64,000 bases of DNA, taken from the NCBI GenBank assembly GCA_938082505.1, contig CALLLH010000005.1, positions 1 through 64,000 on the forward strand, given 5' to 3'. This stretch comes from an uncultured Flavobacteriales bacterium (GTDB lineage: Bacteria > Bacteroidota > Bacteroidia > Flavobacteriales_D > Sanyastnellaceae). This document shows, piece after piece, positions 1 through 64,000 of the stretch. The notes under the pieces were generated by a model that was not told the DNA's origin, did no database searches, and saw only the letters and a list, made by a program, of their open reading frames with translations. The translations under genes were made by a program, and so were the position numbers. Each line of letters begins with the position of its first letter. Position 1 is the first letter of the stretch.

Positions 1-609
1 AGCAGTGGCGGCTTTGATTTCCTCCACGGTCACGCCCGGCGCCCGCTCCACAAGGTGGAAGGCCCCGTCCCGAATGTCCAGGACAGCCAGGTTCGTCACC
101 ACGCGCTTCACACACGCCACACCGGTCAACGGAAGGCTGCACGATGGCAACAGCTTGGAGTCTCCGCGCTTGTTGGTGTGCATCATCGCCACTACGATGT
201 TTTCGGCCGAAGCCACGAGGTCCATGGCACCGCCCATCCCTTTGACCATGCGGCCGGGAATCTTCCAGTTGGCGATATCACCGCCTTGGGAAACTTCCAT
301 CGCGCCAAGTACCGTGAGCTGCACGTGCTGTCCGCGGATCATGGCAAAGGAGGTCGCGCTGTCGAAGTAGACCGCACCCGGCAGCGCCGTAATGGTCTGC
401 TTTCCTGCATTGATCAGGTCCGCATCGACCTCTGCCTCCGTCGGGAAAGGGCCCATACCAAGGATGCCGTTCTCACTCTGGAATTCCACAGAAATGCCCT
501 GAGGAATGTGGTTCGCCACCAGCGTCGGAATGCCGATGCCGAGGTTCACGTACCAACCGTCCTTGAGTTCCTGCGCAATGCGGCGCGCGATGCCATTCTT
601 GTCCAACAT
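1..609 (-). CDS. scoB: 3-oxoacid CoA-transferase subunit B (partial, 3' end beyond window)
   Basis: Reverse translation from ATG at 609: MLDKNGIARRIAQELKDGWYVNLGIGIPTLVANHIPQGISVEFQSENGILGMGPFPTEAEVDADLINAGKQTITALPGAVYF...; SENG motif typical of CoA-transferase beta subunit. Confidence 0.93.
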   Translation of the reverse strand, partial: MLDKNGIARRIAQELKDGWYVNLGIGIPTLVANHIPQGISVEFQSENGILGMGPFPTEAEVDADLINAGKQTITALPGAVYFDSATSFAMIRGQHVQLTVLGAMEVSQGGDIANWKIPGRMVKGMGGAMDLVASAENIVVAMMHTNKRGDSKLLPSCSLPLTGVACVKRVVTNLAVLDIRDGAFHLVERAPGVTVEEIKAATA

Positions 610-612
610 GGG

Positions 613-1992
613 TCAATCCAAATGTAACGCCCGCTCCATGAGCTTTTCGTACACGGCCTGCGCCGCTTCAATGCGATCCGGATCGGCCTGTTGCTCCACC
701 GCGCGATGGCGGATGTGGGGCTCCAGCTCGGGAACGTCCGCTGTCATCTCCGACTCGACCAGCACGGCGCGCAGCACTTCGCTTGGGGACGCGCTCCACG
801 TGGCGTGCGACACGAAGAGCAGCCGGTGGGCATCCAAAGTCAGCGCAAGGCGATGGTAGTCCAGCCAACGGTCCAGCCAATAGTCGAGGGTGTCAGGATC
901 TCCTTCCACGCGCCCGCTGCCAAAGAGGAACGGCTTGTGACCGCTTCCAAATTCGTGGTGGGCAAGCCAGTCCATGTACGTGAGCACAAACGGGTCTCCC
1001 TCCTGCATATCCGTGTAGCGGCGGTGCATGGCGAGCAGCGAGGCAGCGTGGGCCAGCGGCTCCCGGAACATCAGGACGGCCGTGAAGTCCCGGTTGTGCT
1101 CCCGCAGTGACGGATAGCGCAGGAGGGCGTTGTTGTTCTTGGCCAGATAGGTCGTTCCCGGGCGACGGACCAGTCCTTGGTAGTCGAGGTAGCGGCCGTG
1201 CAATGCCGCATCCACAAAATGGGGAATGAGCCCGTCTCCCTGGACGAACGCCCCCTCCACATGGGCGAGGAAGAACGGTTCCTCCAAGGCCTCCGCAGAG
1301 TCGGCACCCACGAGGATGCCGTCGCCGTGGCTGCGCTCCGCGCGCGCTCCCGTCTTGGGCTTGTGCAACCTGCGCCACGTGCCGGGCGCCAGTACGAAGG
1401 GCATGTTGGCATAGTTGAGGCTGCTGAACGCCCCCGTCTCTTCGAGGCGCTGAAGCAAACTCGTCGTCCCTGCCCGAGCCAACCCCGTGACGAGCACGAA
1501 CCGAGGCTCGCGCTCGCCTCCCCGCTTCCGCCAGCGCCGTACCTCTCGGTCGTGAAGCCAACGATGGAAGTTAGGATGGTCCAGGGCGATGCGGTGCAAC
1601 AGCTGATCGAGGGGCGAGTAAGCACCAGTGTGAGCTTTCCATTTCGGGAAGACGAAGCTGAGCGTACCCCCGATGGACAGGGCCACGATGCCCTGCCAAC
1701 GGGAAAAGGCATCCAACGCACCGGGGTCACCGGCGATTCGACCCCATACCCAAGGGAGAGTGGCAGAAACCACAACAACGGCAACGGCAAGGGCCAGCAA
1801 CAGCAACAGCGATACGAGCACCTTGGACGTGCGGTCCTCGAGTTCCTCGAGCTTTTCGTCGTCCTCACCAGGCTCGAGCAGGCCATCCAACAGTTGGACG
1901 CTGTCGAGTGCCAGCCGTGACAGGACCGAAAGCCGGCTGCGCAACAGCAAGAAGGCCAGGTAACTGGAAACGAGGATCAGCATCCAGATCAT
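613..1992 (-). CDS. P-loop sulfotransferase family protein with N-terminal membrane segments
   Basis: PRFVLVTGLARAGTTSLLQRL (PAPS-binding P-loop type motif) and FREPLAHAASLLAMHRRY; start set to MIWMLILVSS (ATG at 1992), not the 2139 ORF start, which overlaps the upstream gene. Confidence 0.75.
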   Translation of the reverse strand: MIWMLILVSSYLAFLLLRSRLSVLSRLALDSVQLLDGLLEPGEDDEKLEELEDRTSKVLVSLLLLLALAVAVVVVSATLPWVWGRIAGDPGALDAFSRWQGIVALSIGGTLSFVFPKWKAHTGAYSPLDQLLHRIALDHPNFHRWLHDREVRRWRKRGGEREPRFVLVTGLARAGTTSLLQRLEETGAFSSLNYANMPFVLAPGTWRRLHKPKTGARAERSHGDGILVGADSAEALEEPFFLAHVEGAFVQGDGLIPHFVDAALHGRYLDYQGLVRRPGTTYLAKNNNALLRYPSLREHNRDFTAVLMFREPLAHAASLLAMHRRYTDMQEGDPFVLTYMDWLAHHEFGSGHKPFLFGSGRVEGDPDTLDYWLDRWLDYHRLALTLDAHRLLFVSHATWSASPSEVLRAVLVESEMTADVPELEPHIRHRAVEQQADPDRIEAAQAVYEKLMERALHLD

Positions 1993-1997
1993 CGTGC

Positions 1998-3452
1998 TCA
2001 GGGAAAAGCGGGAAGAACGCGGGTCCAGTTCGGCAGGTGGTGATGACCGTCGTGGTGGGAGGCGTGGACATCGTGGTAGAGGACGCCCTCTGGTCCGACC
2101 ACCCAGAGCTCTCCCGAATTCTGCTCCTCGAGGAACCACCGATCACCAGGCAAAGCCTCCTGGAGCCCCTCACTGAAGGTCATGATGCCGTACTCCGCCA
2201 TCAGATCCTCAAAGAGCGGGGCGAACCTTCCGGAGCCGAGGTCGAACAGCATCACCTCCGAATGGTACCGAGCCAATTCCACTTGATCCTTGGACACCGG
2301 ATACTTGTCCCCCCCGTTCGTGTAAATCCCGTTGTTCTCCTGCACGTTGTTGTTGAAGATGACCAACGTGCTGTCATCCTCGATGTCCACGTCGTGTTGT
2401 GCGGCCAGCGGACCATCGATGACCCGGATGACCTTGCCGGTGGTGGGTCGGTATTGGATGACGCAGTGCAGATTGCGGAAACTCAGGAAGAGGTCGTCCT
2501 GCTCGAAGTACCGGGATGCAGAGAGCACAGGCTCGACATCGTTGAGGTGCAGCGGGTCCTGGGCATCCCCGGATCGCAGGATGAGGTGGTCGAGCCCATT
2601 GGCCTTGAGCACCTCCAGCATGGAATGCACCTCGAGGATGTGCCCCGTCTCCGCATCGATGCGGGCAATGCTGTTGTCCAGGAAATTCACCACCCGGTTC
2701 CCCATGCGGTATCGCCCCCGATAGGCAATGTGCCGCCCACCGCGTTCCCAACGCATGGCGCACACCCACAAGCTCCCATCGGCCGCGCGGTTGATCGCAT
2801 GATGAAAGTTGAGGCTGTCCTGGCGCCACACCACATTGGAGACGGAGTCGAGCCTGAACAGGGGAGATCGATTGGTGATGAAGCTGACCACGGACTTGTC
2901 CTCGAGCAGAATCGGGTGTTGTACCCGCCAATGCGGTTTCAGCGGCCCGAGCTCATCAGGCAAGGTCCAACGGTGAAGCTCGGCTCCATCCCTCAGGTTT
3001 CGGATCGCGATGGTCCTCCGGTCGTCCACATCGGAGTAGGCCGTGAGGGTCAGCACATCGCGATCCAACAGGTTCAACGGGACGAAATCCGAGGGGGTGG
3101 GCACAAAGGTCTGCGGCAGGGTCTGCACCTCCTCAACCGATTGTTTGAACCGGTCCGGAAATCCCGCAAGCACCTCGACGAAGCCATTCAGAAAACCGAA
3201 ATCGTGGTCCTTCTTCACCCGGTGCTGCGCCATCCATCCGAACACACTCAACAGGGCGACCAGGGCAAGCACCTGCGCCATCAGCCTTGCTCCCCATTTC
3301 GCCTTGCCCTTGCCCCGCAGGAAACGCTTGATGCGCAACCAGATGATGAAGCCAAAGGCAAACAGGATGAGGCCTCCGATGAGGATCACCAACAGGGCCC
3401 CCACCGTCACACCCCCACCGGGACCGATGTATGCCGGCCAGCCCGAGATCAT
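1998..3452 (-). CDS. arylsulfotransferase (ASST)-like protein, membrane anchored
   Basis: FHHAINRAADGSLWVCA, LHLNDVEPVL, GKVIRVIDGPLAAQHDVDIEDDSTLVIFNN resemble ASST-family beta-propeller motifs; N-terminal hydrophobic segments. Confidence 0.72.
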   Translation of the reverse strand: MISGWPAYIGPGGGVTVGALLVILIGGLILFAFGFIIWLRIKRFLRGKGKAKWGARLMAQVLALVALLSVFGWMAQHRVKKDHDFGFLNGFVEVLAGFPDRFKQSVEEVQTLPQTFVPTPSDFVPLNLLDRDVLTLTAYSDVDDRRTIAIRNLRDGAELHRWTLPDELGPLKPHWRVQHPILLEDKSVVSFITNRSPLFRLDSVSNVVWRQDSLNFHHAINRAADGSLWVCAMRWERGGRHIAYRGRYRMGNRVVNFLDNSIARIDAETGHILEVHSMLEVLKANGLDHLILRSGDAQDPLHLNDVEPVLSASRYFEQDDLFLSFRNLHCVIQYRPTTGKVIRVIDGPLAAQHDVDIEDDSTLVIFNNNVQENNGIYTNGGDKYPVSKDQVELARYHSEVMLFDLGSGRFAPLFEDLMAEYGIMTFSEGLQEALPGDRWFLEEQNSGELWVVGPEGVLYHDVHASHHDGHHHLPNWTRVLPAFP

Positions 3453-4147
3453 CCCTGCACAGTGCGTTGTTCGATGCGCTTCTCGAAATCCCTGCCTTGG
3501 AATATGCGCTGGACGAAGATGCCAGCCGTGTGGACCTGATTGGGATCCAATTCACCTGCCGGAACCAGCTCCTCGACCTCTGCAATGGTGATCCGACCCG
3601 CCATGGCCATGACGGGATTGAAGTTCCTGGCGGTCGCCTTGAAGATCAGATTGCCCGCCGTATCCCCCTTCCACGCCTTTACAATGGCAAAGTCAGCCGT
3701 CAAAGCAGACTCCAGGATGTGCGGCTTGCCGTTGAATTCCCGAACCTCCTTGCCCTCGGCCACCTCGGTGCCATATCCAGCCGGGGTAAAAAAGGCAGGT
3801 ATGCCCGCGCCACCGGCGCGACAGCGCTCAGCAAGCGACCCTTGCGGGATGAGGTCCACCTCGAGTTCACCCGAAAGCATCTGGCGCTCGAATTCATCGT
3901 TCTCCCCGACATAGCTCGAGATCATCTTCCTGATCTGCCTCCCCTGCAGCAAGAGGCCAAGCCCGAAGTCATCCACCCCGGCATTGTTCGAAATGCACGT
4001 CAAATCCGTCACCTCCAACCGGACCAGTTCCTTGATGCAGTGCTCCGGGATGCCGCACAATCCAAATCCACCCAGCATGAGCGTCATGCCACTCTCAATG
4101 CCCGTGCACGCCTCACGTGCATCCTTCACTGTCTTGTCAAGTGCCAT
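3449..4147 (-). CDS. scoA: 3-oxoacid CoA-transferase subunit A
   Basis: MALDKTVKDAREACTGIESGMTLMLGGFGLCGIPEHCIKELV...NNAGVDDFGLGLLL; stop overlaps start of next gene (ATGA at 3449-3452). Confidence 0.93.
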   Translation of the reverse strand: MALDKTVKDAREACTGIESGMTLMLGGFGLCGIPEHCIKELVRLEVTDLTCISNNAGVDDFGLGLLLQGRQIRKMISSYVGENDEFERQMLSGELEVDLIPQGSLAERCRAGGAGIPAFFTPAGYGTEVAEGKEVREFNGKPHILESALTADFAIVKAWKGDTAGNLIFKATARNFNPVMAMAGRITIAEVEELVPAGELDPNQVHTAGIFVQRIFQGRDFEKRIEQRTVQG

Positions 4148-4157
4148 GCTCCTGTAT

Positions 4158-6638
4158 TCATTCAAACAAGTCTTCGTCGTCCACCGCACCGCCGTCCTTG
4201 AAATCAATCTTGCGCGCTTCGATCAATTCCTTGCAGGGCACTGCGCGCGACACCCCTGCGGGGGGCCTGAAATCCTCCAGCAACAACCCGATGTCCTCAT
4301 CCGCCGCGGCGGCCTTCATGTAGAACCCGAAGATCGGCAATGCGGTATTCGCCCCTTGGCCCTTGGTGGTGGTCGAGAACCGGATGGCGGGATCCGACGC
4401 GCCAACCCATACTCCGGTCACGAGCTCCGGGGTCAGGCCGATGAACCAGCCATCCGCATTGCTCTGCGTCGTGCCCGTCTTGCCCGCCATGGGAATCTTC
4501 AACCCATCGTATTCCCGCTTCTCCAGGTCCATGCGCAACCGGATGCCGGTACCCCTGGTGATGTCCAGCTCGGCATTGTAGGCCCCATCGACGACACCCT
4601 TCATCATTTCGAGCACACGGTATGCAGTCGCCGCATCCAGCCCTTGACGGATTTCAGGCCTCGGCTCATAGATGGTGTTGCCCCGCTTGTCCTCGATGCG
4701 ACGGATGATGCGCGGCGCATGCCACACTCCACCGCCAGCAAACGTCGCGTTGGCAGACGTCACCTCCTGCAACGACAACTCCGCCACGCCAAGCGCGATG
4801 GAAGGCACCGGCGGAATCTCACTTTCAATCCCCATCGCATGGGCAAGGTCCACGACGCGCTGCACGCCGTAATCCTTGATCAGCTTGGCCGTCACCGTAT
4901 TCATGGAGTTGGCGAGCGCGTATTCCAGGGTCACCATCTCGCCGTACTCCATGTCGCTGTTGTCCGGACACCACGGTGGCTGGTCGCCCGGCAATTCAAT
5001 GCACGTCTTCTGATTGGGCAGCTCCGTGCACGGGTCGAGGCCTAAACGGACGGCAGTGGCGTAGACAAAGGGCTTGAACGTCGAACCGACCTGCCGGCGC
5101 GATTGACTCACATTGTCGAATTGGGACCACTGGTAATCCAAGTCTCCCACCCAGGCCTTGACTTCTCCATTGCGCGGGTCCAGGCTCATGAGGCCGGCAT
5201 GCAACAAGGTCTTTTGGTGTCGAATGCTGTCGAGCGGGGTCATCAACGTGTCGACCCATCCCTGCAGCCCCATAACCGTGGTCTGGGTCTCCCGCTCGAA
5301 TTCGGCGTCAAGCTCGCGCCGCGACATGGCGGGCCAGGCATGTCCGCATCCACCCTTGCCCGGTCGGCAATAGTGGACCCGCTCGCCCGCACTGTCCCTT
5401 TCGGCGATATAGAATCCCGGACGGGCACATTCGGGGCATTCCTTGCCCATGGCCAGTCGGTATCGCCGACTCTGCTCCACCGCCCTGTCCAGGATGCGCT
5501 CCTGTTCCTTTCCCACGATGTCCTCCGAAAAAGGCCACGTTCGGCCCGTCGTCCTTTTCAGATCGCGCCAAAAATCCGCTTGCAATTCCCCGCGAATATG
5601 CCGGTTCGCCGCAACCTCTGCATGACGCTGAAGCCGACTGTCCAAGGTGGTGTGGATCACAAGGCCATCCCGATAGAGGTCAAAAGGAGCCCCGTCCGCT
5701 TTCGCAATGCGGTAGCCGCCCTGCTCGTCTTTTTCCGACAACAATGCGCCAATCTCGGCGCGCAACTTTTCCCTGAAGTGGGGTGCGGGGCCCTCATCGT
5801 GGCTCACCCGCTGATAGCTCAACCCCAAGGGCAGGGCATTCAAGCTGTCCAGGTCCGCCGATTGAACGGCTCCGTATTTCGCCATCTGGGAAAACACGGT
5901 CGCACGCCGCTCCACCACCAGCTCCGGCCGGCGCAATGGATTGAACAAGGCACTGTTTTTCAGCATGCCGACCAGCATGGCCGATTCATGCAACTCCATC
6001 CTGTCAAGGGGTTTTCCAAAGTAGACCTGGGCCGCGCTCCTGATGCCCACAGCCTGGTTGAGAAAATCGTAGCGGTTCAGGTACAGGGCGACAATCTCGT
6101 CCTTCGTGTATTGGCGCTCCAGGCGTGTCGCGATGATCCACTCCTTGGGCTTCTGCAGCACGGCCCGCTCAAAAAAGCCCGTCCGGTCATATCGCTCAGT
6201 AAACAGCTGCTTGGCCAATTGCTGTGTGATGGTGCTTCCTCCCCCCCTGCTCCCCATGAAGGCAATCGCGCGGGCCAGACTCTTGAAATCGACGCCGGTA
6301 TGGTCCATGAACCGCACATCCTCCGTGCAGATGAGCGCCTGAACGAGGGATTCCGGTAAATCCCCGAAGCGGGCATCCGCCCGGTTCTCCCTGTAGAAAC
6401 TGCCGAGCTGCACGCCATCCACCGTGTAAATCCTGGTCGCCAAATCCGTTTTTGGATTCGCCAGGGTCTCGGTATCGGGCAAGTCGGAGGAGGCGGCCAA
6501 GACCAGCAATCCCGTGATGCCCAAAACGGGTGAAAGAATCAGGGCCCACAACAAAAAGCTCGGGCCGATGAACCGGTCCCTGGGCGCCACTTTCGTTTGC
6601 TGACGCGGCTTGGGTTGCTTCTTCTTCGAATCAGGCAT
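4158..6638 (-). CDS. penicillin-binding protein 1A (transglycosylase/transpeptidase)
   Basis: CTEDVRFMDHTGVDFKSLARAI, GSTITQQLAKQL, RRQVGSTFKPFVYATAV, GKTGTTQSNADGWFIG; start ATG 6638 preferred over TTG 6650. Confidence 0.93.
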   Translation of the reverse strand: MPDSKKKQPKPRQQTKVAPRDRFIGPSFLLWALILSPVLGITGLLVLAASSDLPDTETLANPKTDLATRIYTVDGVQLGSFYRENRADARFGDLPESLVQALICTEDVRFMDHTGVDFKSLARAIAFMGSRGGGSTITQQLAKQLFTERYDRTGFFERAVLQKPKEWIIATRLERQYTKDEIVALYLNRYDFLNQAVGIRSAAQVYFGKPLDRMELHESAMLVGMLKNSALFNPLRRPELVVERRATVFSQMAKYGAVQSADLDSLNALPLGLSYQRVSHDEGPAPHFREKLRAEIGALLSEKDEQGGYRIAKADGAPFDLYRDGLVIHTTLDSRLQRHAEVAANRHIRGELQADFWRDLKRTTGRTWPFSEDIVGKEQERILDRAVEQSRRYRLAMGKECPECARPGFYIAERDSAGERVHYCRPGKGGCGHAWPAMSRRELDAEFERETQTTVMGLQGWVDTLMTPLDSIRHQKTLLHAGLMSLDPRNGEVKAWVGDLDYQWSQFDNVSQSRRQVGSTFKPFVYATAVRLGLDPCTELPNQKTCIELPGDQPPWCPDNSDMEYGEMVTLEYALANSMNTVTAKLIKDYGVQRVVDLAHAMGIESEIPPVPSIALGVAELSLQEVTSANATFAGGGVWHAPRIIRRIEDKRGNTIYEPRPEIRQGLDAATAYRVLEMMKGVVDGAYNAELDITRGTGIRLRMDLEKREYDGLKIPMAGKTGTTQSNADGWFIGLTPELVTGVWVGASDPAIRFSTTTKGQGANTALPIFGFYMKAAAADEDIGLLLEDFRPPAGVSRAVPCKELIEARKIDFKDGGAVDDEDLFE

Positions 6639-6806
6639 CTTCTTGCACAACGCTCAACCATGCTGTTGCGGGATGGCAAGATGCGCCTGAACTACCGGAA
6701 AAGCCGTTAAAAATCAACTTGGGCCGCACTGGGGCATAATTTTGCTTTGATTTCCGGCAGGCTGTAGTTCTTGCCTGAAGACGAATCCGCAACGCCCAAA
6801 GCCAAC

Positions 6807-8219
6807 ATGGAGATCCTTGTCAAAGCCGGACAGTTCCTTCTCAGCCTGTCCTTTTTGATTGTCCTGCATGAATTGGGCCATTTCATTCCAGCCCGGCTGT
6901 TCAAGACCCGCGTCGAAAAGTTCTTCCTCTTCTTCGACATCAAAGGCGCATTGTTCCAACGGAAAATCGGCGAAACCGTCTATGGCATAGGGTGGCTTCC
7001 CCTCGGAGGCTATGTGAAAATCGCCGGCATGATCGACGAATCCATGGACAAGGAACAGATGGCCAAGCCCCCGGAACCATGGGAATTCCGATCCAAGCCA
7101 GCGTGGCAACGGATCATCATCATGTTGGGCGGCATTACCGTGAATCTGATTCTTGGCGTCCTCATCTACAGCATGGTGCTGTTCGTATGGGGTGAGCAGG
7201 ACTTGCGCATCGACAAAGCCCCGTATGGCCTGTCATTCGTGGAGCCGTTGAAGGAAGCCGGCCTCCAGGATGGTGATGTCATCCTCTCCTTGGAAGGCCA
7301 GCCTGTCCGCTATACCGACGACTTCCGGAAAGCGGTCTTCGGTTCGCAGGTACGTTCGGCGGAAGTTCTTCGGGGCGGGGTCCGGCAAACCCTTGATTTC
7401 CCTGTTGAACTGGGCCAGGTATTGCTCGACCAGTCCAAGGAAATGAAGCGGGGCACCACACCAATCAATGTGAACCTGCCCACCATCGTTGACCGGTTGA
7501 ACCCCGGGTCCGGCGCTGAAAAAGCCGGGCTGCGTTCCGGGGATCAAATCGTTTCGATCGGAGGGGTCGCCACGCCCTATTTCGGCAACGTGGTCGAGGC
7601 CCTTGCCGGTTTTGCCGGTCAGGATGAAGTCGCAATCGGAATCGTGCGACAGAATGGAAACGGTGACAAGAGACCTGCTGTGGATAGAAGCGCCCAACCC
7701 CTGCCGCGCATGGATTCGGAAAGCCTGTCCCTCAAGGCTTCCGTCGACGTCGATGGAAAACTCGGCTTCTTTCCAGTAGCCTATGATGCCCTCGACGGCT
7801 ATGAATTCGAAGACCTGCAATTCGGTCCTGTCGCCGCATTGGCAGGCGGATGGGACAAAGCATGGTCGACACTTTCAGGGTACGTTTCGTCCTTGCGTTT
7901 CCTGTTCAGGCCCGGCGGTTCACAGCAACTCGGTGGTTTCATCACCCTGGGCAGCATTTTCAGTCCGGAATGGAACTGGCGCAGCTTCTGGAACATCACT
8001 GCCCTGTTGTCGCTCATCCTGGCGTTCATGAATCTGTTGCCCATCCCTGCGCTGGACGGTGGACACGTCATGTTCCTGCTTTTTGAGATGATCTCTGGAC
8101 GCAAGCCCAGTGAACGTTTCATGGAATACAGCACCCTCATCGGGTTGCTGTTTGTAGGAACGCTCATGCTCGTTGCCAACGGCAATGACCTGTGGAAATG
8201 GTTCACAGGACAGCTGTAA
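6807..8219 (+). CDS. rseP: site-2 intramembrane metalloprotease RseP
   Basis: VLHELGHFIPARLFKTRVEKFFLFF (HExxH), two PDZ-like regions, LLPIPALDGGHVMFLLFEMI. Confidence 0.93.
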   Translation: MEILVKAGQFLLSLSFLIVLHELGHFIPARLFKTRVEKFFLFFDIKGALFQRKIGETVYGIGWLPLGGYVKIAGMIDESMDKEQMAKPPEPWEFRSKPAWQRIIIMLGGITVNLILGVLIYSMVLFVWGEQDLRIDKAPYGLSFVEPLKEAGLQDGDVILSLEGQPVRYTDDFRKAVFGSQVRSAEVLRGGVRQTLDFPVELGQVLLDQSKEMKRGTTPINVNLPTIVDRLNPGSGAEKAGLRSGDQIVSIGGVATPYFGNVVEALAGFAGQDEVAIGIVRQNGNGDKRPAVDRSAQPLPRMDSESLSLKASVDVDGKLGFFPVAYDALDGYEFEDLQFGPVAALAGGWDKAWSTLSGYVSSLRFLFRPGGSQQLGGFITLGSIFSPEWNWRSFWNITALLSLILAFMNLLPIPALDGGHVMFLLFEMISGRKPSERFMEYSTLIGLLFVGTLMLVANGNDLWKWFTGQL

Positions 8220-8247
8220 CCTCGAAAATTTTCGGATATTGTAGGCT

Positions 8248-8592
8248 ATGGCTGTTTTGGACCTGGAGCACCTCAAACGCATCGTAGGCAGTGACCCTGC
8301 CTTCATTCGTCAAGTGCTGCAGATTTTCGTTCGAACTGCCCCGAAGGATATGGCAGCCTTGTCGGAGAGCGTAGAGCAGTCCAACCATGAGCAAATCGGA
8401 TTCAACGCCCACAAGCTCAAGAGTGCCGCAGGTGCCATCGGCTACAATCAAGCCTATGAGGATTTCAAAATCTTGGAATCCATGGCCCGTGATAGGTGCC
8501 CCATCGGCGAGATCGCCGAAATGGTGAACCGCATGAATGGTGAATGCATGGAATGCATGAACGACATAGAAAAGATCCTGGACAAGCTCTGA
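8248..8592 (+). CDS. Hpt (histidine phosphotransfer) domain protein
   Basis: FNAHKLKSAAGAIGY motif, 114 aa single domain. Confidence 0.82.
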   Translation: MAVLDLEHLKRIVGSDPAFIRQVLQIFVRTAPKDMAALSESVEQSNHEQIGFNAHKLKSAAGAIGYNQAYEDFKILESMARDRCPIGEIAEMVNRMNGECMECMNDIEKILDKL

Positions 8593-8610
8593 CATCTGGA
8601 TTCTCAGGCA

Positions 8611-9717
8611 TCACCGCAATGTGCGGGTGAATCTGTCACCCGGCCAGCACCTCACCCATCCTGACAATTCTGCCTCGAGCAAAGCCTTGCGCACGGCCCT
8701 TGGCTCGCTGGCCATTTTTTCGACGACCTCATCAAATGGTCTGGAAACATAGACGTCCAGCGCTCCCATCAAATCTTCATTTGGGCCTGATCCCCTCCCG
8801 GATGCCACACCATGCCATGACTGCAACGCCTGGGCCCATCCCATCGCCTGCGGCAGGTCCATGGGGTCATGCAACAGCTCGGCAACCTGCTCGCGAATCA
8901 GCCGTGCATTGCCGCGCATGGCTTCGGAGCACCAAGCGGGTGCCAAAGCAAAAACCCGTCGGTCGTAATCCTGTGCCAACCGTGCCGTGATGAGGCTCCC
9001 CCCGGGGTCTCCGGACTCCACCACCACCGCCGCTTCAACAAGTCCTGCAATGATCCTGTTTCTCGCTGGAAAAGAGTATTTCGTTGGGGGTGTCCCCCAA
9101 CGGTATTCGGACACCCAGCAACCTCCAGCTTCGAGTATCCGCTCAGCGAGGCGCGCATTGGAACGCGGATGAACCGCATGCAGACCGTGGGCCAAACAAG
9201 CCACCGTTGGAACCGCCATCTCCAATGCCCGGCGGTGGGCTTCGGCGTCAATACCATCTGCCATCCCGCTCACCATGGTCCAATCAAGGTCCCGCATCCC
9301 CGCGAACAGCCCTTCCACCGCCCCCAATCCTACCGTGGATGCCCTTCTTGTGCCCACAACGGCAACCGGTCGCGTCCTCGACAGTACATCCACATCTCCT
9401 TTGACGAACAAAACCCAGGGCGCATCCGGCAATTGAGCCAGCAAATGGGGATAGCCCTCCCGGCCAAGCACCAAGGGCACGATGCCCGCATCCCGCATTG
9501 CCGCCCTTTGCACACATGCCCGGTCACGCGCAGGACCCAGCAAATTCGGAGCGAAGCCCGTCAGCCACGCTCCCAGCCCCACCTCCCGCACCACGCGCAG
9601 CGTCCCTCTGCCGTTGAATCTCGGCAACTGCACCGCTGTCAACCAGTCCAACAACCAATCCTCCAGGTCACCGGATACATATCCGATGAGCGGATCGCGG
9701 AATCCATCATTTGCCAT
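8611..9717 (-). CDS. dprA: DNA-processing protein DprA
   Basis: VAVVGTRRASTVGLGAVEGLF, TMVSGMADGIDAEAHRRALE, FPARNRIIAGLVEAAVVVESGDPGGSLITARLA; start ATG 9717 (10761 ORF start overlaps the TonB receptor gene). Confidence 0.92.
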   Translation of the reverse strand: MANDGFRDPLIGYVSGDLEDWLLDWLTAVQLPRFNGRGTLRVVREVGLGAWLTGFAPNLLGPARDRACVQRAAMRDAGIVPLVLGREGYPHLLAQLPDAPWVLFVKGDVDVLSRTRPVAVVGTRRASTVGLGAVEGLFAGMRDLDWTMVSGMADGIDAEAHRRALEMAVPTVACLAHGLHAVHPRSNARLAERILEAGGCWVSEYRWGTPPTKYSFPARNRIIAGLVEAAVVVESGDPGGSLITARLAQDYDRRVFALAPAWCSEAMRGNARLIREQVAELLHDPMDLPQAMGWAQALQSWHGVASGRGSGPNEDLMGALDVYVSRPFDEVVEKMASEPRAVRKALLEAELSGWVRCWPGDRFTRTLR

Positions 9718-9796
9718 GCCTGGCAAAGTGGCCTTGCCCAAGGCAATGTCCTGCCGTCCATTCGCAAACGTCGAGGTTGGCTTTACTTTCGACCTG

Positions 9797-12214
9797 ATGC
9801 GACGCAATGGATCTCCCATCCCCTTCCCCGCCCACTGGCTGAAAGCCGGCTTGATGCTGCTCGGCTTCCTCGCGGTTACGACCGGGTTCGCCCAGACCGT
9901 TCCCATCCTCTCGGGATCCGTGGTCGACGGTACCAATGGAGAAAAGCTACCCGGTGCCGTGGTCATGTTGGGGGCATCCTCCGCGCTGACCGACATCAAT
10001 GGCCAATTCACTGTGCCCCTCGACAAAGAGGGAAACCGAAATCTACGGGTGCGCTTCGTCGGATATGTCGAGTGGTCCAACACCCTCGATGCCTGGCAAG
10101 GAGCGAAAACATTGGCAGTTTCCCTTGAACCTGACGTTGCCCGCATCGGAACGGCCGTCATTTCCGCCGGACGTTTCGAGCAGGACCTGGGCGAAGTCAG
10201 TGTCTCCATCGATGTCCTGCCGCCCGAATTGGTCAACCAAGGGGCTCCGACCAGCGCGGACCAGAGCCTGTCCCGCACACCCGGGGTGACCATCGTCGAC
10301 AGCGAGCCCCAAATCAGGGGAGGGAGCGGATACAGCTTTGGAGCCGGCTCCCGGGTGGCCGTATTGCTCGATGGCCTTCCCGTGCTCAGCGGTGATGCCG
10401 GGCGGCCTACCTGGGGCTTCCTGCCACTCGAGAACCTCGAGCAGGTCGAGATCGTCAAGGGGGCAAGCAGCGTACTGTACGGCTCTTCCGCCCTGAGCGG
10501 CGTCATCCAATTCCGCACCGCATTTCCGGACCCTGAACCTTTGACCCGCATCACGGTCCAGCACGGCGTCCACAGCGACCCGGGGAACGGACGCAAGTAT
10601 TGGAACCAAACCCTGATGCAGAGCAGCACTTCCTGGCTCCATACCCGACGCCTCGCCAATGGCGACGGCCTCAGTTTCGGGGGACAATGGCTCGGCAGCG
10701 ATGGCCACAAGGGGCCCCAGATCAACCCCGCAACAGGATTGGCGCACAGCAGGGGGTACAATCCCTTTACGGTGGACCATTACGATGCAGAACGCCAATG
10801 GCGCGTCAACGGCGCTTGGCAACACGCCCCGAAAAATGGCGGATGGGGGTACGGAATCCGCGGCAACGCGATCTCCGGAGAAGGAATCAGCACCCTCATC
10901 TGGAACAACGCAGACACCGGATTTTACGCCGCCACACCGGGGGCGGATACCCGCACGGTGCAACGCATGGTGACCCTTGACCCCCACGTGGAGCGGGCCG
11001 TCGGACCATGGAACCACCGGCTGCAAGGGCGTTTCCTCCGCCTCATCAACGACAACGACAACAACCAGGCCAACGAATCCTCCACCTGGCAGGCAGAATA
11101 CCGGTCCCGATACCGCAACGAGCATTGGACCGCGACCGGCGGGCTCTATGGACAAGGCACCCGAAGTGTTGCGGAGCTCTACGGAGCAGGGGTGGGCGAC
11201 ACGGTCCATCACGCCGCCAACAGGGCCGCCTACCTCCAGGTCGACGCCGAACCCCATGACAGGGTACACGTGACCTTGGGCAGCCGGTACGAACACTTCG
11301 TGCTCGACAGTGCATCCCAGGGAACCACCGTTTTCCGAGCAGGACTGAACTACCGTTTCGGACAAGCCAGCTTTTTGCGGGCGAGCCTCGGACAGGGCTT
11401 CCGCTTCCCGAGCATCGCGGAGAAGTTCATCCGCACCACGGTGGGAGGCATCAGTGTGTTTCCGTCGCTCGACGTCCGTCCGGAATCCTCCACCAACATG
11501 GAAATCGGCATCAAGCAGGGGTTCCGCTTTGGGCCTGACGGCCAATGGAAAGGCTTCCTCGATGTAGCCGTATTCCAGCAGGATTTCGAAAACTTCATTG
11601 AGTACACCTTCGGTCTTTGGGGCAGCACCGGAAACGGACTGCTCGATCTGGGTTTCAGAAGCGTCAATACCGGAAAGGCGCGGGTCTCGGGGTTGGAGTG
11701 GAGCACCATGGGCCAAGGAGAAACCGGGGCATGGAAAGTCCAGTGGCTCATCGGCCAGACCCTGCTTGACCCCATCAGCCTCACGCCCGACTCCATCTAC
11801 GCGGAATTTCCAACCATTTCCGGCGGTGTCAGCTACGCGTCCACAAGCTCGGATACCACGGACCAGACCCTGAAATACCGCATACTCAACACCTTTCGTT
11901 CCAACCTGAGCATGCAGCACTCCTCCGGATGGACCCTGGGTTGGAACGCTGCCCGAAACACCACCATACGCAACATCGACAAAGCCTTCATCGACATCGA
12001 GAGTCTGGGGTTGCTGGAGTACGGGTTGATTGACTGGTTGGCAGAAAGACCCGAAATCCAATGGCTGCATGACTTCCAATTCGGCCGGAAATTGGATGAC
12101 CATCACCACGTGGAATTGATCGTGCGCAATGCCGCCAACCTCAATTACGCCCTGCGGCCACTCGCCGCAGAAGCCAATCGGCTGTGGTTGGTCCGATACA
12201 CCTTCACTCCTTGA
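9797..12214 (+). CDS. TonB-dependent outer membrane receptor with carboxypeptidase-regulatory-like N-terminal domain
   Basis: [24 protein letters not shown]..., plug motif [14 protein letters not shown]...[32 protein letters not shown]-like; signal peptide [33 protein letters not shown]. Confidence 0.9.
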   Translation: [805 protein letters not shown]

Positions 12215-12930
12215 AGATCATCGCGATCATACCCGCGCGCATGGCATCCTCCCGGCTTCCGGGCAAACCGCTCGCTGAAATCGCTGGAATCCCCATGGTC
12301 GTGCACACCTGGCGTGCCGCCTCACGACACCCGGGCATCGCGCGCGTCATCGTCGCCACGGACGACCAAGCCATCGCCGAGGCCGTCCGCACGGCAGGCG
12401 GCGAGGCCAACATGACCGGCGTTCATGTGTCCGGGACGGACCGGTGCCATGAAGTCTGGTTGGGGCTCGGTTCTCCGGACACCCCGATCCTGAACCTCCA
12501 AGGAGACGAGCCCTTCCCGGATGCCGCACACCTCGATGCCATGTGCACGGCACTCCAACGTGGGACGTGGGATGTGGTGACCCCCATGCGGACCGCCCAT
12601 CCCGGGGAAATCGAACAGCCGGAAAGGGTCAAAGTGGCCACCGACGAGAATGGCCGAGCCCTGTCTTTTTCACGCGCTCCGACGGCCCATCAGGCCACCG
12701 GGGGCATTCACATCGGCATCTACGGATTTGCTCCTGGCATGCTGGGCCATTGCGCCTCATTGCCCGAAGGCCTGCTGGAAAAGAAGGAGAAACTGGAACA
12801 ATTGCGTTGGCTCGAAGCCGGGGTCAGCATTGGCGTTGTCCATGTCACGGATGCAACCGGTCCCGGCTCGGTGGACACCCCTGATGACCTCGAGCGCGTT
12901 CGCAATTGGTACGCCGCCAACAACACCTGA
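12211..12930 (+). CDS. kdsB: 3-deoxy-manno-octulosonate cytidylyltransferase
   Basis: LKIIAIIPARMASSRLPGKPLAEIAGIPMVVHTW, VIVATDDQAIAEAV, NLQGDEPF; probable TTG start at 12211 overlapping upstream TGA. Confidence 0.92.
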   Translation: MKIIAIIPARMASSRLPGKPLAEIAGIPMVVHTWRAASRHPGIARVIVATDDQAIAEAVRTAGGEANMTGVHVSGTDRCHEVWLGLGSPDTPILNLQGDEPFPDAAHLDAMCTALQRGTWDVVTPMRTAHPGEIEQPERVKVATDENGRALSFSRAPTAHQATGGIHIGIYGFAPGMLGHCASLPEGLLEKKEKLEQLRWLEAGVSIGVVHVTDATGPGSVDTPDDLERVRNWYAANNT

Positions 12931-12991
12931 ATGACCATTGTCGGCGTTACTTGGAGGGTAGCAGATATAATCGCCTTATTTTCGGCTCACT

Positions 12992-14059
12992 ATGGTTTCT
13001 TTCCGGGATACCGAATTCCTGATACAAGCGCTCCCTCTGCTGCTCCATGACCACGATTGCCTGGTCATTCCCAAGTTCGGAGGGTTCGTGGCACACCCGG
13101 TTCCGGCCCGTTTTGACGAGGACAAGGGGGAATGGGTTCCCCCTGGACGCAATGTCGCGTTCAACCCGAAACTCAAGGTGAGGGATGGCCTGCTCGAACA
13201 GGAAATCCGGAGGGCGACAGGATGCCGCAATGAGGCAGCAACGGAACTGATCGACAACGAAGTAGCGGCCTTGCAAGCGCACCTCGAATCCGGAGGTACC
13301 CGTGACATCCCCGGTCTGGGTCGGCTCTACCTGACGGCAAATGGTACCGTAGGATTCGCACCCGAAGCCCGTTTGGGAGAGCGCTATGCCCCCCCTGGAC
13401 TGGGCCGCATTGCTTGGCTCGACCTCCAATCAACACCCGAGGCGAAGGAGGAAACCGAGATCCCGGTCATTCCCGTCGCGGGGAAAGAGACCAACGTCAC
13501 ATCCGAACCGGAACCCGCAGAAGAGGAGGATCAACAAGGGCTGTCGGTCGGACACTGGGCACGTTCGGCTGCGGCCATCCTGCTTCTTCCATTGCTTGTT
13601 GGAGGATCCCTGTGGTGGGGCCAAAGAGACGGCGCCCAATTCGAGATGCTCTCCTTCTCCGAACCCGAACCGACTGACTATCTCCCCCGCATCGAAGGCG
13701 AGGACATCCGGTTTCCGGAAACGGAGGACACCGATGTCCTGGCATTCCTCGATCCGAATGCGCCTGACCTGGATCCCGCATCCTACAATGAAGCGGTCAT
13801 GGTGCTCCCCGTTCCTCAGCCCCTGTCCTCAGGCTGCAGCCACCACGTCATTGCGGGCACATTCACAGAAATGCCCCGCGCTGCCGGTCTGGCGAGGCGC
13901 CTGGAAGCTCTCGGATATGCGACTTCCATCCTGCCCGGTCCTGGTGGAGCTCACCGCGTGTCCTCAGGCTGCTTCAACGATCCTGCAACAGCACTCGAAT
14001 TCCGACAGGGGTTGAAAGCGCTCCACGGAATGGATCAAGCGTGGATTCTCCATCTGTGA
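12992..14059 (+). CDS. HU-like (CCDC81-type prokaryotic) domain + TM + SPOR domain protein
   Basis: LPLLLHDHDCLVIPKFGGFVAHPVPARFD...GRNVAFNPKLKVRDGLLEQEI N-terminus; TM SAAAILLLPLLVGGSLWWG; C-terminal SPOR-like HHVIAGTFTEMPRAAGLARRLEALGYATSILPG. Confidence 0.75.
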   Translation: MVSFRDTEFLIQALPLLLHDHDCLVIPKFGGFVAHPVPARFDEDKGEWVPPGRNVAFNPKLKVRDGLLEQEIRRATGCRNEAATELIDNEVAALQAHLESGGTRDIPGLGRLYLTANGTVGFAPEARLGERYAPPGLGRIAWLDLQSTPEAKEETEIPVIPVAGKETNVTSEPEPAEEEDQQGLSVGHWARSAAAILLLPLLVGGSLWWGQRDGAQFEMLSFSEPEPTDYLPRIEGEDIRFPETEDTDVLAFLDPNAPDLDPASYNEAVMVLPVPQPLSSGCSHHVIAGTFTEMPRAAGLARRLEALGYATSILPGPGGAHRVSSGCFNDPATALEFRQGLKALHGMDQAWILHL

Positions 14060-14071
14060 TCCACTGCCGCA

Positions 14072-14746
14072 ATGCCCAGCCAAGCCCTTTTCCCGATTGA
14101 TTGGAAACAACTGGATCACATTGTACTGGATTTCGGTGGCGTGCTCTATGAGTTGGACTACGACCGAACCATCCATGCCTTCGCAAGGTTGGGCTTGGAC
14201 AATTTCGGAGAGCGGTTCAATCCAAAGCTTCAGGATACCCTGTTCGATAGCCTAGAATGCGGGGAAATCAGCGAAGAGGATTTCCTGAATTCTCTGAAAA
14301 ATCATTGCTCCCCTGAAACTGAAGTAGAAGACGTCCGCAAGGCTTGGAACGCCATGCTCCTCGGGTTGCGCCCCAACGCACTGCCCTGGTTGGAGTCCTT
14401 GGGTCAGTATTTCGATCTGCTCCTGTTCAGCAATACCAACGCCATCCATGCATCGCACTTCGAACAGGACATCCTGGGTACCAAGGGCCGTCGTTTCTCA
14501 GAGAGTTTCAGGCAAATCATATACAGCCATCGTTTGGGCCTGAGAAAGCCCGAAACAGAGGCCTTCGTGCAAGTGGCCACTCAGTTTGAGCTCAATCCCG
14601 AGAAAACCCTGTTCATCGACGACAACAAGGGCAATGTTGCCGGAGCCATTTCCGCCGGCTGGTCAGCGGTGCATTTCGACATTCTCCACCACTCGCTCCC
14701 GCGTTTCCTTCGAGGCATCGGATACGAGGACTTCCTCAACGACTGA
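14072..14746 (+). CDS. HAD-family hydrolase
   Basis: IVLDFGGVLYELDYD, LLLFSNTNAIH, GLRKPETEAF, LFIDDNKGNVAGAISAGW. Confidence 0.88.
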   Translation: MPSQALFPIDWKQLDHIVLDFGGVLYELDYDRTIHAFARLGLDNFGERFNPKLQDTLFDSLECGEISEEDFLNSLKNHCSPETEVEDVRKAWNAMLLGLRPNALPWLESLGQYFDLLLFSNTNAIHASHFEQDILGTKGRRFSESFRQIIYSHRLGLRKPETEAFVQVATQFELNPEKTLFIDDNKGNVAGAISAGWSAVHFDILHHSLPRFLRGIGYEDFLND

Positions 14747-14761
14747 CCGCACGGCCGGACT

Positions 14762-16204
14762 TCAGTGCCACATCCCCTTACCCGTGCCGAGGTCGTTCTT
14801 TCGGCGCCGCTTCTTGTCCTTGGCATAACCCATATCGAAAGAGAGGCCCGCTTGGCCTTGCATGTGCCGCGACTCCAGCGGCAGCAGGAAGCCCGGCACG
14901 TGCCGTGAAGAGATGGACAACCGTATGGGCCCACCGCGCAGGGACAATCCGCCCCCCCACAGCCAACCACCTTGATGATACTGGGCCTGCGCATGCACCG
15001 TGACATTGCCGCGCAGACGATAGGTCAGGCCGAACAATCCACCCTCCCTGACGCGACCAAAGCTGAACTGCCTGTATGCCAGTGCACTGACCTCCAGCGA
15101 TTCATGGGGCCGAAACCGAATCCCGAATCTCCATGTCTCACGGATGCGCGTATCGAATGCTGCCGCAACGCCAGGCGTTGACTGCACCGAAAAAGCCCCG
15201 GATAAGGAGTCCTGCATCCCAGCCTGCCAATCCTCGAAGAGGTTTGGCACGGAGTCCAGGGACACGGAGTCCAATCCATTGTACTCCTCCACCAGATCAA
15301 TGCCTTCCAGCACGAAGTTGGACGGGTCCAACTGCTTCCCGGAAAGCGACTCCAACCAGCGCAGCCCTCCACGGCCCTCCACGGCACCCTCCAGCTCCAC
15401 CTTGGGCGTCAAGCGCCAACGGAATCCATAATCGAAAGCCACTCCGGCACCGATGGTTTCGGGCACACCTCCGTCTCCTGGCAACGCCACCTCAACGCCA
15501 GCCAGCAGAGAGTCCAGGTCTAGCCCGGCTGAATTCAAGGTCGCCTGGCCAGACAAATCCCAGCTGTAATCAAGGGTATCCGTAGTCCAGACCGCATCGA
15601 AATCCTCGAGCCCGAAAGCAGCGACGCCGTTGAGCAAGTGGATTCCCCAGCCCAACCAAAGTTTGTCCTCCTTGGCCATGGCCCCGACACTCAGTCCATG
15701 GTCGAGGTAGGCCTGAGCATTGAATCCGAATTCCGAAAATGAAATGGGCCGGCCGATGTTGTCGGGGTGCCCGTTGCCCCTCCATGCAACATCAAACAAA
15801 TCCCGGTCATAGGAAAATTGCTGTTCGGCGACAACCCGGCTGCGCAATCTGAATTCAAACCGCTCCTTTTCCCGGAAACCGAGAGAGAACAGGGGAACCT
15901 CACTCCTCAACCCCAAAGTTTCGAATGGATCCATGCTTTCGAGCAGTGCCATCGGGTCCACCGCCCCGTCCTGGCCGATGAAGTCGATGTACCGGGGTCC
16001 GGAATGGTCCACCTCCAACTGGAATCCCGAAAGCCCCCCGATCAGGAGGTGACTCCCGGATGGGTGCAGGATGGCCGGATTGCTCCATCCGGCCTGCCCC
16101 CATTCGGGCAAAATCTCCATGGGTCCCAACTGTGCGCGCAAACCGACAGAGGGAACCGAGACAAGCACGAGCCACAAGGCGACTTTGAATCTGATCCTCC
16201 CCAT
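14762..16204 (-). CDS. DUF5723-like outer membrane protein
   Basis: Signal peptide then ILPEWGQAGWSNPAILHPSGSHLLIGGLSGFQLEV...; beta-rich sequence resembling DUF5723 family. Confidence 0.6.
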   Translation of the reverse strand: MGRIRFKVALWLVLVSVPSVGLRAQLGPMEILPEWGQAGWSNPAILHPSGSHLLIGGLSGFQLEVDHSGPRYIDFIGQDGAVDPMALLESMDPFETLGLRSEVPLFSLGFREKERFEFRLRSRVVAEQQFSYDRDLFDVAWRGNGHPDNIGRPISFSEFGFNAQAYLDHGLSVGAMAKEDKLWLGWGIHLLNGVAAFGLEDFDAVWTTDTLDYSWDLSGQATLNSAGLDLDSLLAGVEVALPGDGGVPETIGAGVAFDYGFRWRLTPKVELEGAVEGRGGLRWLESLSGKQLDPSNFVLEGIDLVEEYNGLDSVSLDSVPNLFEDWQAGMQDSLSGAFSVQSTPGVAAAFDTRIRETWRFGIRFRPHESLEVSALAYRQFSFGRVREGGLFGLTYRLRGNVTVHAQAQYHQGGWLWGGGLSLRGGPIRLSISSRHVPGFLLPLESRHMQGQAGLSFDMGYAKDKKRRRKNDLGTGKGMWH

Positions 16205-16205
16205 C

Positions 16206-17864
16206 CTACTGTGCGATCCTCAAGAACAACTTGGCCCCTAGCTCCATTCCGAGGCCCTGATCCTGCGTCAACCGGACCATCGAGCCTTGATCAGCATCGG
16301 CGGTGGCGGACCACGCCCGAAGCACCGCGTACTCCACCGTCCTCAACACATCCGCCCGTTCCCAATCAAAGAAGAAATCATGGACGAATACCGCGGGCTC
16401 CACGGGAAGCCCGTCTGAATCCACCTCAGGCACGGAAAACAAAGCCAAGGGAGACAGGGAGAGGCTGTCGACCGCCATGCCATTGGAGTCAAGCAGGACC
16501 ACGGCAACATCCACCCCGAAGGGAAAGCCGTTGTGCAGAATGAGCCGCAACTCAGCGGAATCCAGTTCAACCACCTCATCCTCCAGCCCAAGTGAAAGCT
16601 CGAGCGTGTCCCGGAAATCCAATTGACCCACACGGAGCGCCAAGGGAATCTCCGCACTGAACTCCGCCGTCACGTATCCATCCGCATCGACGAAATTGGG
16701 TGCGGAAAGGTTCACCCCGTTTGGATTGGCGCGGACCCAAGCCGACAATTCAAGCTCGCGCGGCTCCACACTGAACAGTGACGTGACGTTGCTGTTCGTC
16801 TCATCGATGGTCCAGCTCACTTCCGAAGGCGATTGCACGCTTCCTTGGGCCGGAGGCACCAACAAAGGTCCTGTCTCGGCGTTCAACTCAACGACCACGA
16901 CCCCCCCTTCCAGGGCCCTCAATTCCACTGAATCCAAAATCGCTTCCACTCCGAACGCATTGGTGATGTCCAAGGTGACGGAAGCCTGCTCAATCTCGAC
17001 ACCGGCCACTGTAAAACGCTCGTCAACCCAATCAAACGTGGTGGTCCCCTCCTCGAGGAGGATGTTGGAAGAACCAAAGTCGCCCTCAACACGCTCGAAT
17101 ACGAGGTCTTCCATGATGAACTCGGCAGACAGGGCCTCACCGGCCACTGCCGTATGTGCTTCATCGTTGATGACGAAAACATCGAAAAAAGCCGTGATCA
17201 GATTCGTGTCCTGAACGTTGGGGTTTTCCGGGAGGATGCGCCAGTTGGAGAGGTCCTCCGTGAATTGGAGCGGTCCGTTGGACAACATCTCCGACGTCCA
17301 CACGGCCGACCAAGGCATGCCGACCGGATCGAGCAGGTTGGGTATGGTGATCTGGCCCTCCACTTCATCACCGAGCGTGGATTCCACAGTGAAGGACAGG
17401 TGACCTTGTGCCAGGTCCACAGAGGAAATCAGCGCTCCGGGAGGGTTGTCGACAATCATCTCCGCCAGGAGGGTGTCGGACAAAGGGATCACGGTGCCTG
17501 CAGAGGTGATGTTGATGGCCGAAGCAAGGGCATCATCCAGCACCAGGTCCGCCGATTTCAGCACATCCGGAATCTCCAGCCATTCCTCTGCCAGTGTTCC
17601 GGAAAATGACTCGGAATAAACGAAGACCAATTGGCCTCCTCCCCCATCCACGATGGGCACCGTATCCAGGTTGTTCGAGAGCAACTCGAGGACATCCGAC
17701 AAATCGAATCGGGTATCCACGAGGGGGACGGCCATCACCGGCGTCCAGTCGGGCACGCTGAACTCTTCCGCCGGCTTCTCGCAAGCCGTCAACAACAGCG
17801 CCACCAACACCCCCAAGACCCCTTGAAGGGCCCTCACTCCCCGGAAAACACTCGCTGTTGGCAT
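16206..17864 (-). CDS. predicted lipoprotein of unknown function
   Basis: Lipobox LVALLLTACEKPAEEF; beta-rich 550-aa sequence; ends 1 nt before the DUF5723-like gene. Confidence 0.6.
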   Translation of the reverse strand: MPTASVFRGVRALQGVLGVLVALLLTACEKPAEEFSVPDWTPVMAVPLVDTRFDLSDVLELLSNNLDTVPIVDGGGGQLVFVYSESFSGTLAEEWLEIPDVLKSADLVLDDALASAINITSAGTVIPLSDTLLAEMIVDNPPGALISSVDLAQGHLSFTVESTLGDEVEGQITIPNLLDPVGMPWSAVWTSEMLSNGPLQFTEDLSNWRILPENPNVQDTNLITAFFDVFVINDEAHTAVAGEALSAEFIMEDLVFERVEGDFGSSNILLEEGTTTFDWVDERFTVAGVEIEQASVTLDITNAFGVEAILDSVELRALEGGVVVVELNAETGPLLVPPAQGSVQSPSEVSWTIDETNSNVTSLFSVEPRELELSAWVRANPNGVNLSAPNFVDADGYVTAEFSAEIPLALRVGQLDFRDTLELSLGLEDEVVELDSAELRLILHNGFPFGVDVAVVLLDSNGMAVDSLSLSPLALFSVPEVDSDGLPVEPAVFVHDFFFDWERADVLRTVEYAVLRAWSATADADQGSMVRLTQDQGLGMELGAKLFLRIAQ

Positions 17865-17956
17865 GGTCAGCAAATTTACGCCGTCCATCCGCAAAGGTTA
17901 CAGCCGAAGAGCGCCTTCGGAATCAGCTGACAGGTTGGAACGATCGGCTTTTTGGA

Positions 17957-20146
17957 TCAGCCGTCGATGCCCTCCAGATTCAACATGAAGGCATATTCCA
18001 ATGCCGTTTCCCTGTAACGGCGGAAACGACCCGACTGGCCGCCGTGTCCGGCATCCATGTTGGTCAAGAACAGCAACATATTGTCGTCCGTCTTCAATTC
18101 ACGCAGTTTGGCCACCCACTTGGCAGGCTCCCAATACTGCACCTGACTGTCCCAGTATCCCGTGGTCACGAGCGTGTTGGGGTATTTCTGGGCCGCAACC
18201 TGGTCGTAAGGGCTGTACGACTTCATGTAATGGTAATAGACACTGTCCCGGGGATCGCCCCACTCGTCCCACTCGAAGGTGGTCAGGGGAATGGTCTCAT
18301 CGAGCATGGTGCTCACCACATCCACGAACGGCACGGCAGCCACCACCCCGTTGAAGAGGTCAGGGGCCTGGTTCATGACGGCACCCATCAGCAGGCCACC
18401 GGCGGATCCGCCCATGGCATACAGGTGGTCGGGAGCGGTATAGCCCATCTCGACCATGGCACGGCCCACATCCTCGAAGTCATTGAAGGTATTCTGCTTC
18501 TTGAGCAGCTTGCCATCCTCGTACCAATGGCGGCCCATTTCCTGGCCCCCACGGATGTGCGCAATGGCATAGACAAACCCGCGGTCGAGCAGGGACAGGC
18601 GTACGCTGGAGAAATACGGATCCATGCTGCTGCCGTAGCTGCCGTAGGCATAAAGCAGGAAGGGGTTCTCGCCATTCCGCTCGGTCCCCTTGCGGTAGAC
18701 CATGCTCACCGGCACTTTCACGCCGTCCCTCACCTCGATCATGAGGCGCTCGGAAGTGTAGTTCTCCGGCGCGAAGTTGTCGTCCACGACCTCCTGCTGC
18801 TTGAGCAGCGTGCGCTCACCGGTGGTCATGTTGTGGTCATACGTGCTGCCCGGCGTCGTCATCGACGTATAGCTGAAGCGCAGGATGTCCGTATTGAAAT
18901 CGGGGTTGGAACGCGCACCGACCGTGTAAGCGGGGTCATTGAACTCCAGGTATTCATCCATGGAGCCGTCCCACTTCGTGATGCGCAGCTGATTCAAGCC
19001 CTCCTTGCGTTCCTCTACGACGAGATAGTCCTTGAAGATCTCAATGCCCTCCAGCAGGACGTCGTCACGGTGGGGAATCACTTCCTCCCAGTTGTCCTTG
19101 GTGGTGGCCCCCACCGGAGTGCGCATCAAGCGGAAGTTCTTTGCGTCGAGATTGGTGACGACGTAGAAATGGTCCCCGTAATGGCTGATGCCATATTCGA
19201 GGTCGCGCTCCCGGGGCTGCACCACACGCCATTCACCCGTAGGATTGTCCGCCTCGAGCACGCGGTACTCCTGAGACAGGGTCTGGGATGTGTAGATGAT
19301 GAGGTAAGCGTCACTTTTGGAACGATAGACCCCACAGCTGAAAGTCTCGTCGGTCTCCTCATAGACCAGCACATCCTCCTCGACCGGAGTGCCCAGCACA
19401 TGGCGGTACACCCGGAAACTGCGCAAGGTCTGGGGATCCTTCCGCGTATAGAACACCGTCTTGTTGTCCGCAGCCCAAGTGGCCCCCCCCGTGGTCAGCG
19501 GGATCTCGTCGGGCAGGACCTCCCCCGTCGAAAGGTTTTTGAACCGGACGGTGTACTGCCGGCGGCTCACCGTGTCCACACCGAAGGCAACGAGGTTGTT
19601 GTCATCACTGACGCTCATGCCCCCCATGGAAAAATAATCGTGGCCGTCGGCCATCACATTCTGGTCGAACATGACTTCCTCAGCACCGGTGCACTCCTCA
19701 TACTTCGTCTCCTGTGCGGGCTTCCGACAATTGATGGCGTATTCCTTCCCCTCCTCGTAGCGGGTGTAATACCAATAGCCGCGGTCCCGGACAGGCACAC
19801 TTCTGTCGTCCTTCTTGATGCGACCGACGATTTCGTTGAACAGCTTCTCCTGCAGGTCCTCGGTGTGGGCCATCGCCGCCCCGATGTAGTCGTTTTCAGC
19901 AGTCAGGTAATCCAGGACGTCCTGGGTCTGGGCATCCGGAGTCTCCGCATTCTTCTGTTCGTCGCTGAGCCGCATCCAGAAGTAATTGTCGACCCTCGTA
20001 TCTCCGTGCTCAGTCAGCTCCAAAGGGACTTTCTTGGCGGCCGGGCCGTCGGGCAGAGTGGAATCAGACATGTCGGTATCCTGGCTTGAACAAGCGGCGA
20101 AGATAGCGGCGCAGAACAGCGCGGAGAGAAGGTGGTAACGGCTCAT
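17957..20146 (-). CDS. ptrB: S9 family oligopeptidase (oligopeptidase B-like), predicted lipoprotein
   Basis: RVDNYFWMRLSDEQ, MGGSAGGLLMGAVMNQAPDLFNGVVAAVPFVDVVSTMLDETIPLT, lipobox AAIFAACSSQ. Confidence 0.88.
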   Translation of the reverse strand: MSRYHLLSALFCAAIFAACSSQDTDMSDSTLPDGPAAKKVPLELTEHGDTRVDNYFWMRLSDEQKNAETPDAQTQDVLDYLTAENDYIGAAMAHTEDLQEKLFNEIVGRIKKDDRSVPVRDRGYWYYTRYEEGKEYAINCRKPAQETKYEECTGAEEVMFDQNVMADGHDYFSMGGMSVSDDNNLVAFGVDTVSRRQYTVRFKNLSTGEVLPDEIPLTTGGATWAADNKTVFYTRKDPQTLRSFRVYRHVLGTPVEEDVLVYEETDETFSCGVYRSKSDAYLIIYTSQTLSQEYRVLEADNPTGEWRVVQPRERDLEYGISHYGDHFYVVTNLDAKNFRLMRTPVGATTKDNWEEVIPHRDDVLLEGIEIFKDYLVVEERKEGLNQLRITKWDGSMDEYLEFNDPAYTVGARSNPDFNTDILRFSYTSMTTPGSTYDHNMTTGERTLLKQQEVVDDNFAPENYTSERLMIEVRDGVKVPVSMVYRKGTERNGENPFLLYAYGSYGSSMDPYFSSVRLSLLDRGFVYAIAHIRGGQEMGRHWYEDGKLLKKQNTFNDFEDVGRAMVEMGYTAPDHLYAMGGSAGGLLMGAVMNQAPDLFNGVVAAVPFVDVVSTMLDETIPLTTFEWDEWGDPRDSVYYHYMKSYSPYDQVAAQKYPNTLVTTGYWDSQVQYWEPAKWVAKLRELKTDDNMLLFLTNMDAGHGGQSGRFRRYRETALEYAFMLNLEGIDG

Positions 20147-20257
20147 GAAACAGTTGAGAAAAGGGGCGGATGTGCAAAGTAGGACAAAAGCAGATGCCCC
20201 TCCTTACCAAGGGGAGGGCCCAACCACGGTCGGCACTTCAGTGGGGAGATCCCGGAC

Positions 20258-20524
20258 TCAGAGGGCGGCCTCCTCGGCCGTGAAGACACGGAACTCGAAG
20301 CGCTCCATGATGGGATTGGCCAACAGCTGCTCGCAGGCCTGGTGGACCAACTTCTCGGCCTCCTCACGGCTCACTGCATCGATGTCGAGCGTGATGTGCT
20401 TGCCGATGCGGACATTGGTCAATTGGGCGAGACCGATGTTCGGCAGGTTGTTGGTCACCGCCTTGCCTTGCGGGTCGAGCAAGGCGGGCAGGGGAAGAAT
20501 GTCGATGGCGGCGTGGAATACCAT
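20258..20524 (-). CDS. purS: phosphoribosylformylglycinamidine synthase subunit PurS
   Basis: MVFHAAIDILPLPALLDPQGKAVTNNLPNIGLAQLTNVRIGKHITLDIDAVSREEAEKLVHQACEQLLANPIMERFEFRV. Confidence 0.88.
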   Translation of the reverse strand: MVFHAAIDILPLPALLDPQGKAVTNNLPNIGLAQLTNVRIGKHITLDIDAVSREEAEKLVHQACEQLLANPIMERFEFRVFTAEEAAL

Positions 20525-20526
20525 GG

Positions 20527-21390
20527 TCAATGCGAATGAAGGGGCCTGAACAAGCGTGTTGCCGGTCCGAAAAGCGGATACGAAATTAAGGCAAGGACCA
20601 CTCCCAGCGGTCCCCCCAAGACACCGCACGTCATGGCCCCGATCAACCATGCGATGCGCGCGATATCCCACCACCGCTCCTGGCCCCAGTGCTTGAACCC
20701 CAATTGTGGCCAAGTGGACGCCATCCCAACCGGAAGCGCCGTGGCCCCGAGCAGGCCTGCATACCAAAGCCAAGGGCATCCCACCCCGTCACAACGGAGC
20801 CAGGCCCACACCAGGCCTCCCCAGAACAAGGCGGCATACGGAGCCGGAATGCCGGCAAAATCAAACCGCCCCAATTGACCATCCTCCTCTCCCGAAATGG
20901 CCAACCGGGCGAATCGAGCAAGGCGCCATGCCGCTGCCATGACCACGGCCAGTGGCCATATGGTGGCCCACCACATGGACTCAGGCATCACGCCCATGGC
21001 TTGCCATTCCATCATCAACGCCATCCCGACGAACGCCGGTGCCAGGCCCGCCGACACCAAATCCGCCATGGCGTCCAACATCGCCCCCTGAGGCCCTTCC
21101 GCTCCCATGCTGCGCGCCACGGCGCCATCGAGCAAATCACACAATTGTCCGACCATCCATACCGTCAGCATCCAACCCAACCCGGCAATCCGGCGCTCAG
21201 TCGTGCCCGTCAACCCCATCCAAGGGTCCAGAAGCCCTATGGATTCAAGCCATTCCGCGGGCGCCCAGCCCAAATCGAACTCCGATGCCGCCCACCAACA
21301 CACCAAGGCACCTGCGCCCAGGTTGGTGAGCGTCAAGAGATTGGCGGGCAATGCGCGCCAATTGGGGCCCTTTGGTCCATTGGATTTCAC
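20527..21390 (-). CDS. pssA: CDP-diacylglycerol--serine O-phosphatidyltransferase
   Basis: CDP-alcohol phosphatidyltransferase motif CDLLDGAVARSMGAEGPQGAMLDAMADLVSAGLAP. Confidence 0.87.
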   Translation of the reverse strand: MKSNGPKGPNWRALPANLLTLTNLGAGALVCWWAASEFDLGWAPAEWLESIGLLDPWMGLTGTTERRIAGLGWMLTVWMVGQLCDLLDGAVARSMGAEGPQGAMLDAMADLVSAGLAPAFVGMALMMEWQAMGVMPESMWWATIWPLAVVMAAAWRLARFARLAISGEEDGQLGRFDFAGIPAPYAALFWGGLVWAWLRCDGVGCPWLWYAGLLGATALPVGMASTWPQLGFKHWGQERWWDIARIAWLIGAMTCGVLGGPLGVVLALISYPLFGPATRLFRPLHSH

Positions 21391-21409
21391 GGCAGGAAAA
21401 GTAGCGCGA

Positions 21410-21442
21410 TTGAAACCCTGCCCTGCACCTTCCGTATATTTG
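21410..21442 (+). promoter_or_regulatory. candidate Bacteroidota-type promoter of tRNA-Cys
   Basis: TTGA (21409/21410 region) - N21-22 - TATATTTG (21435-21442), matching the TTTG/TAnnTTTG consensus reasonably. Confidence 0.45.
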
Positions 21443-21468
21443 CCTCCCCGCTCAGGTGGGGAAAAGAC

Positions 21469-21542
21469 GGTCTGGTGGCCGAGTGGCTAGGCTCAGCTCT
21501 GCAAAAGCTGCTACAGCGGTTCGAATCCGCTCCAGACCTCCA
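21469..21542 (+). tRNA. tRNA-Cys (anticodon GCA), CCA encoded
   Basis: Acceptor GGTCTGG/CCAGACC, anticodon arm CAGCT-CTGCAAA-AGCTG, T arm AGCGG-TTCGAAT-CCGCT, followed by TCCA. Confidence 0.96.
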
Positions 21543-21545
21543 AAG

Positions 21546-21573
21546 AAAAAGCCCGGTTCTCACCGGGCTTTTT
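21546..21573. terminator. rho-independent terminator, bidirectional
   Basis: AAAAAGCCCGG TTCTCA CCGGGCTTTTT just downstream of tRNA-Cys and of the convergent GH81 gene. Confidence 0.88.
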
Positions 21574-21593
21574 CAATGGGCGGAAATGCCGGT

Positions 21594-24539
21594 TCACTCA
21601 CATACCTGGCCGAAGCCCGAGAGCACCAATAGCACATCCCCCACAGCGATCAGCCCGTCTCCGTCCACATCGGCGGCGCAAAAAGAAGGCGCATCGGCAA
21701 ACGAGCAAGAGCCGTCATCCATGCTGGCGCCTGCTGCAAAATTCTCAGCCCCCGGATAAGTGCACCCGGCCACATCATCCACATCGCAGATGCCGTTCCC
21801 GTTCGTGTCGCTTTGGCACGGTCCATTGCAAACCCCAACGGCATCCAGGACACCGACGCAAGGGTCAACGTCATCACAGATGCCATCACTGTCCATGTCG
21901 GCGGTGCATCCACCACCGCACACGCCCAACACATCGAGCTGGTTGCCATCGCAATCACAATCGCCCGCCGGAATGGCGCTGCACCCGCAGGTGTAGACCG
22001 CACCCGGACCATTGCAGACACCGCATGCATCGAGTGTTCCCACGCAAGGGTCCACATTGTCACAAATGCCATCGCCGTCGACATCAGCCGGACAACCACC
22101 CGCACAAGGATCGCAACTCTCCCAGCAAACGGCCGGCATCACGATAGGTCCATCCACGTTCAACACCCGGTTCACGAACTCCCCAGTCGTCAACGTGCAC
22201 GACTCACCCCCCGCAAACATCTCCTGGTCAACCCAGTCGAACAGGACAAACTTGTATTCCTGGATCCCGATCGGCCAGAACTTGGTGATGGTCCAAACCC
22301 CATCACCGTCATCATCATTGAGCGGGTCGACCGTAGACGTCCACCCGTTGAATGTCCCCGCCAGGAACATGGGGCCGTCAGGAGAAGAGGGGTCGTTCAT
22401 GTCCACCGACAAGGTGACCGGATACAGGCAGGACCCGTCATCCACTGTTGCCGTGAGGCTGTAATTCACGGCATCGATATCCGTACAACCCGGCACCGGG
22501 TCACCGCCGCCGCCGCCATTCAATCCGGGACGGGTCGCCAGCCAATACAGGGTATTCGTCTTGGTGTTGCCGTCGTCATACCCATTCAGGGTCTGGGCCT
22601 CGCTCCAAGCCGCGTTGGGATCAATGACCGCATGGGCCATATAGATGAATCCCTTCCACCCTTCTGACAATCCCGGGTTGCTGAGCACCGAGGACACCAC
22701 AGGGTATTCCTCCTCTATCCACTCCGCCCTCAACAACTCTTCCGTAATGGGCGTGTAAGGCAGCATCTGGATGCCGTGGATGAACTCGAGGTTGGCACCG
22801 AAGAACGTGGTGTGGTCCACCTTGGATCCCCACAGGATGCCCACGACCTTGTTGGACGCAAAGGGCTCGGGATAGATGCCCTCGCCATCGTTGATCTGCC
22901 AATACTTCCAGGTAGCACGCAATTCCGTGGCCAGCATCACCCTGCCGAGGTCCCGAATGCGGTCATCGCCAATGGCCAATCCATAGAGGTACACGCCATA
23001 CCAGGCATTCACCGCCTCGGAAGAGCTCTCCTGGTTCCGTGAGTCCCCGAATTCGAAGAGGCCGGCAGCCCAGGAGTGACCAACAAACCAATCCTTGTTG
23101 CGCATGAATCCGTAATGCGGATCGACACCCGATGGCTCGGCCACATCGCGAATGAGGTGCATGACCTCATCGCCCCACTGGCTCACCCATGCGGGGTTGT
23201 CCTTGGCCATGGCGGCAGCGGCGTAGATCCAGTAACCATAATGGAAATGGTGGTCGTTGTAATAGCCCTGGCCAAAGGCGGCACCGGCATTGTTGAGGCC
23301 CGATGAGATCACCAATCCGCCCCAGGTCTGGTCGTACACGAGCGGGTCCCCATTGAGCCCGGCCAGCCTGTTCTCGAGCGCATTGCCAAGGGTGGTCCGG
23401 TATTGGGATGCCAGTCCGGGTTCATTGAGCTCATCCGCAATCAAAGCGAGCCGCGCGAGGGCGGAAAATTGCTTGCCTCCGAAATAGGGGTCCCCTGCCG
23501 TGACACCGAACCCGACGTCCGCAGCCAAAGCGCTCCGCACCGCTTGTTCATAGTCCGGCGCAATGGGCTGTGCCGCCTCGAAGCCAATGGTCGTGAGCGG
23601 TTCCTCCATGATCCAGGAAAGACCCGTCACGCCCGTCATGTCCCCCTTCAACGTATTGTACACCACTCCGGCGGTAACCGGATTCACCAGGACATCCAGG
23701 TGGTGCGGCAGGGCCATCATGAGCAGCGGACCGGAGCCCTGCGATTCCCAATTGAACGTGATGGTGCCCACATCATTCGCCGCAGTGGCAGAGACAGTAC
23801 CTCCGGTGGGAATCCGTCCCGCATGCGCATCCAGCGCAGCTTCACTCACGCCATTCAGCAACGCCGCCCGCAGCGAACCGGTAAACGGCCCAGCCGCTTC
23901 AAGGCCACCATTGTTAAAGTCCAAGGTGATGGTCGATGATGCGTAGATGATCCAGGTTTGGCCATTGTTCATGACCACCTCGAAGCGCGTGCCCGTATTG
24001 GCGGCGCTCGATGACCCTCCGTTCACGGAAGTAATGGCGTGGGCAGTACCGATTCGGGGTGTCAATCCCTGATAGTGCATCGTCATGTACGGTTGTCCGC
24101 GCACGAGGTCCGCATGCATGGATCCACTTCCTGAGCCCCAAGCCAGACTGACGTGCAAGGGTCCATAGTCCGTGATTTGCCGTCCCGGCACCCCCTCCAC
24201 GGCACGAAAACTCATGTTCTCTGTGAACGACGTGAAGATGAAATTCTGCTGGACCACTTTGTTCGGAGCACAAAACGTCAAGGCACTGGATTGGACCTGT
24301 ACTTGATACGGCAAGGTGTTGACCGTGAGGCCACCACCTCCAAGGACCAGGTTCTGCCACCATGCATTGGTCGGAAGCGGAGCATTCGAATCCGACCACA
24401 ACCCTGTGGGAGACAACCCGTGGGTCTGGAAGGAGAAGGTCGGGGTCGCCGTTGACAACGGAGCACCTCCAATCAATTCAATTTGAGAACGTCCGGTGGT
24501 CAAGACCACCAGTGAGCAGAGCAGCAGGAAATAACGCAT
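21594..24539 (-). CDS. GH81-type endo-1,3-beta-glucanase, multidomain secreted protein
   Basis: FGQGYYNDHHFHYGYWIYAAAAMAKDNPAW, ESSSEAVNAWYGVYLYG, NAPLPTNAWWQNLVLG; C-terminal GCTDIDAVNY...DDGSC and DGDGICDNVDPCVG repeats, terminal DVDGDGLIAVGDVLLVLSGFG. Confidence 0.85.
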   Translation of the reverse strand: MRYFLLLCSLVVLTTGRSQIELIGGAPLSTATPTFSFQTHGLSPTGLWSDSNAPLPTNAWWQNLVLGGGGLTVNTLPYQVQVQSSALTFCAPNKVVQQNFIFTSFTENMSFRAVEGVPGRQITDYGPLHVSLAWGSGSGSMHADLVRGQPYMTMHYQGLTPRIGTAHAITSVNGGSSSAANTGTRFEVVMNNGQTWIIYASSTITLDFNNGGLEAAGPFTGSLRAALLNGVSEAALDAHAGRIPTGGTVSATAANDVGTITFNWESQGSGPLLMMALPHHLDVLVNPVTAGVVYNTLKGDMTGVTGLSWIMEEPLTTIGFEAAQPIAPDYEQAVRSALAADVGFGVTAGDPYFGGKQFSALARLALIADELNEPGLASQYRTTLGNALENRLAGLNGDPLVYDQTWGGLVISSGLNNAGAAFGQGYYNDHHFHYGYWIYAAAAMAKDNPAWVSQWGDEVMHLIRDVAEPSGVDPHYGFMRNKDWFVGHSWAAGLFEFGDSRNQESSSEAVNAWYGVYLYGLAIGDDRIRDLGRVMLATELRATWKYWQINDGEGIYPEPFASNKVVGILWGSKVDHTTFFGANLEFIHGIQMLPYTPITEELLRAEWIEEEYPVVSSVLSNPGLSEGWKGFIYMAHAVIDPNAAWSEAQTLNGYDDGNTKTNTLYWLATRPGLNGGGGGDPVPGCTDIDAVNYSLTATVDDGSCLYPVTLSVDMNDPSSPDGPMFLAGTFNGWTSTVDPLNDDDGDGVWTITKFWPIGIQEYKFVLFDWVDQEMFAGGESCTLTTGEFVNRVLNVDGPIVMPAVCWESCDPCAGGCPADVDGDGICDNVDPCVGTLDACGVCNGPGAVYTCGCSAIPAGDCDCDGNQLDVLGVCGGGCTADMDSDGICDDVDPCVGVLDAVGVCNGPCQSDTNGNGICDVDDVAGCTYPGAENFAAGASMDDGSCSFADAPSFCAADVDGDGLIAVGDVLLVLSGFGQVCE

Positions 24540-24597
24540 TGGCACCTAAAGTTACCGGTGCAAAAACGGCATTCCTAATAAAGCCGCTTGAGATTCG

Positions 24598-25800
24598 TCA
24601 GCGTGCAAGTATGGCCGCAATGCCCGGCAACGTGCGGCCTTCCAAGCTCTCCAACATCGCCCCACCCCCTGTCGATACATAGCTCACGCGATCGGCAAGC
24701 CCAGCTTTGTTGATGGCCGCTACGGAATCACCACCACCGATGAGCGAGTATGCGCCAGAAGCCGTGGCCTTGACAATCGCTTCCGCAATCTCATTGGTCC
24801 CCAGAGCAAAACGGTCAAACTCGAAGACGCCCATGGGCCCGTTCCAGAGGATGGTCCTGCACTTCAACAGGGCTTCCGCAAAACTCTTCCGACTCTCCGG
24901 TCCGATGTCCATGCCCTCCCATCCATTCGGGATCTCAGCAGTGGGGTGCACCGCCTGCTCAGCCTCCGCATCGAAACGGTCCCCGCACAAGGTATCCGAA
25001 GGCAACAGGACTTCGATGCCCTTGGCTTCAGCGGCCGCCAAAAGGGCCAAAGCCTCTCCGTGCATTTCCGATTCCACAAGCGAATTGCCGATACTGCCCC
25101 CCTTGGCCTGAACGAAAGTGTAGGCCATTCCTCCGCCGATGATCAGCTTGTCCACCCGATCAAGCAGGTTTTTGAGCACCGCCAGCTTCGAGCTCACCTT
25201 GGCACCACCGATGACGGCCACCACGGGCTGTTCGGGCGAACCGAGCACCTGCTCCAAGGCCTTGACCTCCCCTTCCATGAGCAGGCCGAACGCCTTGTCC
25301 TCCGGAAAGAACCGCGCGATGATGGCCGTGGAGGCGTGGGCACGGTGCGCCGTTCCAAAGGCGTCATTGACATAGAAGTCTCCGTTCTCCGCCAACTGCC
25401 CGGCAAAGAACTCGTCACCGGCCTTCTCCTCGGCGTGGAAGCGCAGATTCTCGAGCAAGGCCACCTCCCCCGCAACGAGGGACTGCGTCACCTCCAGGGC
25501 ATCGTCCCCCACACAATCGGCTGCAAACTTCACCGGACGTCCCAGGCAAGCCTCCAAAGTCGGGAGGATGTGCCGCAGGGAGAGGGCCTCATCGGCTCCC
25601 TTGGGCCGACCGAGGTGGCTCATGAGCACCACGCTGCCGCCACCGTCGAGCACGTGCTGTATGGTCGGCAGGGCTGCGCGTATCCGCGTATCATCCGTGA
25701 CAAGCCGCGAACCGTCTTCCGCCGGCTCGGCCAGCGGAACATTGAAGTCCACACGCATGAGGGCGCGAACGCCATTGAAATCGTGATCGGCAAAGGCCAT
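24598..25800 (-). CDS. pgk: phosphoglycerate kinase
   Basis: [61 protein letters not shown]; start could also be ATG 25824. Confidence 0.95.
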
Positions 25801-25835
25801 GATGGCGGAAGGAGAAGTTTCCATGATGGAGTGAA

Positions 25836-27371
25836 TCAAGAGAACAAAGTGGACCAGCCCACACGCTCGGCCACGCGGGCGGAAAGTTCAGCAATCGGAA
25901 CTCGGACCTGCTCCATGGAATCGCGATCGCGCAGGGTGACAGCGTGGTCTTCGAGGGTATCGTGGTCAATCGTCACACACAACGGCGTGCCAATGGCATC
26001 CTGGCGGCGATAACGACGGCCGATGGCATCCTTCTCGTCATATTGGACGTTGTGGTCCAGCTTCAACAGGTCCACGACTTCGCGTGCCTTCTCGGGCAAA
26101 CCATCCTTCTTGATGAGCGGCAACACGGCCAGTTTCACAGGCGCCAAAGCCGGTGGGATCCGCATCACCACGCGCTCGGAGCCATCCGCCAGGGTCTCGG
26201 TCTGCAAGGCGCTGGACAGCACCGCGAGGAACATCCGGTCGAGGCCGATGGACGTCTCGACGACATAGGGCACATAGCTCTCTTCTTTCTCCGGATCGTA
26301 AAAACGCAGCTTCTTGCCGCTGTGCTCTTCGTGGGCGTTGAGGTCGAAATCCGTGCGGCTGTGGATGCCCTCGAGCTCCTTGAAGCCCATGGGGAAATTG
26401 AACTCGATGTCACAGGCCGCATCCGCGTAATGCGCCAGCTTCACGTGGTCGTGGAACCGGTAGGCATCGTCGCCCATGCCAAGCGCCTTGTGCCACTTGA
26501 TCCGGGCCTCCTTCCAATACTCATACCACTCGCCTTGCGTGCCGGGCGACACGAAAAACTGCATTTCCATCTGCTCGAATTCGCGCATCCTGAAAATGAA
26601 CTGGCGGGCGATGATCTCGTTCCGGAAGGCCTTGCCGATTTGCGCAATGCCGAAAGGCAGCTTCATCCGGCCCGACTTCTGGACATTCAGGAAATTGACG
26701 AAAATGCCCTGCGCCGTCTCCGGCCGCAGGTAGATGATGCCCGCGTCGCCGCTGACCGCGCCAAGCTCCGTCTTGAACATCAGGTTGAACTGGCGAACGT
26801 CCGTCCAATTGTCCGAGCCCGTTTCCGGATCCTTGATGCCGAGGTCCAGGATCAACTGCTTCACCGCCTCCAGATCATCGGCGTCCATCGCCGACTTGAA
26901 GCGGGCATTGATGTCGTCGATCTCCGCAAGCCGGCGGACGCAGTTGCCGTTGGTCGCGAGGAACTGCTCCTTGTCGAAGTCGCCTCCGAAACGCTTCTCG
27001 GCTTTGGCCACATCCTTTTGGATTTTCACCTCGATTTTGGCGATGTGTTCCTCGATGAGCACGTCCGCGCGGTACCGCTTCTTGCTGTCTTTGTTGTCGA
27101 TCAGCGGGTCGTTGAACGCGTCGACATGCCCGGATGCCTTCCAGGTGGTGGGGTGCATGAAGATGCTCGCGTCAAGCCCCACGATGTTCTCGTGCATACG
27201 CACCATCGCGGTCCACCAGTAGGCCTTGATGTTGTTCTTCAGTTCGACCCCCAGCTGGCCATAATCATAGGCGGCACTGAGTCCGTCATAGATGTCGCTG
27301 GAAGGGAACACGAAACCGTATTCCTTGGCGTGTCCAATCACGCGCTTCAGATGGTCGTCCTGTTGGGCCAT
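25836..27371 (-). CDS. glyS: glycyl-tRNA synthetase
   Basis: [77 protein letters not shown]. Confidence 0.95.
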
Positions 27372-27461
27372 GTCATTCTGGGAAAGTTGGTCAGGTGAAC
27401 ATTGCACCTGCAAGGGGGTGCAAAAATAGCCCTTGCACAGGCTCGGACATACCTTCGTCCC

Positions 27462-28484
27462 ATGGAGTCTGAAGCCCCATACAATCCCCGTGTCGGCATC
27501 ATCGGCAGCGGCAGCTGGGCGACGGCGATTGCATCCCTCCTGACTTGGCATGACCTGCCGGGTCACCCCCCGGTCAACTGGTGGATCCGAAGGAAGGAGT
27601 CCCTCGACCACATGGCCAGGACAGGCCACAACCCGCATTATCTCAGAAGCCTGACCCTCAAACGCGACCGGCTGGCACTGTCCACCAATCTGCGGGAAGT
27701 GGTCGAGAAGAGTGATATCCTCATTCTCGCCATACCCAGCGCCCACCTCGATGGGGTTTTGGAATCCCTACCCCTGCCCGACTTGGAAAACAAGGTGGTC
27801 TTCAGCGCGATCAAGGGCCTGATTTCCGAGGACCACCACATTCCGGCCCGGTACCTGCACAAGGTGATGGGTGTCCCCTACGACCGCATCGGACTGATCT
27901 CGGGTCCGAGCCACGCGGAAGAAGTGGCCAGGGAACAGTGGACCTACCTCACCCTCGCCAGCCCCGACGTGACCGTGGCGGAGCGGCTCGCCAACAGAAT
28001 GGCCAACCCTTGGCTGCACATTCGTTGCAACGATGACCTGTTCGGCATCGAACTCGCGGCAGTCCTGAAAAACGTCTACGCCTTGGCCTCGGGCGTCTCC
28101 CACGGCCTCGGATTGGGCGACAATTTCATCGCCGTGCTCATTGCAAGTGCCCTCAGCGAAACCGAACGTTTCCTGAACGCGGTCAACGACACAGCCCGCG
28201 ACCTCTCGAGTTCCGCCTACCTCGGAGATCTGCTGGTCACCGCATATTCACCCCACAGCCGCAACCGGACACTGGGCACCATGGTCGGCAAAGGATACAG
28301 CGTACAAGGAGCCTTGATGGAAATGGGCATGGTGGCGGAAGGCTACCGCTCCGCGCTCGGAATCCACTCGATCAACCGGAAATTCGGCGTCGACATGCCG
28401 GTGGCGGATGCCGTCTACCGCATCTTCCACGAGCAGGTGGCACCCTCCATCGAGATGCGCATCCTGTCAGAACACATTCACTGA
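27462..28484 (+). CDS. gpsA: glycerol-3-phosphate dehydrogenase (NAD(P)+)
   Basis: VGIIGSGSWATAIASLL, LISGPSHAEEVA, ELAAVLKNVYALASGVSHGLGLGDN. Confidence 0.94.
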   Translation: MESEAPYNPRVGIIGSGSWATAIASLLTWHDLPGHPPVNWWIRRKESLDHMARTGHNPHYLRSLTLKRDRLALSTNLREVVEKSDILILAIPSAHLDGVLESLPLPDLENKVVFSAIKGLISEDHHIPARYLHKVMGVPYDRIGLISGPSHAEEVAREQWTYLTLASPDVTVAERLANRMANPWLHIRCNDDLFGIELAAVLKNVYALASGVSHGLGLGDNFIAVLIASALSETERFLNAVNDTARDLSSSAYLGDLLVTAYSPHSRNRTLGTMVGKGYSVQGALMEMGMVAEGYRSALGIHSINRKFGVDMPVADAVYRIFHEQVAPSIEMRILSEHIH

Positions 28485-28521
28485 CCGCCGCAACGATTCC
28501 GTTACCGAACTTGTTGGTTCA

Positions 28522-31500
28522 ATGATGCGGGGTTTCACGGGCATGTTCCTTTTGTTGGCGGCAAACGCTGCGGCCCAGGTACGCTTCGTGCCCAATGAGG
28601 GGCAATGGGGCCCTGAAGTGCACCATCAGGCAGAGGTCAAGGGCGGCGGAATCCAAATCCAGGAAAACGGCTGGACCTGCTGGCAATGGGCGCCTCAAAT
28701 GGACACCCCGATCAATGGAGACCCCCACCATGCCGGGTCCCGGAAGGGCGTCGTCTGGCAGGCGCGCTTCAGCGGCGGCACCCCCGTTGAATCCGATGCC
28801 TGGGACGCCCATGAAACCGCTCCGGACCGGATGCACTTCTACCTGTCCGACGACCCGGAACACTGGGCAGAACAAGTCCAGCCTGCCGGGCGCATTGAAG
28901 CCGAAGGGCCTTGGCCCGGCGTGTCACTGCGATGGAGGGGCACCCGGAAAGGCCAACCCAAATTCGAATTCACCGTGGCGCCCGGCACCGACCCGGCAGT
29001 CGTCGGTTGGACCTACATGGGCATTCAGCCCTTGGTGGAGCCCGATGGTCGATTGAAGCTGCAGCACCCCCTGCACGATCCTGACCGCGAGTTCCTTGCC
29101 CACCTCGAACGGCCCCTCGCGTTCCAGGTGCTCGAGGATGGCACCTTCATCTCCATTCCCTGCAAATACTCAGTGCAAGGCCAAGAGGTCCGCCTGACCG
29201 TGGGAGAGTACAACACAGCCCTTCCCCTCGTCCTGGACCCGGAAATCTCATTCTCGACCTTCGCCGGATCGACTGGAGACAACTTCGGCACCACGGCAAG
29301 CAACGGTCCGAACGGTTCCCTCGTGGGGGGCACCGTGGCCTTTGCCCCCGGTTACCCCACCACGCCGGACGCCTTGCAATCGACAATGGGCACCTTTTCG
29401 GACGGCATCAGCCACATGGCCCTCACCGTATTCAGCCCGGACGGAACCTCCTTGCTGTACAGCACCTACCTCGGCGGCAGCCACGCCGACATCCCACACA
29501 GCCTCGCCTACAATGAGAATTGGGGCCAGATTGTGCTCTTCGGCACCACCGGGTCCAACGACTTCCCCACCACTGCCGGATCATATCAGCCTGACATGGC
29601 GGAGGGCCCCGCCTCGGACATCACGATCTATGGCGTGGACCCCCAGCCCAATGGCGTCGACTGTTGCCTGCTGACCTTGGACGGAGGGGACTTCACCCTC
29701 AACGCCTCCACCTTTTTCGGCGGATCCGGGATTGACGGAATCAACAGCTCAGTCAACCTTCGGGCGAACTTCGGTGACTTCTATCGCGGACAGGTGGACA
29801 TCGGGCCGGACGGATCGATCTGGCTCGCCACCACAACCACCTCCGATGACCTGAACCTTCCGGGAAGTCCAGCTGTTGCCGGCGGTTTCGAAGCGCTCAT
29901 AGCAGGGTTCGATGCGGACCTGACTACCCTTTTGTGCGGCAGGACCTTCGGGGGTGCAGGCCATGACGCCGCGTACAGCATTGAAGTCGCCCCGGACAAC
30001 TCCTTCGGGGCCTTTGGGAACCTCGACATCCTTGTGGGTGGAGGCACCACTTCCCCATCACTGCCTTTCCCGAATGGCGGGATTCAGCCTTCGCCTGAAG
30101 GCTACACCGAAGGTTGGATTGCCCGTTTCACGGCCGGACCGGATGACCTGACCGTCCAGCACGGCACCTTTCATGGCCTGACCGACTACGACCAGATCTA
30201 TTTCGTTCAACGCGACGCGACGGGCCGACCCTACGCGTTCGGCCAGGCCCGCACGGGAATGCCCATCATCGGAGATGTCTATTCCAACCCCGGCAGCGGA
30301 CAGTACATCACCTGTTTTTTCGAGGACCTCAGCGACATCCATTGGCAAACCACCATCGGCACGGGATCCGGAAACATCGACATCAGCCCGACGGCCTTCC
30401 TCGTGAGCGAATGCGAACAGGTCTACATCAGCGGATGGGGCGGGCAGACCAACGCCACGGGCGGGACAGCCGATGTGGCCGGCAGCACCACTTATGGACT
30501 TCCGCTGACCGACAGTCCGTTCCAATCCAGCACGGACGGCAGTGATTTCTACCTCGCCGTGCTCGCCCCGAACGCGACGGACCTCGTGTACGCGACCTAT
30601 TTCGGAGGCAGTTTCGCCAATGAACACGTGGACGGCGGTTCCTCCCGTTTCGATCCCAACGGCACGGTCTACCAGGCGGCATGTGCCGGCTGCGGCAGCA
30701 TGAACGACTTCCCCTCCACTCCCGGCGCTTGGAGTCCGGACAATCCAAGTCCGAACTGCAACATGGGGGTCTTCAAGTTCGAATTGGGCAAACTGAACGC
30801 CAACATCGACATCGACGGCCCAGACCAGTTCTGTCAGGGCGAAAGCGTCCAATTTGAAAACTTCACGGCAGGCCCCGCGGCATTTACCTGGGACTTCGGG
30901 GACGCGACATTCAGCAACGAGGTAGCCCCGCTGCACCTCTATGGGCTCAACGGCACCTTTGAGGTGGAGGTCATTGCAGAGGACACCACCGGATGTCTGG
31001 AGGCGGATACGGCCTATGTGACGGTGACCATTGCTCCCAATGCAGACCCCCAAATCGAGCCCGTGGAGCCGCTCTGTCTCGGGGACGACCTGCAATTGAC
31101 CGGCAGTGGCAACGGCGAATTGAGTTGGTTTCCTCCTGTCGGATTGAGTGCCACGGATGTCCCCAATCCTACGGCAAACCCCACCACCACCACCACCTAC
31201 ACCCTGACCGACATCACCCTGTGTGGCACCGAAACCACAGAAGTCACCCTCGAGGTCATCGACATGGCCACCTCCACGAGCGGAGACACCCAAATCTGTC
31301 TGGGCGATGTCGCTCCGCTCTCCGTGACGAGCCCATTGCCCGATGCCCCCACGTGGACCTACACTTGGTTTCCTCCGGATGGCCTGTCCGATCCTTTTTC
31401 CGCAAATCCACTGGCATCTCCGACCAATTCCACCACTTATTCGGTGACGGTAACGTCATCCGAGGGGTGCCTCCGCGAACACGACATCACCGTGGATGTC

Positions 31501-32556
31501 GTGGCCTCTGCACCCGGCGGCAACACCTATCCCACAGTGGACCTGTGTGACGGTCAGTCGACCCTCCTCTCGGCCGAGGACGGCAACGCCTGGACCTGGA
31601 CACCGGCCACCGGCCTCAACAACCCCTCGAGCCAGAACCCCATCGCCAACCCTGTGGAATCCACCACCTATTCTGTCGACATCACCAACCTGTGTGGCAC
31701 AGGCACCGATCTGGTCACCGTCAACGTCATCGTGCCGGAGGCCTTCGCAGAACCCGGTGGGTGGGTGTGCGCAGGTGAACCCTTCCCGGTGGCCGCATCC
31801 GGAGGAGTGAGCTACCAATGGGTGCCCGGAGCATTGGTCACCCAACCCGGCGCCGCCGAAACCACTGTGGTGACCGAAACCTCCCAAACGTTCACGGCAT
31901 ACGTGACCGATGCCGATGGCTGCGTCGCCACCGCCGAAGTCACGGTGCAGGTCTGGCCCCGGCCAACCGTTGAGGCCGGACCCGATCAGCGCAACGACTG
32001 GCTCGAACCCACTTTCCTTTACGGTTCCGTCGAAGGCGCCCCCATTGACTCCCTCTGGTGGAGCCCATCAACACCGCTCTCCTGTTCGGATTGCCTCATC
32101 CCGGAAGTGATCCTCCAGGAGGACGGTACATTCACGTTGCACGTCATTGACACCAACGGCTGCCGTTCTGCGGATGTCGTACAGGTTGAATTCCGCTACC
32201 CCCTCTACGTCCCTTCCGGGTTCACCCCGGATGATGACGGCGTCAATGACGGTTGGCGTCCGGAAGGCCATTGGCTCAATGGGGCCGGCACCTACATTCT
32301 TGGTTTGCCGGATGGCACCATCCTCCCGGGTTACCGCGTCGAAATCTGGGACCGGTGGGGCACCCTCATCTGGGCCTCCATAGACCCAAGGGCGTATTGG
32401 ACGGGTGGCGTGGGCGGTCCCGGCATGGCCGAAGGGGTGAGCTCCGTCGGCAAGGGCCAACACAGCGCTCCATCCGGAGTCTACACCTGGCGCGTTTTCT
32501 TCCCGACCAGCAAGGGACTGGAAACCCGGCAGGGAAAAGTCACCCTATTGCGCTGA
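28522..32556 (+). CDS. large secreted protein: DUF7948/SBBP-type N-terminus, PKD-like domains, gliding-motility-associated (T9SS type B) C-terminal domain
   Basis: Signal peptide MMRGFTGMFLLLAANAAAQ; VRFVPNEGQWGPEV; FTWDFGDATFSNEVAPLHLYGLNGTFEVEVIA (PKD); C-term YVPSGFTPDDDGVNDGW...VEIWDRWGTLIW...GVYTWRVFF. Confidence 0.85.
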   Translation: MMRGFTGMFLLLAANAAAQVRFVPNEGQWGPEVHHQAEVKGGGIQIQENGWTCWQWAPQMDTPINGDPHHAGSRKGVVWQARFSGGTPVESDAWDAHETAPDRMHFYLSDDPEHWAEQVQPAGRIEAEGPWPGVSLRWRGTRKGQPKFEFTVAPGTDPAVVGWTYMGIQPLVEPDGRLKLQHPLHDPDREFLAHLERPLAFQVLEDGTFISIPCKYSVQGQEVRLTVGEYNTALPLVLDPEISFSTFAGSTGDNFGTTASNGPNGSLVGGTVAFAPGYPTTPDALQSTMGTFSDGISHMALTVFSPDGTSLLYSTYLGGSHADIPHSLAYNENWGQIVLFGTTGSNDFPTTAGSYQPDMAEGPASDITIYGVDPQPNGVDCCLLTLDGGDFTLNASTFFGGSGIDGINSSVNLRANFGDFYRGQVDIGPDGSIWLATTTTSDDLNLPGSPAVAGGFEALIAGFDADLTTLLCGRTFGGAGHDAAYSIEVAPDNSFGAFGNLDILVGGGTTSPSLPFPNGGIQPSPEGYTEGWIARFTAGPDDLTVQHGTFHGLTDYDQIYFVQRDATGRPYAFGQARTGMPIIGDVYSNPGSGQYITCFFEDLSDIHWQTTIGTGSGNIDISPTAFLVSECEQVYISGWGGQTNATGGTADVAGSTTYGLPLTDSPFQSSTDGSDFYLAVLAPNATDLVYATYFGGSFANEHVDGGSSRFDPNGTVYQAACAGCGSMNDFPSTPGAWSPDNPSPNCNMGVFKFELGKLNANIDIDGPDQFCQGESVQFENFTAGPAAFTWDFGDATFSNEVAPLHLYGLNGTFEVEVIAEDTTGCLEADTAYVTVTIAPNADPQIEPVEPLCLGDDLQLTGSGNGELSWFPPVGLSATDVPNPTANPTTTTTYTLTDITLCGTETTEVTLEVIDMATSTSGDTQICLGDVAPLSVTSPLPDAPTWTYTWFPPDGLSDPFSANPLASPTNSTTYSVTVTSSEGCLREHDITVDVVASAPGGNTYPTVDLCDGQSTLLSAEDGNAWTWTPATGLNNPSSQNPIANPVESTTYSVDITNLCGTGTDLVTVNVIVPEAFAEPGGWVCAGEPFPVAASGGVSYQWVPGALVTQPGAAETTVVTETSQTFTAYVTDADGCVATAEVTVQVWPRPTVEAGPDQRNDWLEPTFLYGSVEGAPIDSLWWSPSTPLSCSDCLIPEVILQEDGTFTLHVIDTNGCRSADVVQVEFRYPLYVPSGFTPDDDGVNDGWRPEGHWLNGAGTYILGLPDGTILPGYRVEIWDRWGTLIWASIDPRAYWTGGVGGPGMAEGVSSVGKGQHSAPSGVYTWRVFFPTSKGLETRQGKVTLLR

Positions 32557-32562
32557 ACGGAT

Positions 32563-33435
32563 TCAGCGCAGAATGAGGTCGGTGGTCGCGATGCGCTCTG
32601 CTCCGTCGACCAGGTGCACGGTGTACACCCCCGGTTCGAAGGGCGCTGCGGCCGTGAAGAAGATGCACGCTTCCATGCGCTCTCCAGTGTAATCCAACAT
32701 GCGCGCCGCTGAAGCCGGAACACCTCCTGGCATGGCCACGGGGTCGCGATCTCCCGGTGGAAGGAGTCGCCCGTTCGGATCGACCACCTCCAGGAACAAA
32801 GTGCGCTCACCCTTCTCGGCAATCCTGTTCTCCAACAGCGTGAAACAGGTCTTGATCATCTCGGCACGCTTTGCCCGCGTCGTCTCGCGCTGGGAGCCCG
32901 TGGTGGCCACCCGGATGGCCACAGGATTCAGGTCCATGGCCTGCAATACCCGCCCCGCCTCGATGATCTCCTCCATGTCATCCTGCTTCCGCTCCAATGC
33001 ATCGTTGCGCTCGGTAACCACCGCCACCTGATTGGCCATGGCATCGCGTTCCTCCTGCAATGCTATGTTCAGCTGGTTCAAAGAATCAATGGTCACCACA
33101 TAGCCCTGCATGATGCGCCGCAAGGTCTCCGCCTCCTTCTTCAATTTCGAAACACTGTAATTGCGGTCCCTGACCTTGCTGATCAACCCCTCGATCTCAC
33201 TCCGCTGTGCGGCCATCTCAGCCATCATCAGCGAATTCTCCGTCTGCAAAGTGTCATAGCTGAACCGCAACTTCTGTAAGTCGAGGTCCAGGCTCTGCCG
33301 CTCCAACTCGCCGGCATTGATTTCCTCCGTCTGAACGTCAATGGTGGTGCCCTGCTGGGACACCTTGAATCCCAGATAACCCGCAGTACCGGCCAACACT
33401 GCTATGATCAAGAGATAAGTCGATCGCTGTTCCAT
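32563..33435 (-). CDS. single-pass membrane coiled-coil protein of unknown function
   Basis: N-terminal TM (YLLIIAVLAGTAGYLGF) followed by ~150 aa heptad-rich coiled coil and a beta-rich C-terminal region. Confidence 0.65.
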   Translation of the reverse strand: MEQRSTYLLIIAVLAGTAGYLGFKVSQQGTTIDVQTEEINAGELERQSLDLDLQKLRFSYDTLQTENSLMMAEMAAQRSEIEGLISKVRDRNYSVSKLKKEAETLRRIMQGYVVTIDSLNQLNIALQEERDAMANQVAVVTERNDALERKQDDMEEIIEAGRVLQAMDLNPVAIRVATTGSQRETTRAKRAEMIKTCFTLLENRIAEKGERTLFLEVVDPNGRLLPPGDRDPVAMPGGVPASAARMLDYTGERMEACIFFTAAAPFEPGVYTVHLVDGAERIATTDLILR

Positions 33436-33516
33436 GGGTACAATCAACGCAACAATCGGACCACTTCGCATCCGGGCATGGCCGAATCCGAACAGGAAGG
33501 CGTGCGTAGTCCTCCC

Positions 33517-33888
33517 TCAACGAAGCAGCGGATAGAACGCGTCCTGTGTGTGCAAAACCCGATGGCCGTATCGGTTTCTCAGGATGGCCAACACGTCGAA
33601 CCGCACCTCAAGGTCCCATTCCGGGTGCACCGCCAAAAAAGCCCGTGCCGCCAAGATGAGCCTCTCCTGCTGGGCCTTCGACACCATGCGGTGCCAACCC
33701 ACCTGCACCGGCTCAGTGCGCGTCTTGACCTCCACCACCACGAGCCAAGGTCCATCCCGCACAAGCACGTCCACCTCAAGCCTGCCACGGCGCCAATTCC
33801 GAGCAAGAATTTCCCAACCCAATCCTATGATGTGCTGCACCGCCACTTCCTCGCCCCACCTTCCCAGCCCCTGCTTCAACGTCTCCAT
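33517..33888 (-). CDS. YraN/UPF0102 family protein (endonuclease-like)
   Basis: METLKQGLGRWGEEVAVQHIIGLGWEILARNWRRGRLEVDVLVRDGPWLVVVEVKTR. Confidence 0.88.
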   Translation of the reverse strand: METLKQGLGRWGEEVAVQHIIGLGWEILARNWRRGRLEVDVLVRDGPWLVVVEVKTRTEPVQVGWHRMVSKAQQERLILAARAFLAVHPEWDLEVRFDVLAILRNRYGHRVLHTQDAFYPLLR

Positions 33889-33939
33889 GGCATGAAAATG
33901 GCCTGCACATCGCAGCCCGGTTCTACTTTCGTCGCCTTG

Positions 33940-34944
33940 ATGTACCGACGCCTTTCCCCCTTTTGCCATCGTTCTCGGTGGACAGCGCTGGTCCTGATGC
34001 TGTGGGCCCACGGGGGGCAGGCAGGGGCGCAAACCGGGTCCCGGGCCATGGGCCAGGCCATCGGGTGGGTGGAAACCCCGAAAGCAGACGGCAAGTGGTA
34101 CGTCCATTGGGGCTACCACAGGGCAGAATATGGAAAGACGGACCTTCGCTTGATCGGGCCCGGTGTGGACCTGACCTTCCACGACCTCAAGGGCACCGAC
34201 ATGCCGGCGCCTTTCGACCCGAAAGTGCACCTCAATCCGGCAGCATTGACCATTCCCCAATTCAATGCCCGCGTGGGACACAAAGTCCGAGAGGGCACGT
34301 TGGTTCCCGGGGCGCTCTGGATCAGTGCGGGCTGGGACCACCTCAAATACAAGGTCCCACACTCGGTCCACCAGGTCAGCGGTTACATCGACAGCGCCGT
34401 ATACAGCCATGCTCCCTTCGATTGGGCCTGGCGCGAATTCAACTTCGAGCATTCGGACGGCATGAACTTCATCCGAGTGGCCGCCGAACGCGACTTCACC
34501 TTTGGCCGGGCCGCCAGAACCCGACAAACGTGGGATACGGCCCAAAGGAAATGGCAATTCGGAATCCAGACGGCCGCGAGCGCGGGTGTGATCCTCAGTG
34601 CCACGGATGTTCGCTGGATGGGGATACGGACCAAGCATTTCTGGCATGTCAGCGGCTGGGGCGTCAGCAGCAGCGCGGGCGCATGGGTCCAATACGGACG
34701 GTTCCGCATGCTGGCGAGGGCCCAGGCGGGATGGATCAACATAGGAAATGGCAAGTTTCTGGCTTCACAGGATTTAAGTGGCGAAACCCCCACCGTAGAG
34801 GGGGCCGAAGCAGCCCTGCTCGACGCGAGTTCCTCGCGGCACGCGATGACCTTCCTTGAACGCGGCATTACCGTCGCCTACCTCTTCGGCCGCAAGGGCA
34901 GGCCCGCTTCGGATGAACGCATCCGGGTCGCTCCTGGGCGTTGA
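33940..34944 (+). CDS. secreted/outer membrane protein of unknown function
   Basis: Signal peptide MYRRLSPFCHRSRWTALVLMLWAHGGQAGAQ; aromatic beta-rich sequence (GKWYVHWGYHRAEYGKTDLRLIG); alternative start ATG 33898. Confidence 0.6.
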   Translation: MYRRLSPFCHRSRWTALVLMLWAHGGQAGAQTGSRAMGQAIGWVETPKADGKWYVHWGYHRAEYGKTDLRLIGPGVDLTFHDLKGTDMPAPFDPKVHLNPAALTIPQFNARVGHKVREGTLVPGALWISAGWDHLKYKVPHSVHQVSGYIDSAVYSHAPFDWAWREFNFEHSDGMNFIRVAAERDFTFGRAARTRQTWDTAQRKWQFGIQTAASAGVILSATDVRWMGIRTKHFWHVSGWGVSSSAGAWVQYGRFRMLARAQAGWINIGNGKFLASQDLSGETPTVEGAEAALLDASSSRHAMTFLERGITVAYLFGRKGRPASDERIRVAPGR

Positions 34945-34994
34945 TTTCCAGAGGGCCGGGCTCCCTATCTTCGCAGGCCACTGCGACCGCCCCT

Positions 34995-35981
34995 ATGTCC
35001 GAACAACCCCGATCCCGCCGTCCTCAGCGCACAGGCCGCTCCGAGAACCCCAACCGAAAACGTCCAGGAAGTACGGATGGTGGGGCCGAAAAGCGGGGCT
35101 TCGGCAGCCGGAAAACCCTCTCCGACTCCACTGGGGAAGCGGCACGCAAGGAACCCGGCCGCGGCCCGAAATCCGCTGGAAAACATAAAACAGACCGGAC
35201 GCGCTCGGGAAAGCCGGCCCACTTCAAGTCCAAGCCCAAGAAAAGAGCGCCGCTGAAGGACCCCAGCGCCCCGATCCGCTTGAACAAGTTCATCTCCAAC
35301 TCAGGTGTTTGCGCCCGAAGGGAGGCCGATCTGCTCATCACCGCCGGTGCGGTAACCGTCAATGGTGAAGTCATCACAGCCTTGGGCGCCAAAGTGCTGC
35401 GTTCCGATGAGGTCATCGTCGAGGGCCAACGCATCAAGCCCGAAGCGAAACGCTATGTCATCCTGAACAAGCCCAAGAACTTCCTGGGTACGGCAGGGGA
35501 CAAACAGGGCAGAAGAACCGTCATGGACCTCATCCGCAACGCCACACGCGAAGCGGTGCTGCCCATCGACAAGGTCGAACGCATGGACACCGGGCTCCTG
35601 TTGTTCACGAACGACCCGGAATTGACAGAGCGCATGCGCATGCCCGGAACCCGTGTCCGTCAGTTGTTCCATGTCACCCTGCGGCAGAAAGCGCGCCAGG
35701 ATCACCTCGACGCGATGATGGAAGGCGTGGAAATCGAAGGGCAGCGCTACAAGGTGGAGGCCGCCCACTTCATCGACCCCGAGAAGCAACCGCGCGAAAT
35801 CGGAATCGAAATCCACTCCAACCGACCAAAGGCCCTGACCCGCCTGCTGAACCACCTGGGATATGATGTTGACCGTCTGGACAGGACCACCTTGGGTCCC
35901 TTGACCAAAAAGGACCTGCCTCGAGGGCATTGGCGCCTGCTGACGGAGGAAGAATTGAATCTTCTGCGTATATCCCTCTGA
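34995..35981 (+). CDS. rRNA pseudouridine synthase (RluB/RsuA family) with basic N-terminal extension
   Basis: S4 domain IRLNKFISNSGVCARREADLLITAGAVTVNG; catalytic KVERMDTGLLLFTND; Arg/Lys-rich ~90 aa N-terminus. Confidence 0.9.
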   Translation: MSEQPRSRRPQRTGRSENPNRKRPGSTDGGAEKRGFGSRKTLSDSTGEAARKEPGRGPKSAGKHKTDRTRSGKPAHFKSKPKKRAPLKDPSAPIRLNKFISNSGVCARREADLLITAGAVTVNGEVITALGAKVLRSDEVIVEGQRIKPEAKRYVILNKPKNFLGTAGDKQGRRTVMDLIRNATREAVLPIDKVERMDTGLLLFTNDPELTERMRMPGTRVRQLFHVTLRQKARQDHLDAMMEGVEIEGQRYKVEAAHFIDPEKQPREIGIEIHSNRPKALTRLLNHLGYDVDRLDRTTLGPLTKKDLPRGHWRLLTEEELNLLRISL

Positions 35982-36003
35982 ACGATATTGCATCCACATC
36001 GCC

Positions 36004-36753
36004 GTGTCCGACAGCCTCGTCATCATACCGACCTACAACGAGAAGGAGAACATCCCCAGAATGCTGGAGACCGTCATGGCACTGGCACCCGGGCAGGGAG
36101 AACCCTTCCATGTCCTCGTCGTTGATGACGGGTCCCCTGACGGCACTGCAGACTTGGTTCGAGCAGCACAAGCAAAACACACCGGCCGCATCCACATCCT
36201 CGAGCGTTCAGGCAAACTGGGATTGGGCACCGCTTACATCGCCGGATTCAAATGGGGACTGGCAAAGGGATATGAATACCTGTTCGAGATGGACGCCGAC
36301 TTCAGCCACAACCCCCATGATCTCGAGCGGTTGAGGGCGGCCTGCATGGATGGCGCAGGAGTGGCGGTGGGATCGCGTTACACCAAAGGCGGGGGCGTAT
36401 CCAACTGGCCCTTCCACCGCATGGTCATGAGCTACGGCGCCTCCCTCTACGTGAACCTCATATTGGGTTTGGGGGTCAAGGATCCTACGGCAGGCTTCAA
36501 GTGCTACCGCGCCGAAACCTTGCGCACCATTCGACTGAATGACATCCACTTCGTCGGGTATGCCTTCCAGATTGAGATGAAATACAACGCCAAGCGGCTC
36601 GGTTTCACCATTTCGGAAGTGCCCATCACCTTCGTGGACCGCGAGTTGGGCACGTCGAAGATGAGCTTGAACATCTTCAGGGAGGCCTTTTTGGGTGTCC
36701 TGCAGATGCGCCGCTTCGATATCCGTCCCGCTGTCACCACGGCCCAGGCATGA
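36004..36753 (+). CDS. polyprenol monophosphomannose synthase-like GT2 glycosyltransferase
   Basis: SLVIIPTYNEKENIPRMLETV, VLVVDDGSPDGTADLV, LFEMDADFSHNP, GSRYTKGG; GTG start. Confidence 0.88.
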   Translation: MSDSLVIIPTYNEKENIPRMLETVMALAPGQGEPFHVLVVDDGSPDGTADLVRAAQAKHTGRIHILERSGKLGLGTAYIAGFKWGLAKGYEYLFEMDADFSHNPHDLERLRAACMDGAGVAVGSRYTKGGGVSNWPFHRMVMSYGASLYVNLILGLGVKDPTAGFKCYRAETLRTIRLNDIHFVGYAFQIEMKYNAKRLGFTISEVPITFVDRELGTSKMSLNIFREAFLGVLQMRRFDIRPAVTTAQA

Positions 36754-38129
36754 AGCACCTGTTCAGCGGGGCGCGACTCGTCCACGAAGGCCGCACAGAA
36801 ACCGCTGACCTGCTCGTGGTCGATTCCAACATCGCCGCAGTCGGTCCGGACCTCAGGAAATCGGAAAACCCCGCCATCGCAGCGCAAGCGCAACAGGCCA
36901 CCCTGCACGACTGCAGGGGCCTTGATCTTCTGCCAGGCCTCATCGACGACCAGGTCCACTTCCGGGAACCGGGATTGACGCACAAAGCCGAAATCGCCAC
37001 CGAATCACGCGCAGCCGTCGCGGGTGGGGTCACATCCTTCATGGAGATGCCCAATACCGTCCCACAATCCCTGACCCAGGAATTGCTTCAGGACAAGTAC
37101 GATCGGGCGGCACAGGTCAGTCCCGCGAACTACAGCTTCTTCATGGGCGCCTCGAATGGAAACCTCGAGCAGGTCCTCAAAACCGACCCCCGCACCGTAT
37201 GTGGGGTCAAGGTGTTCATGGGCAGTTCCACTGGAGACATGCTGGTCGACGACGCCACCGTGCTCGAGGGCATCTTCCGGGAGTGTCCGATGCTCATTGC
37301 CACCCATTGCGAGGATGAAGCCACCATCCGGGCCAACGCCGCCGAGGCCAGAGCGCGTTTCGGGGACGACGTCCCGATTGCACAGCATCCCATCATCCGC
37401 AGCGCAGAGGCCTGTTATCGAAGCTCGTCGCGGGCCGTGGAACTGGCCGAGCGAACCGGTGCGCGGCTGCACGTCCTGCACATCTCCACCGCCCGGGAAC
37501 TGGGTCTGTTCGACGGCAAAAAATCCCTCTCGGAAAAGCGAATCACCGCCGAAGCCTGCACCCACCACCTCTGGTTCACTGACGCGGACTACGCCGAACG
37601 CGGCACCCGCATCAAATGGAACCCCGCCGTCAAGACCACTGAAGACCGGGCCGCCATCCGCGCTGCGCTCAAACCGGGCGGCGCCATCGATGTCCTCGCA
37701 ACTGACCACGCCCCGCACACCGCAGCGGAAAAGGCCAACAACTACTGGTCCGCCCCCTCCGGCGGACCCCTGGTTCAGCATGCTCTGGTCGCCCTGTACG
37801 AAGGCGTGGAACAAGGGTGGCTCGACCTCACCGACATCCCACGCCTGACCGCCCACCGCGTCGCCGAACTCTTCGACATTGAAGGACGGGGCTTCCTGCG
37901 TCCGGGATACTTCGCGGATTTCGTGCTGGTCGACCCCGCTTCTCCCTGGACCGTCACCGAGCAAGGATTGCTCAGCAAGTGCGGCTGGTCACCCTTCACG
38001 GGAGACCGGTTCTCCGCCCGAGTGGTGGGAACCTGGGTCAATGGAACACAAGTGTGGGATGGCGAACGGGTCCTCGAGCCCGAATCAGGTCAGGAACACG
38101 CAGGACGACGTTTGACGTTTGACCGATGA
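36750..38129 (+). CDS. pyrC: dihydroorotase
   Basis: LDLLPGLIDDQVHFREPGLTHKAEIATESRAAVAGGVTSFMEMPNT, LHISTARELGLF, LATDHAPHT; 4-nt ATGA overlap with upstream gene. Confidence 0.9.
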   Translation: MKHLFSGARLVHEGRTETADLLVVDSNIAAVGPDLRKSENPAIAAQAQQATLHDCRGLDLLPGLIDDQVHFREPGLTHKAEIATESRAAVAGGVTSFMEMPNTVPQSLTQELLQDKYDRAAQVSPANYSFFMGASNGNLEQVLKTDPRTVCGVKVFMGSSTGDMLVDDATVLEGIFRECPMLIATHCEDEATIRANAAEARARFGDDVPIAQHPIIRSAEACYRSSSRAVELAERTGARLHVLHISTARELGLFDGKKSLSEKRITAEACTHHLWFTDADYAERGTRIKWNPAVKTTEDRAAIRAALKPGGAIDVLATDHAPHTAAEKANNYWSAPSGGPLVQHALVALYEGVEQGWLDLTDIPRLTAHRVAELFDIEGRGFLRPGYFADFVLVDPASPWTVTEQGLLSKCGWSPFTGDRFSARVVGTWVNGTQVWDGERVLEPESGQEHAGRRLTFDR

Positions 38130-38497
38130 TCGGAAAGCGACATTTCCAATGGTTCCTGATCCCGGTCGCCATCGGCTTCACCTCATGCGATCCGAGGCCA
38201 CAGGATGACATTCCTCCCCGCTCGGACATCATGCTGGACCGAGTGGACTTCGTTCAGCTGCACGCCGAATTGCAACTGCTCGAAGCCGCCTACCGCCAGC
38301 GCATGTTGCAAGGCGGCGATCGGGATGCCAGCCGGGCGGCCCACCGGAAACGCATCCTTGACCAAGCCGGCGTAAGCGACTCCGCCTTCACCGCCACCTA
38401 TGAATGGTGGTACAGCCAACCTGAAGCCTTGCCGGAACTGCTTGAAGAGGTCAAGCAGCACCTGGATTCTATGGAGCGGAACAGCAAGTGGAATTGA
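38126..38497 (+). CDS. DUF4296-like predicted lipoprotein
   Basis: VAIGFTSCDPRP lipobox; LDRVDFVQLHAELQLLEAAYR...YEWWYSQPEALPELLEEV. Confidence 0.72.
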   Translation: MIGKRHFQWFLIPVAIGFTSCDPRPQDDIPPRSDIMLDRVDFVQLHAELQLLEAAYRQRMLQGGDRDASRAAHRKRILDQAGVSDSAFTATYEWWYSQPEALPELLEEVKQHLDSMERNSKWN

Positions 38498-38503
38498 CCC
38501 CCC

Positions 38504-39562
38504 TCAGAGCCCCGACCGGGTGGCGTCCTGTACGACCTCTCGAATGGGCCTGAACCGAAACTCGGGCAGGGTCCGGGCCAGCTTGGAGGTGTCGTAACAA
38601 TGGAAGCGCATGGTGTTCCTCGCCATGTCCCGGGTCAACATCGGAGGCTTGCCTCTCAAGCTGCCCCAGAGGGTCGCTCCCCGCCACGCCAGTTCCAACA
38701 TCCAGCCGGACAGGGGCCGTTCCGGTGGACGCACCCCCAGTCCCTCTGCCACCCACCCCATCAGGTCGCGAAAGGCGATGTCCTCGGCGGAAACGACAAA
38801 GCGTTCACCAATCACACCCTCCACACCTTCATCTGCCGCCTGGTCCAGGGCGCCGACCACGTCCAGCAAATCCTCTGCTCCCACGAATCCATTCCCTCCG
38901 GCGGGATGGTACCGCCGACCACGCGCAACACTGCGATACACCATGCCGGAACTCTCATCATAACGAGCGTCCCCCAGGATGATGGTCGGATTGACCACAA
39001 TGACCTGCAGTCCCTCGGCCTGACCCCTCCACGCTTCCATTTCGCCGGCGCGCTTGCTCTTTCCGTAGGGAGAGGCCCCCGCGCCGTCCGCCCAATCCGA
39101 AAGTTCATGCACAGGAGCACCGTCCACTCCGGACCGTCCCAAGGCCGCCACGGAAGACACATGGAACAACCGCCGGACACCGGCACCCAAGGCCGCGTTC
39201 ACGACGTGGGCTGTGCCGTTGGCATTCACCTCCTTGAGTCGCTGGTCATCTCCCGGACGAAAGCTCACCCGGCCCGCTGCATGAAACACCCGGTCACAAC
39301 CTTGCATTGCCTCCTCGAGGCCGACCACATCACCCAAATCCACTTCCCGCCATTCCAAGTCTGACCACGCGGCTTCAAACCGCGCTCCCAACCGTTCCTG
39401 CAGCCAGGTCTCCACACGGTCCAACTTGCTGTGTTTGCGGTGCAGGGCGACCGTCGGCCAACCACGCTCCATGCGCCAAGCCAACCGGTACATGCCCACG
39501 AGGCCCGTAGCTCCGGTAACCAACTCTTTGGAAGGGCCATGCCCAGGGGTGGGGTCCAACAT
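38504..39562 (-). CDS. NAD-dependent epimerase/dehydratase family protein
   Basis: ELVTGATGLVGMYRL, GCDRVFHAAGRVSF, SPYGKSKRAGE (YxxxK). Confidence 0.87.
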   Translation of the reverse strand: MLDPTPGHGPSKELVTGATGLVGMYRLAWRMERGWPTVALHRKHSKLDRVETWLQERLGARFEAAWSDLEWREVDLGDVVGLEEAMQGCDRVFHAAGRVSFRPGDDQRLKEVNANGTAHVVNAALGAGVRRLFHVSSVAALGRSGVDGAPVHELSDWADGAGASPYGKSKRAGEMEAWRGQAEGLQVIVVNPTIILGDARYDESSGMVYRSVARGRRYHPAGGNGFVGAEDLLDVVGALDQAADEGVEGVIGERFVVSAEDIAFRDLMGWVAEGLGVRPPERPLSGWMLELAWRGATLWGSLRGKPPMLTRDMARNTMRFHCYDTSKLARTLPEFRFRPIREVVQDATRSGL

Positions 39563-39600
39563 CGCCGTCGAAGGTAACTTGCCTCGACCCTCTCCGCCTG

Positions 39601-41409
39601 ATGGAAGCCACGCCGCACATAAAACGCATCCTGCAGCGATTGCCTGACAGTCCGGGCGTCTATCAGCATTTCGATGCGGACGGCAATCTGCTGTACATCG
39701 GCAAAGCCAAAAGCCTCAAGAAGCGGGTCGCGAGCTATTTCAACAAACAGACTTACGAGAACGGCAAGACGAGGCTGCTTGTCAAGAAAATCGCCGACAT
39801 CAAATTCATTGTCGTGGAGACGGAAGTCGATGCGCTCCTGCTCGAGAACAGCCTGATCAAGGAGCACCAACCCCGGTACAACATCGAACTCAAGGACGAC
39901 AAGACCTACCCCTCCATCGTCATCCGCAAGGAACGCTTTCCGCGGGTCCATCCCACCCGCAACATCGTCCGGAACGGATCGGAGTACTTCGGGCCTTACG
40001 GATCGGTCAAGACGATGAACGCCGTGCTCGACATCGTTCGGAAACTCCACCCCATCCGCAATTGCTCCTATGACCTGAGCGCAAAGAACATCGAAGCGGG
40101 CAAATTCCGCGCCTGCCTGGAGCACGACCTGGGCAATTGCAAGGCGCCCTGCATCGGCAAACAGAGCCTGGAAGATTACGATGCCGGCGTCGATGCCATC
40201 CGCGACATTCTCAAAGGCAACATCAAGGACCTCGTGCGCACCTATGATGACGCCATGCGCCAGGCATCAGCGTCCTTTGCCTTCGAGGAAGCCGAGGAAT
40301 TCAAACGCCGCAAGGAGGCTTTGCAGAAGTTCCAGGCCAAAAGCGCCGTGGTCCATCCAAGTATTCACGATGTCGAAGTCTATTCGGTCATCAGCGACCC
40401 TTCAGCTGGCTATGTGAACTTCATGAAGGTCATGGACGGCGGAATCGTCCATGGCCAGACCATCGAGCTGCGCAAGCGCCTCGATGAAAGTGACCAGGAA
40501 CTGCTGGAATACGGCATCCTCGAAATCCGCAGCCGCTTCGAACTCCACAGCCCGGAAGTCTACACCAACATCCCTGTGCGCAGCATTGTGCCGGAAATCA
40601 AATGGCACGTGCCCCAGCGTGGTGACAAGAAGCGCCTGATCGAGCTTTCGGAACGCAACGCCAAATACACGATGCTCGACCGGCGCAAGCAGCAGGAGCA
40701 GGTTGACCCTGAAGCCGCGCAACACCGCGTCATGGAGACCTTGAAAAAGGACCTGCACCTGACTGAATTGCCCGTTCACATCGAGTGCTTCGACAATTCC
40801 AACATCCAGGGCACGAATCCCGCATCGGCCTGCGTCGTCTTCAAGAACGCCAAGCCCGCCAAGGCCGACTACAGGAAGTTCAACATCAAGACGGTGGAGG
40901 GGCCTGACGATTTTGCCTCCATGGCCGAAGTGGTTCACCGCCGCTACAGCCGCCTGGTTCAAGACGGTGAAAGCCTGCCGCAGCTCATCATCGTGGACGG
41001 GGGCAAGGGGCAGTTGTCGAGCGCCGTCGGCGCATTGAATGAACTTGGACTGATGGGGCGGGTCGCCATCATCGGCATCGCCAAGCGCCTCGAAGAACTC
41101 TATTTCCCCGGAGACAGCGTTGCCCTGCACCTCGACAAGCGCTCGGAATCGCTCAAGTTGATCCAAAGAATGCGGGACGAGGCCCATCGGTTCTCCCTTG
41201 CGCACCACCGCAAACGGCGCAGCGCAGCCGCACTCCGAAGCGAATTGGACGACATCCCGGGCATCGGTCCCGCCACACGGCACAAACTGCTCGCTGCTTT
41301 CGGCTCCGTGGAGGGCATTCGACAGGCGGACGAGGCCGATCTGCTCAAGTTCACTTCACTCAAGGTGGTGCAGGCCATGCGCACCCATTGGCAGGAAAAG
41401 GAAGGGTGA
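39601..41409 (+). CDS. uvrC: excinuclease ABC subunit C
   Basis: LPDSPGVYQHFDADGNLLYIGKAKSLKKRVASYF, IECFDNSNIQGTNPASACVVF, IVDGGKGQL, C-terminal HhH IPGIGPATRHKLL. Confidence 0.96.
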   Translation: MEATPHIKRILQRLPDSPGVYQHFDADGNLLYIGKAKSLKKRVASYFNKQTYENGKTRLLVKKIADIKFIVVETEVDALLLENSLIKEHQPRYNIELKDDKTYPSIVIRKERFPRVHPTRNIVRNGSEYFGPYGSVKTMNAVLDIVRKLHPIRNCSYDLSAKNIEAGKFRACLEHDLGNCKAPCIGKQSLEDYDAGVDAIRDILKGNIKDLVRTYDDAMRQASASFAFEEAEEFKRRKEALQKFQAKSAVVHPSIHDVEVYSVISDPSAGYVNFMKVMDGGIVHGQTIELRKRLDESDQELLEYGILEIRSRFELHSPEVYTNIPVRSIVPEIKWHVPQRGDKKRLIELSERNAKYTMLDRRKQQEQVDPEAAQHRVMETLKKDLHLTELPVHIECFDNSNIQGTNPASACVVFKNAKPAKADYRKFNIKTVEGPDDFASMAEVVHRRYSRLVQDGESLPQLIIVDGGKGQLSSAVGALNELGLMGRVAIIGIAKRLEELYFPGDSVALHLDKRSESLKLIQRMRDEAHRFSLAHHRKRRSAAALRSELDDIPGIGPATRHKLLAAFGSVEGIRQADEADLLKFTSLKVVQAMRTHWQEKEG

Positions 41410-41423
41410 GACCTGAACGGCGC

Positions 41424-42533
41424 TCAGTGCGGGCTTGAGAACGCCGGGTCCGCCAAGAATTCCGGGTCTGTCAATGTGTGCATGAACGCCACAAGGTCGG
41501 CGCGGTCCTGCGCCGTGAGGCCAAGACCATAATCCACATTGTACTGCATCATGGGGTCCATGCTGGGACTCGCCACCGCTCCATGGTCATAGTGATCCAG
41601 GACCTCATCCATATCGAAAAACCGGCCATCGTGCATGTACGGCGCCGAGACCATGACATTGCGGAGGGACGGCACCTTGAACTTGCCTTTGTCCATCTCT
41701 TGCTCGGTCACCGCCATGTAGCCGACATCCGACATGTCCGGCTCAGCGTCCAGGCCATTGTTCACGAACTGGTGGCTCGTGAAGTCCAATCCACTGTGAC
41801 AATGGGCACAATCCGCACCGCTGACTTCGGGGTTGAACGGGTCGAATTCATCGAAAAACAGGTCATAACCCCGCAACTCACTTTCCGTGAACTCCACTTC
41901 TCCAAGAAGCCAGGCATCATAGCGGCTTCGGTTGGACACCATGGTCAACAGGAATTGCTCGAGGGCCATCGCCAGACGCTCCGTGGTCACGGCTTCGGTG
42001 CCAAACGCCATCATGAACTGATCGCGGTATTCCCTGACGCCCGCCAGTTTGACCAAAACGTCCTCAAGGTCCTCATCCATTTCCAGGTCGTCCTGAATGG
42101 GCTGCAGGACCTGCTCACGCAAGCTTGACGCCCGGCCATCCCAAAAGAAACCGTGGCCATGGGTGCCACCATGGTGCACGTGCCACGCAAGATTCGAAAG
42201 CACCATACTGTGCCGGCCGCCCTCTTCGCCTGCAATGCCGACACTGAACACGGCCACATCCGAGAAATTGCGCTGTTGGGCATGACAATCCGCGCAGGCC
42301 TGGGTATTGTCCCCGGAGAGCTGCTTCTCATGAAACAGCATCCTGCCCAATTCGACACCCGCCTCGGTCAAGGGGTTGTCCTCCGGCCAATCGGGCTCGG
42401 GAAAATGGCGAATGTCAACGTTGAAGGGCGTCGGATCGTACACCGCAGGAAGCGGCTCCGGCTCGGGATCAGGCTTGCAGGCCACAAACAGGACCAACCC
42501 GACCAGACCCAATACTTGAAACTCCCGCATCAT
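41424..42533 (-). CDS. diheme cytochrome c peroxidase-family lipoprotein, MbnH-like by context
   Basis: Lipobox LVLFVACKPDPEPE; two CxxCH heme motifs (CADCH, CAHCH); LGRMLFHEKQLSGDNTQACADCH; PSLRNVMVSAPYMHDGRF. Confidence 0.82.
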   Translation of the reverse strand: MMREFQVLGLVGLVLFVACKPDPEPEPLPAVYDPTPFNVDIRHFPEPDWPEDNPLTEAGVELGRMLFHEKQLSGDNTQACADCHAQQRNFSDVAVFSVGIAGEEGGRHSMVLSNLAWHVHHGGTHGHGFFWDGRASSLREQVLQPIQDDLEMDEDLEDVLVKLAGVREYRDQFMMAFGTEAVTTERLAMALEQFLLTMVSNRSRYDAWLLGEVEFTESELRGYDLFFDEFDPFNPEVSGADCAHCHSGLDFTSHQFVNNGLDAEPDMSDVGYMAVTEQEMDKGKFKVPSLRNVMVSAPYMHDGRFFDMDEVLDHYDHGAVASPSMDPMMQYNVDYGLGLTAQDRADLVAFMHTLTDPEFLADPAFSSPH

Positions 42534-43486
42534 CCCTGCACCCAACGTCTGGTCTGACGGTCCGTCGCGTTGAAGATTGAAATCAGGAACGTGCCGGGTT
42601 TGACGTCCACCATCTTGAAGGTCTTGGAACCTGCGGGGATATCGTAAAGGCCCAATGACCGGCCAAGAATGTCCAGCAACTCTATCTGCACTGATGTATT
42701 CAGCGGACGGAAGAATTGCACACGAACTCCACCATCCATCTGGATGAGGTTGAAATCCAAGGACGGTCCTGCCACATCGTAAACACTGTTCGCTCCGGGC
42801 ATACGGAAGACGTGGTCTGCGAGGTTGTTGCAAACGAGCACCGCCTCACCATTCTCCCCATGATTGATGAGTCCAGCATCAACGGACAGCTGCTGATAGA
42901 ATCCCAGGACATCCGCTTCGACATCGAGGATCAAGGTGCCGTCCTCCATGGTCGCCAACACTTCCATTTGACCCGGGGTATGGTTGTCATCGCCCAGTGC
43001 ATGGATCTCATGGGTAATCACACCATTGATGCCCGCTCCACCCTCAAGGGCGATGAACCGATATCCTGCGGACCAACCCCAGTGCATGCTGGGGACTTGG
43101 GGTGCAAGCGGGTGACCAGCCGGCCAGGAAGCGGGGTCAGCATGGTTGTTGTCCGGGTCAATTCCGACGCTGAACTTCAATCCTTCCACGTTGGAGACTT
43201 CCGATACAGACCCAAGCGGGTGAACCTCATCGACATAGGCATCTGCCAAGACGTAGGCCCCTTCAATCGCCGTTTCCTGACCACCATCATGCACAAGGAT
43301 GAACATGCTGAGGTAGTACTCAAGGCGGTCAATCTCCACCTCTTCTCCCAACGGCGTGATCAGGTTCACATCCGCGTCGAACTCAGCCTGTCCAGCTTTG
43401 TGGTCGATGCGCAACGCCACAGGGGTCTGCGCCATCATGAGGCCGCCGGTGGCAATGAGAAGCGTTAAAATGCAGGTCCTGAGCAT
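42530..43486 (-). CDS. MbnP-like domain protein with T9SS type A-like C-terminal sorting domain
   Basis: PSMHWGWSAGYRFIALEG resembles MbnP family motif; C-term VQIELLDILGRSLGLYDIPAGSKTFKMVDVKPGTFLISIF...; ATGA overlap with downstream cytochrome gene. Confidence 0.75.
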   Translation of the reverse strand: MLRTCILTLLIATGGLMMAQTPVALRIDHKAGQAEFDADVNLITPLGEEVEIDRLEYYLSMFILVHDGGQETAIEGAYVLADAYVDEVHPLGSVSEVSNVEGLKFSVGIDPDNNHADPASWPAGHPLAPQVPSMHWGWSAGYRFIALEGGAGINGVITHEIHALGDDNHTPGQMEVLATMEDGTLILDVEADVLGFYQQLSVDAGLINHGENGEAVLVCNNLADHVFRMPGANSVYDVAGPSLDFNLIQMDGGVRVQFFRPLNTSVQIELLDILGRSLGLYDIPAGSKTFKMVDVKPGTFLISIFNATDRQTRRWVQG

Positions 43487-43548
43487 TGAACAAGGATTAT
43501 TACTATATGAGCAAAAGATACAAAATTTCAGACACATAGCTTTGCTGT

Positions 43549-44595
43549 ATGGACACGGAAAGGACTGAAATCGGGGCATTGGGGGAATTTGGTCTCATCT
43601 CCGAATTGACACGCAATCTGCCATCCCGACAGAAGAGCACCATTTTGGGTGTCGGAGACGATGCCGCCGTGATTTCCGCACCGGAAAAAGGGCTCCACAC
43701 CGTCGTCAGCAAGGACCTGCTGTGCGAAGGGGTCCATTTCGACCTCATGTACGCCCCCCTCAAGCACTTGGGATACAAAGCCATCGTTGTCAACATCAGC
43801 GACATCTGCGCCATGAACGCCAAGCCCACGCAGGTCTTGGTGGGACTCGCACTGTCCAACCGCTTCAGCGTTGAGGCAGCAAAAGAGCTGTATTCTGGAA
43901 TGCAGCTGGCCTGTGAACGATATGGTGTCGACCTCATCGGTGGCGATACGACCTCTTCCCGCGCCGGTCTGATGTTGAGTGTCACGGCCCTGGGCGTGGT
44001 GCAAGAGCAAAACATGACCCTTAGAAATGGCGCCAAGTCCGGTGATTTGCTCGTGGCGAGCGGTGAACTCGGTGGAGCCTACATGGGCCTTCAGGTCCTG
44101 GAAAGGGAGAAGCATGTCTTCAAGGAGGCTCCAGGGGCCCAGCCCGACCTCACGGGGTTTGAGGCCCTTCTGGAACGCCAGCTCAAACCCGAGGCCCGGG
44201 TAGATGTCATTGAGGAGCTGGCCAAGTTGGAGCTGGTGCCCTCCGCCATGATCGACATCTCCGATGGATTGGCCTCTGAAGCCCTTCACATTGCTGCACA
44301 ATCCGGTTGTGGTGTGCGCGTGTATGAGGACAAGATCCCCATGTCGGAACAGATGTACGAGACCGCCAGGGCCTTCAACCTCGACCCCACCCTGTGCACA
44401 CTCAGTGGAGGAGAGGACTACGAGCTGCTGTTCACGGTACCGCAGGATCGATTCGAGGACATCAGGAACCACCCCATGTTCTCCATTGTGGGACACATGA
44501 CGGAAGACCCCAACGAGCGCAAATTGATCACCCGCAACGGCATGGAAACGGAACTCAAGGCCCAAGGGTGGGATGGGCTCAAGGATCCATCCTGA
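43549..44595 (+). CDS. thiL: thiamine-monophosphate kinase
   Basis: GVGDDAAVISAPEKGLHTVVSKDLLCEGVHFDL, NISDICAMNAKPTQVLVGLAL, MIDISDGLASEALHIA, SGGEDYELLFTV. Confidence 0.94.
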   Translation: MDTERTEIGALGEFGLISELTRNLPSRQKSTILGVGDDAAVISAPEKGLHTVVSKDLLCEGVHFDLMYAPLKHLGYKAIVVNISDICAMNAKPTQVLVGLALSNRFSVEAAKELYSGMQLACERYGVDLIGGDTTSSRAGLMLSVTALGVVQEQNMTLRNGAKSGDLLVASGELGGAYMGLQVLEREKHVFKEAPGAQPDLTGFEALLERQLKPEARVDVIEELAKLELVPSAMIDISDGLASEALHIAAQSGCGVRVYEDKIPMSEQMYETARAFNLDPTLCTLSGGEDYELLFTVPQDRFEDIRNHPMFSIVGHMTEDPNERKLITRNGMETELKAQGWDGLKDPS

Positions 44596-44636
44596 CCCTC
44601 TTGAAGCACCCGTGAACTTTGGCATTCGTTATCTGG

Positions 44637-44665
44637 ATTGTGTCCAAATAGCAGCACTACCTTTG
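44637..44665 (+). promoter_or_regulatory. candidate promoter of suf operon
   Basis: TACCTTTG (44658-44665) exact TAnnTTTG box, with ATTG 17 nt upstream (suboptimal spacing). Confidence 0.4.
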
Positions 44666-44694
44666 TGGCGTATCCCCTGAAAGGGGGATATGCA

Positions 44695-45033
44695 ATGACC
44701 GAAAACATGATCACCGTCCACGAGAATGCAAAGGACCAGGTCCACCGCTTGATGGCGGAGCAGGGCTGTACAGAGGGAAGCTTCGTACGTGTGGGTGTCA
44801 AAGGCGGTGGCTGCAGCGGGCTCATGTACGAATTGACCTTCGATCATGAGATGAAAGAGGGTGACCAGAGTTTCGAGGATAACGGGGTCAAGGTGGTCGT
44901 GGACCGGAAGAGCTTCCTCTACCTCGTCGGCACTGAACTCCAGTACTCCGGAGGCCTCAATGGAAAGGGGTTTGTCTTCCACAATCCCAACGCCAACAGA
45001 ACCTGTGGCTGCGGAGAGAGTTTCTCCGTTTGA
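44695..45033 (+). CDS. iron-sulfur cluster assembly A-type protein (SufA/IscA/ErpA family)
   Basis: [17 protein letters not shown]...[16 protein letters not shown] with conserved Cys. Confidence 0.93.
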
Positions 45034-45046
45034 GCCCCTACACGCC

Positions 45047-46495
45047 ATGAGCGCAGCCGAAGACAATCCCCTGTTGGAGGAATTCACCCGAAAGGAGTAT
45101 GAATTCGGCTTCACCACCGACATCGCCTCCGACAAGATTCCCCCGGGACTGAACGAAGAGGTGATCAAGCTCATCAGCGCCAAAAAGAACGAGCCCGAAT
45201 GGATGCTCGAATGGCGCCTCGATGCCTTCAAGGTTTGGCAGTCCATGAAAGAGCCCGAATGGGCCCATGTCCAGTACCAGAAACCCGACTATCAGGCGAT
45301 CAGCTATTACAGCGCGCCCAAGTCTGCGGCACCATTGGGTTCCCTGGACGAAGTCGACCCGGAGCTTCGTGCCACCATGGACAAACTCGGCATCTCCCTC
45401 GAGGAGCAGAAGCGCCTTTCCGGCGTCGCCGTGGATTTCGTGATGGACAGTGTTTCCGTCGCCACTTCGTTCAAGGAGAAGCTCGGCGAACTCGGAATCA
45501 TCTTCTGCTCGATGAGTGAGGCCATCCAGAAACACCCCGACCTCGTGCGCCAGCATCTGGGCACGGTGGTTCCCGTCAAGGACAACTTCTTCTCCGCACT
45601 CAACTCCGCCGTCTTCACGGACGGCTCTTTCTGTTACATCCCGAAGGGCGCGCGCTGTCCGATGGAACTGTCCACCTATTTCCGGATCAACGAAGCGGGC
45701 ACTGGCCAATTCGAACGCACGCTCGTCGTAGCCGAGGAGGGCAGCTATGTGAGCTACCTGGAGGGTTGCACCGCTCCGCAGCGGGACGAGAACCAGCTGC
45801 ACGCAGCTGTCGTTGAGCTGGTTGCCAAGGATGATGCCGAAATCAAGTACAGCACCGTCCAGAATTGGTACCCTGGGGATGCCCAGGGCAAGGGCGGCGT
45901 TTTCAACTTCGTTACCAAACGTGGCATTTGTGAGACCCGCGCCAAAATCAGCTGGACACAGGTTGAAACTGGATCGGCCGTGACCTGGAAATATCCGAGT
46001 TGCATCCTCAAGGGCGACGGCAGCACCGGTGAGTTCTACTCCGTGGCGGTCACCAACAATGCCCAGCAGGCCGATACGGGCACCAAGATGATCCACCTCG
46101 GTGCGAACACCAATTCCACGATCATCTCCAAAGGCATCTCCGCTGGAAACAGCCAGAACAGTTACCGGGGTCTGGTGCAAATCGGGCCGCGGGCAAGGAA
46201 TGCCCGGAACTTCTCCCAGTGTGACTCCCTGCTCATGACCGACACCAGCGGAGCCCATACTTTCCCTTACATCGAGGCGAAGAATCCAACGGCTCAGATC
46301 GAGCACGAAGCCACCACTTCCAGAATCGGCGAAGACCAGATCTTTTATTGCCTGCAGCGGGGCCTGACCGAGGAACAGGCCATTGGCTTGATCGTCAACG
46401 GGTACGCCAAGGAAGTCCTGAACAAGCTCCCGATGGAATTCGCCGTCGAAGCACGAAAACTCCTCAGCATCTCGCTAGAAGGCAGCGTAGGCTGA
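45047..46495 (+). CDS. sufB: Fe-S cluster assembly protein SufB
   Basis: [88 protein letters not shown]-type sequence. Confidence 0.96.
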
Positions 46496-46515
46496 TCCCA
46501 CCATTACGATCCACC

Positions 46516-47277
46516 ATGCTCCAGATCGACAACCTCCATGCCCGCATCGGCGACACTGAGATCCTCAAAGGGTTGACCCTGTCCATGGGCGCCGGTGAGG
46601 TCCACGCCATCATGGGCCCCAACGGCTCGGGAAAGAGTACCCTCGCCAGCGTTCTCGCTGGCCGCGAGGAATACGAAGTCACCGCCGGAAGCATCACCTT
46701 CGACGGGGTGGACCTCTTGGAACTTGATGCCACCGAACGTGCCGTCGCCGGCATTTTTCTCGCATTCCAATACCCTGTGGAAATCCCGGGAGTGTCCAAC
46801 ATCAATTTCCTGCGCAGCGCCCTCAACAGCATCCGCGAACAGCGGGAGGAAGAACCCCTTTCAGGCAAAGACTTTCTCGCCAAGGTCAAGGCTTGCGCCC
46901 AACTTGTGGAGCTCGATGGAAAACTGCGCGACCGCTCGGTGAACGAAGGGTTCAGTGGAGGAGAAAAAAAGCGCAACGAGATCTTTCAGATGGCGATGCT
47001 TGAGCCGAGACTGGCTGTTTTGGACGAGACGGACAGCGGACTGGACATCGACGCCCTGCGGATCGTTTCCCACGGCGTGAACTCCATGCGCAGCGCTGGA
47101 CGCAGCTTCCTCGTCATCACACACTACCAGCGCCTGCTCGACCACATCGTGCCCGACCATGTTCACGTTTTGGCCGGTGGCCGGATCGTGCACAGCGGCG
47201 GTAAGGAATTGGCCTTGGAGCTGGAAGACAAAGGGTACGATTGGATCGTCGACAACCCTGCGACAGAAAAGGCATGA
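46516..47277 (+). CDS. sufC: Fe-S cluster assembly ATPase SufC
   Basis: AIMGPNGSGKSTLASVLAG, FSGGEKKRNEIFQMAMLEPRLAVLDETDSGLDIDAL. Confidence 0.96.
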   Translation: MLQIDNLHARIGDTEILKGLTLSMGAGEVHAIMGPNGSGKSTLASVLAGREEYEVTAGSITFDGVDLLELDATERAVAGIFLAFQYPVEIPGVSNINFLRSALNSIREQREEEPLSGKDFLAKVKACAQLVELDGKLRDRSVNEGFSGGEKKRNEIFQMAMLEPRLAVLDETDSGLDIDALRIVSHGVNSMRSAGRSFLVITHYQRLLDHIVPDHVHVLAGGRIVHSGGKELALELEDKGYDWIVDNPATEKA

Positions 47278-48548
47278 CCGAGGTCGTCACAACGACAAAG
47301 GAAGCGGCATTGGCCGCCCGCATCTCCGAAGCCATGGCGCTATCCGGAGTGGTTGGTGATGGCCATGCGGCGCAGCAGTATCTGGGGCAATTGCCCTATC
47401 CGACCACCCGCCTCGAGCGGTGGAAATACACCCGTGTGGCTCGGTTGCTCGATTTCGAGCCCCAGTCCCTCCCCGAGACCGATCCGCCAGGTCAAATCCT
47501 CCCGGGCTTCAATGCCCATCGCCTCGTCTTCACTGCGGGAAAGTTCACCGCGGGAACGGTGGTGGATGAGGGCAAGGATGGCTTGTTCATCGGACCGGTA
47601 TCCGCAGCCTTGGAGCGCTACCCCGAACGGGTTGGAGCGCTCGCGAAATCGGGCTTCAAGTCCAGCGAATGGTTTGCTGCCATGCAGGCGTCCGCTCCAC
47701 AGGATGGGGCCTGCATCCTCATCCCCGAGGGGCACCGTTCCGATCAGCCGATCCTCATTCATCACCACATGCCTGCGGGTGCGCGGGCGGCCCAACCCGG
47801 TCACCTCATCCAGGTCGGCCATGGGGCCACTGCTGAGGTCGTCTTGTGGTCTGACAGCCCCGCCGGAGCCTGCGGACTGATGAACGGCTCCCTCGATGCT
47901 TCGGTGGGCGATGCTGCCGACCTCACGCTCGAAATCGTGCAGGACGAGGCGGGCAAGGGCCACCACATCGGTCATCACCACTTCACCCAGGGCAAAGACA
48001 GCCAACTCACAGTGCGGACGGCAACCGCAAGGGCCCATTGGCTGCGCAACGATCTTCAGATCACCCAGGGAGGCACCGGAGCCAACAGCACTTTTCATGG
48101 CTGCTATCTCCCCAATGGTGAGCAGTTCGTGGACCACCACACCAGAATCGACCACGCCCACCCTGATGGGCAATCCGACGAGCTGTACAAGGGCCTTGCT
48201 GCCGATGCGGCCACCGCCGTATTCAACGGCAAAATCATGGTGCACAAGGATGCCCAGCGCATCGAAGCGTACCAAAGCAATGCCAACCTCCTGCTGGGAG
48301 AACGGGCCTCCGTCTTCACCAAGCCGGAACTTGAGATCTATGCGGACGACGTGCGTTGCAGCCACGGCTGTACCACGGGTCAATTCAACCGGGAAGCCCT
48401 GTTCTATCTGCGCTCCCGGGGAATGACCGAAACCGCCGCACACAACCTGTTGGTGCAGGCATTCCTCGCCGAAGTCCTCGACGGATTCCGGCCCATGATC
48501 CGCGATCATGTCCATGCCGTGTACGCCGAAAGGCTGGGCTGGACCTGA
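47274..48548 (+). CDS. sufD: Fe-S cluster assembly protein SufD
   Basis: Position after sufC (ATGA overlap) and SufD-type C-terminus ADDVRCSHGCTTGQFNREALFYLRSRGM. Confidence 0.93.
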   Translation: MTEVVTTTKEAALAARISEAMALSGVVGDGHAAQQYLGQLPYPTTRLERWKYTRVARLLDFEPQSLPETDPPGQILPGFNAHRLVFTAGKFTAGTVVDEGKDGLFIGPVSAALERYPERVGALAKSGFKSSEWFAAMQASAPQDGACILIPEGHRSDQPILIHHHMPAGARAAQPGHLIQVGHGATAEVVLWSDSPAGACGLMNGSLDASVGDAADLTLEIVQDEAGKGHHIGHHHFTQGKDSQLTVRTATARAHWLRNDLQITQGGTGANSTFHGCYLPNGEQFVDHHTRIDHAHPDGQSDELYKGLAADAATAVFNGKIMVHKDAQRIEAYQSNANLLLGERASVFTKPELEIYADDVRCSHGCTTGQFNREALFYLRSRGMTETAAHNLLVQAFLAEVLDGFRPMIRDHVHAVYAERLGWT

Positions 48549-49291
48549 TGGACCTCGTCAGACTCGACCGTCTCCTCATTGACCGTGGCATTGTTGCCAG
48601 TCGGCCCCGGGCCGAACGGCTCATTGCCGAGCATGGCGTCCTGGTCAATGGGGCCCTGGTCCACAAACCCGGAAAGAAAGTGCCCGCAGATGCACAGCTT
48701 GAGCCTCAGGGAGAGGACCTGCCGTGGGTGTCCAGGGGGGCGCTGAAACTCATTGCGGCGCTCGATGCCTTCAGTCTGGATCTCCACGACAGGGTCGTGC
48801 TCGACCTGGGAGCTTCGACAGGGGGGTTTACCGAAGTTTGCCTGCACGGGGGCGCCCGGCAGATCCATGCCGTCGATGTGGGCAGCGATCAACTGGCACC
48901 GCACTTGAAGGAGGACCCGCGCGTCCGGAACATCCAGCAGATGCACGTGAAGCACCTCACTTCAGAACACCTTCAACCCCCGCCCGACACCATCGTCATC
49001 GACCTGTCCTTCATCTCGCTGGAGCATGTCTGGCCGAGAATGTCCGGCTGGCTGGGCCCCGAGGGCTTTGGCGTCGCCCTGATCAAACCGCAATTCGAAG
49101 TCGGTCCTGAGCACCTTGGAAGAAGTGGCGTCGTGCGGGATGATAGAATCCGCGCCAAAGCGGTCGCGCGATGCTGCTCATCGGCGGCAAACCACGGCTT
49201 TTCCTGTTCGACCCCCATGGATTCTCCCATTGAGGGCGGAAGCGGCAACCGTGAATTCCTCCTTCATTTCACATGGGGCCATTCGGCCTGA
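48548..49291 (+). CDS. TlyA family S4-domain RNA methyltransferase
   Basis: S4 domain RLDRLLIDRGIVASRPRAERLIAEHGVLVNG; SAM motif VVLDLGASTGGFTEVCLHGGARQIHAVDVGSDQL; LIKPQFEVGPEHLGRSGVV. Confidence 0.9.
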   Translation: MDLVRLDRLLIDRGIVASRPRAERLIAEHGVLVNGALVHKPGKKVPADAQLEPQGEDLPWVSRGALKLIAALDAFSLDLHDRVVLDLGASTGGFTEVCLHGGARQIHAVDVGSDQLAPHLKEDPRVRNIQQMHVKHLTSEHLQPPPDTIVIDLSFISLEHVWPRMSGWLGPEGFGVALIKPQFEVGPEHLGRSGVVRDDRIRAKAVARCCSSAANHGFSCSTPMDSPIEGGSGNREFLLHFTWGHSA

Positions 49292-49325
49292 ACCTTTACT
49301 TCGCAGGGCGGTTCCCCCAATAGAC

Positions 49326-50558
<1,233 letters not shown>

Positions 50559-50561
50559 ACG

Positions 50562-50996
50562 ATGTCAGCCGCACTGATCCAGTCCCGCCAAGCCGAAATC
50601 ATAGAGGAGTTTGCCCTCTTTGACGATTGGATGGACAAATACGAGCACCTCATCGAACTGGGCAAGGACATCCCCGCCATCAACGTGGCCAGAAAAACGG
50701 AAGAGCACCTCATCAAGGGCTGCCAATCCAAAGTGTGGCTCGCAGCCGACGAAGCTGACGACGGCACCGTCCTTTTCACGGCAGACAGCGATGCCATCAT
50801 CACCAAAGGCCTTGTCGGTCTGATGGTGCGTGTCCTTTCGGGCGCACAGGCAAGGGCCATCGCCGAAGCAGACCTCCATTTCCTCGACACCATCGGTCTG
50901 CATCAGCACCTGTCCCCGACCCGTTCCAACGGGCTGGCCAGCATGGTCCAACAGATGCGCCTTTATGCCGCCGCGCTCGCAGCACGACGGGCTTAA
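50562..50996 (+). CDS. sufE: SufE family protein
   Basis: FALFDDWMDKYEHLIELGKDIP, IKGCQSKVWL. Confidence 0.93.
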   Translation: MSAALIQSRQAEIIEEFALFDDWMDKYEHLIELGKDIPAINVARKTEEHLIKGCQSKVWLAADEADDGTVLFTADSDAIITKGLVGLMVRVLSGAQARAIAEADLHFLDTIGLHQHLSPTRSNGLASMVQQMRLYAAALAARRA

Positions 50997-51005
50997 CTTC
51001 ACCCC

Positions 51006-51317
51006 ATGCCTTCGCAGCAAGACGTCATCACTGTTCTCAAGACGATTTTCGACCCGGAAATCCCCGTGGACATCTACGAACTCGGCCTCATTTACGAGGT
51101 AAAGTTCTCGGATGTCGAAGGCGGCCAGAAAGTGGACATCCAGATGACCTTGACATCGCCCAACTGTCCAGTGGCCGAGTCTCTTCCCGCCGACGTCAAA
51201 CAGCGGGTTGCCGCCATGGAGGGCGTCGCTGACGCCGATGTGGAAGTGGTCTTCGAACCGTCATGGACCCAGGACATGATGAGTGAGGAGGCCAAACTCG
51301 AACTCGGTTTTCTGTGA
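51006..51317 (+). CDS. DUF59/MIP18-type (SufT-like) Fe-S assembly protein
   Basis: KTIFDPEIPVDIYELGLIYEV, MTLTSPNCPVAESLP. Confidence 0.9.
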   Translation: MPSQQDVITVLKTIFDPEIPVDIYELGLIYEVKFSDVEGGQKVDIQMTLTSPNCPVAESLPADVKQRVAAMEGVADADVEVVFEPSWTQDMMSEEAKLELGFL

Positions 51318-52513
51318 TCGACGCCGTACCCCATAGCGACACATTCGATCCGGGCGAAGGCCGCGGACTGGCCATTCTGGGCTCGACAGGCTCCATCGGG
51401 ACACAAGCACTGGACGTCGTTCGGGCCCAACCGGGCAAGTTCAGGGTGGAAGTCCTGACGGCCGGGCGCAATGCCGACCTGCTCATTGCCCAAGCGCTTG
51501 AGTTCAAACCGAACGCCGTCGCCATAGCGGACGAGGCCCAGGGACAGAAAGTGCGTGACGCCCTGTGGGATCACGACATCAAGGCGTATTCAGGCGCGGA
51601 GGCCATTGCACAACTCGTGGAGATGGACACCATCGACATCGTCCTGACCGCACTGGTCGGCTTTGCAGGACTGCGCCCCACGATGAACGCCATCGCTGCA
51701 GGAAAGCACATCGCGCTGGCCAACAAGGAGACCCTGGTCGTTGCCGGGGAGATCGTGATGCGGGCAGCGCGTGACCAAGGCGTGGACATCCTTCCCGTCG
51801 ACAGCGAGCACAGCGCCATCTTCCAGTGCCTCGCCGGCGAGTTTCACAACCCGGTAGAGAAGCTCATTCTCACGGCTTCTGGGGGCCCATTCCGGGGCCG
51901 TCAGCGAGCCGATCTCTCCCACGTAACAAGGGAACAGGCACTTGACCATCCCAATTGGGACATGGGGGCCAAAATCACCATTGACTCCGCCTCCTTGATG
52001 AACAAGGGGCTCGAAGTCATCGAAGCACGCTGGCTCTTTGACGTGCCCGCAGCGCACATCGAAGTCGTGGTCCACCCCCAAAGCATCATCCACAGCGGTG
52101 TCCAATTCAAGGATGGCAGCATCAAGGTGCAAATGGGCCTGCCCGACATGAAGCTGCCGATCCAATACGCCCTCGGCTATCCCCAACGCCTCAGCAATGA
52201 TTTCCCCCGGTTCAGCTTTGCCGACTTCGCAAGCCTGACCTTCGAACAGCCCGACCTGACGACCTTCCGCAACCTGCAACTCGCTTATGACGCCCTCGCC
52301 GCCGGCGGCAGCGCACCATGCGTCCTCAACGCAGCCAATGAGGTCGCCGTCGCCGCTTTCCTCAAGGGTGAAGTCGGTTTCTTGGAAATGAGTAGCCTTG
52401 TGGAGCACGCCCTGGAAACGGTGGAACACGTTTCCAAACCGGACCTCGAGACCCTCTTCGCGCTGGACACGGCCGCCCGGGAGGCCGCCGGCGCCCGCGT
52501 CACACCGTCATGA
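51314..52513 (+). CDS. dxr: 1-deoxy-D-xylulose 5-phosphate reductoisomerase
   Basis: LAILGSTGSIGTQALDVVRAQPGKFRVEVLTAG, LANKETLVVAGE, LPVDSEHSAIFQCL; GTG start overlapping upstream stop. Confidence 0.96.
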   Translation: MIDAVPHSDTFDPGEGRGLAILGSTGSIGTQALDVVRAQPGKFRVEVLTAGRNADLLIAQALEFKPNAVAIADEAQGQKVRDALWDHDIKAYSGAEAIAQLVEMDTIDIVLTALVGFAGLRPTMNAIAAGKHIALANKETLVVAGEIVMRAARDQGVDILPVDSEHSAIFQCLAGEFHNPVEKLILTASGGPFRGRQRADLSHVTREQALDHPNWDMGAKITIDSASLMNKGLEVIEARWLFDVPAAHIEVVVHPQSIIHSGVQFKDGSIKVQMGLPDMKLPIQYALGYPQRLSNDFPRFSFADFASLTFEQPDLTTFRNLQLAYDALAAGGSAPCVLNAANEVAVAAFLKGEVGFLEMSSLVEHALETVEHVSKPDLETLFALDTAAREAAGARVTPS

Positions 52514-53063
52514 TGTCCGCCTCCTTGGAGGCGATGCGGTCATCCACCTGCTTGGTGTAGTCGTTGGTCAGCGTCTGGATGTTGGCCTCTCCGGCCTTGA
52601 TCGCATCCTCACTGGCGCCGTCATCCTTGGATGCCTTCACCGCGTCGTTGGCATCCTTGCGCGCATTGCGGATGGACACCTTGGCATTCTCGCCCACCGC
52701 CTTGGCCTGCTTCGCAAGGTCGCGGCGACGCTCCTCCGTCAGTGCCGGCACGGAGATGATCAACACCTCGCCATTGTTCATGGGGTTGAGGCCCAGGTTC
52801 GCGTTGGTGATCGCCATCGCAATGGGCTCGAGCATCGATTTCTCATAGGCCTGCACCGTCAACGTGCGCGGGTCCGTCGTAGAGACATTGCCGACCTGAT
52901 TCAACGGCGTCAGCGCGCCATAATAGTCCACCTTGACGCTCTCCAACATGGAGGGGTGTGCCTTTCCAGCTCTGATCTTGCGCAACTCCAGATCAAGGCG
53001 GTCCATCGCCTTCTGCATGTCCTCTTTCGCCGAATCGAAGGCGAGGTCAATCATTTCGCTCAT
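52500..53063 (-). CDS. frr: ribosome recycling factor
   Basis: LRKIRAGKAHPSMLESVKVDYYGALTPLNQVGNVSTTDPRTLTVQ, LTEERRRDLAKQAK. Confidence 0.96.
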   Translation of the reverse strand: MSEMIDLAFDSAKEDMQKAMDRLDLELRKIRAGKAHPSMLESVKVDYYGALTPLNQVGNVSTTDPRTLTVQAYEKSMLEPIAMAITNANLGLNPMNNGEVLIISVPALTEERRRDLAKQAKAVGENAKVSIRNARKDANDAVKASKDDGASEDAIKAGEANIQTLTNDYTKQVDDRIASKEADIMTV

Positions 53064-53072
53064 GTCCTGTGT

Positions 53073-53780
53073 TCAGACGGTTACTATGGTGCCGACCTCC
53101 TCGCCCTGCACGATGCGGGACAGATTGCCGGGTTGGTTGATATCGAATACGATAATCGGAAGTTTGTTCTCATTGCACAACGTGAACGCCGTCATGTCCA
53201 TGACCTGCAGGCCCCGCTTGAATACCTCGTCAAATGTGAGCGTACTGAAACGCTCGGCATTGGGGTCCTTCTCGGGATCGGCGGTATAGATCCCATCCAC
53301 CCGGGTGCCCTTGAGGATGACGTCCGCTTCGATTTCTATGGCCCTCAATGAAGCCGCACTGTCCGTGGTGAAGAACGGGTTGCCCGTGCCCGCACCGAAA
53401 ATCACGACCCGGCCCTTCTCAAGGTGACGCATGGCCCTGCGGCGAATCACCGGCTCTGCAATCGCCTTCATTTCAATCGCGCTCTGCAGGCGGGTGTCCA
53501 CCCCAATGTGCTCCAAGGCGCTCTGCAGTGCCATCGCGTTGATCAGGGTCGCCAACATGCCCATGTAGTCGCCCTGCGTGCGCTCCATGCCGCCTTCAGC
53601 AGCCTGCACACCGCGAAAAATGTTGCCTCCACCGATCACCACGGCGCATTCGACACCTTGTTTCACCAAGGCCTGCACTTCACGCGCATAAAGGGCAAGT
53701 TGTTGATTGTCAATGCCAAATTGCTTCGCGCCCATCAGGGCTTCACCACTCAGCTTCAGGAGGACACGGCGGTACTTCAT
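53073..53780 (-). CDS. pyrH: uridylate kinase
   Basis: [72 protein letters not shown]. Confidence 0.96.
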
Positions 53781-53822
53781 CGAACGTGAATATCCGACGA
53801 ATACATGGCCTCCCGCAAATGA

Positions 53823-53852
53823 AAACGGGCCACCTCGAAAGGCGGCCCGTTT
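53823..53852 (-). terminator. terminator-like hairpin downstream of tsf
   Basis: AAACGGGCC / GGCCCGTTT 9-bp stem, 12-nt loop, short T run, 24 nt after the tsf stop. Confidence 0.65.
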
Positions 53853-53875
53853 GGTCTTTTCATTGCGACTGAAAA

Positions 53876-54703
53876 TCAGTCGAGGCTCACGCGGCTGAAC
53901 CCCGTGATGGCGCGGTCGTCTCCGACGGCCTCCTTCACGTAATCCGCTACACTCTGCTTGTTGTTCTTGATGAACGCCTGGTGCACCAGCGTCACCTCCT
54001 TGAACCACTTCTTCAAGCGGCCCTTGGCGATGTTCTCCGCCATCTCGGCTGGCTTGCCCTCCTTGATGGCGAGCTCCTTTCCAATCTCCAATTCCTTGTC
54101 AATGGTCTCCTGATCGATGCTGCTCTCATCGAGCGCGATGGGGGACATGGCTGCTGCCTGCATGGCCACATCCTTTCCGACCTGCGCATCAACCTCTCCA
54201 TTGAAGGCCACCAATGTGGACAAACGGTTTCCTGGGTGGATGTAGGACACCACTGCAGCACCAGTGACCTGCTCATAGCGGCTGACCTCGATGCGCTCAC
54301 CAAGGCGACCCATCTGGTTCGTGATTTCCTCTCCGACGGACACGCCAGTGGGGTGGGCACAGGCCAGGAGCGCATCCTTGTCAGCAGGAGCCTCAGCCAA
54401 GGCAATGTCGAGGATGCTCTGGGCAAACGCAACGTAATCGGCGTTCTTCGCCACGAAGTCGGTCTCACAGTTCAGCGAGATGATACATCCGCGATCGCCG
54501 GAATCGTTGATTGAAGCGAGAACCGCGCCTTCTCCAATCTCGTTGTCACCGCGCTTTGCGGCAATCTTCTGTCCCTTCTTGCGAAGGATTTCAATGGCCT
54601 TGTCAAAGTCGCCCTCGGCTTCCGTCAAGGCTTTCTTGCAATCCATCATACCTGCTCCTGTTTGCTTGCGGAGCTTGTTGACTTCAGCTGCGGTAATACT
54701 CAT
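53876..54703 (-). CDS. tsf: elongation factor Ts
   Basis: [44 protein letters not shown]. Confidence 0.97.
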
Positions 54704-54784
54704 GGTATTGGTTTTTATGCGGGTTGGTGCGAATCCAATCGCACCGTTTTCAAACAGGTTCGTAGGTCGATCAACAGGGTGACC

Positions 54785-55831
54785 TCAAGCCTCCTTTTCT
54801 TCTTGACCGTCCTCGGCGGCAGGCGCTTCCTCGGCGGCAGGCGCTTCCTCGGCGGCAGGCGCTTCCTCAGCGGCAGGCGCTTCCTCAGCGGCAGGCGCTT
54901 CCTCAGCGGCAGGCGCTTCCTCGGCGGCAGGCGCTTCCTCGGCGGCAGGCGCTTCCTCAGCGGCAGGCGCTTCTTCAGCGGCAGGCGCTTCCTCGGCGGC
55001 AGGCGCTTCTTCAGCAGCAGGCGCTTCCTCGGCAGCAGGCGCTTCTTCAGCAGCAGGCGCTTCCTCAGCGGCCGGCGCTTCCTCGGCGGCAGGCGCTTCC
55101 TCGGCGGCAGGTGCTTCTTCCGCAGCAGGCACTTCCTTATCCGCTCCGCGTTCCGCCATGCCTTCCTTCATGGCTTCAACAATGGCATCCACTACCGCCT
55201 TGATGGACTTGCTCGCATCATCATTGGCCGGGATCGGGAAATCCACAGGACGGGGGTCACTGTTGGTATCCACCATGGCAATGACCGGAATACCCAACTT
55301 CTTGGCTTCAGCCAAGGCAATGTGCTCCTTCATCACATCCACGATGAAGACCGCTGCCGGAATGCGGTTCATATCGGAAATCGAGCCGAGGTTCTTTTCC
55401 AGTTTTGCACGCTGGCGGCTGATCTGCAAACGCTCCCGCTTGGACATCGTGTTCAGCGTGCCGTCCCCTTCCATCTTGTCGATCTGCGTCATTTTGCGGA
55501 TCGCCTTGCGAATGGTGGCGAAGTTGGTCAACATGCCACCAGACCAACGCTCGGTTACGTAAGGCATGTTCACCGACTCGGCGGCCTCCTGCACAATGTC
55601 CTTGGCCTGCTTCTTCGTCGCTACGAACAAAATGCGCTTGCCACTCTTGGCCATTTGCTTGGCGGCAGCGGCAGCCTCATCAACGAGGACGACCGTCTTG
55701 TGCAGGTCAATGATGTGAATGCCCTTCTTCTCCGTGAAGATGTAGGGCGCCATGTGGGGGTTCCACTTGCGCTTGAGGTGGCCGAAGTGGGATCCTGCCT
55801 GAAGCAGTTGGTCGAAATTGGTGCGTGCCAT
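54785..55831 (-). CDS. rpsB: 30S ribosomal protein S2 with long C-terminal PAAEEA repeat tail
   Basis: [72 protein letters not shown]; repetitive tail at C-terminus. Confidence 0.97.
54809..55129 (-). repeat. 18-bp in-frame tandem repeat (18 units) encoding (PAAEEA)n in rpsB
   Basis: First PAAEEA unit begins at 55129 and last PAAED unit at 54823; 306 nt = 17 x 18 between them; synonymous variants (tcggcggca / tcagcggca / tcagcagca). Confidence 0.97.
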
Positions 55832-55933
55832 GTTGCTACGTTCCTGGGGTTTGGCAACGAAGGGGTAGCTTCTGATGAAGGTCCCCCCCGTTTGGATGCT
55901 AGCTGAAAATGCTGAAATAAAAGGTGCTGTGGA

Positions 55934-56320
55934 TCAGCGCTTGGAGAACTGGAACTTCTTCCGCGCCTTCTTCTGACCAAACTTCTTGCGCTCGACCATC
56001 CGTGGATCACGGGTGGTGAGGCCCTCGGCCTTCAAGGTGGGCTTCAATTCGTCGTTCAATTCTATGAGCGCCTTCGAGATCGCGAGGCGCAAAGCCTCTG
56101 CCTGACCGGTGATCCCACCTCCATCGAGGTTGGCCTTCACATCGAACTGGTCGAGTGTCTCGGTCAGCAGGAAAGGCTGCTTGACTTTGTATTGAAGGGT
56201 CGGCAGCGGGAAGTACTCGGTGATGTCCCGCTTGTTGATGGTCACCTTGCCCGTGCCTTGCGTCATGTAGACGCGGGCAATGGCATTCTTACGGCGACCG
56301 GAGGTGTTGATCGTCTGCAT
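55934..56320 (-). CDS. rpsI: 30S ribosomal protein S9
   Basis: TSGRRKNAIARVYMTQGTGKVTINKRDITEYF...RDPRMVERKKFGQKKARKKFQFSKR. Confidence 0.97.
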   Translation of the reverse strand: MQTINTSGRRKNAIARVYMTQGTGKVTINKRDITEYFPLPTLQYKVKQPFLLTETLDQFDVKANLDGGGITGQAEALRLAISKALIELNDELKPTLKAEGLTTRDPRMVERKKFGQKKARKKFQFSKR

Positions 56321-56325
56321 GCGAA

Positions 56326-56775
56326 TCAGGAGGGAATGGCGTGAGCAGTGGGCTGTTGTGCCTCGTGCTTGTGTTCAGCGCCTACGTGTACGTGAAGGTT
56401 CTTGTAGATGGCGCGGCCCAGGCGATTCTTGGGCAGCATGCCGCGAACGGCGTTCTCGACCAGGCGCTCAGGCGTGCGCTCGAGCACTTCCTTGGCCGTG
56501 CGGCGGTACTGACCACCGGGGTATCCCGAGAAGCGGATGTACTCCTTGTCCTCCCATTTGTTGCCCGTCAACTCCACCTTTTCGGCGTTGATGACGATTA
56601 CAAAGTCGCCACAATCCGCATGTGGCGTGAAGTTCACTTTATGCTTGCCGCGGAGCAGGCGAGCAATTTCAGAACAAAGGCGTCCGAGTCGCTGCCCTTC
56701 GGCATCGACCAGCAACCATTTCTTGTCGGCGTTCTCCTTATTGACGGAGACTGTCTTGTAGCTCAACGTGTCCAC
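56326..56775 (-). CDS. rplM: 50S ribosomal protein L13
   Basis: VDTLSYKTVSVNKENADKKWLLVDAEGQRLGRLCSEIARLLRGKHKVNFTPHADCGDFV; GTG start at 56775 (ORF track start at 57579 overlaps tdk). Confidence 0.95.
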   Translation of the reverse strand: MDTLSYKTVSVNKENADKKWLLVDAEGQRLGRLCSEIARLLRGKHKVNFTPHADCGDFVIVINAEKVELTGNKWEDKEYIRFSGYPGGQYRRTAKEVLERTPERLVENAVRGMLPKNRLGRAIYKNLHVHVGAEHKHEAQQPTAHAIPS

Positions 56776-56789
56776 GGTGGTTCGAGTTG

Positions 56790-56846
56790 AAAAAACCCCG
56801 AAAAATTCGGGGTGCGAATATAGTGGCAATTCCGATGGGTCACAAA
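56790..56846 (-). promoter_or_regulatory. candidate promoter plus 5' leader hairpin of rplM-rpsI operon
   Basis: Minus strand: TTTG-N20-TATATTCG (-7 box at 56815-56822), then ACCCCGAA-TTT-TTCGGGGT hairpin (56795-56813) and T6 tract, 15 nt before the GTG start. Confidence 0.55.
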
Positions 56847-56973
56847 CCCTTGAGGAAGAGTGTTTCCCACGGCCTTGAGTGGACTGTGGCTGGCCCTCCA
56901 AACCGAGGCGTTCACACCCCTTTGAAAACCTGCCGCGCAACTTGGTCCAACTGCATCGTAAAATTGAGGCACC

Positions 56974-57600
56974 ATGACCGCATACGAAAGGCATCCACCA
57001 CATCCGGTGGGCGGAACGATAGAAGTCATCGCCGGCCCCATGTTCTCCGGCAAGACGGAGGAGTTGCTGCGCAGGCTGAGGCGCGCAAGCTTGGCCAAAC
57101 AGGCCGTAACGCTCTTCAAGCCGGAACGCGACAACCGCCACGACACCACCGATGTCGTCAGCCATGACGCCCGCAGGCAGTCGGCCCATGCGGTCCTGAA
57201 TGCCGTGGCGCTCGAAACCATGCTCGAGCAGATGGTCGATGCAGATGAGATGCCCGACGTCGTCGGCATCGATGAAGTACAATTCTTCGATGAGGAAATC
57301 GTAGCGGTGTGCAACCGGATGGCCGACCGCGGCATCCGGGTCATCGCTGCCGGGCTGGACCTCGATTACCTCGGCCGTCCTTTCGGCTGCATGCCCCTGC
57401 TTCTGACCCATGCCGAATACGTCACGAAGCTTCACGCCATCTGCACCATCACAGGACGTCCTGCGCATTTCTCCCACCGGGTGGAAGGTGGAGATGAAGA
57501 CGTCCAGATCGGGGGCGCCGAGTCCTACCAGGCCCTTTCCCGCGAACCCTACAACGAGGTTGTCGTGCGGTCGCACCACAGGGTGACCTCCTCCGAATGA
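56974..57600 (+). CDS. tdk: thymidine kinase
   Basis: GTIEVIAGPMFSGKTEELLRRLRRA, VVGIDEVQFFDEEIV, AGLDLDYLGRPFG. Confidence 0.95.
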   Translation: MTAYERHPPHPVGGTIEVIAGPMFSGKTEELLRRLRRASLAKQAVTLFKPERDNRHDTTDVVSHDARRQSAHAVLNAVALETMLEQMVDADEMPDVVGIDEVQFFDEEIVAVCNRMADRGIRVIAAGLDLDYLGRPFGCMPLLLTHAEYVTKLHAICTITGRPAHFSHRVEGGDEDVQIGGAESYQALSREPYNEVVVRSHHRVTSSE

Positions 57601-60122
57601 TCCTGGAACTGGAACTGTGGAAGTCCCTGCTCTCCCACCTCAACGGTGAATGGGAGCCGGACCCGACCACGGGACCGCCGGAATTCGAATATCTCGCCAC
57701 GGATACCCGCACGTTGCACGTGGCCTCCGAGGCGCTTCACAGCACGGTCTTCGTCGCCCTCAAGGGCCGCCGCCATGATGGACACGACCACATTCACACT
57801 GCAGCCTCCATGGGCGTGCGGGGGTTCATCATCGCACAGGACTGGCCGGGCGAATCTCCAAACGGGGTCGTCATGCGGGTGCCCGATACATTGAAGGCGC
57901 TCCAGGCGCTCGGCCGGGAGGCAAGGAAATCCAAGGATGCTACGGTGGTCGGCATCACGGGTTCCAATGGAAAGACGACCGTAAAAGAATGGTCCCACGC
58001 CCTCGCGGGTCGCGACATCACCATTTCTCGCAGCCCCGGCAGCTGGAACAGCCAAGTGGGCGTGCCCCTCTCACTGTGGGGCCTCGACGAGAACGCCCAG
58101 GTGCATTGCGTGGAAGCCGGGATCTCACAACCCGGTGAAATGGGACTGCTCGCCTCCATGATTCGGCCTGAAATCGGCGTAATGACGCATTTCGGCGACG
58201 CCCATGATGCCCACTTCCATTCCCCATTGGAAAAGGCGCGTGAAAAGGTCAAACTCTTCGAACAATGCCGAACCGTCGTGCTCGGCACACACGATGATGC
58301 CGTGATGCAGGCGCTGGATGAACAGGGGTTGACCGGCCGTTGCATCACCTGGACAATGGACGGAATGGAGGGCCTCACACACGCCCTGCGAGCCCCACTC
58401 AGCTTCACGGACATCCAGACAGCGACGGGGCATACCCGCCTGAAGGGGAAATGGGAGGGCCATCCTGTCCATTGGACCTTGCCATTCGAAGAAAAGGCCC
58501 ACGTGGCCAATGCCCTGACATCGGCCCTGCTCATGCTCGAGTTGGGCGTTCCCCTGGAACACCTGGGCGACCGATTGGCCAAATTGACGCCCATCGGCAT
58601 GCGACTCGAGCACCTCGGTGGCATGGGCGGTGGCACCATCATCAACGACACATGGAACCACGATCTCGATGGGCTGACGACCGCATTGGACGCGCTGGAC
58701 CGGCTACCGGGAAATCGCAAAAGGGCCGTGGTCCTGTCCGACCTCGTCCCCTTCGACAGCAAGGATGAGGCACAAATGGAACGCCTGCGGCACTCCATCG
58801 GACAACGCAAAGTGGACCGGTGGATCACGGTGGGGACCGAACTCAGCTCTGGAATTCCCGGCATTCCATCGGAATTGCTCGTGCATTACCCTTCCACAGA
58901 ATCCCTGCTTGACAGCGCGGCACTCGATGAGTTGCAGGGTTGGCATGTCCTGGTCAAAGGAGCCCGGCCCTTCCGTTTCGAACGGGTCGCCCAGTCCCTC
59001 GAGGCCAATCCCCACACCACTGTTTTCGACCTCGATCTGGGGCGCCTCGCCCACAATCTGGAAGTGCACCGGGAACGGTTCGGCCTGCCCGTCATGGGCA
59101 TGGTCAAGGCCTTTGCCTACGGAGCGGGGGACGCGGTCGCCGTGGAACTGGACCGACTGGGCATCGATTACCTCGCTGTCGCTTTTTCGGAGGAGGGCAT
59201 CGCCTTGCGAAAGCGGGGTGTGCAATGTCCCATCCTCGTGCTCAACGCCGACCCGCAGCGATACGCCGACCTCATGGCGTGGCGACTCGAGCCCGAGATA
59301 CACCGCCTTGAACACCTCGAGCAGTGGCACCAGACCACCGCCCAACGAACCGATGCCCAACCCCTGGGAGCGCACCTCAAAGTGGAAACCGGCATGCACC
59401 GGCTTGGACTCGGGCAGCAGGAATGGTTCGCCGCCGGTGCGCGCATGGCAGAGCTCCGCATCCCCATCATCAGCGTCTACAGCCACCTCTCCGCGGCAGA
59501 CAATCCACTGGCGGATGACCACACCCAAAGACAAATAGACCGGTACCAGGCTGCCTGCACCGCAATTTCCGAAGGTTGGATGACGACGGCCCGCTCGGAA
59601 ACGCCACCGCCTTTCATCCGCCATCTGGCCAACACCGCAGGCGCAGCGCGGTTCGAGCAAGCCCGGTTCGACCTCATCCGCTTGGGGCTCGGACTTTATG
59701 GCCTCGACACCTCCGGAACGATGGATGGCCTGCAACCCATCGGCCGATACCACACCCGGGTCAGCCATGTCCACACAGTGCAGGCCGGAGAGCCCGTCGG
59801 CTATGGCGCAGATGACGTCTCCGAGTCCGACAGGACCATCGCCACCCTGCCCGTCGGGTACGCTGATGGATTGCCGCGGTCTGCGGGAAGGGGCACAGCC
59901 CGGCTTTCCGTAATGGGCGTTGCATGCCCCACCGTGGGACCTGTCTGCATGGATGGCTGCATGATCGACATCACGGGACTTGACGCCGGCGTGGGCACCA
60001 CCGTCGAAATCTTTGGTGACCATGCCGCCATAGAGTCCCTGGCTGAGGCCGCAGGCACCATTCCGTATGAACTTCTGTGCCGCATTCCCTCCCGGGTGCG
60101 CAGACGTCATCTGCGCACGTGA
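57597..60122 (+). CDS. bifunctional UDP-N-acetylmuramoyl-tripeptide:D-Ala-D-Ala ligase / alanine racemase
   Basis: MurF half: VVGITGSNGKTTVKEW, INDTWNHDLDGL; Alr half: TVFDLDLGRLAHNLEVHRERFGLPVMGMVKAFAYGAG, LKVETGMHRLGL, VGYADGLPRSAGRG. Confidence 0.94.
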   Translation: MILELELWKSLLSHLNGEWEPDPTTGPPEFEYLATDTRTLHVASEALHSTVFVALKGRRHDGHDHIHTAASMGVRGFIIAQDWPGESPNGVVMRVPDTLKALQALGREARKSKDATVVGITGSNGKTTVKEWSHALAGRDITISRSPGSWNSQVGVPLSLWGLDENAQVHCVEAGISQPGEMGLLASMIRPEIGVMTHFGDAHDAHFHSPLEKAREKVKLFEQCRTVVLGTHDDAVMQALDEQGLTGRCITWTMDGMEGLTHALRAPLSFTDIQTATGHTRLKGKWEGHPVHWTLPFEEKAHVANALTSALLMLELGVPLEHLGDRLAKLTPIGMRLEHLGGMGGGTIINDTWNHDLDGLTTALDALDRLPGNRKRAVVLSDLVPFDSKDEAQMERLRHSIGQRKVDRWITVGTELSSGIPGIPSELLVHYPSTESLLDSAALDELQGWHVLVKGARPFRFERVAQSLEANPHTTVFDLDLGRLAHNLEVHRERFGLPVMGMVKAFAYGAGDAVAVELDRLGIDYLAVAFSEEGIALRKRGVQCPILVLNADPQRYADLMAWRLEPEIHRLEHLEQWHQTTAQRTDAQPLGAHLKVETGMHRLGLGQQEWFAAGARMAELRIPIISVYSHLSAADNPLADDHTQRQIDRYQAACTAISEGWMTTARSETPPPFIRHLANTAGAARFEQARFDLIRLGLGLYGLDTSGTMDGLQPIGRYHTRVSHVHTVQAGEPVGYGADDVSESDRTIATLPVGYADGLPRSAGRGTARLSVMGVACPTVGPVCMDGCMIDITGLDAGVGTTVEIFGDHAAIESLAEAAGTIPYELLCRIPSRVRRRHLRT

Positions 60123-60131
60123 GCCTGCCCC

Positions 60132-60332
60132 GTGTGTACCTTCGTTTGTGTGGATCGATCGCAGAAAATCCCCATTGAACCCGGTGATACCTACACTTCT
60201 CCGGAAGGGTTCATCGTGTTCACAGAACAATACCACCGCAAACGCGGCTATTGCTGTACAAGCGGATGCAAGCACTGCCCTTACGCGTTCGACAAGGGAA
60301 CCGGCCGCATCCGCAACCCCAAAGGCCTCTGA
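60132..60332 (+). CDS. DUF5522-like small Cys-rich protein
   Basis: 66 aa: IPIEPGDTYTSPEGFIVFTEQYHRKRGYCCTSGCKHCPYAF. Confidence 0.8.
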   Translation: MCTFVCVDRSQKIPIEPGDTYTSPEGFIVFTEQYHRKRGYCCTSGCKHCPYAFDKGTGRIRNPKGL

Positions 60333-60335
60333 ACC

Positions 60336-62372
60336 ATGAATTCCGCCGCTTCGACCACATCGGCCCAGACTGACTTCCGATCCGCCATCGCCGAGGGCCT
60401 GCCCCGGGTTTTGCCTCCTCGGCGCAACCGCAGCAACGGTGTGCCCCACGCCCCTGTGAGGAGAGACATTCTCACGCCCAAACAAAAGGAGCTGGCATTG
60501 GCCAACGCACTGCGCTATTTCCCCGCCGCACAGCACGCCGAACTCGCACCGGAATTTGCCGATGAATTGAAGCGCTATGGCCGCATCTACATGTATCGGT
60601 TCATGCCGGACTACGCCATGCATGCGAGGCCCATCGAACAGTACCCCGCGGTTACCCCGCAAGCAGCCGCCATCATGCTCATGATCCAGAACAACCTGGA
60701 TCCGGCCGTCGCCCAGCATCCCGAAGAGCTGATCACCTATGGCGGCAACGGGGCCGTCTTCCAGAATTGGGCCCAGTACCGCCTGGTCATGCGCTACCTC
60801 AGCGAAATGACCGAAGAGCAGACCCTCGTCATGTACAGTGGTCATCCCATGGGCCTCTTTCCCTCCCACCCTGGCGCTCCCCGGGTCGTGGTGACCAACG
60901 GCATGGTGATCCCGAACTACAGCAGCAGCGACGACTACGAGCGCATGAACGCCCTCGGGGTAAGCCAATACGGGCAAATGACCGCGGGTTCGTACATGTA
61001 CATCGGACCTCAGGGCATCGTCCACGGAACCACGATCACCGTGCTCAATGCAGGCCGCCGACTCGACCCCGAAAACCCGTCACTGGCCGGTAAGCTCTTC
61101 GTCACGGCCGGTCTCGGAGGCATGTCCGGCGCCCAACCCAAAGCGGGCAACATCGCTGGCGTGGTCTCCGTGACCGCCGAGGTCGACCCCGCCGCCGCAT
61201 GGAAGCGGCACGAGCAAGGATGGGTGGACCATGTCATCGAAGACGTCGCCGAGCTGGCGCACAGGGTCCGGTCTTCCATGGAGGCCAAAGAAGTCGTGAG
61301 CTACGCCTACCTCGGCAACGTGGTGGATGTCTGGGAACACTTCGACACGGCCGGCATCCACATTCACCTCGGTTCGGATCAGACTTCACTCCACAATCCC
61401 TGGGCAGGGGGATACTACCCGGCAGGCTTGGCCTTTGAAGAGGCCCAAACCATGATGGCGGAGCATCCGGAGCAATTCAAGGAGCACGTCAAGGAGAGCC
61501 TGCGCCGCCATGCCGCCGCCGTCAACCGACACACGGCCAGGGGCACCTACTTCTTTGATTACGGCAACGCCTTCCTGCTGGAGAGCTCCAGGGCCGGAGC
61601 CGACATCATGGCCGATGATGGAGAAGCCTTTCGATATCCAAGCTATGTACAGGACATCATGGGCCCCATGTGCTTCGACTATGGCTTCGGCCCATTCCGT
61701 TGGGTGTGCGCCAGCGGCCAATCGGCCGACCTCGACCTGACCGACGCCATCGCATGCGAGGTCCTCGAGGCCATGATGGCCGAATCGCCGTCCGAAATAC
61801 GGCAACAGATGGCGGACAACATTCAATGGATCAAGGGTGCCAAGGCCAACAAGCTCGTGGTGGGATCACAGGCTCGGATCCTCTATGCCGATGCCGAAGG
61901 CCGCATGCGCATCGCCAAGGCCTTCAATGACGCCATCGCCCATGGGCGCCTTGCCGGGCCGGTCATACTCGGCCGTGACCACCACGACGTGAGCGGAACC
62001 GACAGTCCCTATCGGGAGACTTCCAACATCTATGACGGCTCCGCCCTGACGGCCGACATGGCGGTCCAGAATTTTGTCGGTGATGCATTCCGCGGCGCCA
62101 CCTGGGTATCGCTGCACAACGGTGGCGGCGTGGGTTGGGGAGAAGTGGTCAATGGCGGCTTCGGCATGCTGCTTGACGGTTCTTCCGAAGCCGAGGCCAA
62201 GCTGACATCCATGCTGCATTGGGACGTCAACAACGGCATTGCACGCCGCAGCTGGGCCCGCAACAAGGAGGCCCAATTCGCCATCCGCCGGGCCATGGAG
62301 GCAGAACCCCGACTGAAGGTCACCCTGGCCCAGAACGCCGATCCCGACCTCATCCGCCGCGCATTATCCTGA
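60336..62372 (+). CDS. hutU: urocanate hydratase
   Basis: ELITYGGNGAVFQNWAQYRLVMRYLSEMTEEQTLVMYSGHPMGLFPSHPGAPRVVVTNGMVIPNYSS, GGMSGAQPKAGNIAG. Confidence 0.93.
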   Translation: MNSAASTTSAQTDFRSAIAEGLPRVLPPRRNRSNGVPHAPVRRDILTPKQKELALANALRYFPAAQHAELAPEFADELKRYGRIYMYRFMPDYAMHARPIEQYPAVTPQAAAIMLMIQNNLDPAVAQHPEELITYGGNGAVFQNWAQYRLVMRYLSEMTEEQTLVMYSGHPMGLFPSHPGAPRVVVTNGMVIPNYSSSDDYERMNALGVSQYGQMTAGSYMYIGPQGIVHGTTITVLNAGRRLDPENPSLAGKLFVTAGLGGMSGAQPKAGNIAGVVSVTAEVDPAAAWKRHEQGWVDHVIEDVAELAHRVRSSMEAKEVVSYAYLGNVVDVWEHFDTAGIHIHLGSDQTSLHNPWAGGYYPAGLAFEEAQTMMAEHPEQFKEHVKESLRRHAAAVNRHTARGTYFFDYGNAFLLESSRAGADIMADDGEAFRYPSYVQDIMGPMCFDYGFGPFRWVCASGQSADLDLTDAIACEVLEAMMAESPSEIRQQMADNIQWIKGAKANKLVVGSQARILYADAEGRMRIAKAFNDAIAHGRLAGPVILGRDHHDVSGTDSPYRETSNIYDGSALTADMAVQNFVGDAFRGATWVSLHNGGGVGWGEVVNGGFGMLLDGSSEAEAKLTSMLHWDVNNGIARRSWARNKEAQFAIRRAMEAEPRLKVTLAQNADPDLIRRALS

Positions 62373-62950
62373 TGGAGCATTTTCAATGCCATTGGACCTC
62401 CGAACCCGGCGGCCCTGTACCCCTTCCCACCGGACCCTGGGTGGGCCATCATTTCGAGGAGTGCGAATTCGAAGGCCTCGACCTGACAGGATTCGATTGC
62501 CGCAACGCCCGTTTCGAGAAATGCACTTTCCGCGGCTGCATCCTCGAGAACATCCGGCTCACCGGAACCCGCTTGCACGGTGTTCGGTTCGAGAAATGCA
62601 GCCTGCCCGGGCTTCGCTGGTCGACACTGGACACCACGATGGTGGACTTCACGATGGTGGACTGCCGAGCACCCCTCGGGGATTGGGAGGAAATGGACCT
62701 CCAAGGTGTGCAGTTCCGAACGACTGATTTGAGCGGCGGAAATTTCCACGGAAGTGACGCGCGCAAGACCGGTTGGACCGGTTGTCGGTTGCGCAACGCC
62801 ATCTTCGACCGCACGGACCTTAGGGATTCCGACTTCCGTGGTGCCACCGACTGGTCCATCAATCCCGCCGAGAACCGCCTCAGGGGTGCGCGTTTCGATG
62901 CCGCGGACCTCACCGGTCTGGTCCAGTCCCTCGGCATCCTGCTGGACTGA
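62372..62950 (+). CDS. pentapeptide repeat protein
   Basis: Tandem A(D/N)Lxx-like repeats: FEECEFEGLDLTGFDCRNARFEKCTFRGCILENIRLTGTRLHGVRFEKC...LRNAIFDRTDLRDSDFRGA. Confidence 0.88.
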   Translation: MEHFQCHWTSEPGGPVPLPTGPWVGHHFEECEFEGLDLTGFDCRNARFEKCTFRGCILENIRLTGTRLHGVRFEKCSLPGLRWSTLDTTMVDFTMVDCRAPLGDWEEMDLQGVQFRTTDLSGGNFHGSDARKTGWTGCRLRNAIFDRTDLRDSDFRGATDWSINPAENRLRGARFDAADLTGLVQSLGILLD

Positions 62951-62972
62951 GCCTGTCCCACCAAGAAACGCA

Positions 62973-63027
62973 GGAAACGTTTTAACAAGCATTTCGTTTC
63001 CGAAGGGAAAGCCCAACGGTATTTTTG
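62973..63027 (+). promoter_or_regulatory. candidate tetR promoter with inverted-repeat operator
   Basis: GGAAACG(62973-62979)-N15-CGTTTCC(62995-63001) inverted repeat overlapping TTTC-N19-TATTTTTG (63020-63027). Confidence 0.5.
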
Positions 63028-63048
63028 CGGCCCGAAACCGGGAGAAAC

Positions 63049-63702
63049 ATGTCCCTTGATACCGCTACGTCCAGCCGGGATTCCCGCACCATAGAACTGC
63101 TCGAAAGCTGCGAATTGGCCTTTTGGCGTTTCGGCGTCCGTGCGGTCAGCATGGATGACCTCGCCAGCAACCTCGGCGTATCCAAAAAGACCCTGTACAA
63201 ACACTTCCAGGACAAGACCGACCTGGTCCTTCAGGTGTTCGACAACAAGTGTCAACGCCAGGACGCGCACATCTCCGCCCTTTCGGAAAGCGGACAAAAC
63301 GCCATCGATGCCATCATCGGGGCCATGGCCTACATGCAGTCCGAACTGCGGGGGATGCACCCCTCCATGCTCTTTGACCTTCAGAAATACTATCCTGATG
63401 CCATGCGACGGCTCGAGCAACACAAGCTCGAAAACATGCAAGGCTATTTGCTGCGCAACATCGAGCGCGGCCAAAAAGAAGGGGTCTACCGAAAGGACTT
63501 CGACGCCAAACTCATCTCCCGACTCCACATGGCGATGGTCCAGACCATGACCGACCCTTCCACGCTGCTCGAATTCGGCCGCCCCCTCTCCGAACTCCAA
63601 CAGGAACTCCACGCCTATCACCTCCGGGGCATCGCTACCCAATCCGGCATGGACTACTACCACACCCACAATGAGGCCCTCAAGGCCAAAACCACCGCAT
63701 GA
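63049..63702 (+). CDS. TetR/AcrR family transcriptional regulator
   Basis: AFWRFGVRAVSMDDLASNLGVSKKTLYKHFQDKTDLVLQVF HTH. Confidence 0.92.
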   Translation: MSLDTATSSRDSRTIELLESCELAFWRFGVRAVSMDDLASNLGVSKKTLYKHFQDKTDLVLQVFDNKCQRQDAHISALSESGQNAIDAIIGAMAYMQSELRGMHPSMLFDLQKYYPDAMRRLEQHKLENMQGYLLRNIERGQKEGVYRKDFDAKLISRLHMAMVQTMTDPSTLLEFGRPLSELQQELHAYHLRGIATQSGMDYYHTHNEALKAKTTA

Positions 63703-64000
63703 TGCGCCTCCTGATCCCGCTCTTCTCCCTGCTCCTTGTTGCCTCCGCTGGAAAAGCCCAATCCGGCATTCGCCTCACCCTTGAAGAGGCCCAGTCCATT
63801 GCAGCGGAGAGGTCCTACACTGTGCGTTATGCCACGATGGACAAGGAAGAAGCCGCCAGCAGCACCCGTGAAATCATCGCTTCAGGGTTTCCCCAAATCA
63901 GCGGAGCGGTCGAATACAACCGATACATCGACATTCCGACGCAGGTTTCCAGTGGTGATGCCTTCGGCTTCCCGGACTACCTCACCACCTTCCTCGGCAA
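63699..64000 (+). CDS. TolC family outer membrane efflux protein (partial)
   Basis: ATGA overlap with tetR stop; MMRLLIPLFSLLLVASAGKAQSGIRLTLEEAQSIAAERSYTVRYATMDKEEA. Confidence 0.82.
   Translation, partial: MMRLLIPLFSLLLVASAGKAQSGIRLTLEEAQSIAAERSYTVRYATMDKEEAASSTREIIASGFPQISGAVEYNRYIDIPTQVSSGDAFGFPDYLTTFLG

Follow-up and report, generated by a model that had tools for sequence, protein, structure and literature searches.

An MbnP with a probable T9SS tail and its overlapping MbnH-like gene in a Flavobacteriales genome: a candidate surface copper-binding protein made by Trp oxidation

The closest described relatives of the locus presented here are MbnP and MbnH of Methylosinus trichosporium OB3b (solved structures 7l6g and 6e1c, respectively), an adjacent pair drawn from the same two protein families. 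Methylosinus MbnH reportedly converts a Trp of MbnP into a kynurenine that binds copper. Oxidation of a protein Trp by a di-haem enzyme, the role that we propose below for the MbnH-like protein of our locus, is also the activity of MauG. Likewise, MopE-SACCP of Methylococcus capsulatus and CorA-CorB of Methylomicrobium album are two-gene units, each pairing a copper protein of the cell surface with a CCP-like di-haem enzyme, and in MopE and CorA a Trp-derived kynurenine and two His residues hold Cu(I) at the cell surface (PMC3912023). These proteins have no marked sequence similarity to MbnPs, and conservation of the MbnP-MbnH pair far beyond methanobactin producers was noted already in 2013 (PMC3621798). 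In the literature searched, we found nothing on MbnP or MbnH in Bacteroidota or in connection with the T9SS. Here, we propose, with a probability of roughly 60%, that an MbnP-like protein of a Flavobacteriales bacterium acquires its copper site through Trp oxidation of the MbnH type and is exported by the T9SS to bind copper at the cell surface, and is thus a Bacteroidota counterpart of MopE/CorA.

The window, by which we mean the whole 64,000-nucleotide stretch of DNA that was analysed, carries an mbnP-like gene running from 43486 to 42530 (product P0001, 318 aa) followed by an mbnH-like gene running from 42533 to 41424 (product P0002, 369 aa). The two genes form a single overlapping unit, sharing the 4 bp ATGA at 42530-42533, and constitute a translationally coupled MbnP-MbnH unit. 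A first-pass annotation made from the sequence alone had placed both genes at exactly these coordinates, with the same ATGA overlap and with thiL and uvrC as flanking genes, all of which we recovered; the strand, which it did not give, is minus for both genes. On one side thiL (43549-44595, plus strand) is divergent from mbnP and 62 bp away, and this gap is the likely place of the promoter of the pair; on the other side uvrC (39601-41409, plus strand) is convergent with mbnH. Beyond thiL lies a suf iron-sulphur cluster operon (44638-50558) with a gene for a TlyA-like methyltransferase inside it. In contrast to the OB3b pair, none of mbnA, mbnB or mbnC was seen among the neighbour genes read within the window. 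The features referred to below are as follows.

42530..43486, minus strand: mbnP-like gene (P0001), 318 aa, with a putative Sec signal peptide, an MbnP domain at about residues 20-230 and a probable T9SS C-terminal domain at about 243-318
43073..43081, minus strand: W136-G-W138 (WxW), the motif holding the predicted oxidised Trp, from conservation and alignment to 7l6g
43001..43003, minus strand: His162, predicted copper ligand, aligned to a His of 7l6g
42860..42862, minus strand: His209, candidate second ligand, present in 104/104 T9SS-type MbnPs
42533..42760, minus strand: probable sorting domain of T9SS type A-like character (residues 243-318) with TRRWVQG as its last residues, from TIGR04183, the structural model and conservation in the genus
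41424..42533, minus strand: mbnH-like gene (P0002), 369 aa, a di-haem MauG-superfamily lipoprotein of the Trp type, from TIGR04039 and 6e1c
42477..42479, minus strand: Cys19 of the lipobox LFVAC of P0002, read from the sequence and nearly invariant in alignment A3
42282..42296, minus strand: first haem motif C80ADCH84, invariant in Trp-type and non-Trp-type enzymes
42141..42143, minus strand: Trp131, inter-haem site, Trp in 77/77 Trp-type enzymes and absent from 78/78 others
41796..41810, minus strand: second haem motif C242AHCH246, read from the sequence and kept in both enzyme types
41589..41591, minus strand: Tyr315, predicted low-spin haem ligand, aligned with a Tyr of 6e1c
43487..43548, no strand: intergenic region between mbnP and thiL, 62 bp, divergent, from the gene coordinates

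The MbnP-like character of P0001 had been suggested by a motif at residues 134-149 (MHWGWSAGYRFIALEG), and the PF20243 MbnP profile confirms it (81 bits, cut-off 27 bits, E 1.4e-22). TIGR04052, the model for methanobactin-type MbnP (formerly the four-Cys motif protein), gives a local match to residues 96-149 at 34.9 bits, below its cut-off of 140, and the four-Cys motif of OB3b MbnP is absent from P0001, which has a single Cys after the putative signal peptide. Since that score falls so far below the cut-off, and since there is one Cys and not four, P0001 is, judged by its sequence, an MbnP in the broad sense that lies outside the methanobactin-associated subtype. A phmmer search of the PDB with P0001 alone returned no match; a profile built from 49 Bacteroidota MbnPs matches 7l6g with E 2e-6, and in this family alignment the WxW and the downstream His that the Methylosinus protein shares with P0001 fall on W136, W138 and H162. 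The AlphaFold2 model of P0001 (mean pLDDT 93.2) shows two domains with a linker of low confidence between them (about 231-240), and the N-terminus, in both sequence and model, is a hydrophobic helix at residues 2-15 followed by AQ. The top six Foldseek matches of this model are the six chains of 7l6g (best E 8.6e-8), with a TM-score of 0.42 over the two-domain model.

Alignment brought out W136 and W138 as candidates for the modified Trp that the first-pass annotation had expected to find, and both are near-invariant: W136 occurs in 54/54 and W138 in 53/54 phylum-wide PF20243 matches, which were drawn by profile and not by motif. It is on this 54-protein set that Trp conservation rests, as the invariance of W136, W138 and H135 across our larger set of 104 T9SS-type loci is in part a product of the search pattern. 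H162 is kept in all 54 phylum-wide MbnPs and in all 104 of the T9SS type. By analogy with MopE and CorA, we predict that P0001 has a counterpart of their kynurenine and His ligands (PMC3912023). However, MopE and CorA have the motif Kyn-x-His where P0001 has W-x-W, and they are not exported by the T9SS.

A further difference from OB3b MbnP is the probable T9SS tail. The C-terminal domains of T9SS substrates have a beta-sandwich fold, act as signals for export and are cleaved by PorU (PMC4804311). The C-terminus of P0001 is modelled as a separate beta domain, and the RgpB C-terminal domain 7pq4 is among the Foldseek matches of P0001. Taken alone, the tail scores 16.1 bits with TIGR04183, below the cut-off of 23 (E 0.0085). 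This low score favours an alternative in which the domain does not function as a T9SS signal and P0001 remains periplasmic, but we judge that very unlikely given that the tail is consistent across the genus, with TRRW[IV]QG or a near match at its end in those congeners that were examined, that the beta domain is well predicted, that relatives carry textbook tails, with a TIGR04183 match at E<=0.05 in 33 of the 43 in alignment A2, and that the host genome encodes the T9SS translocon and sortase (SprA, 2345 bits; PorU, 1083 bits). The same genome has 40 TIGR04183 tails above the cut-off. The tail of P0001, weak when taken alone, is thus convincing together with its relatives and the modelled domain, and the earlier suggestion of a type A-like sorting domain probably holds in spite of the sub-threshold score.

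Turning to the enzyme, P0002 was described in the first-pass annotation as a di-haem lipoprotein, which agrees with its FVAC19 lipobox and its two CxxCH motifs. It shares with OB3b MbnH these two motifs, an inter-haem Trp and a low-spin Tyr. TIGR04039 (MbnH) is the best of all NCBIfam models for P0002 at 229 bits, under its curated cut-off of 362.85, and MauG scores lower, at 166.5 bits; MauG also differs in that no methylamine dehydrogenase partner was seen here. We rejected the rank of TIGR04039 as sufficient proof of an MbnH, as it outscores MauG for the three nearest CCP/MauG proteins that are unpaired in this genome, too. Because the score is sub-threshold and other CCP/MauG proteins likewise rank this model first, membership of P0002 in the family rests on the structure match, the residues and the gene pairing. 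The nearest solved relative is MbnH 6e1c both by sequence (E 2e-48, followed by a CCP at 7e-32) and by fold (2.8e-23, followed by 3.4e-18). We take W131, P145, E151 and Y315 of P0002 to correspond to MauG Trp93, Pro107, Glu113 and Tyr294, the first three at one constant offset, and the inter-haem site to be that of MauG Trp93 and CCP Trp94. The haem-site Tyr that alignment was expected to reveal is Tyr315, which occupies the low-spin ligand position in place of the Met of CCPs, as in MauG and MbnH; Tyr is found there in 129/135 sequences, and in 77/77 Trp-type and 78/78 non-Trp-type enzymes.

That P0002 is an ordinary CcpA-type peroxidase standing beside mbnP by chance might be entertained, as the superfamily contains CCPs of similar fold and every CCP/MauG protein of the genome matches the MbnH profile to some degree. 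However, the low-spin Tyr, the wide margin by which 6e1c is the nearest structure and the presence of a di-haem gene directly downstream in 54/54 of the phylum-wide mbnP genes fetched make this very improbable. With a strong MbnP profile match for one product and a cytochrome nearest to MbnH, not to CCPs, for the other, we retain the reading of the locus as an MbnP/MbnH pair. Two more CCP/MauG lipoproteins of the genome (L228 on contig C24 and L229 on contig C58) are unpaired and have Tyr as the low-spin residue, one divergent from the gene of a large secreted protein and the other lying between genes for a glutamyl-tRNA synthetase-like protein and a small secreted protein.

The pair is not a peculiarity of this genome; hundreds of related bacteria carry relatives. 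MbnP is encoded in about a quarter of the Bacteroidota genomes sampled (97/396) and in 99 of 101 genomes of the host's family; G425, a genome of the same family, has six copies. An MbnP-MbnH pair free of methanobactin is the normal state in Bacteroidota. The earlier remark that the pair stands alone is correct for the locus but not for the genome, which has a second mbnP-mbnH pair on contig C11, with a lipoprotein MbnP and, in this genus, an Nramp-like gene directly after it. There (L003:6090-9465 of the host genome, G000), lipoprotein-type mbnP, mbnH and the Nramp-like transporter gene are arranged head to tail; the congeners L092, L098, L100, L130, L131 and L132 retain the order mbnH-Nramp.

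Which metal P0001 would bind has to be judged largely from other loci. No copper genes adjoin the window pair, its neighbours being thiL and uvrC, and the host genome has only two HMA domains. Together with the Nramp-like gene directly following the second pair, these facts would suit a pair that serves another metal, such as iron or manganese, or some non-copper ligand. Against this, copper genes are enriched near T9SS-type mbnP elsewhere, and the metal bound by the known functional relatives MopE and CorA is copper (PMC3912023). A CusA/CzcA-type pump, a CopA copper ATPase or an HMA or HMBD (heavy-metal-binding-domain) protein lies within about 5 kb at 23/104 T9SS-type loci. Members of the HMA-chaperone/copper-ATPase cluster are neighbours at 12/104 loci, where about 0.9 HMA domains would be expected from 4.7 per genome, an enrichment that is rough in that the loci are phylogenetically non-independent, though drawn from several families. 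A cluster of AraC-type neighbours with an HMA-like CxxC was excluded from the copper-gene count, having no HMA domain by Pfam. On balance, we consider a ligand other than copper unlikely and favour copper as the metal of P0001. A small Cys/His-rich HYC_CC_PP protein is encoded near 20/104 T9SS-type mbnP loci, often just upstream of mbnP (L193, L158, L200 and 17 others), and is a candidate for an extra copper-handling part.

The T9SS-tailed MbnPs are a recognisable Bacteroidota subfamily with the signature PSMHWGW[AS]xGYRF, found in Flavobacteriales, Saprospiraceae, Chitinophagales and others. Although the simple combination of one MbnP with one MbnH holds for the window, it is a simplified form, as the enzyme in this clade, in contrast to OB3b MbnH, usually comes in tandem with a second di-haem partner. 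Among 114 loci with sufficient flanking sequence (counting duplicates), 66 have two tandem di-haem genes. At all 60 distinct tandem loci exactly one enzyme has the inter-haem Trp and one lacks it (mostly Arg), with the non-Trp gene first in 55 and the order reversed in 5. Taibaiella koreensis (L184) has such a tandem locus, and L116:3373-4374 is an example of a non-Trp gene. The 77 Trp-type proteins form one supported group that contains P0002. Since both haem motifs, Tyr315, Pro145 and Glu151 are retained in both types, the non-Trp type looks, from these residues, like a working enzyme. BthA of Burkholderia, whose inter-haem site holds Ser and not Trp and which is a precedent for the Ser/Arg paralogues described here, still attains the bis-Fe(IV) state (PMC6405878), although it belongs to a different subfamily and has no MbnP partner.

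Tentatively, two obligately different MbnH-family enzymes, with and without an inter-haem Trp relay, might mature the T9SS-exported MbnP by successive or complementary oxidations, for example of W136 and W138, before it is placed at the surface. We found no earlier description of a two-enzyme system for protein-Trp modification. At lipoprotein-type loci with two di-haem genes (L080, L081 and L036) the first enzyme has Ala at the inter-haem site and Phe for the low-spin Tyr, and the second enzyme of L036 has the inter-haem Trp; the Trp/non-Trp rule may therefore extend beyond T9SS-type loci.

In the genus of the host, the non-Trp counterpart is no longer part of the mbnP locus. This gene, on contig C20, encodes Ser at the inter-haem site, is present in 16/17 congeners and adjoins a gene for a conserved small secreted protein. 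In the host genome (L225:6483-8232) the MauG-like di-haem gene overlaps that of the secreted protein, which is 226 aa long, contains several Trp and an EF-hand-like stretch (DYDGDGLISTPDL) and has no Pfam or NCBIfam match; the arrangement is repeated in L226 and L227, and the protein may be a new substrate for a MauG-like enzyme. The P0002 orthologue occurs in 8/17 congeners, always together with a P0001 orthologue. However, in L096, L105, L151 and L154 mbnP lies between thiL and uvrC as in the window, but the di-haem gene has been cleanly lost, in at least two independent events; WxW and H162 are intact. Because these four relatives keep mbnP after deletion of mbnH, a strict one-to-one dependence of MbnP and MbnH is unsupported. 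In G483 the only matches to mbnP are fragments that stop codons interrupt.

The genome has up to three enzymes of the MbnH family, and our main doubt concerns which of them acts on P0001. P0002 might not be the sole or essential modifier of a genuine MbnP; the enzyme of the C11 pair or the C20 paralogue could act in trans, leaving P0002 redundant or responsible for a second step. The four loci with an intact mbnP and no di-haem gene alongside speak for such an arrangement, as do the paralogous MbnH retained in G467, G493 and G496, the wide retention of the non-Trp enzyme in the congeners and the two different di-haem enzymes at 60 T9SS-type loci. We nevertheless find it doubtful, since within the genus the P0002 orthologue never occurs without mbnP and the two genes overlap. 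The C20 paralogue in particular is weakened as a likely trans partner by its own secreted neighbour and by its persistence in G424, which has no T9SS-type mbnP.

Based on these observations, we propose the following model, in which P0002 is the modifying enzyme. P0001 would cross the inner membrane by the Sec route and fold in the periplasm. There, P0002 would be brought by H2O2 into a high-valent state that involves Trp131, and would oxidise one of the two Trp residues of W136-x-W138, with kynurenine as the most likely product. The modified residue, together with H162 and probably H209 or H135, would then bind copper. SprA would export the finished protein by way of its C-terminal domain, after which PorU would remove this domain and anchor P0001 at the cell surface.

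The strict pairing of Trp-type and non-Trp-type enzymes offers a natural test of the purpose of the inter-haem Trp in MauG-like enzymes. The four relatives without this mbnH can reveal whether MbnP receives its modification in trans or functions without one. If our proposal is true, Trp-derived copper binding at the cell surface would not be a speciality of methanotrophs but a widespread trait of Bacteroidota, achieved through an export machine of their own.
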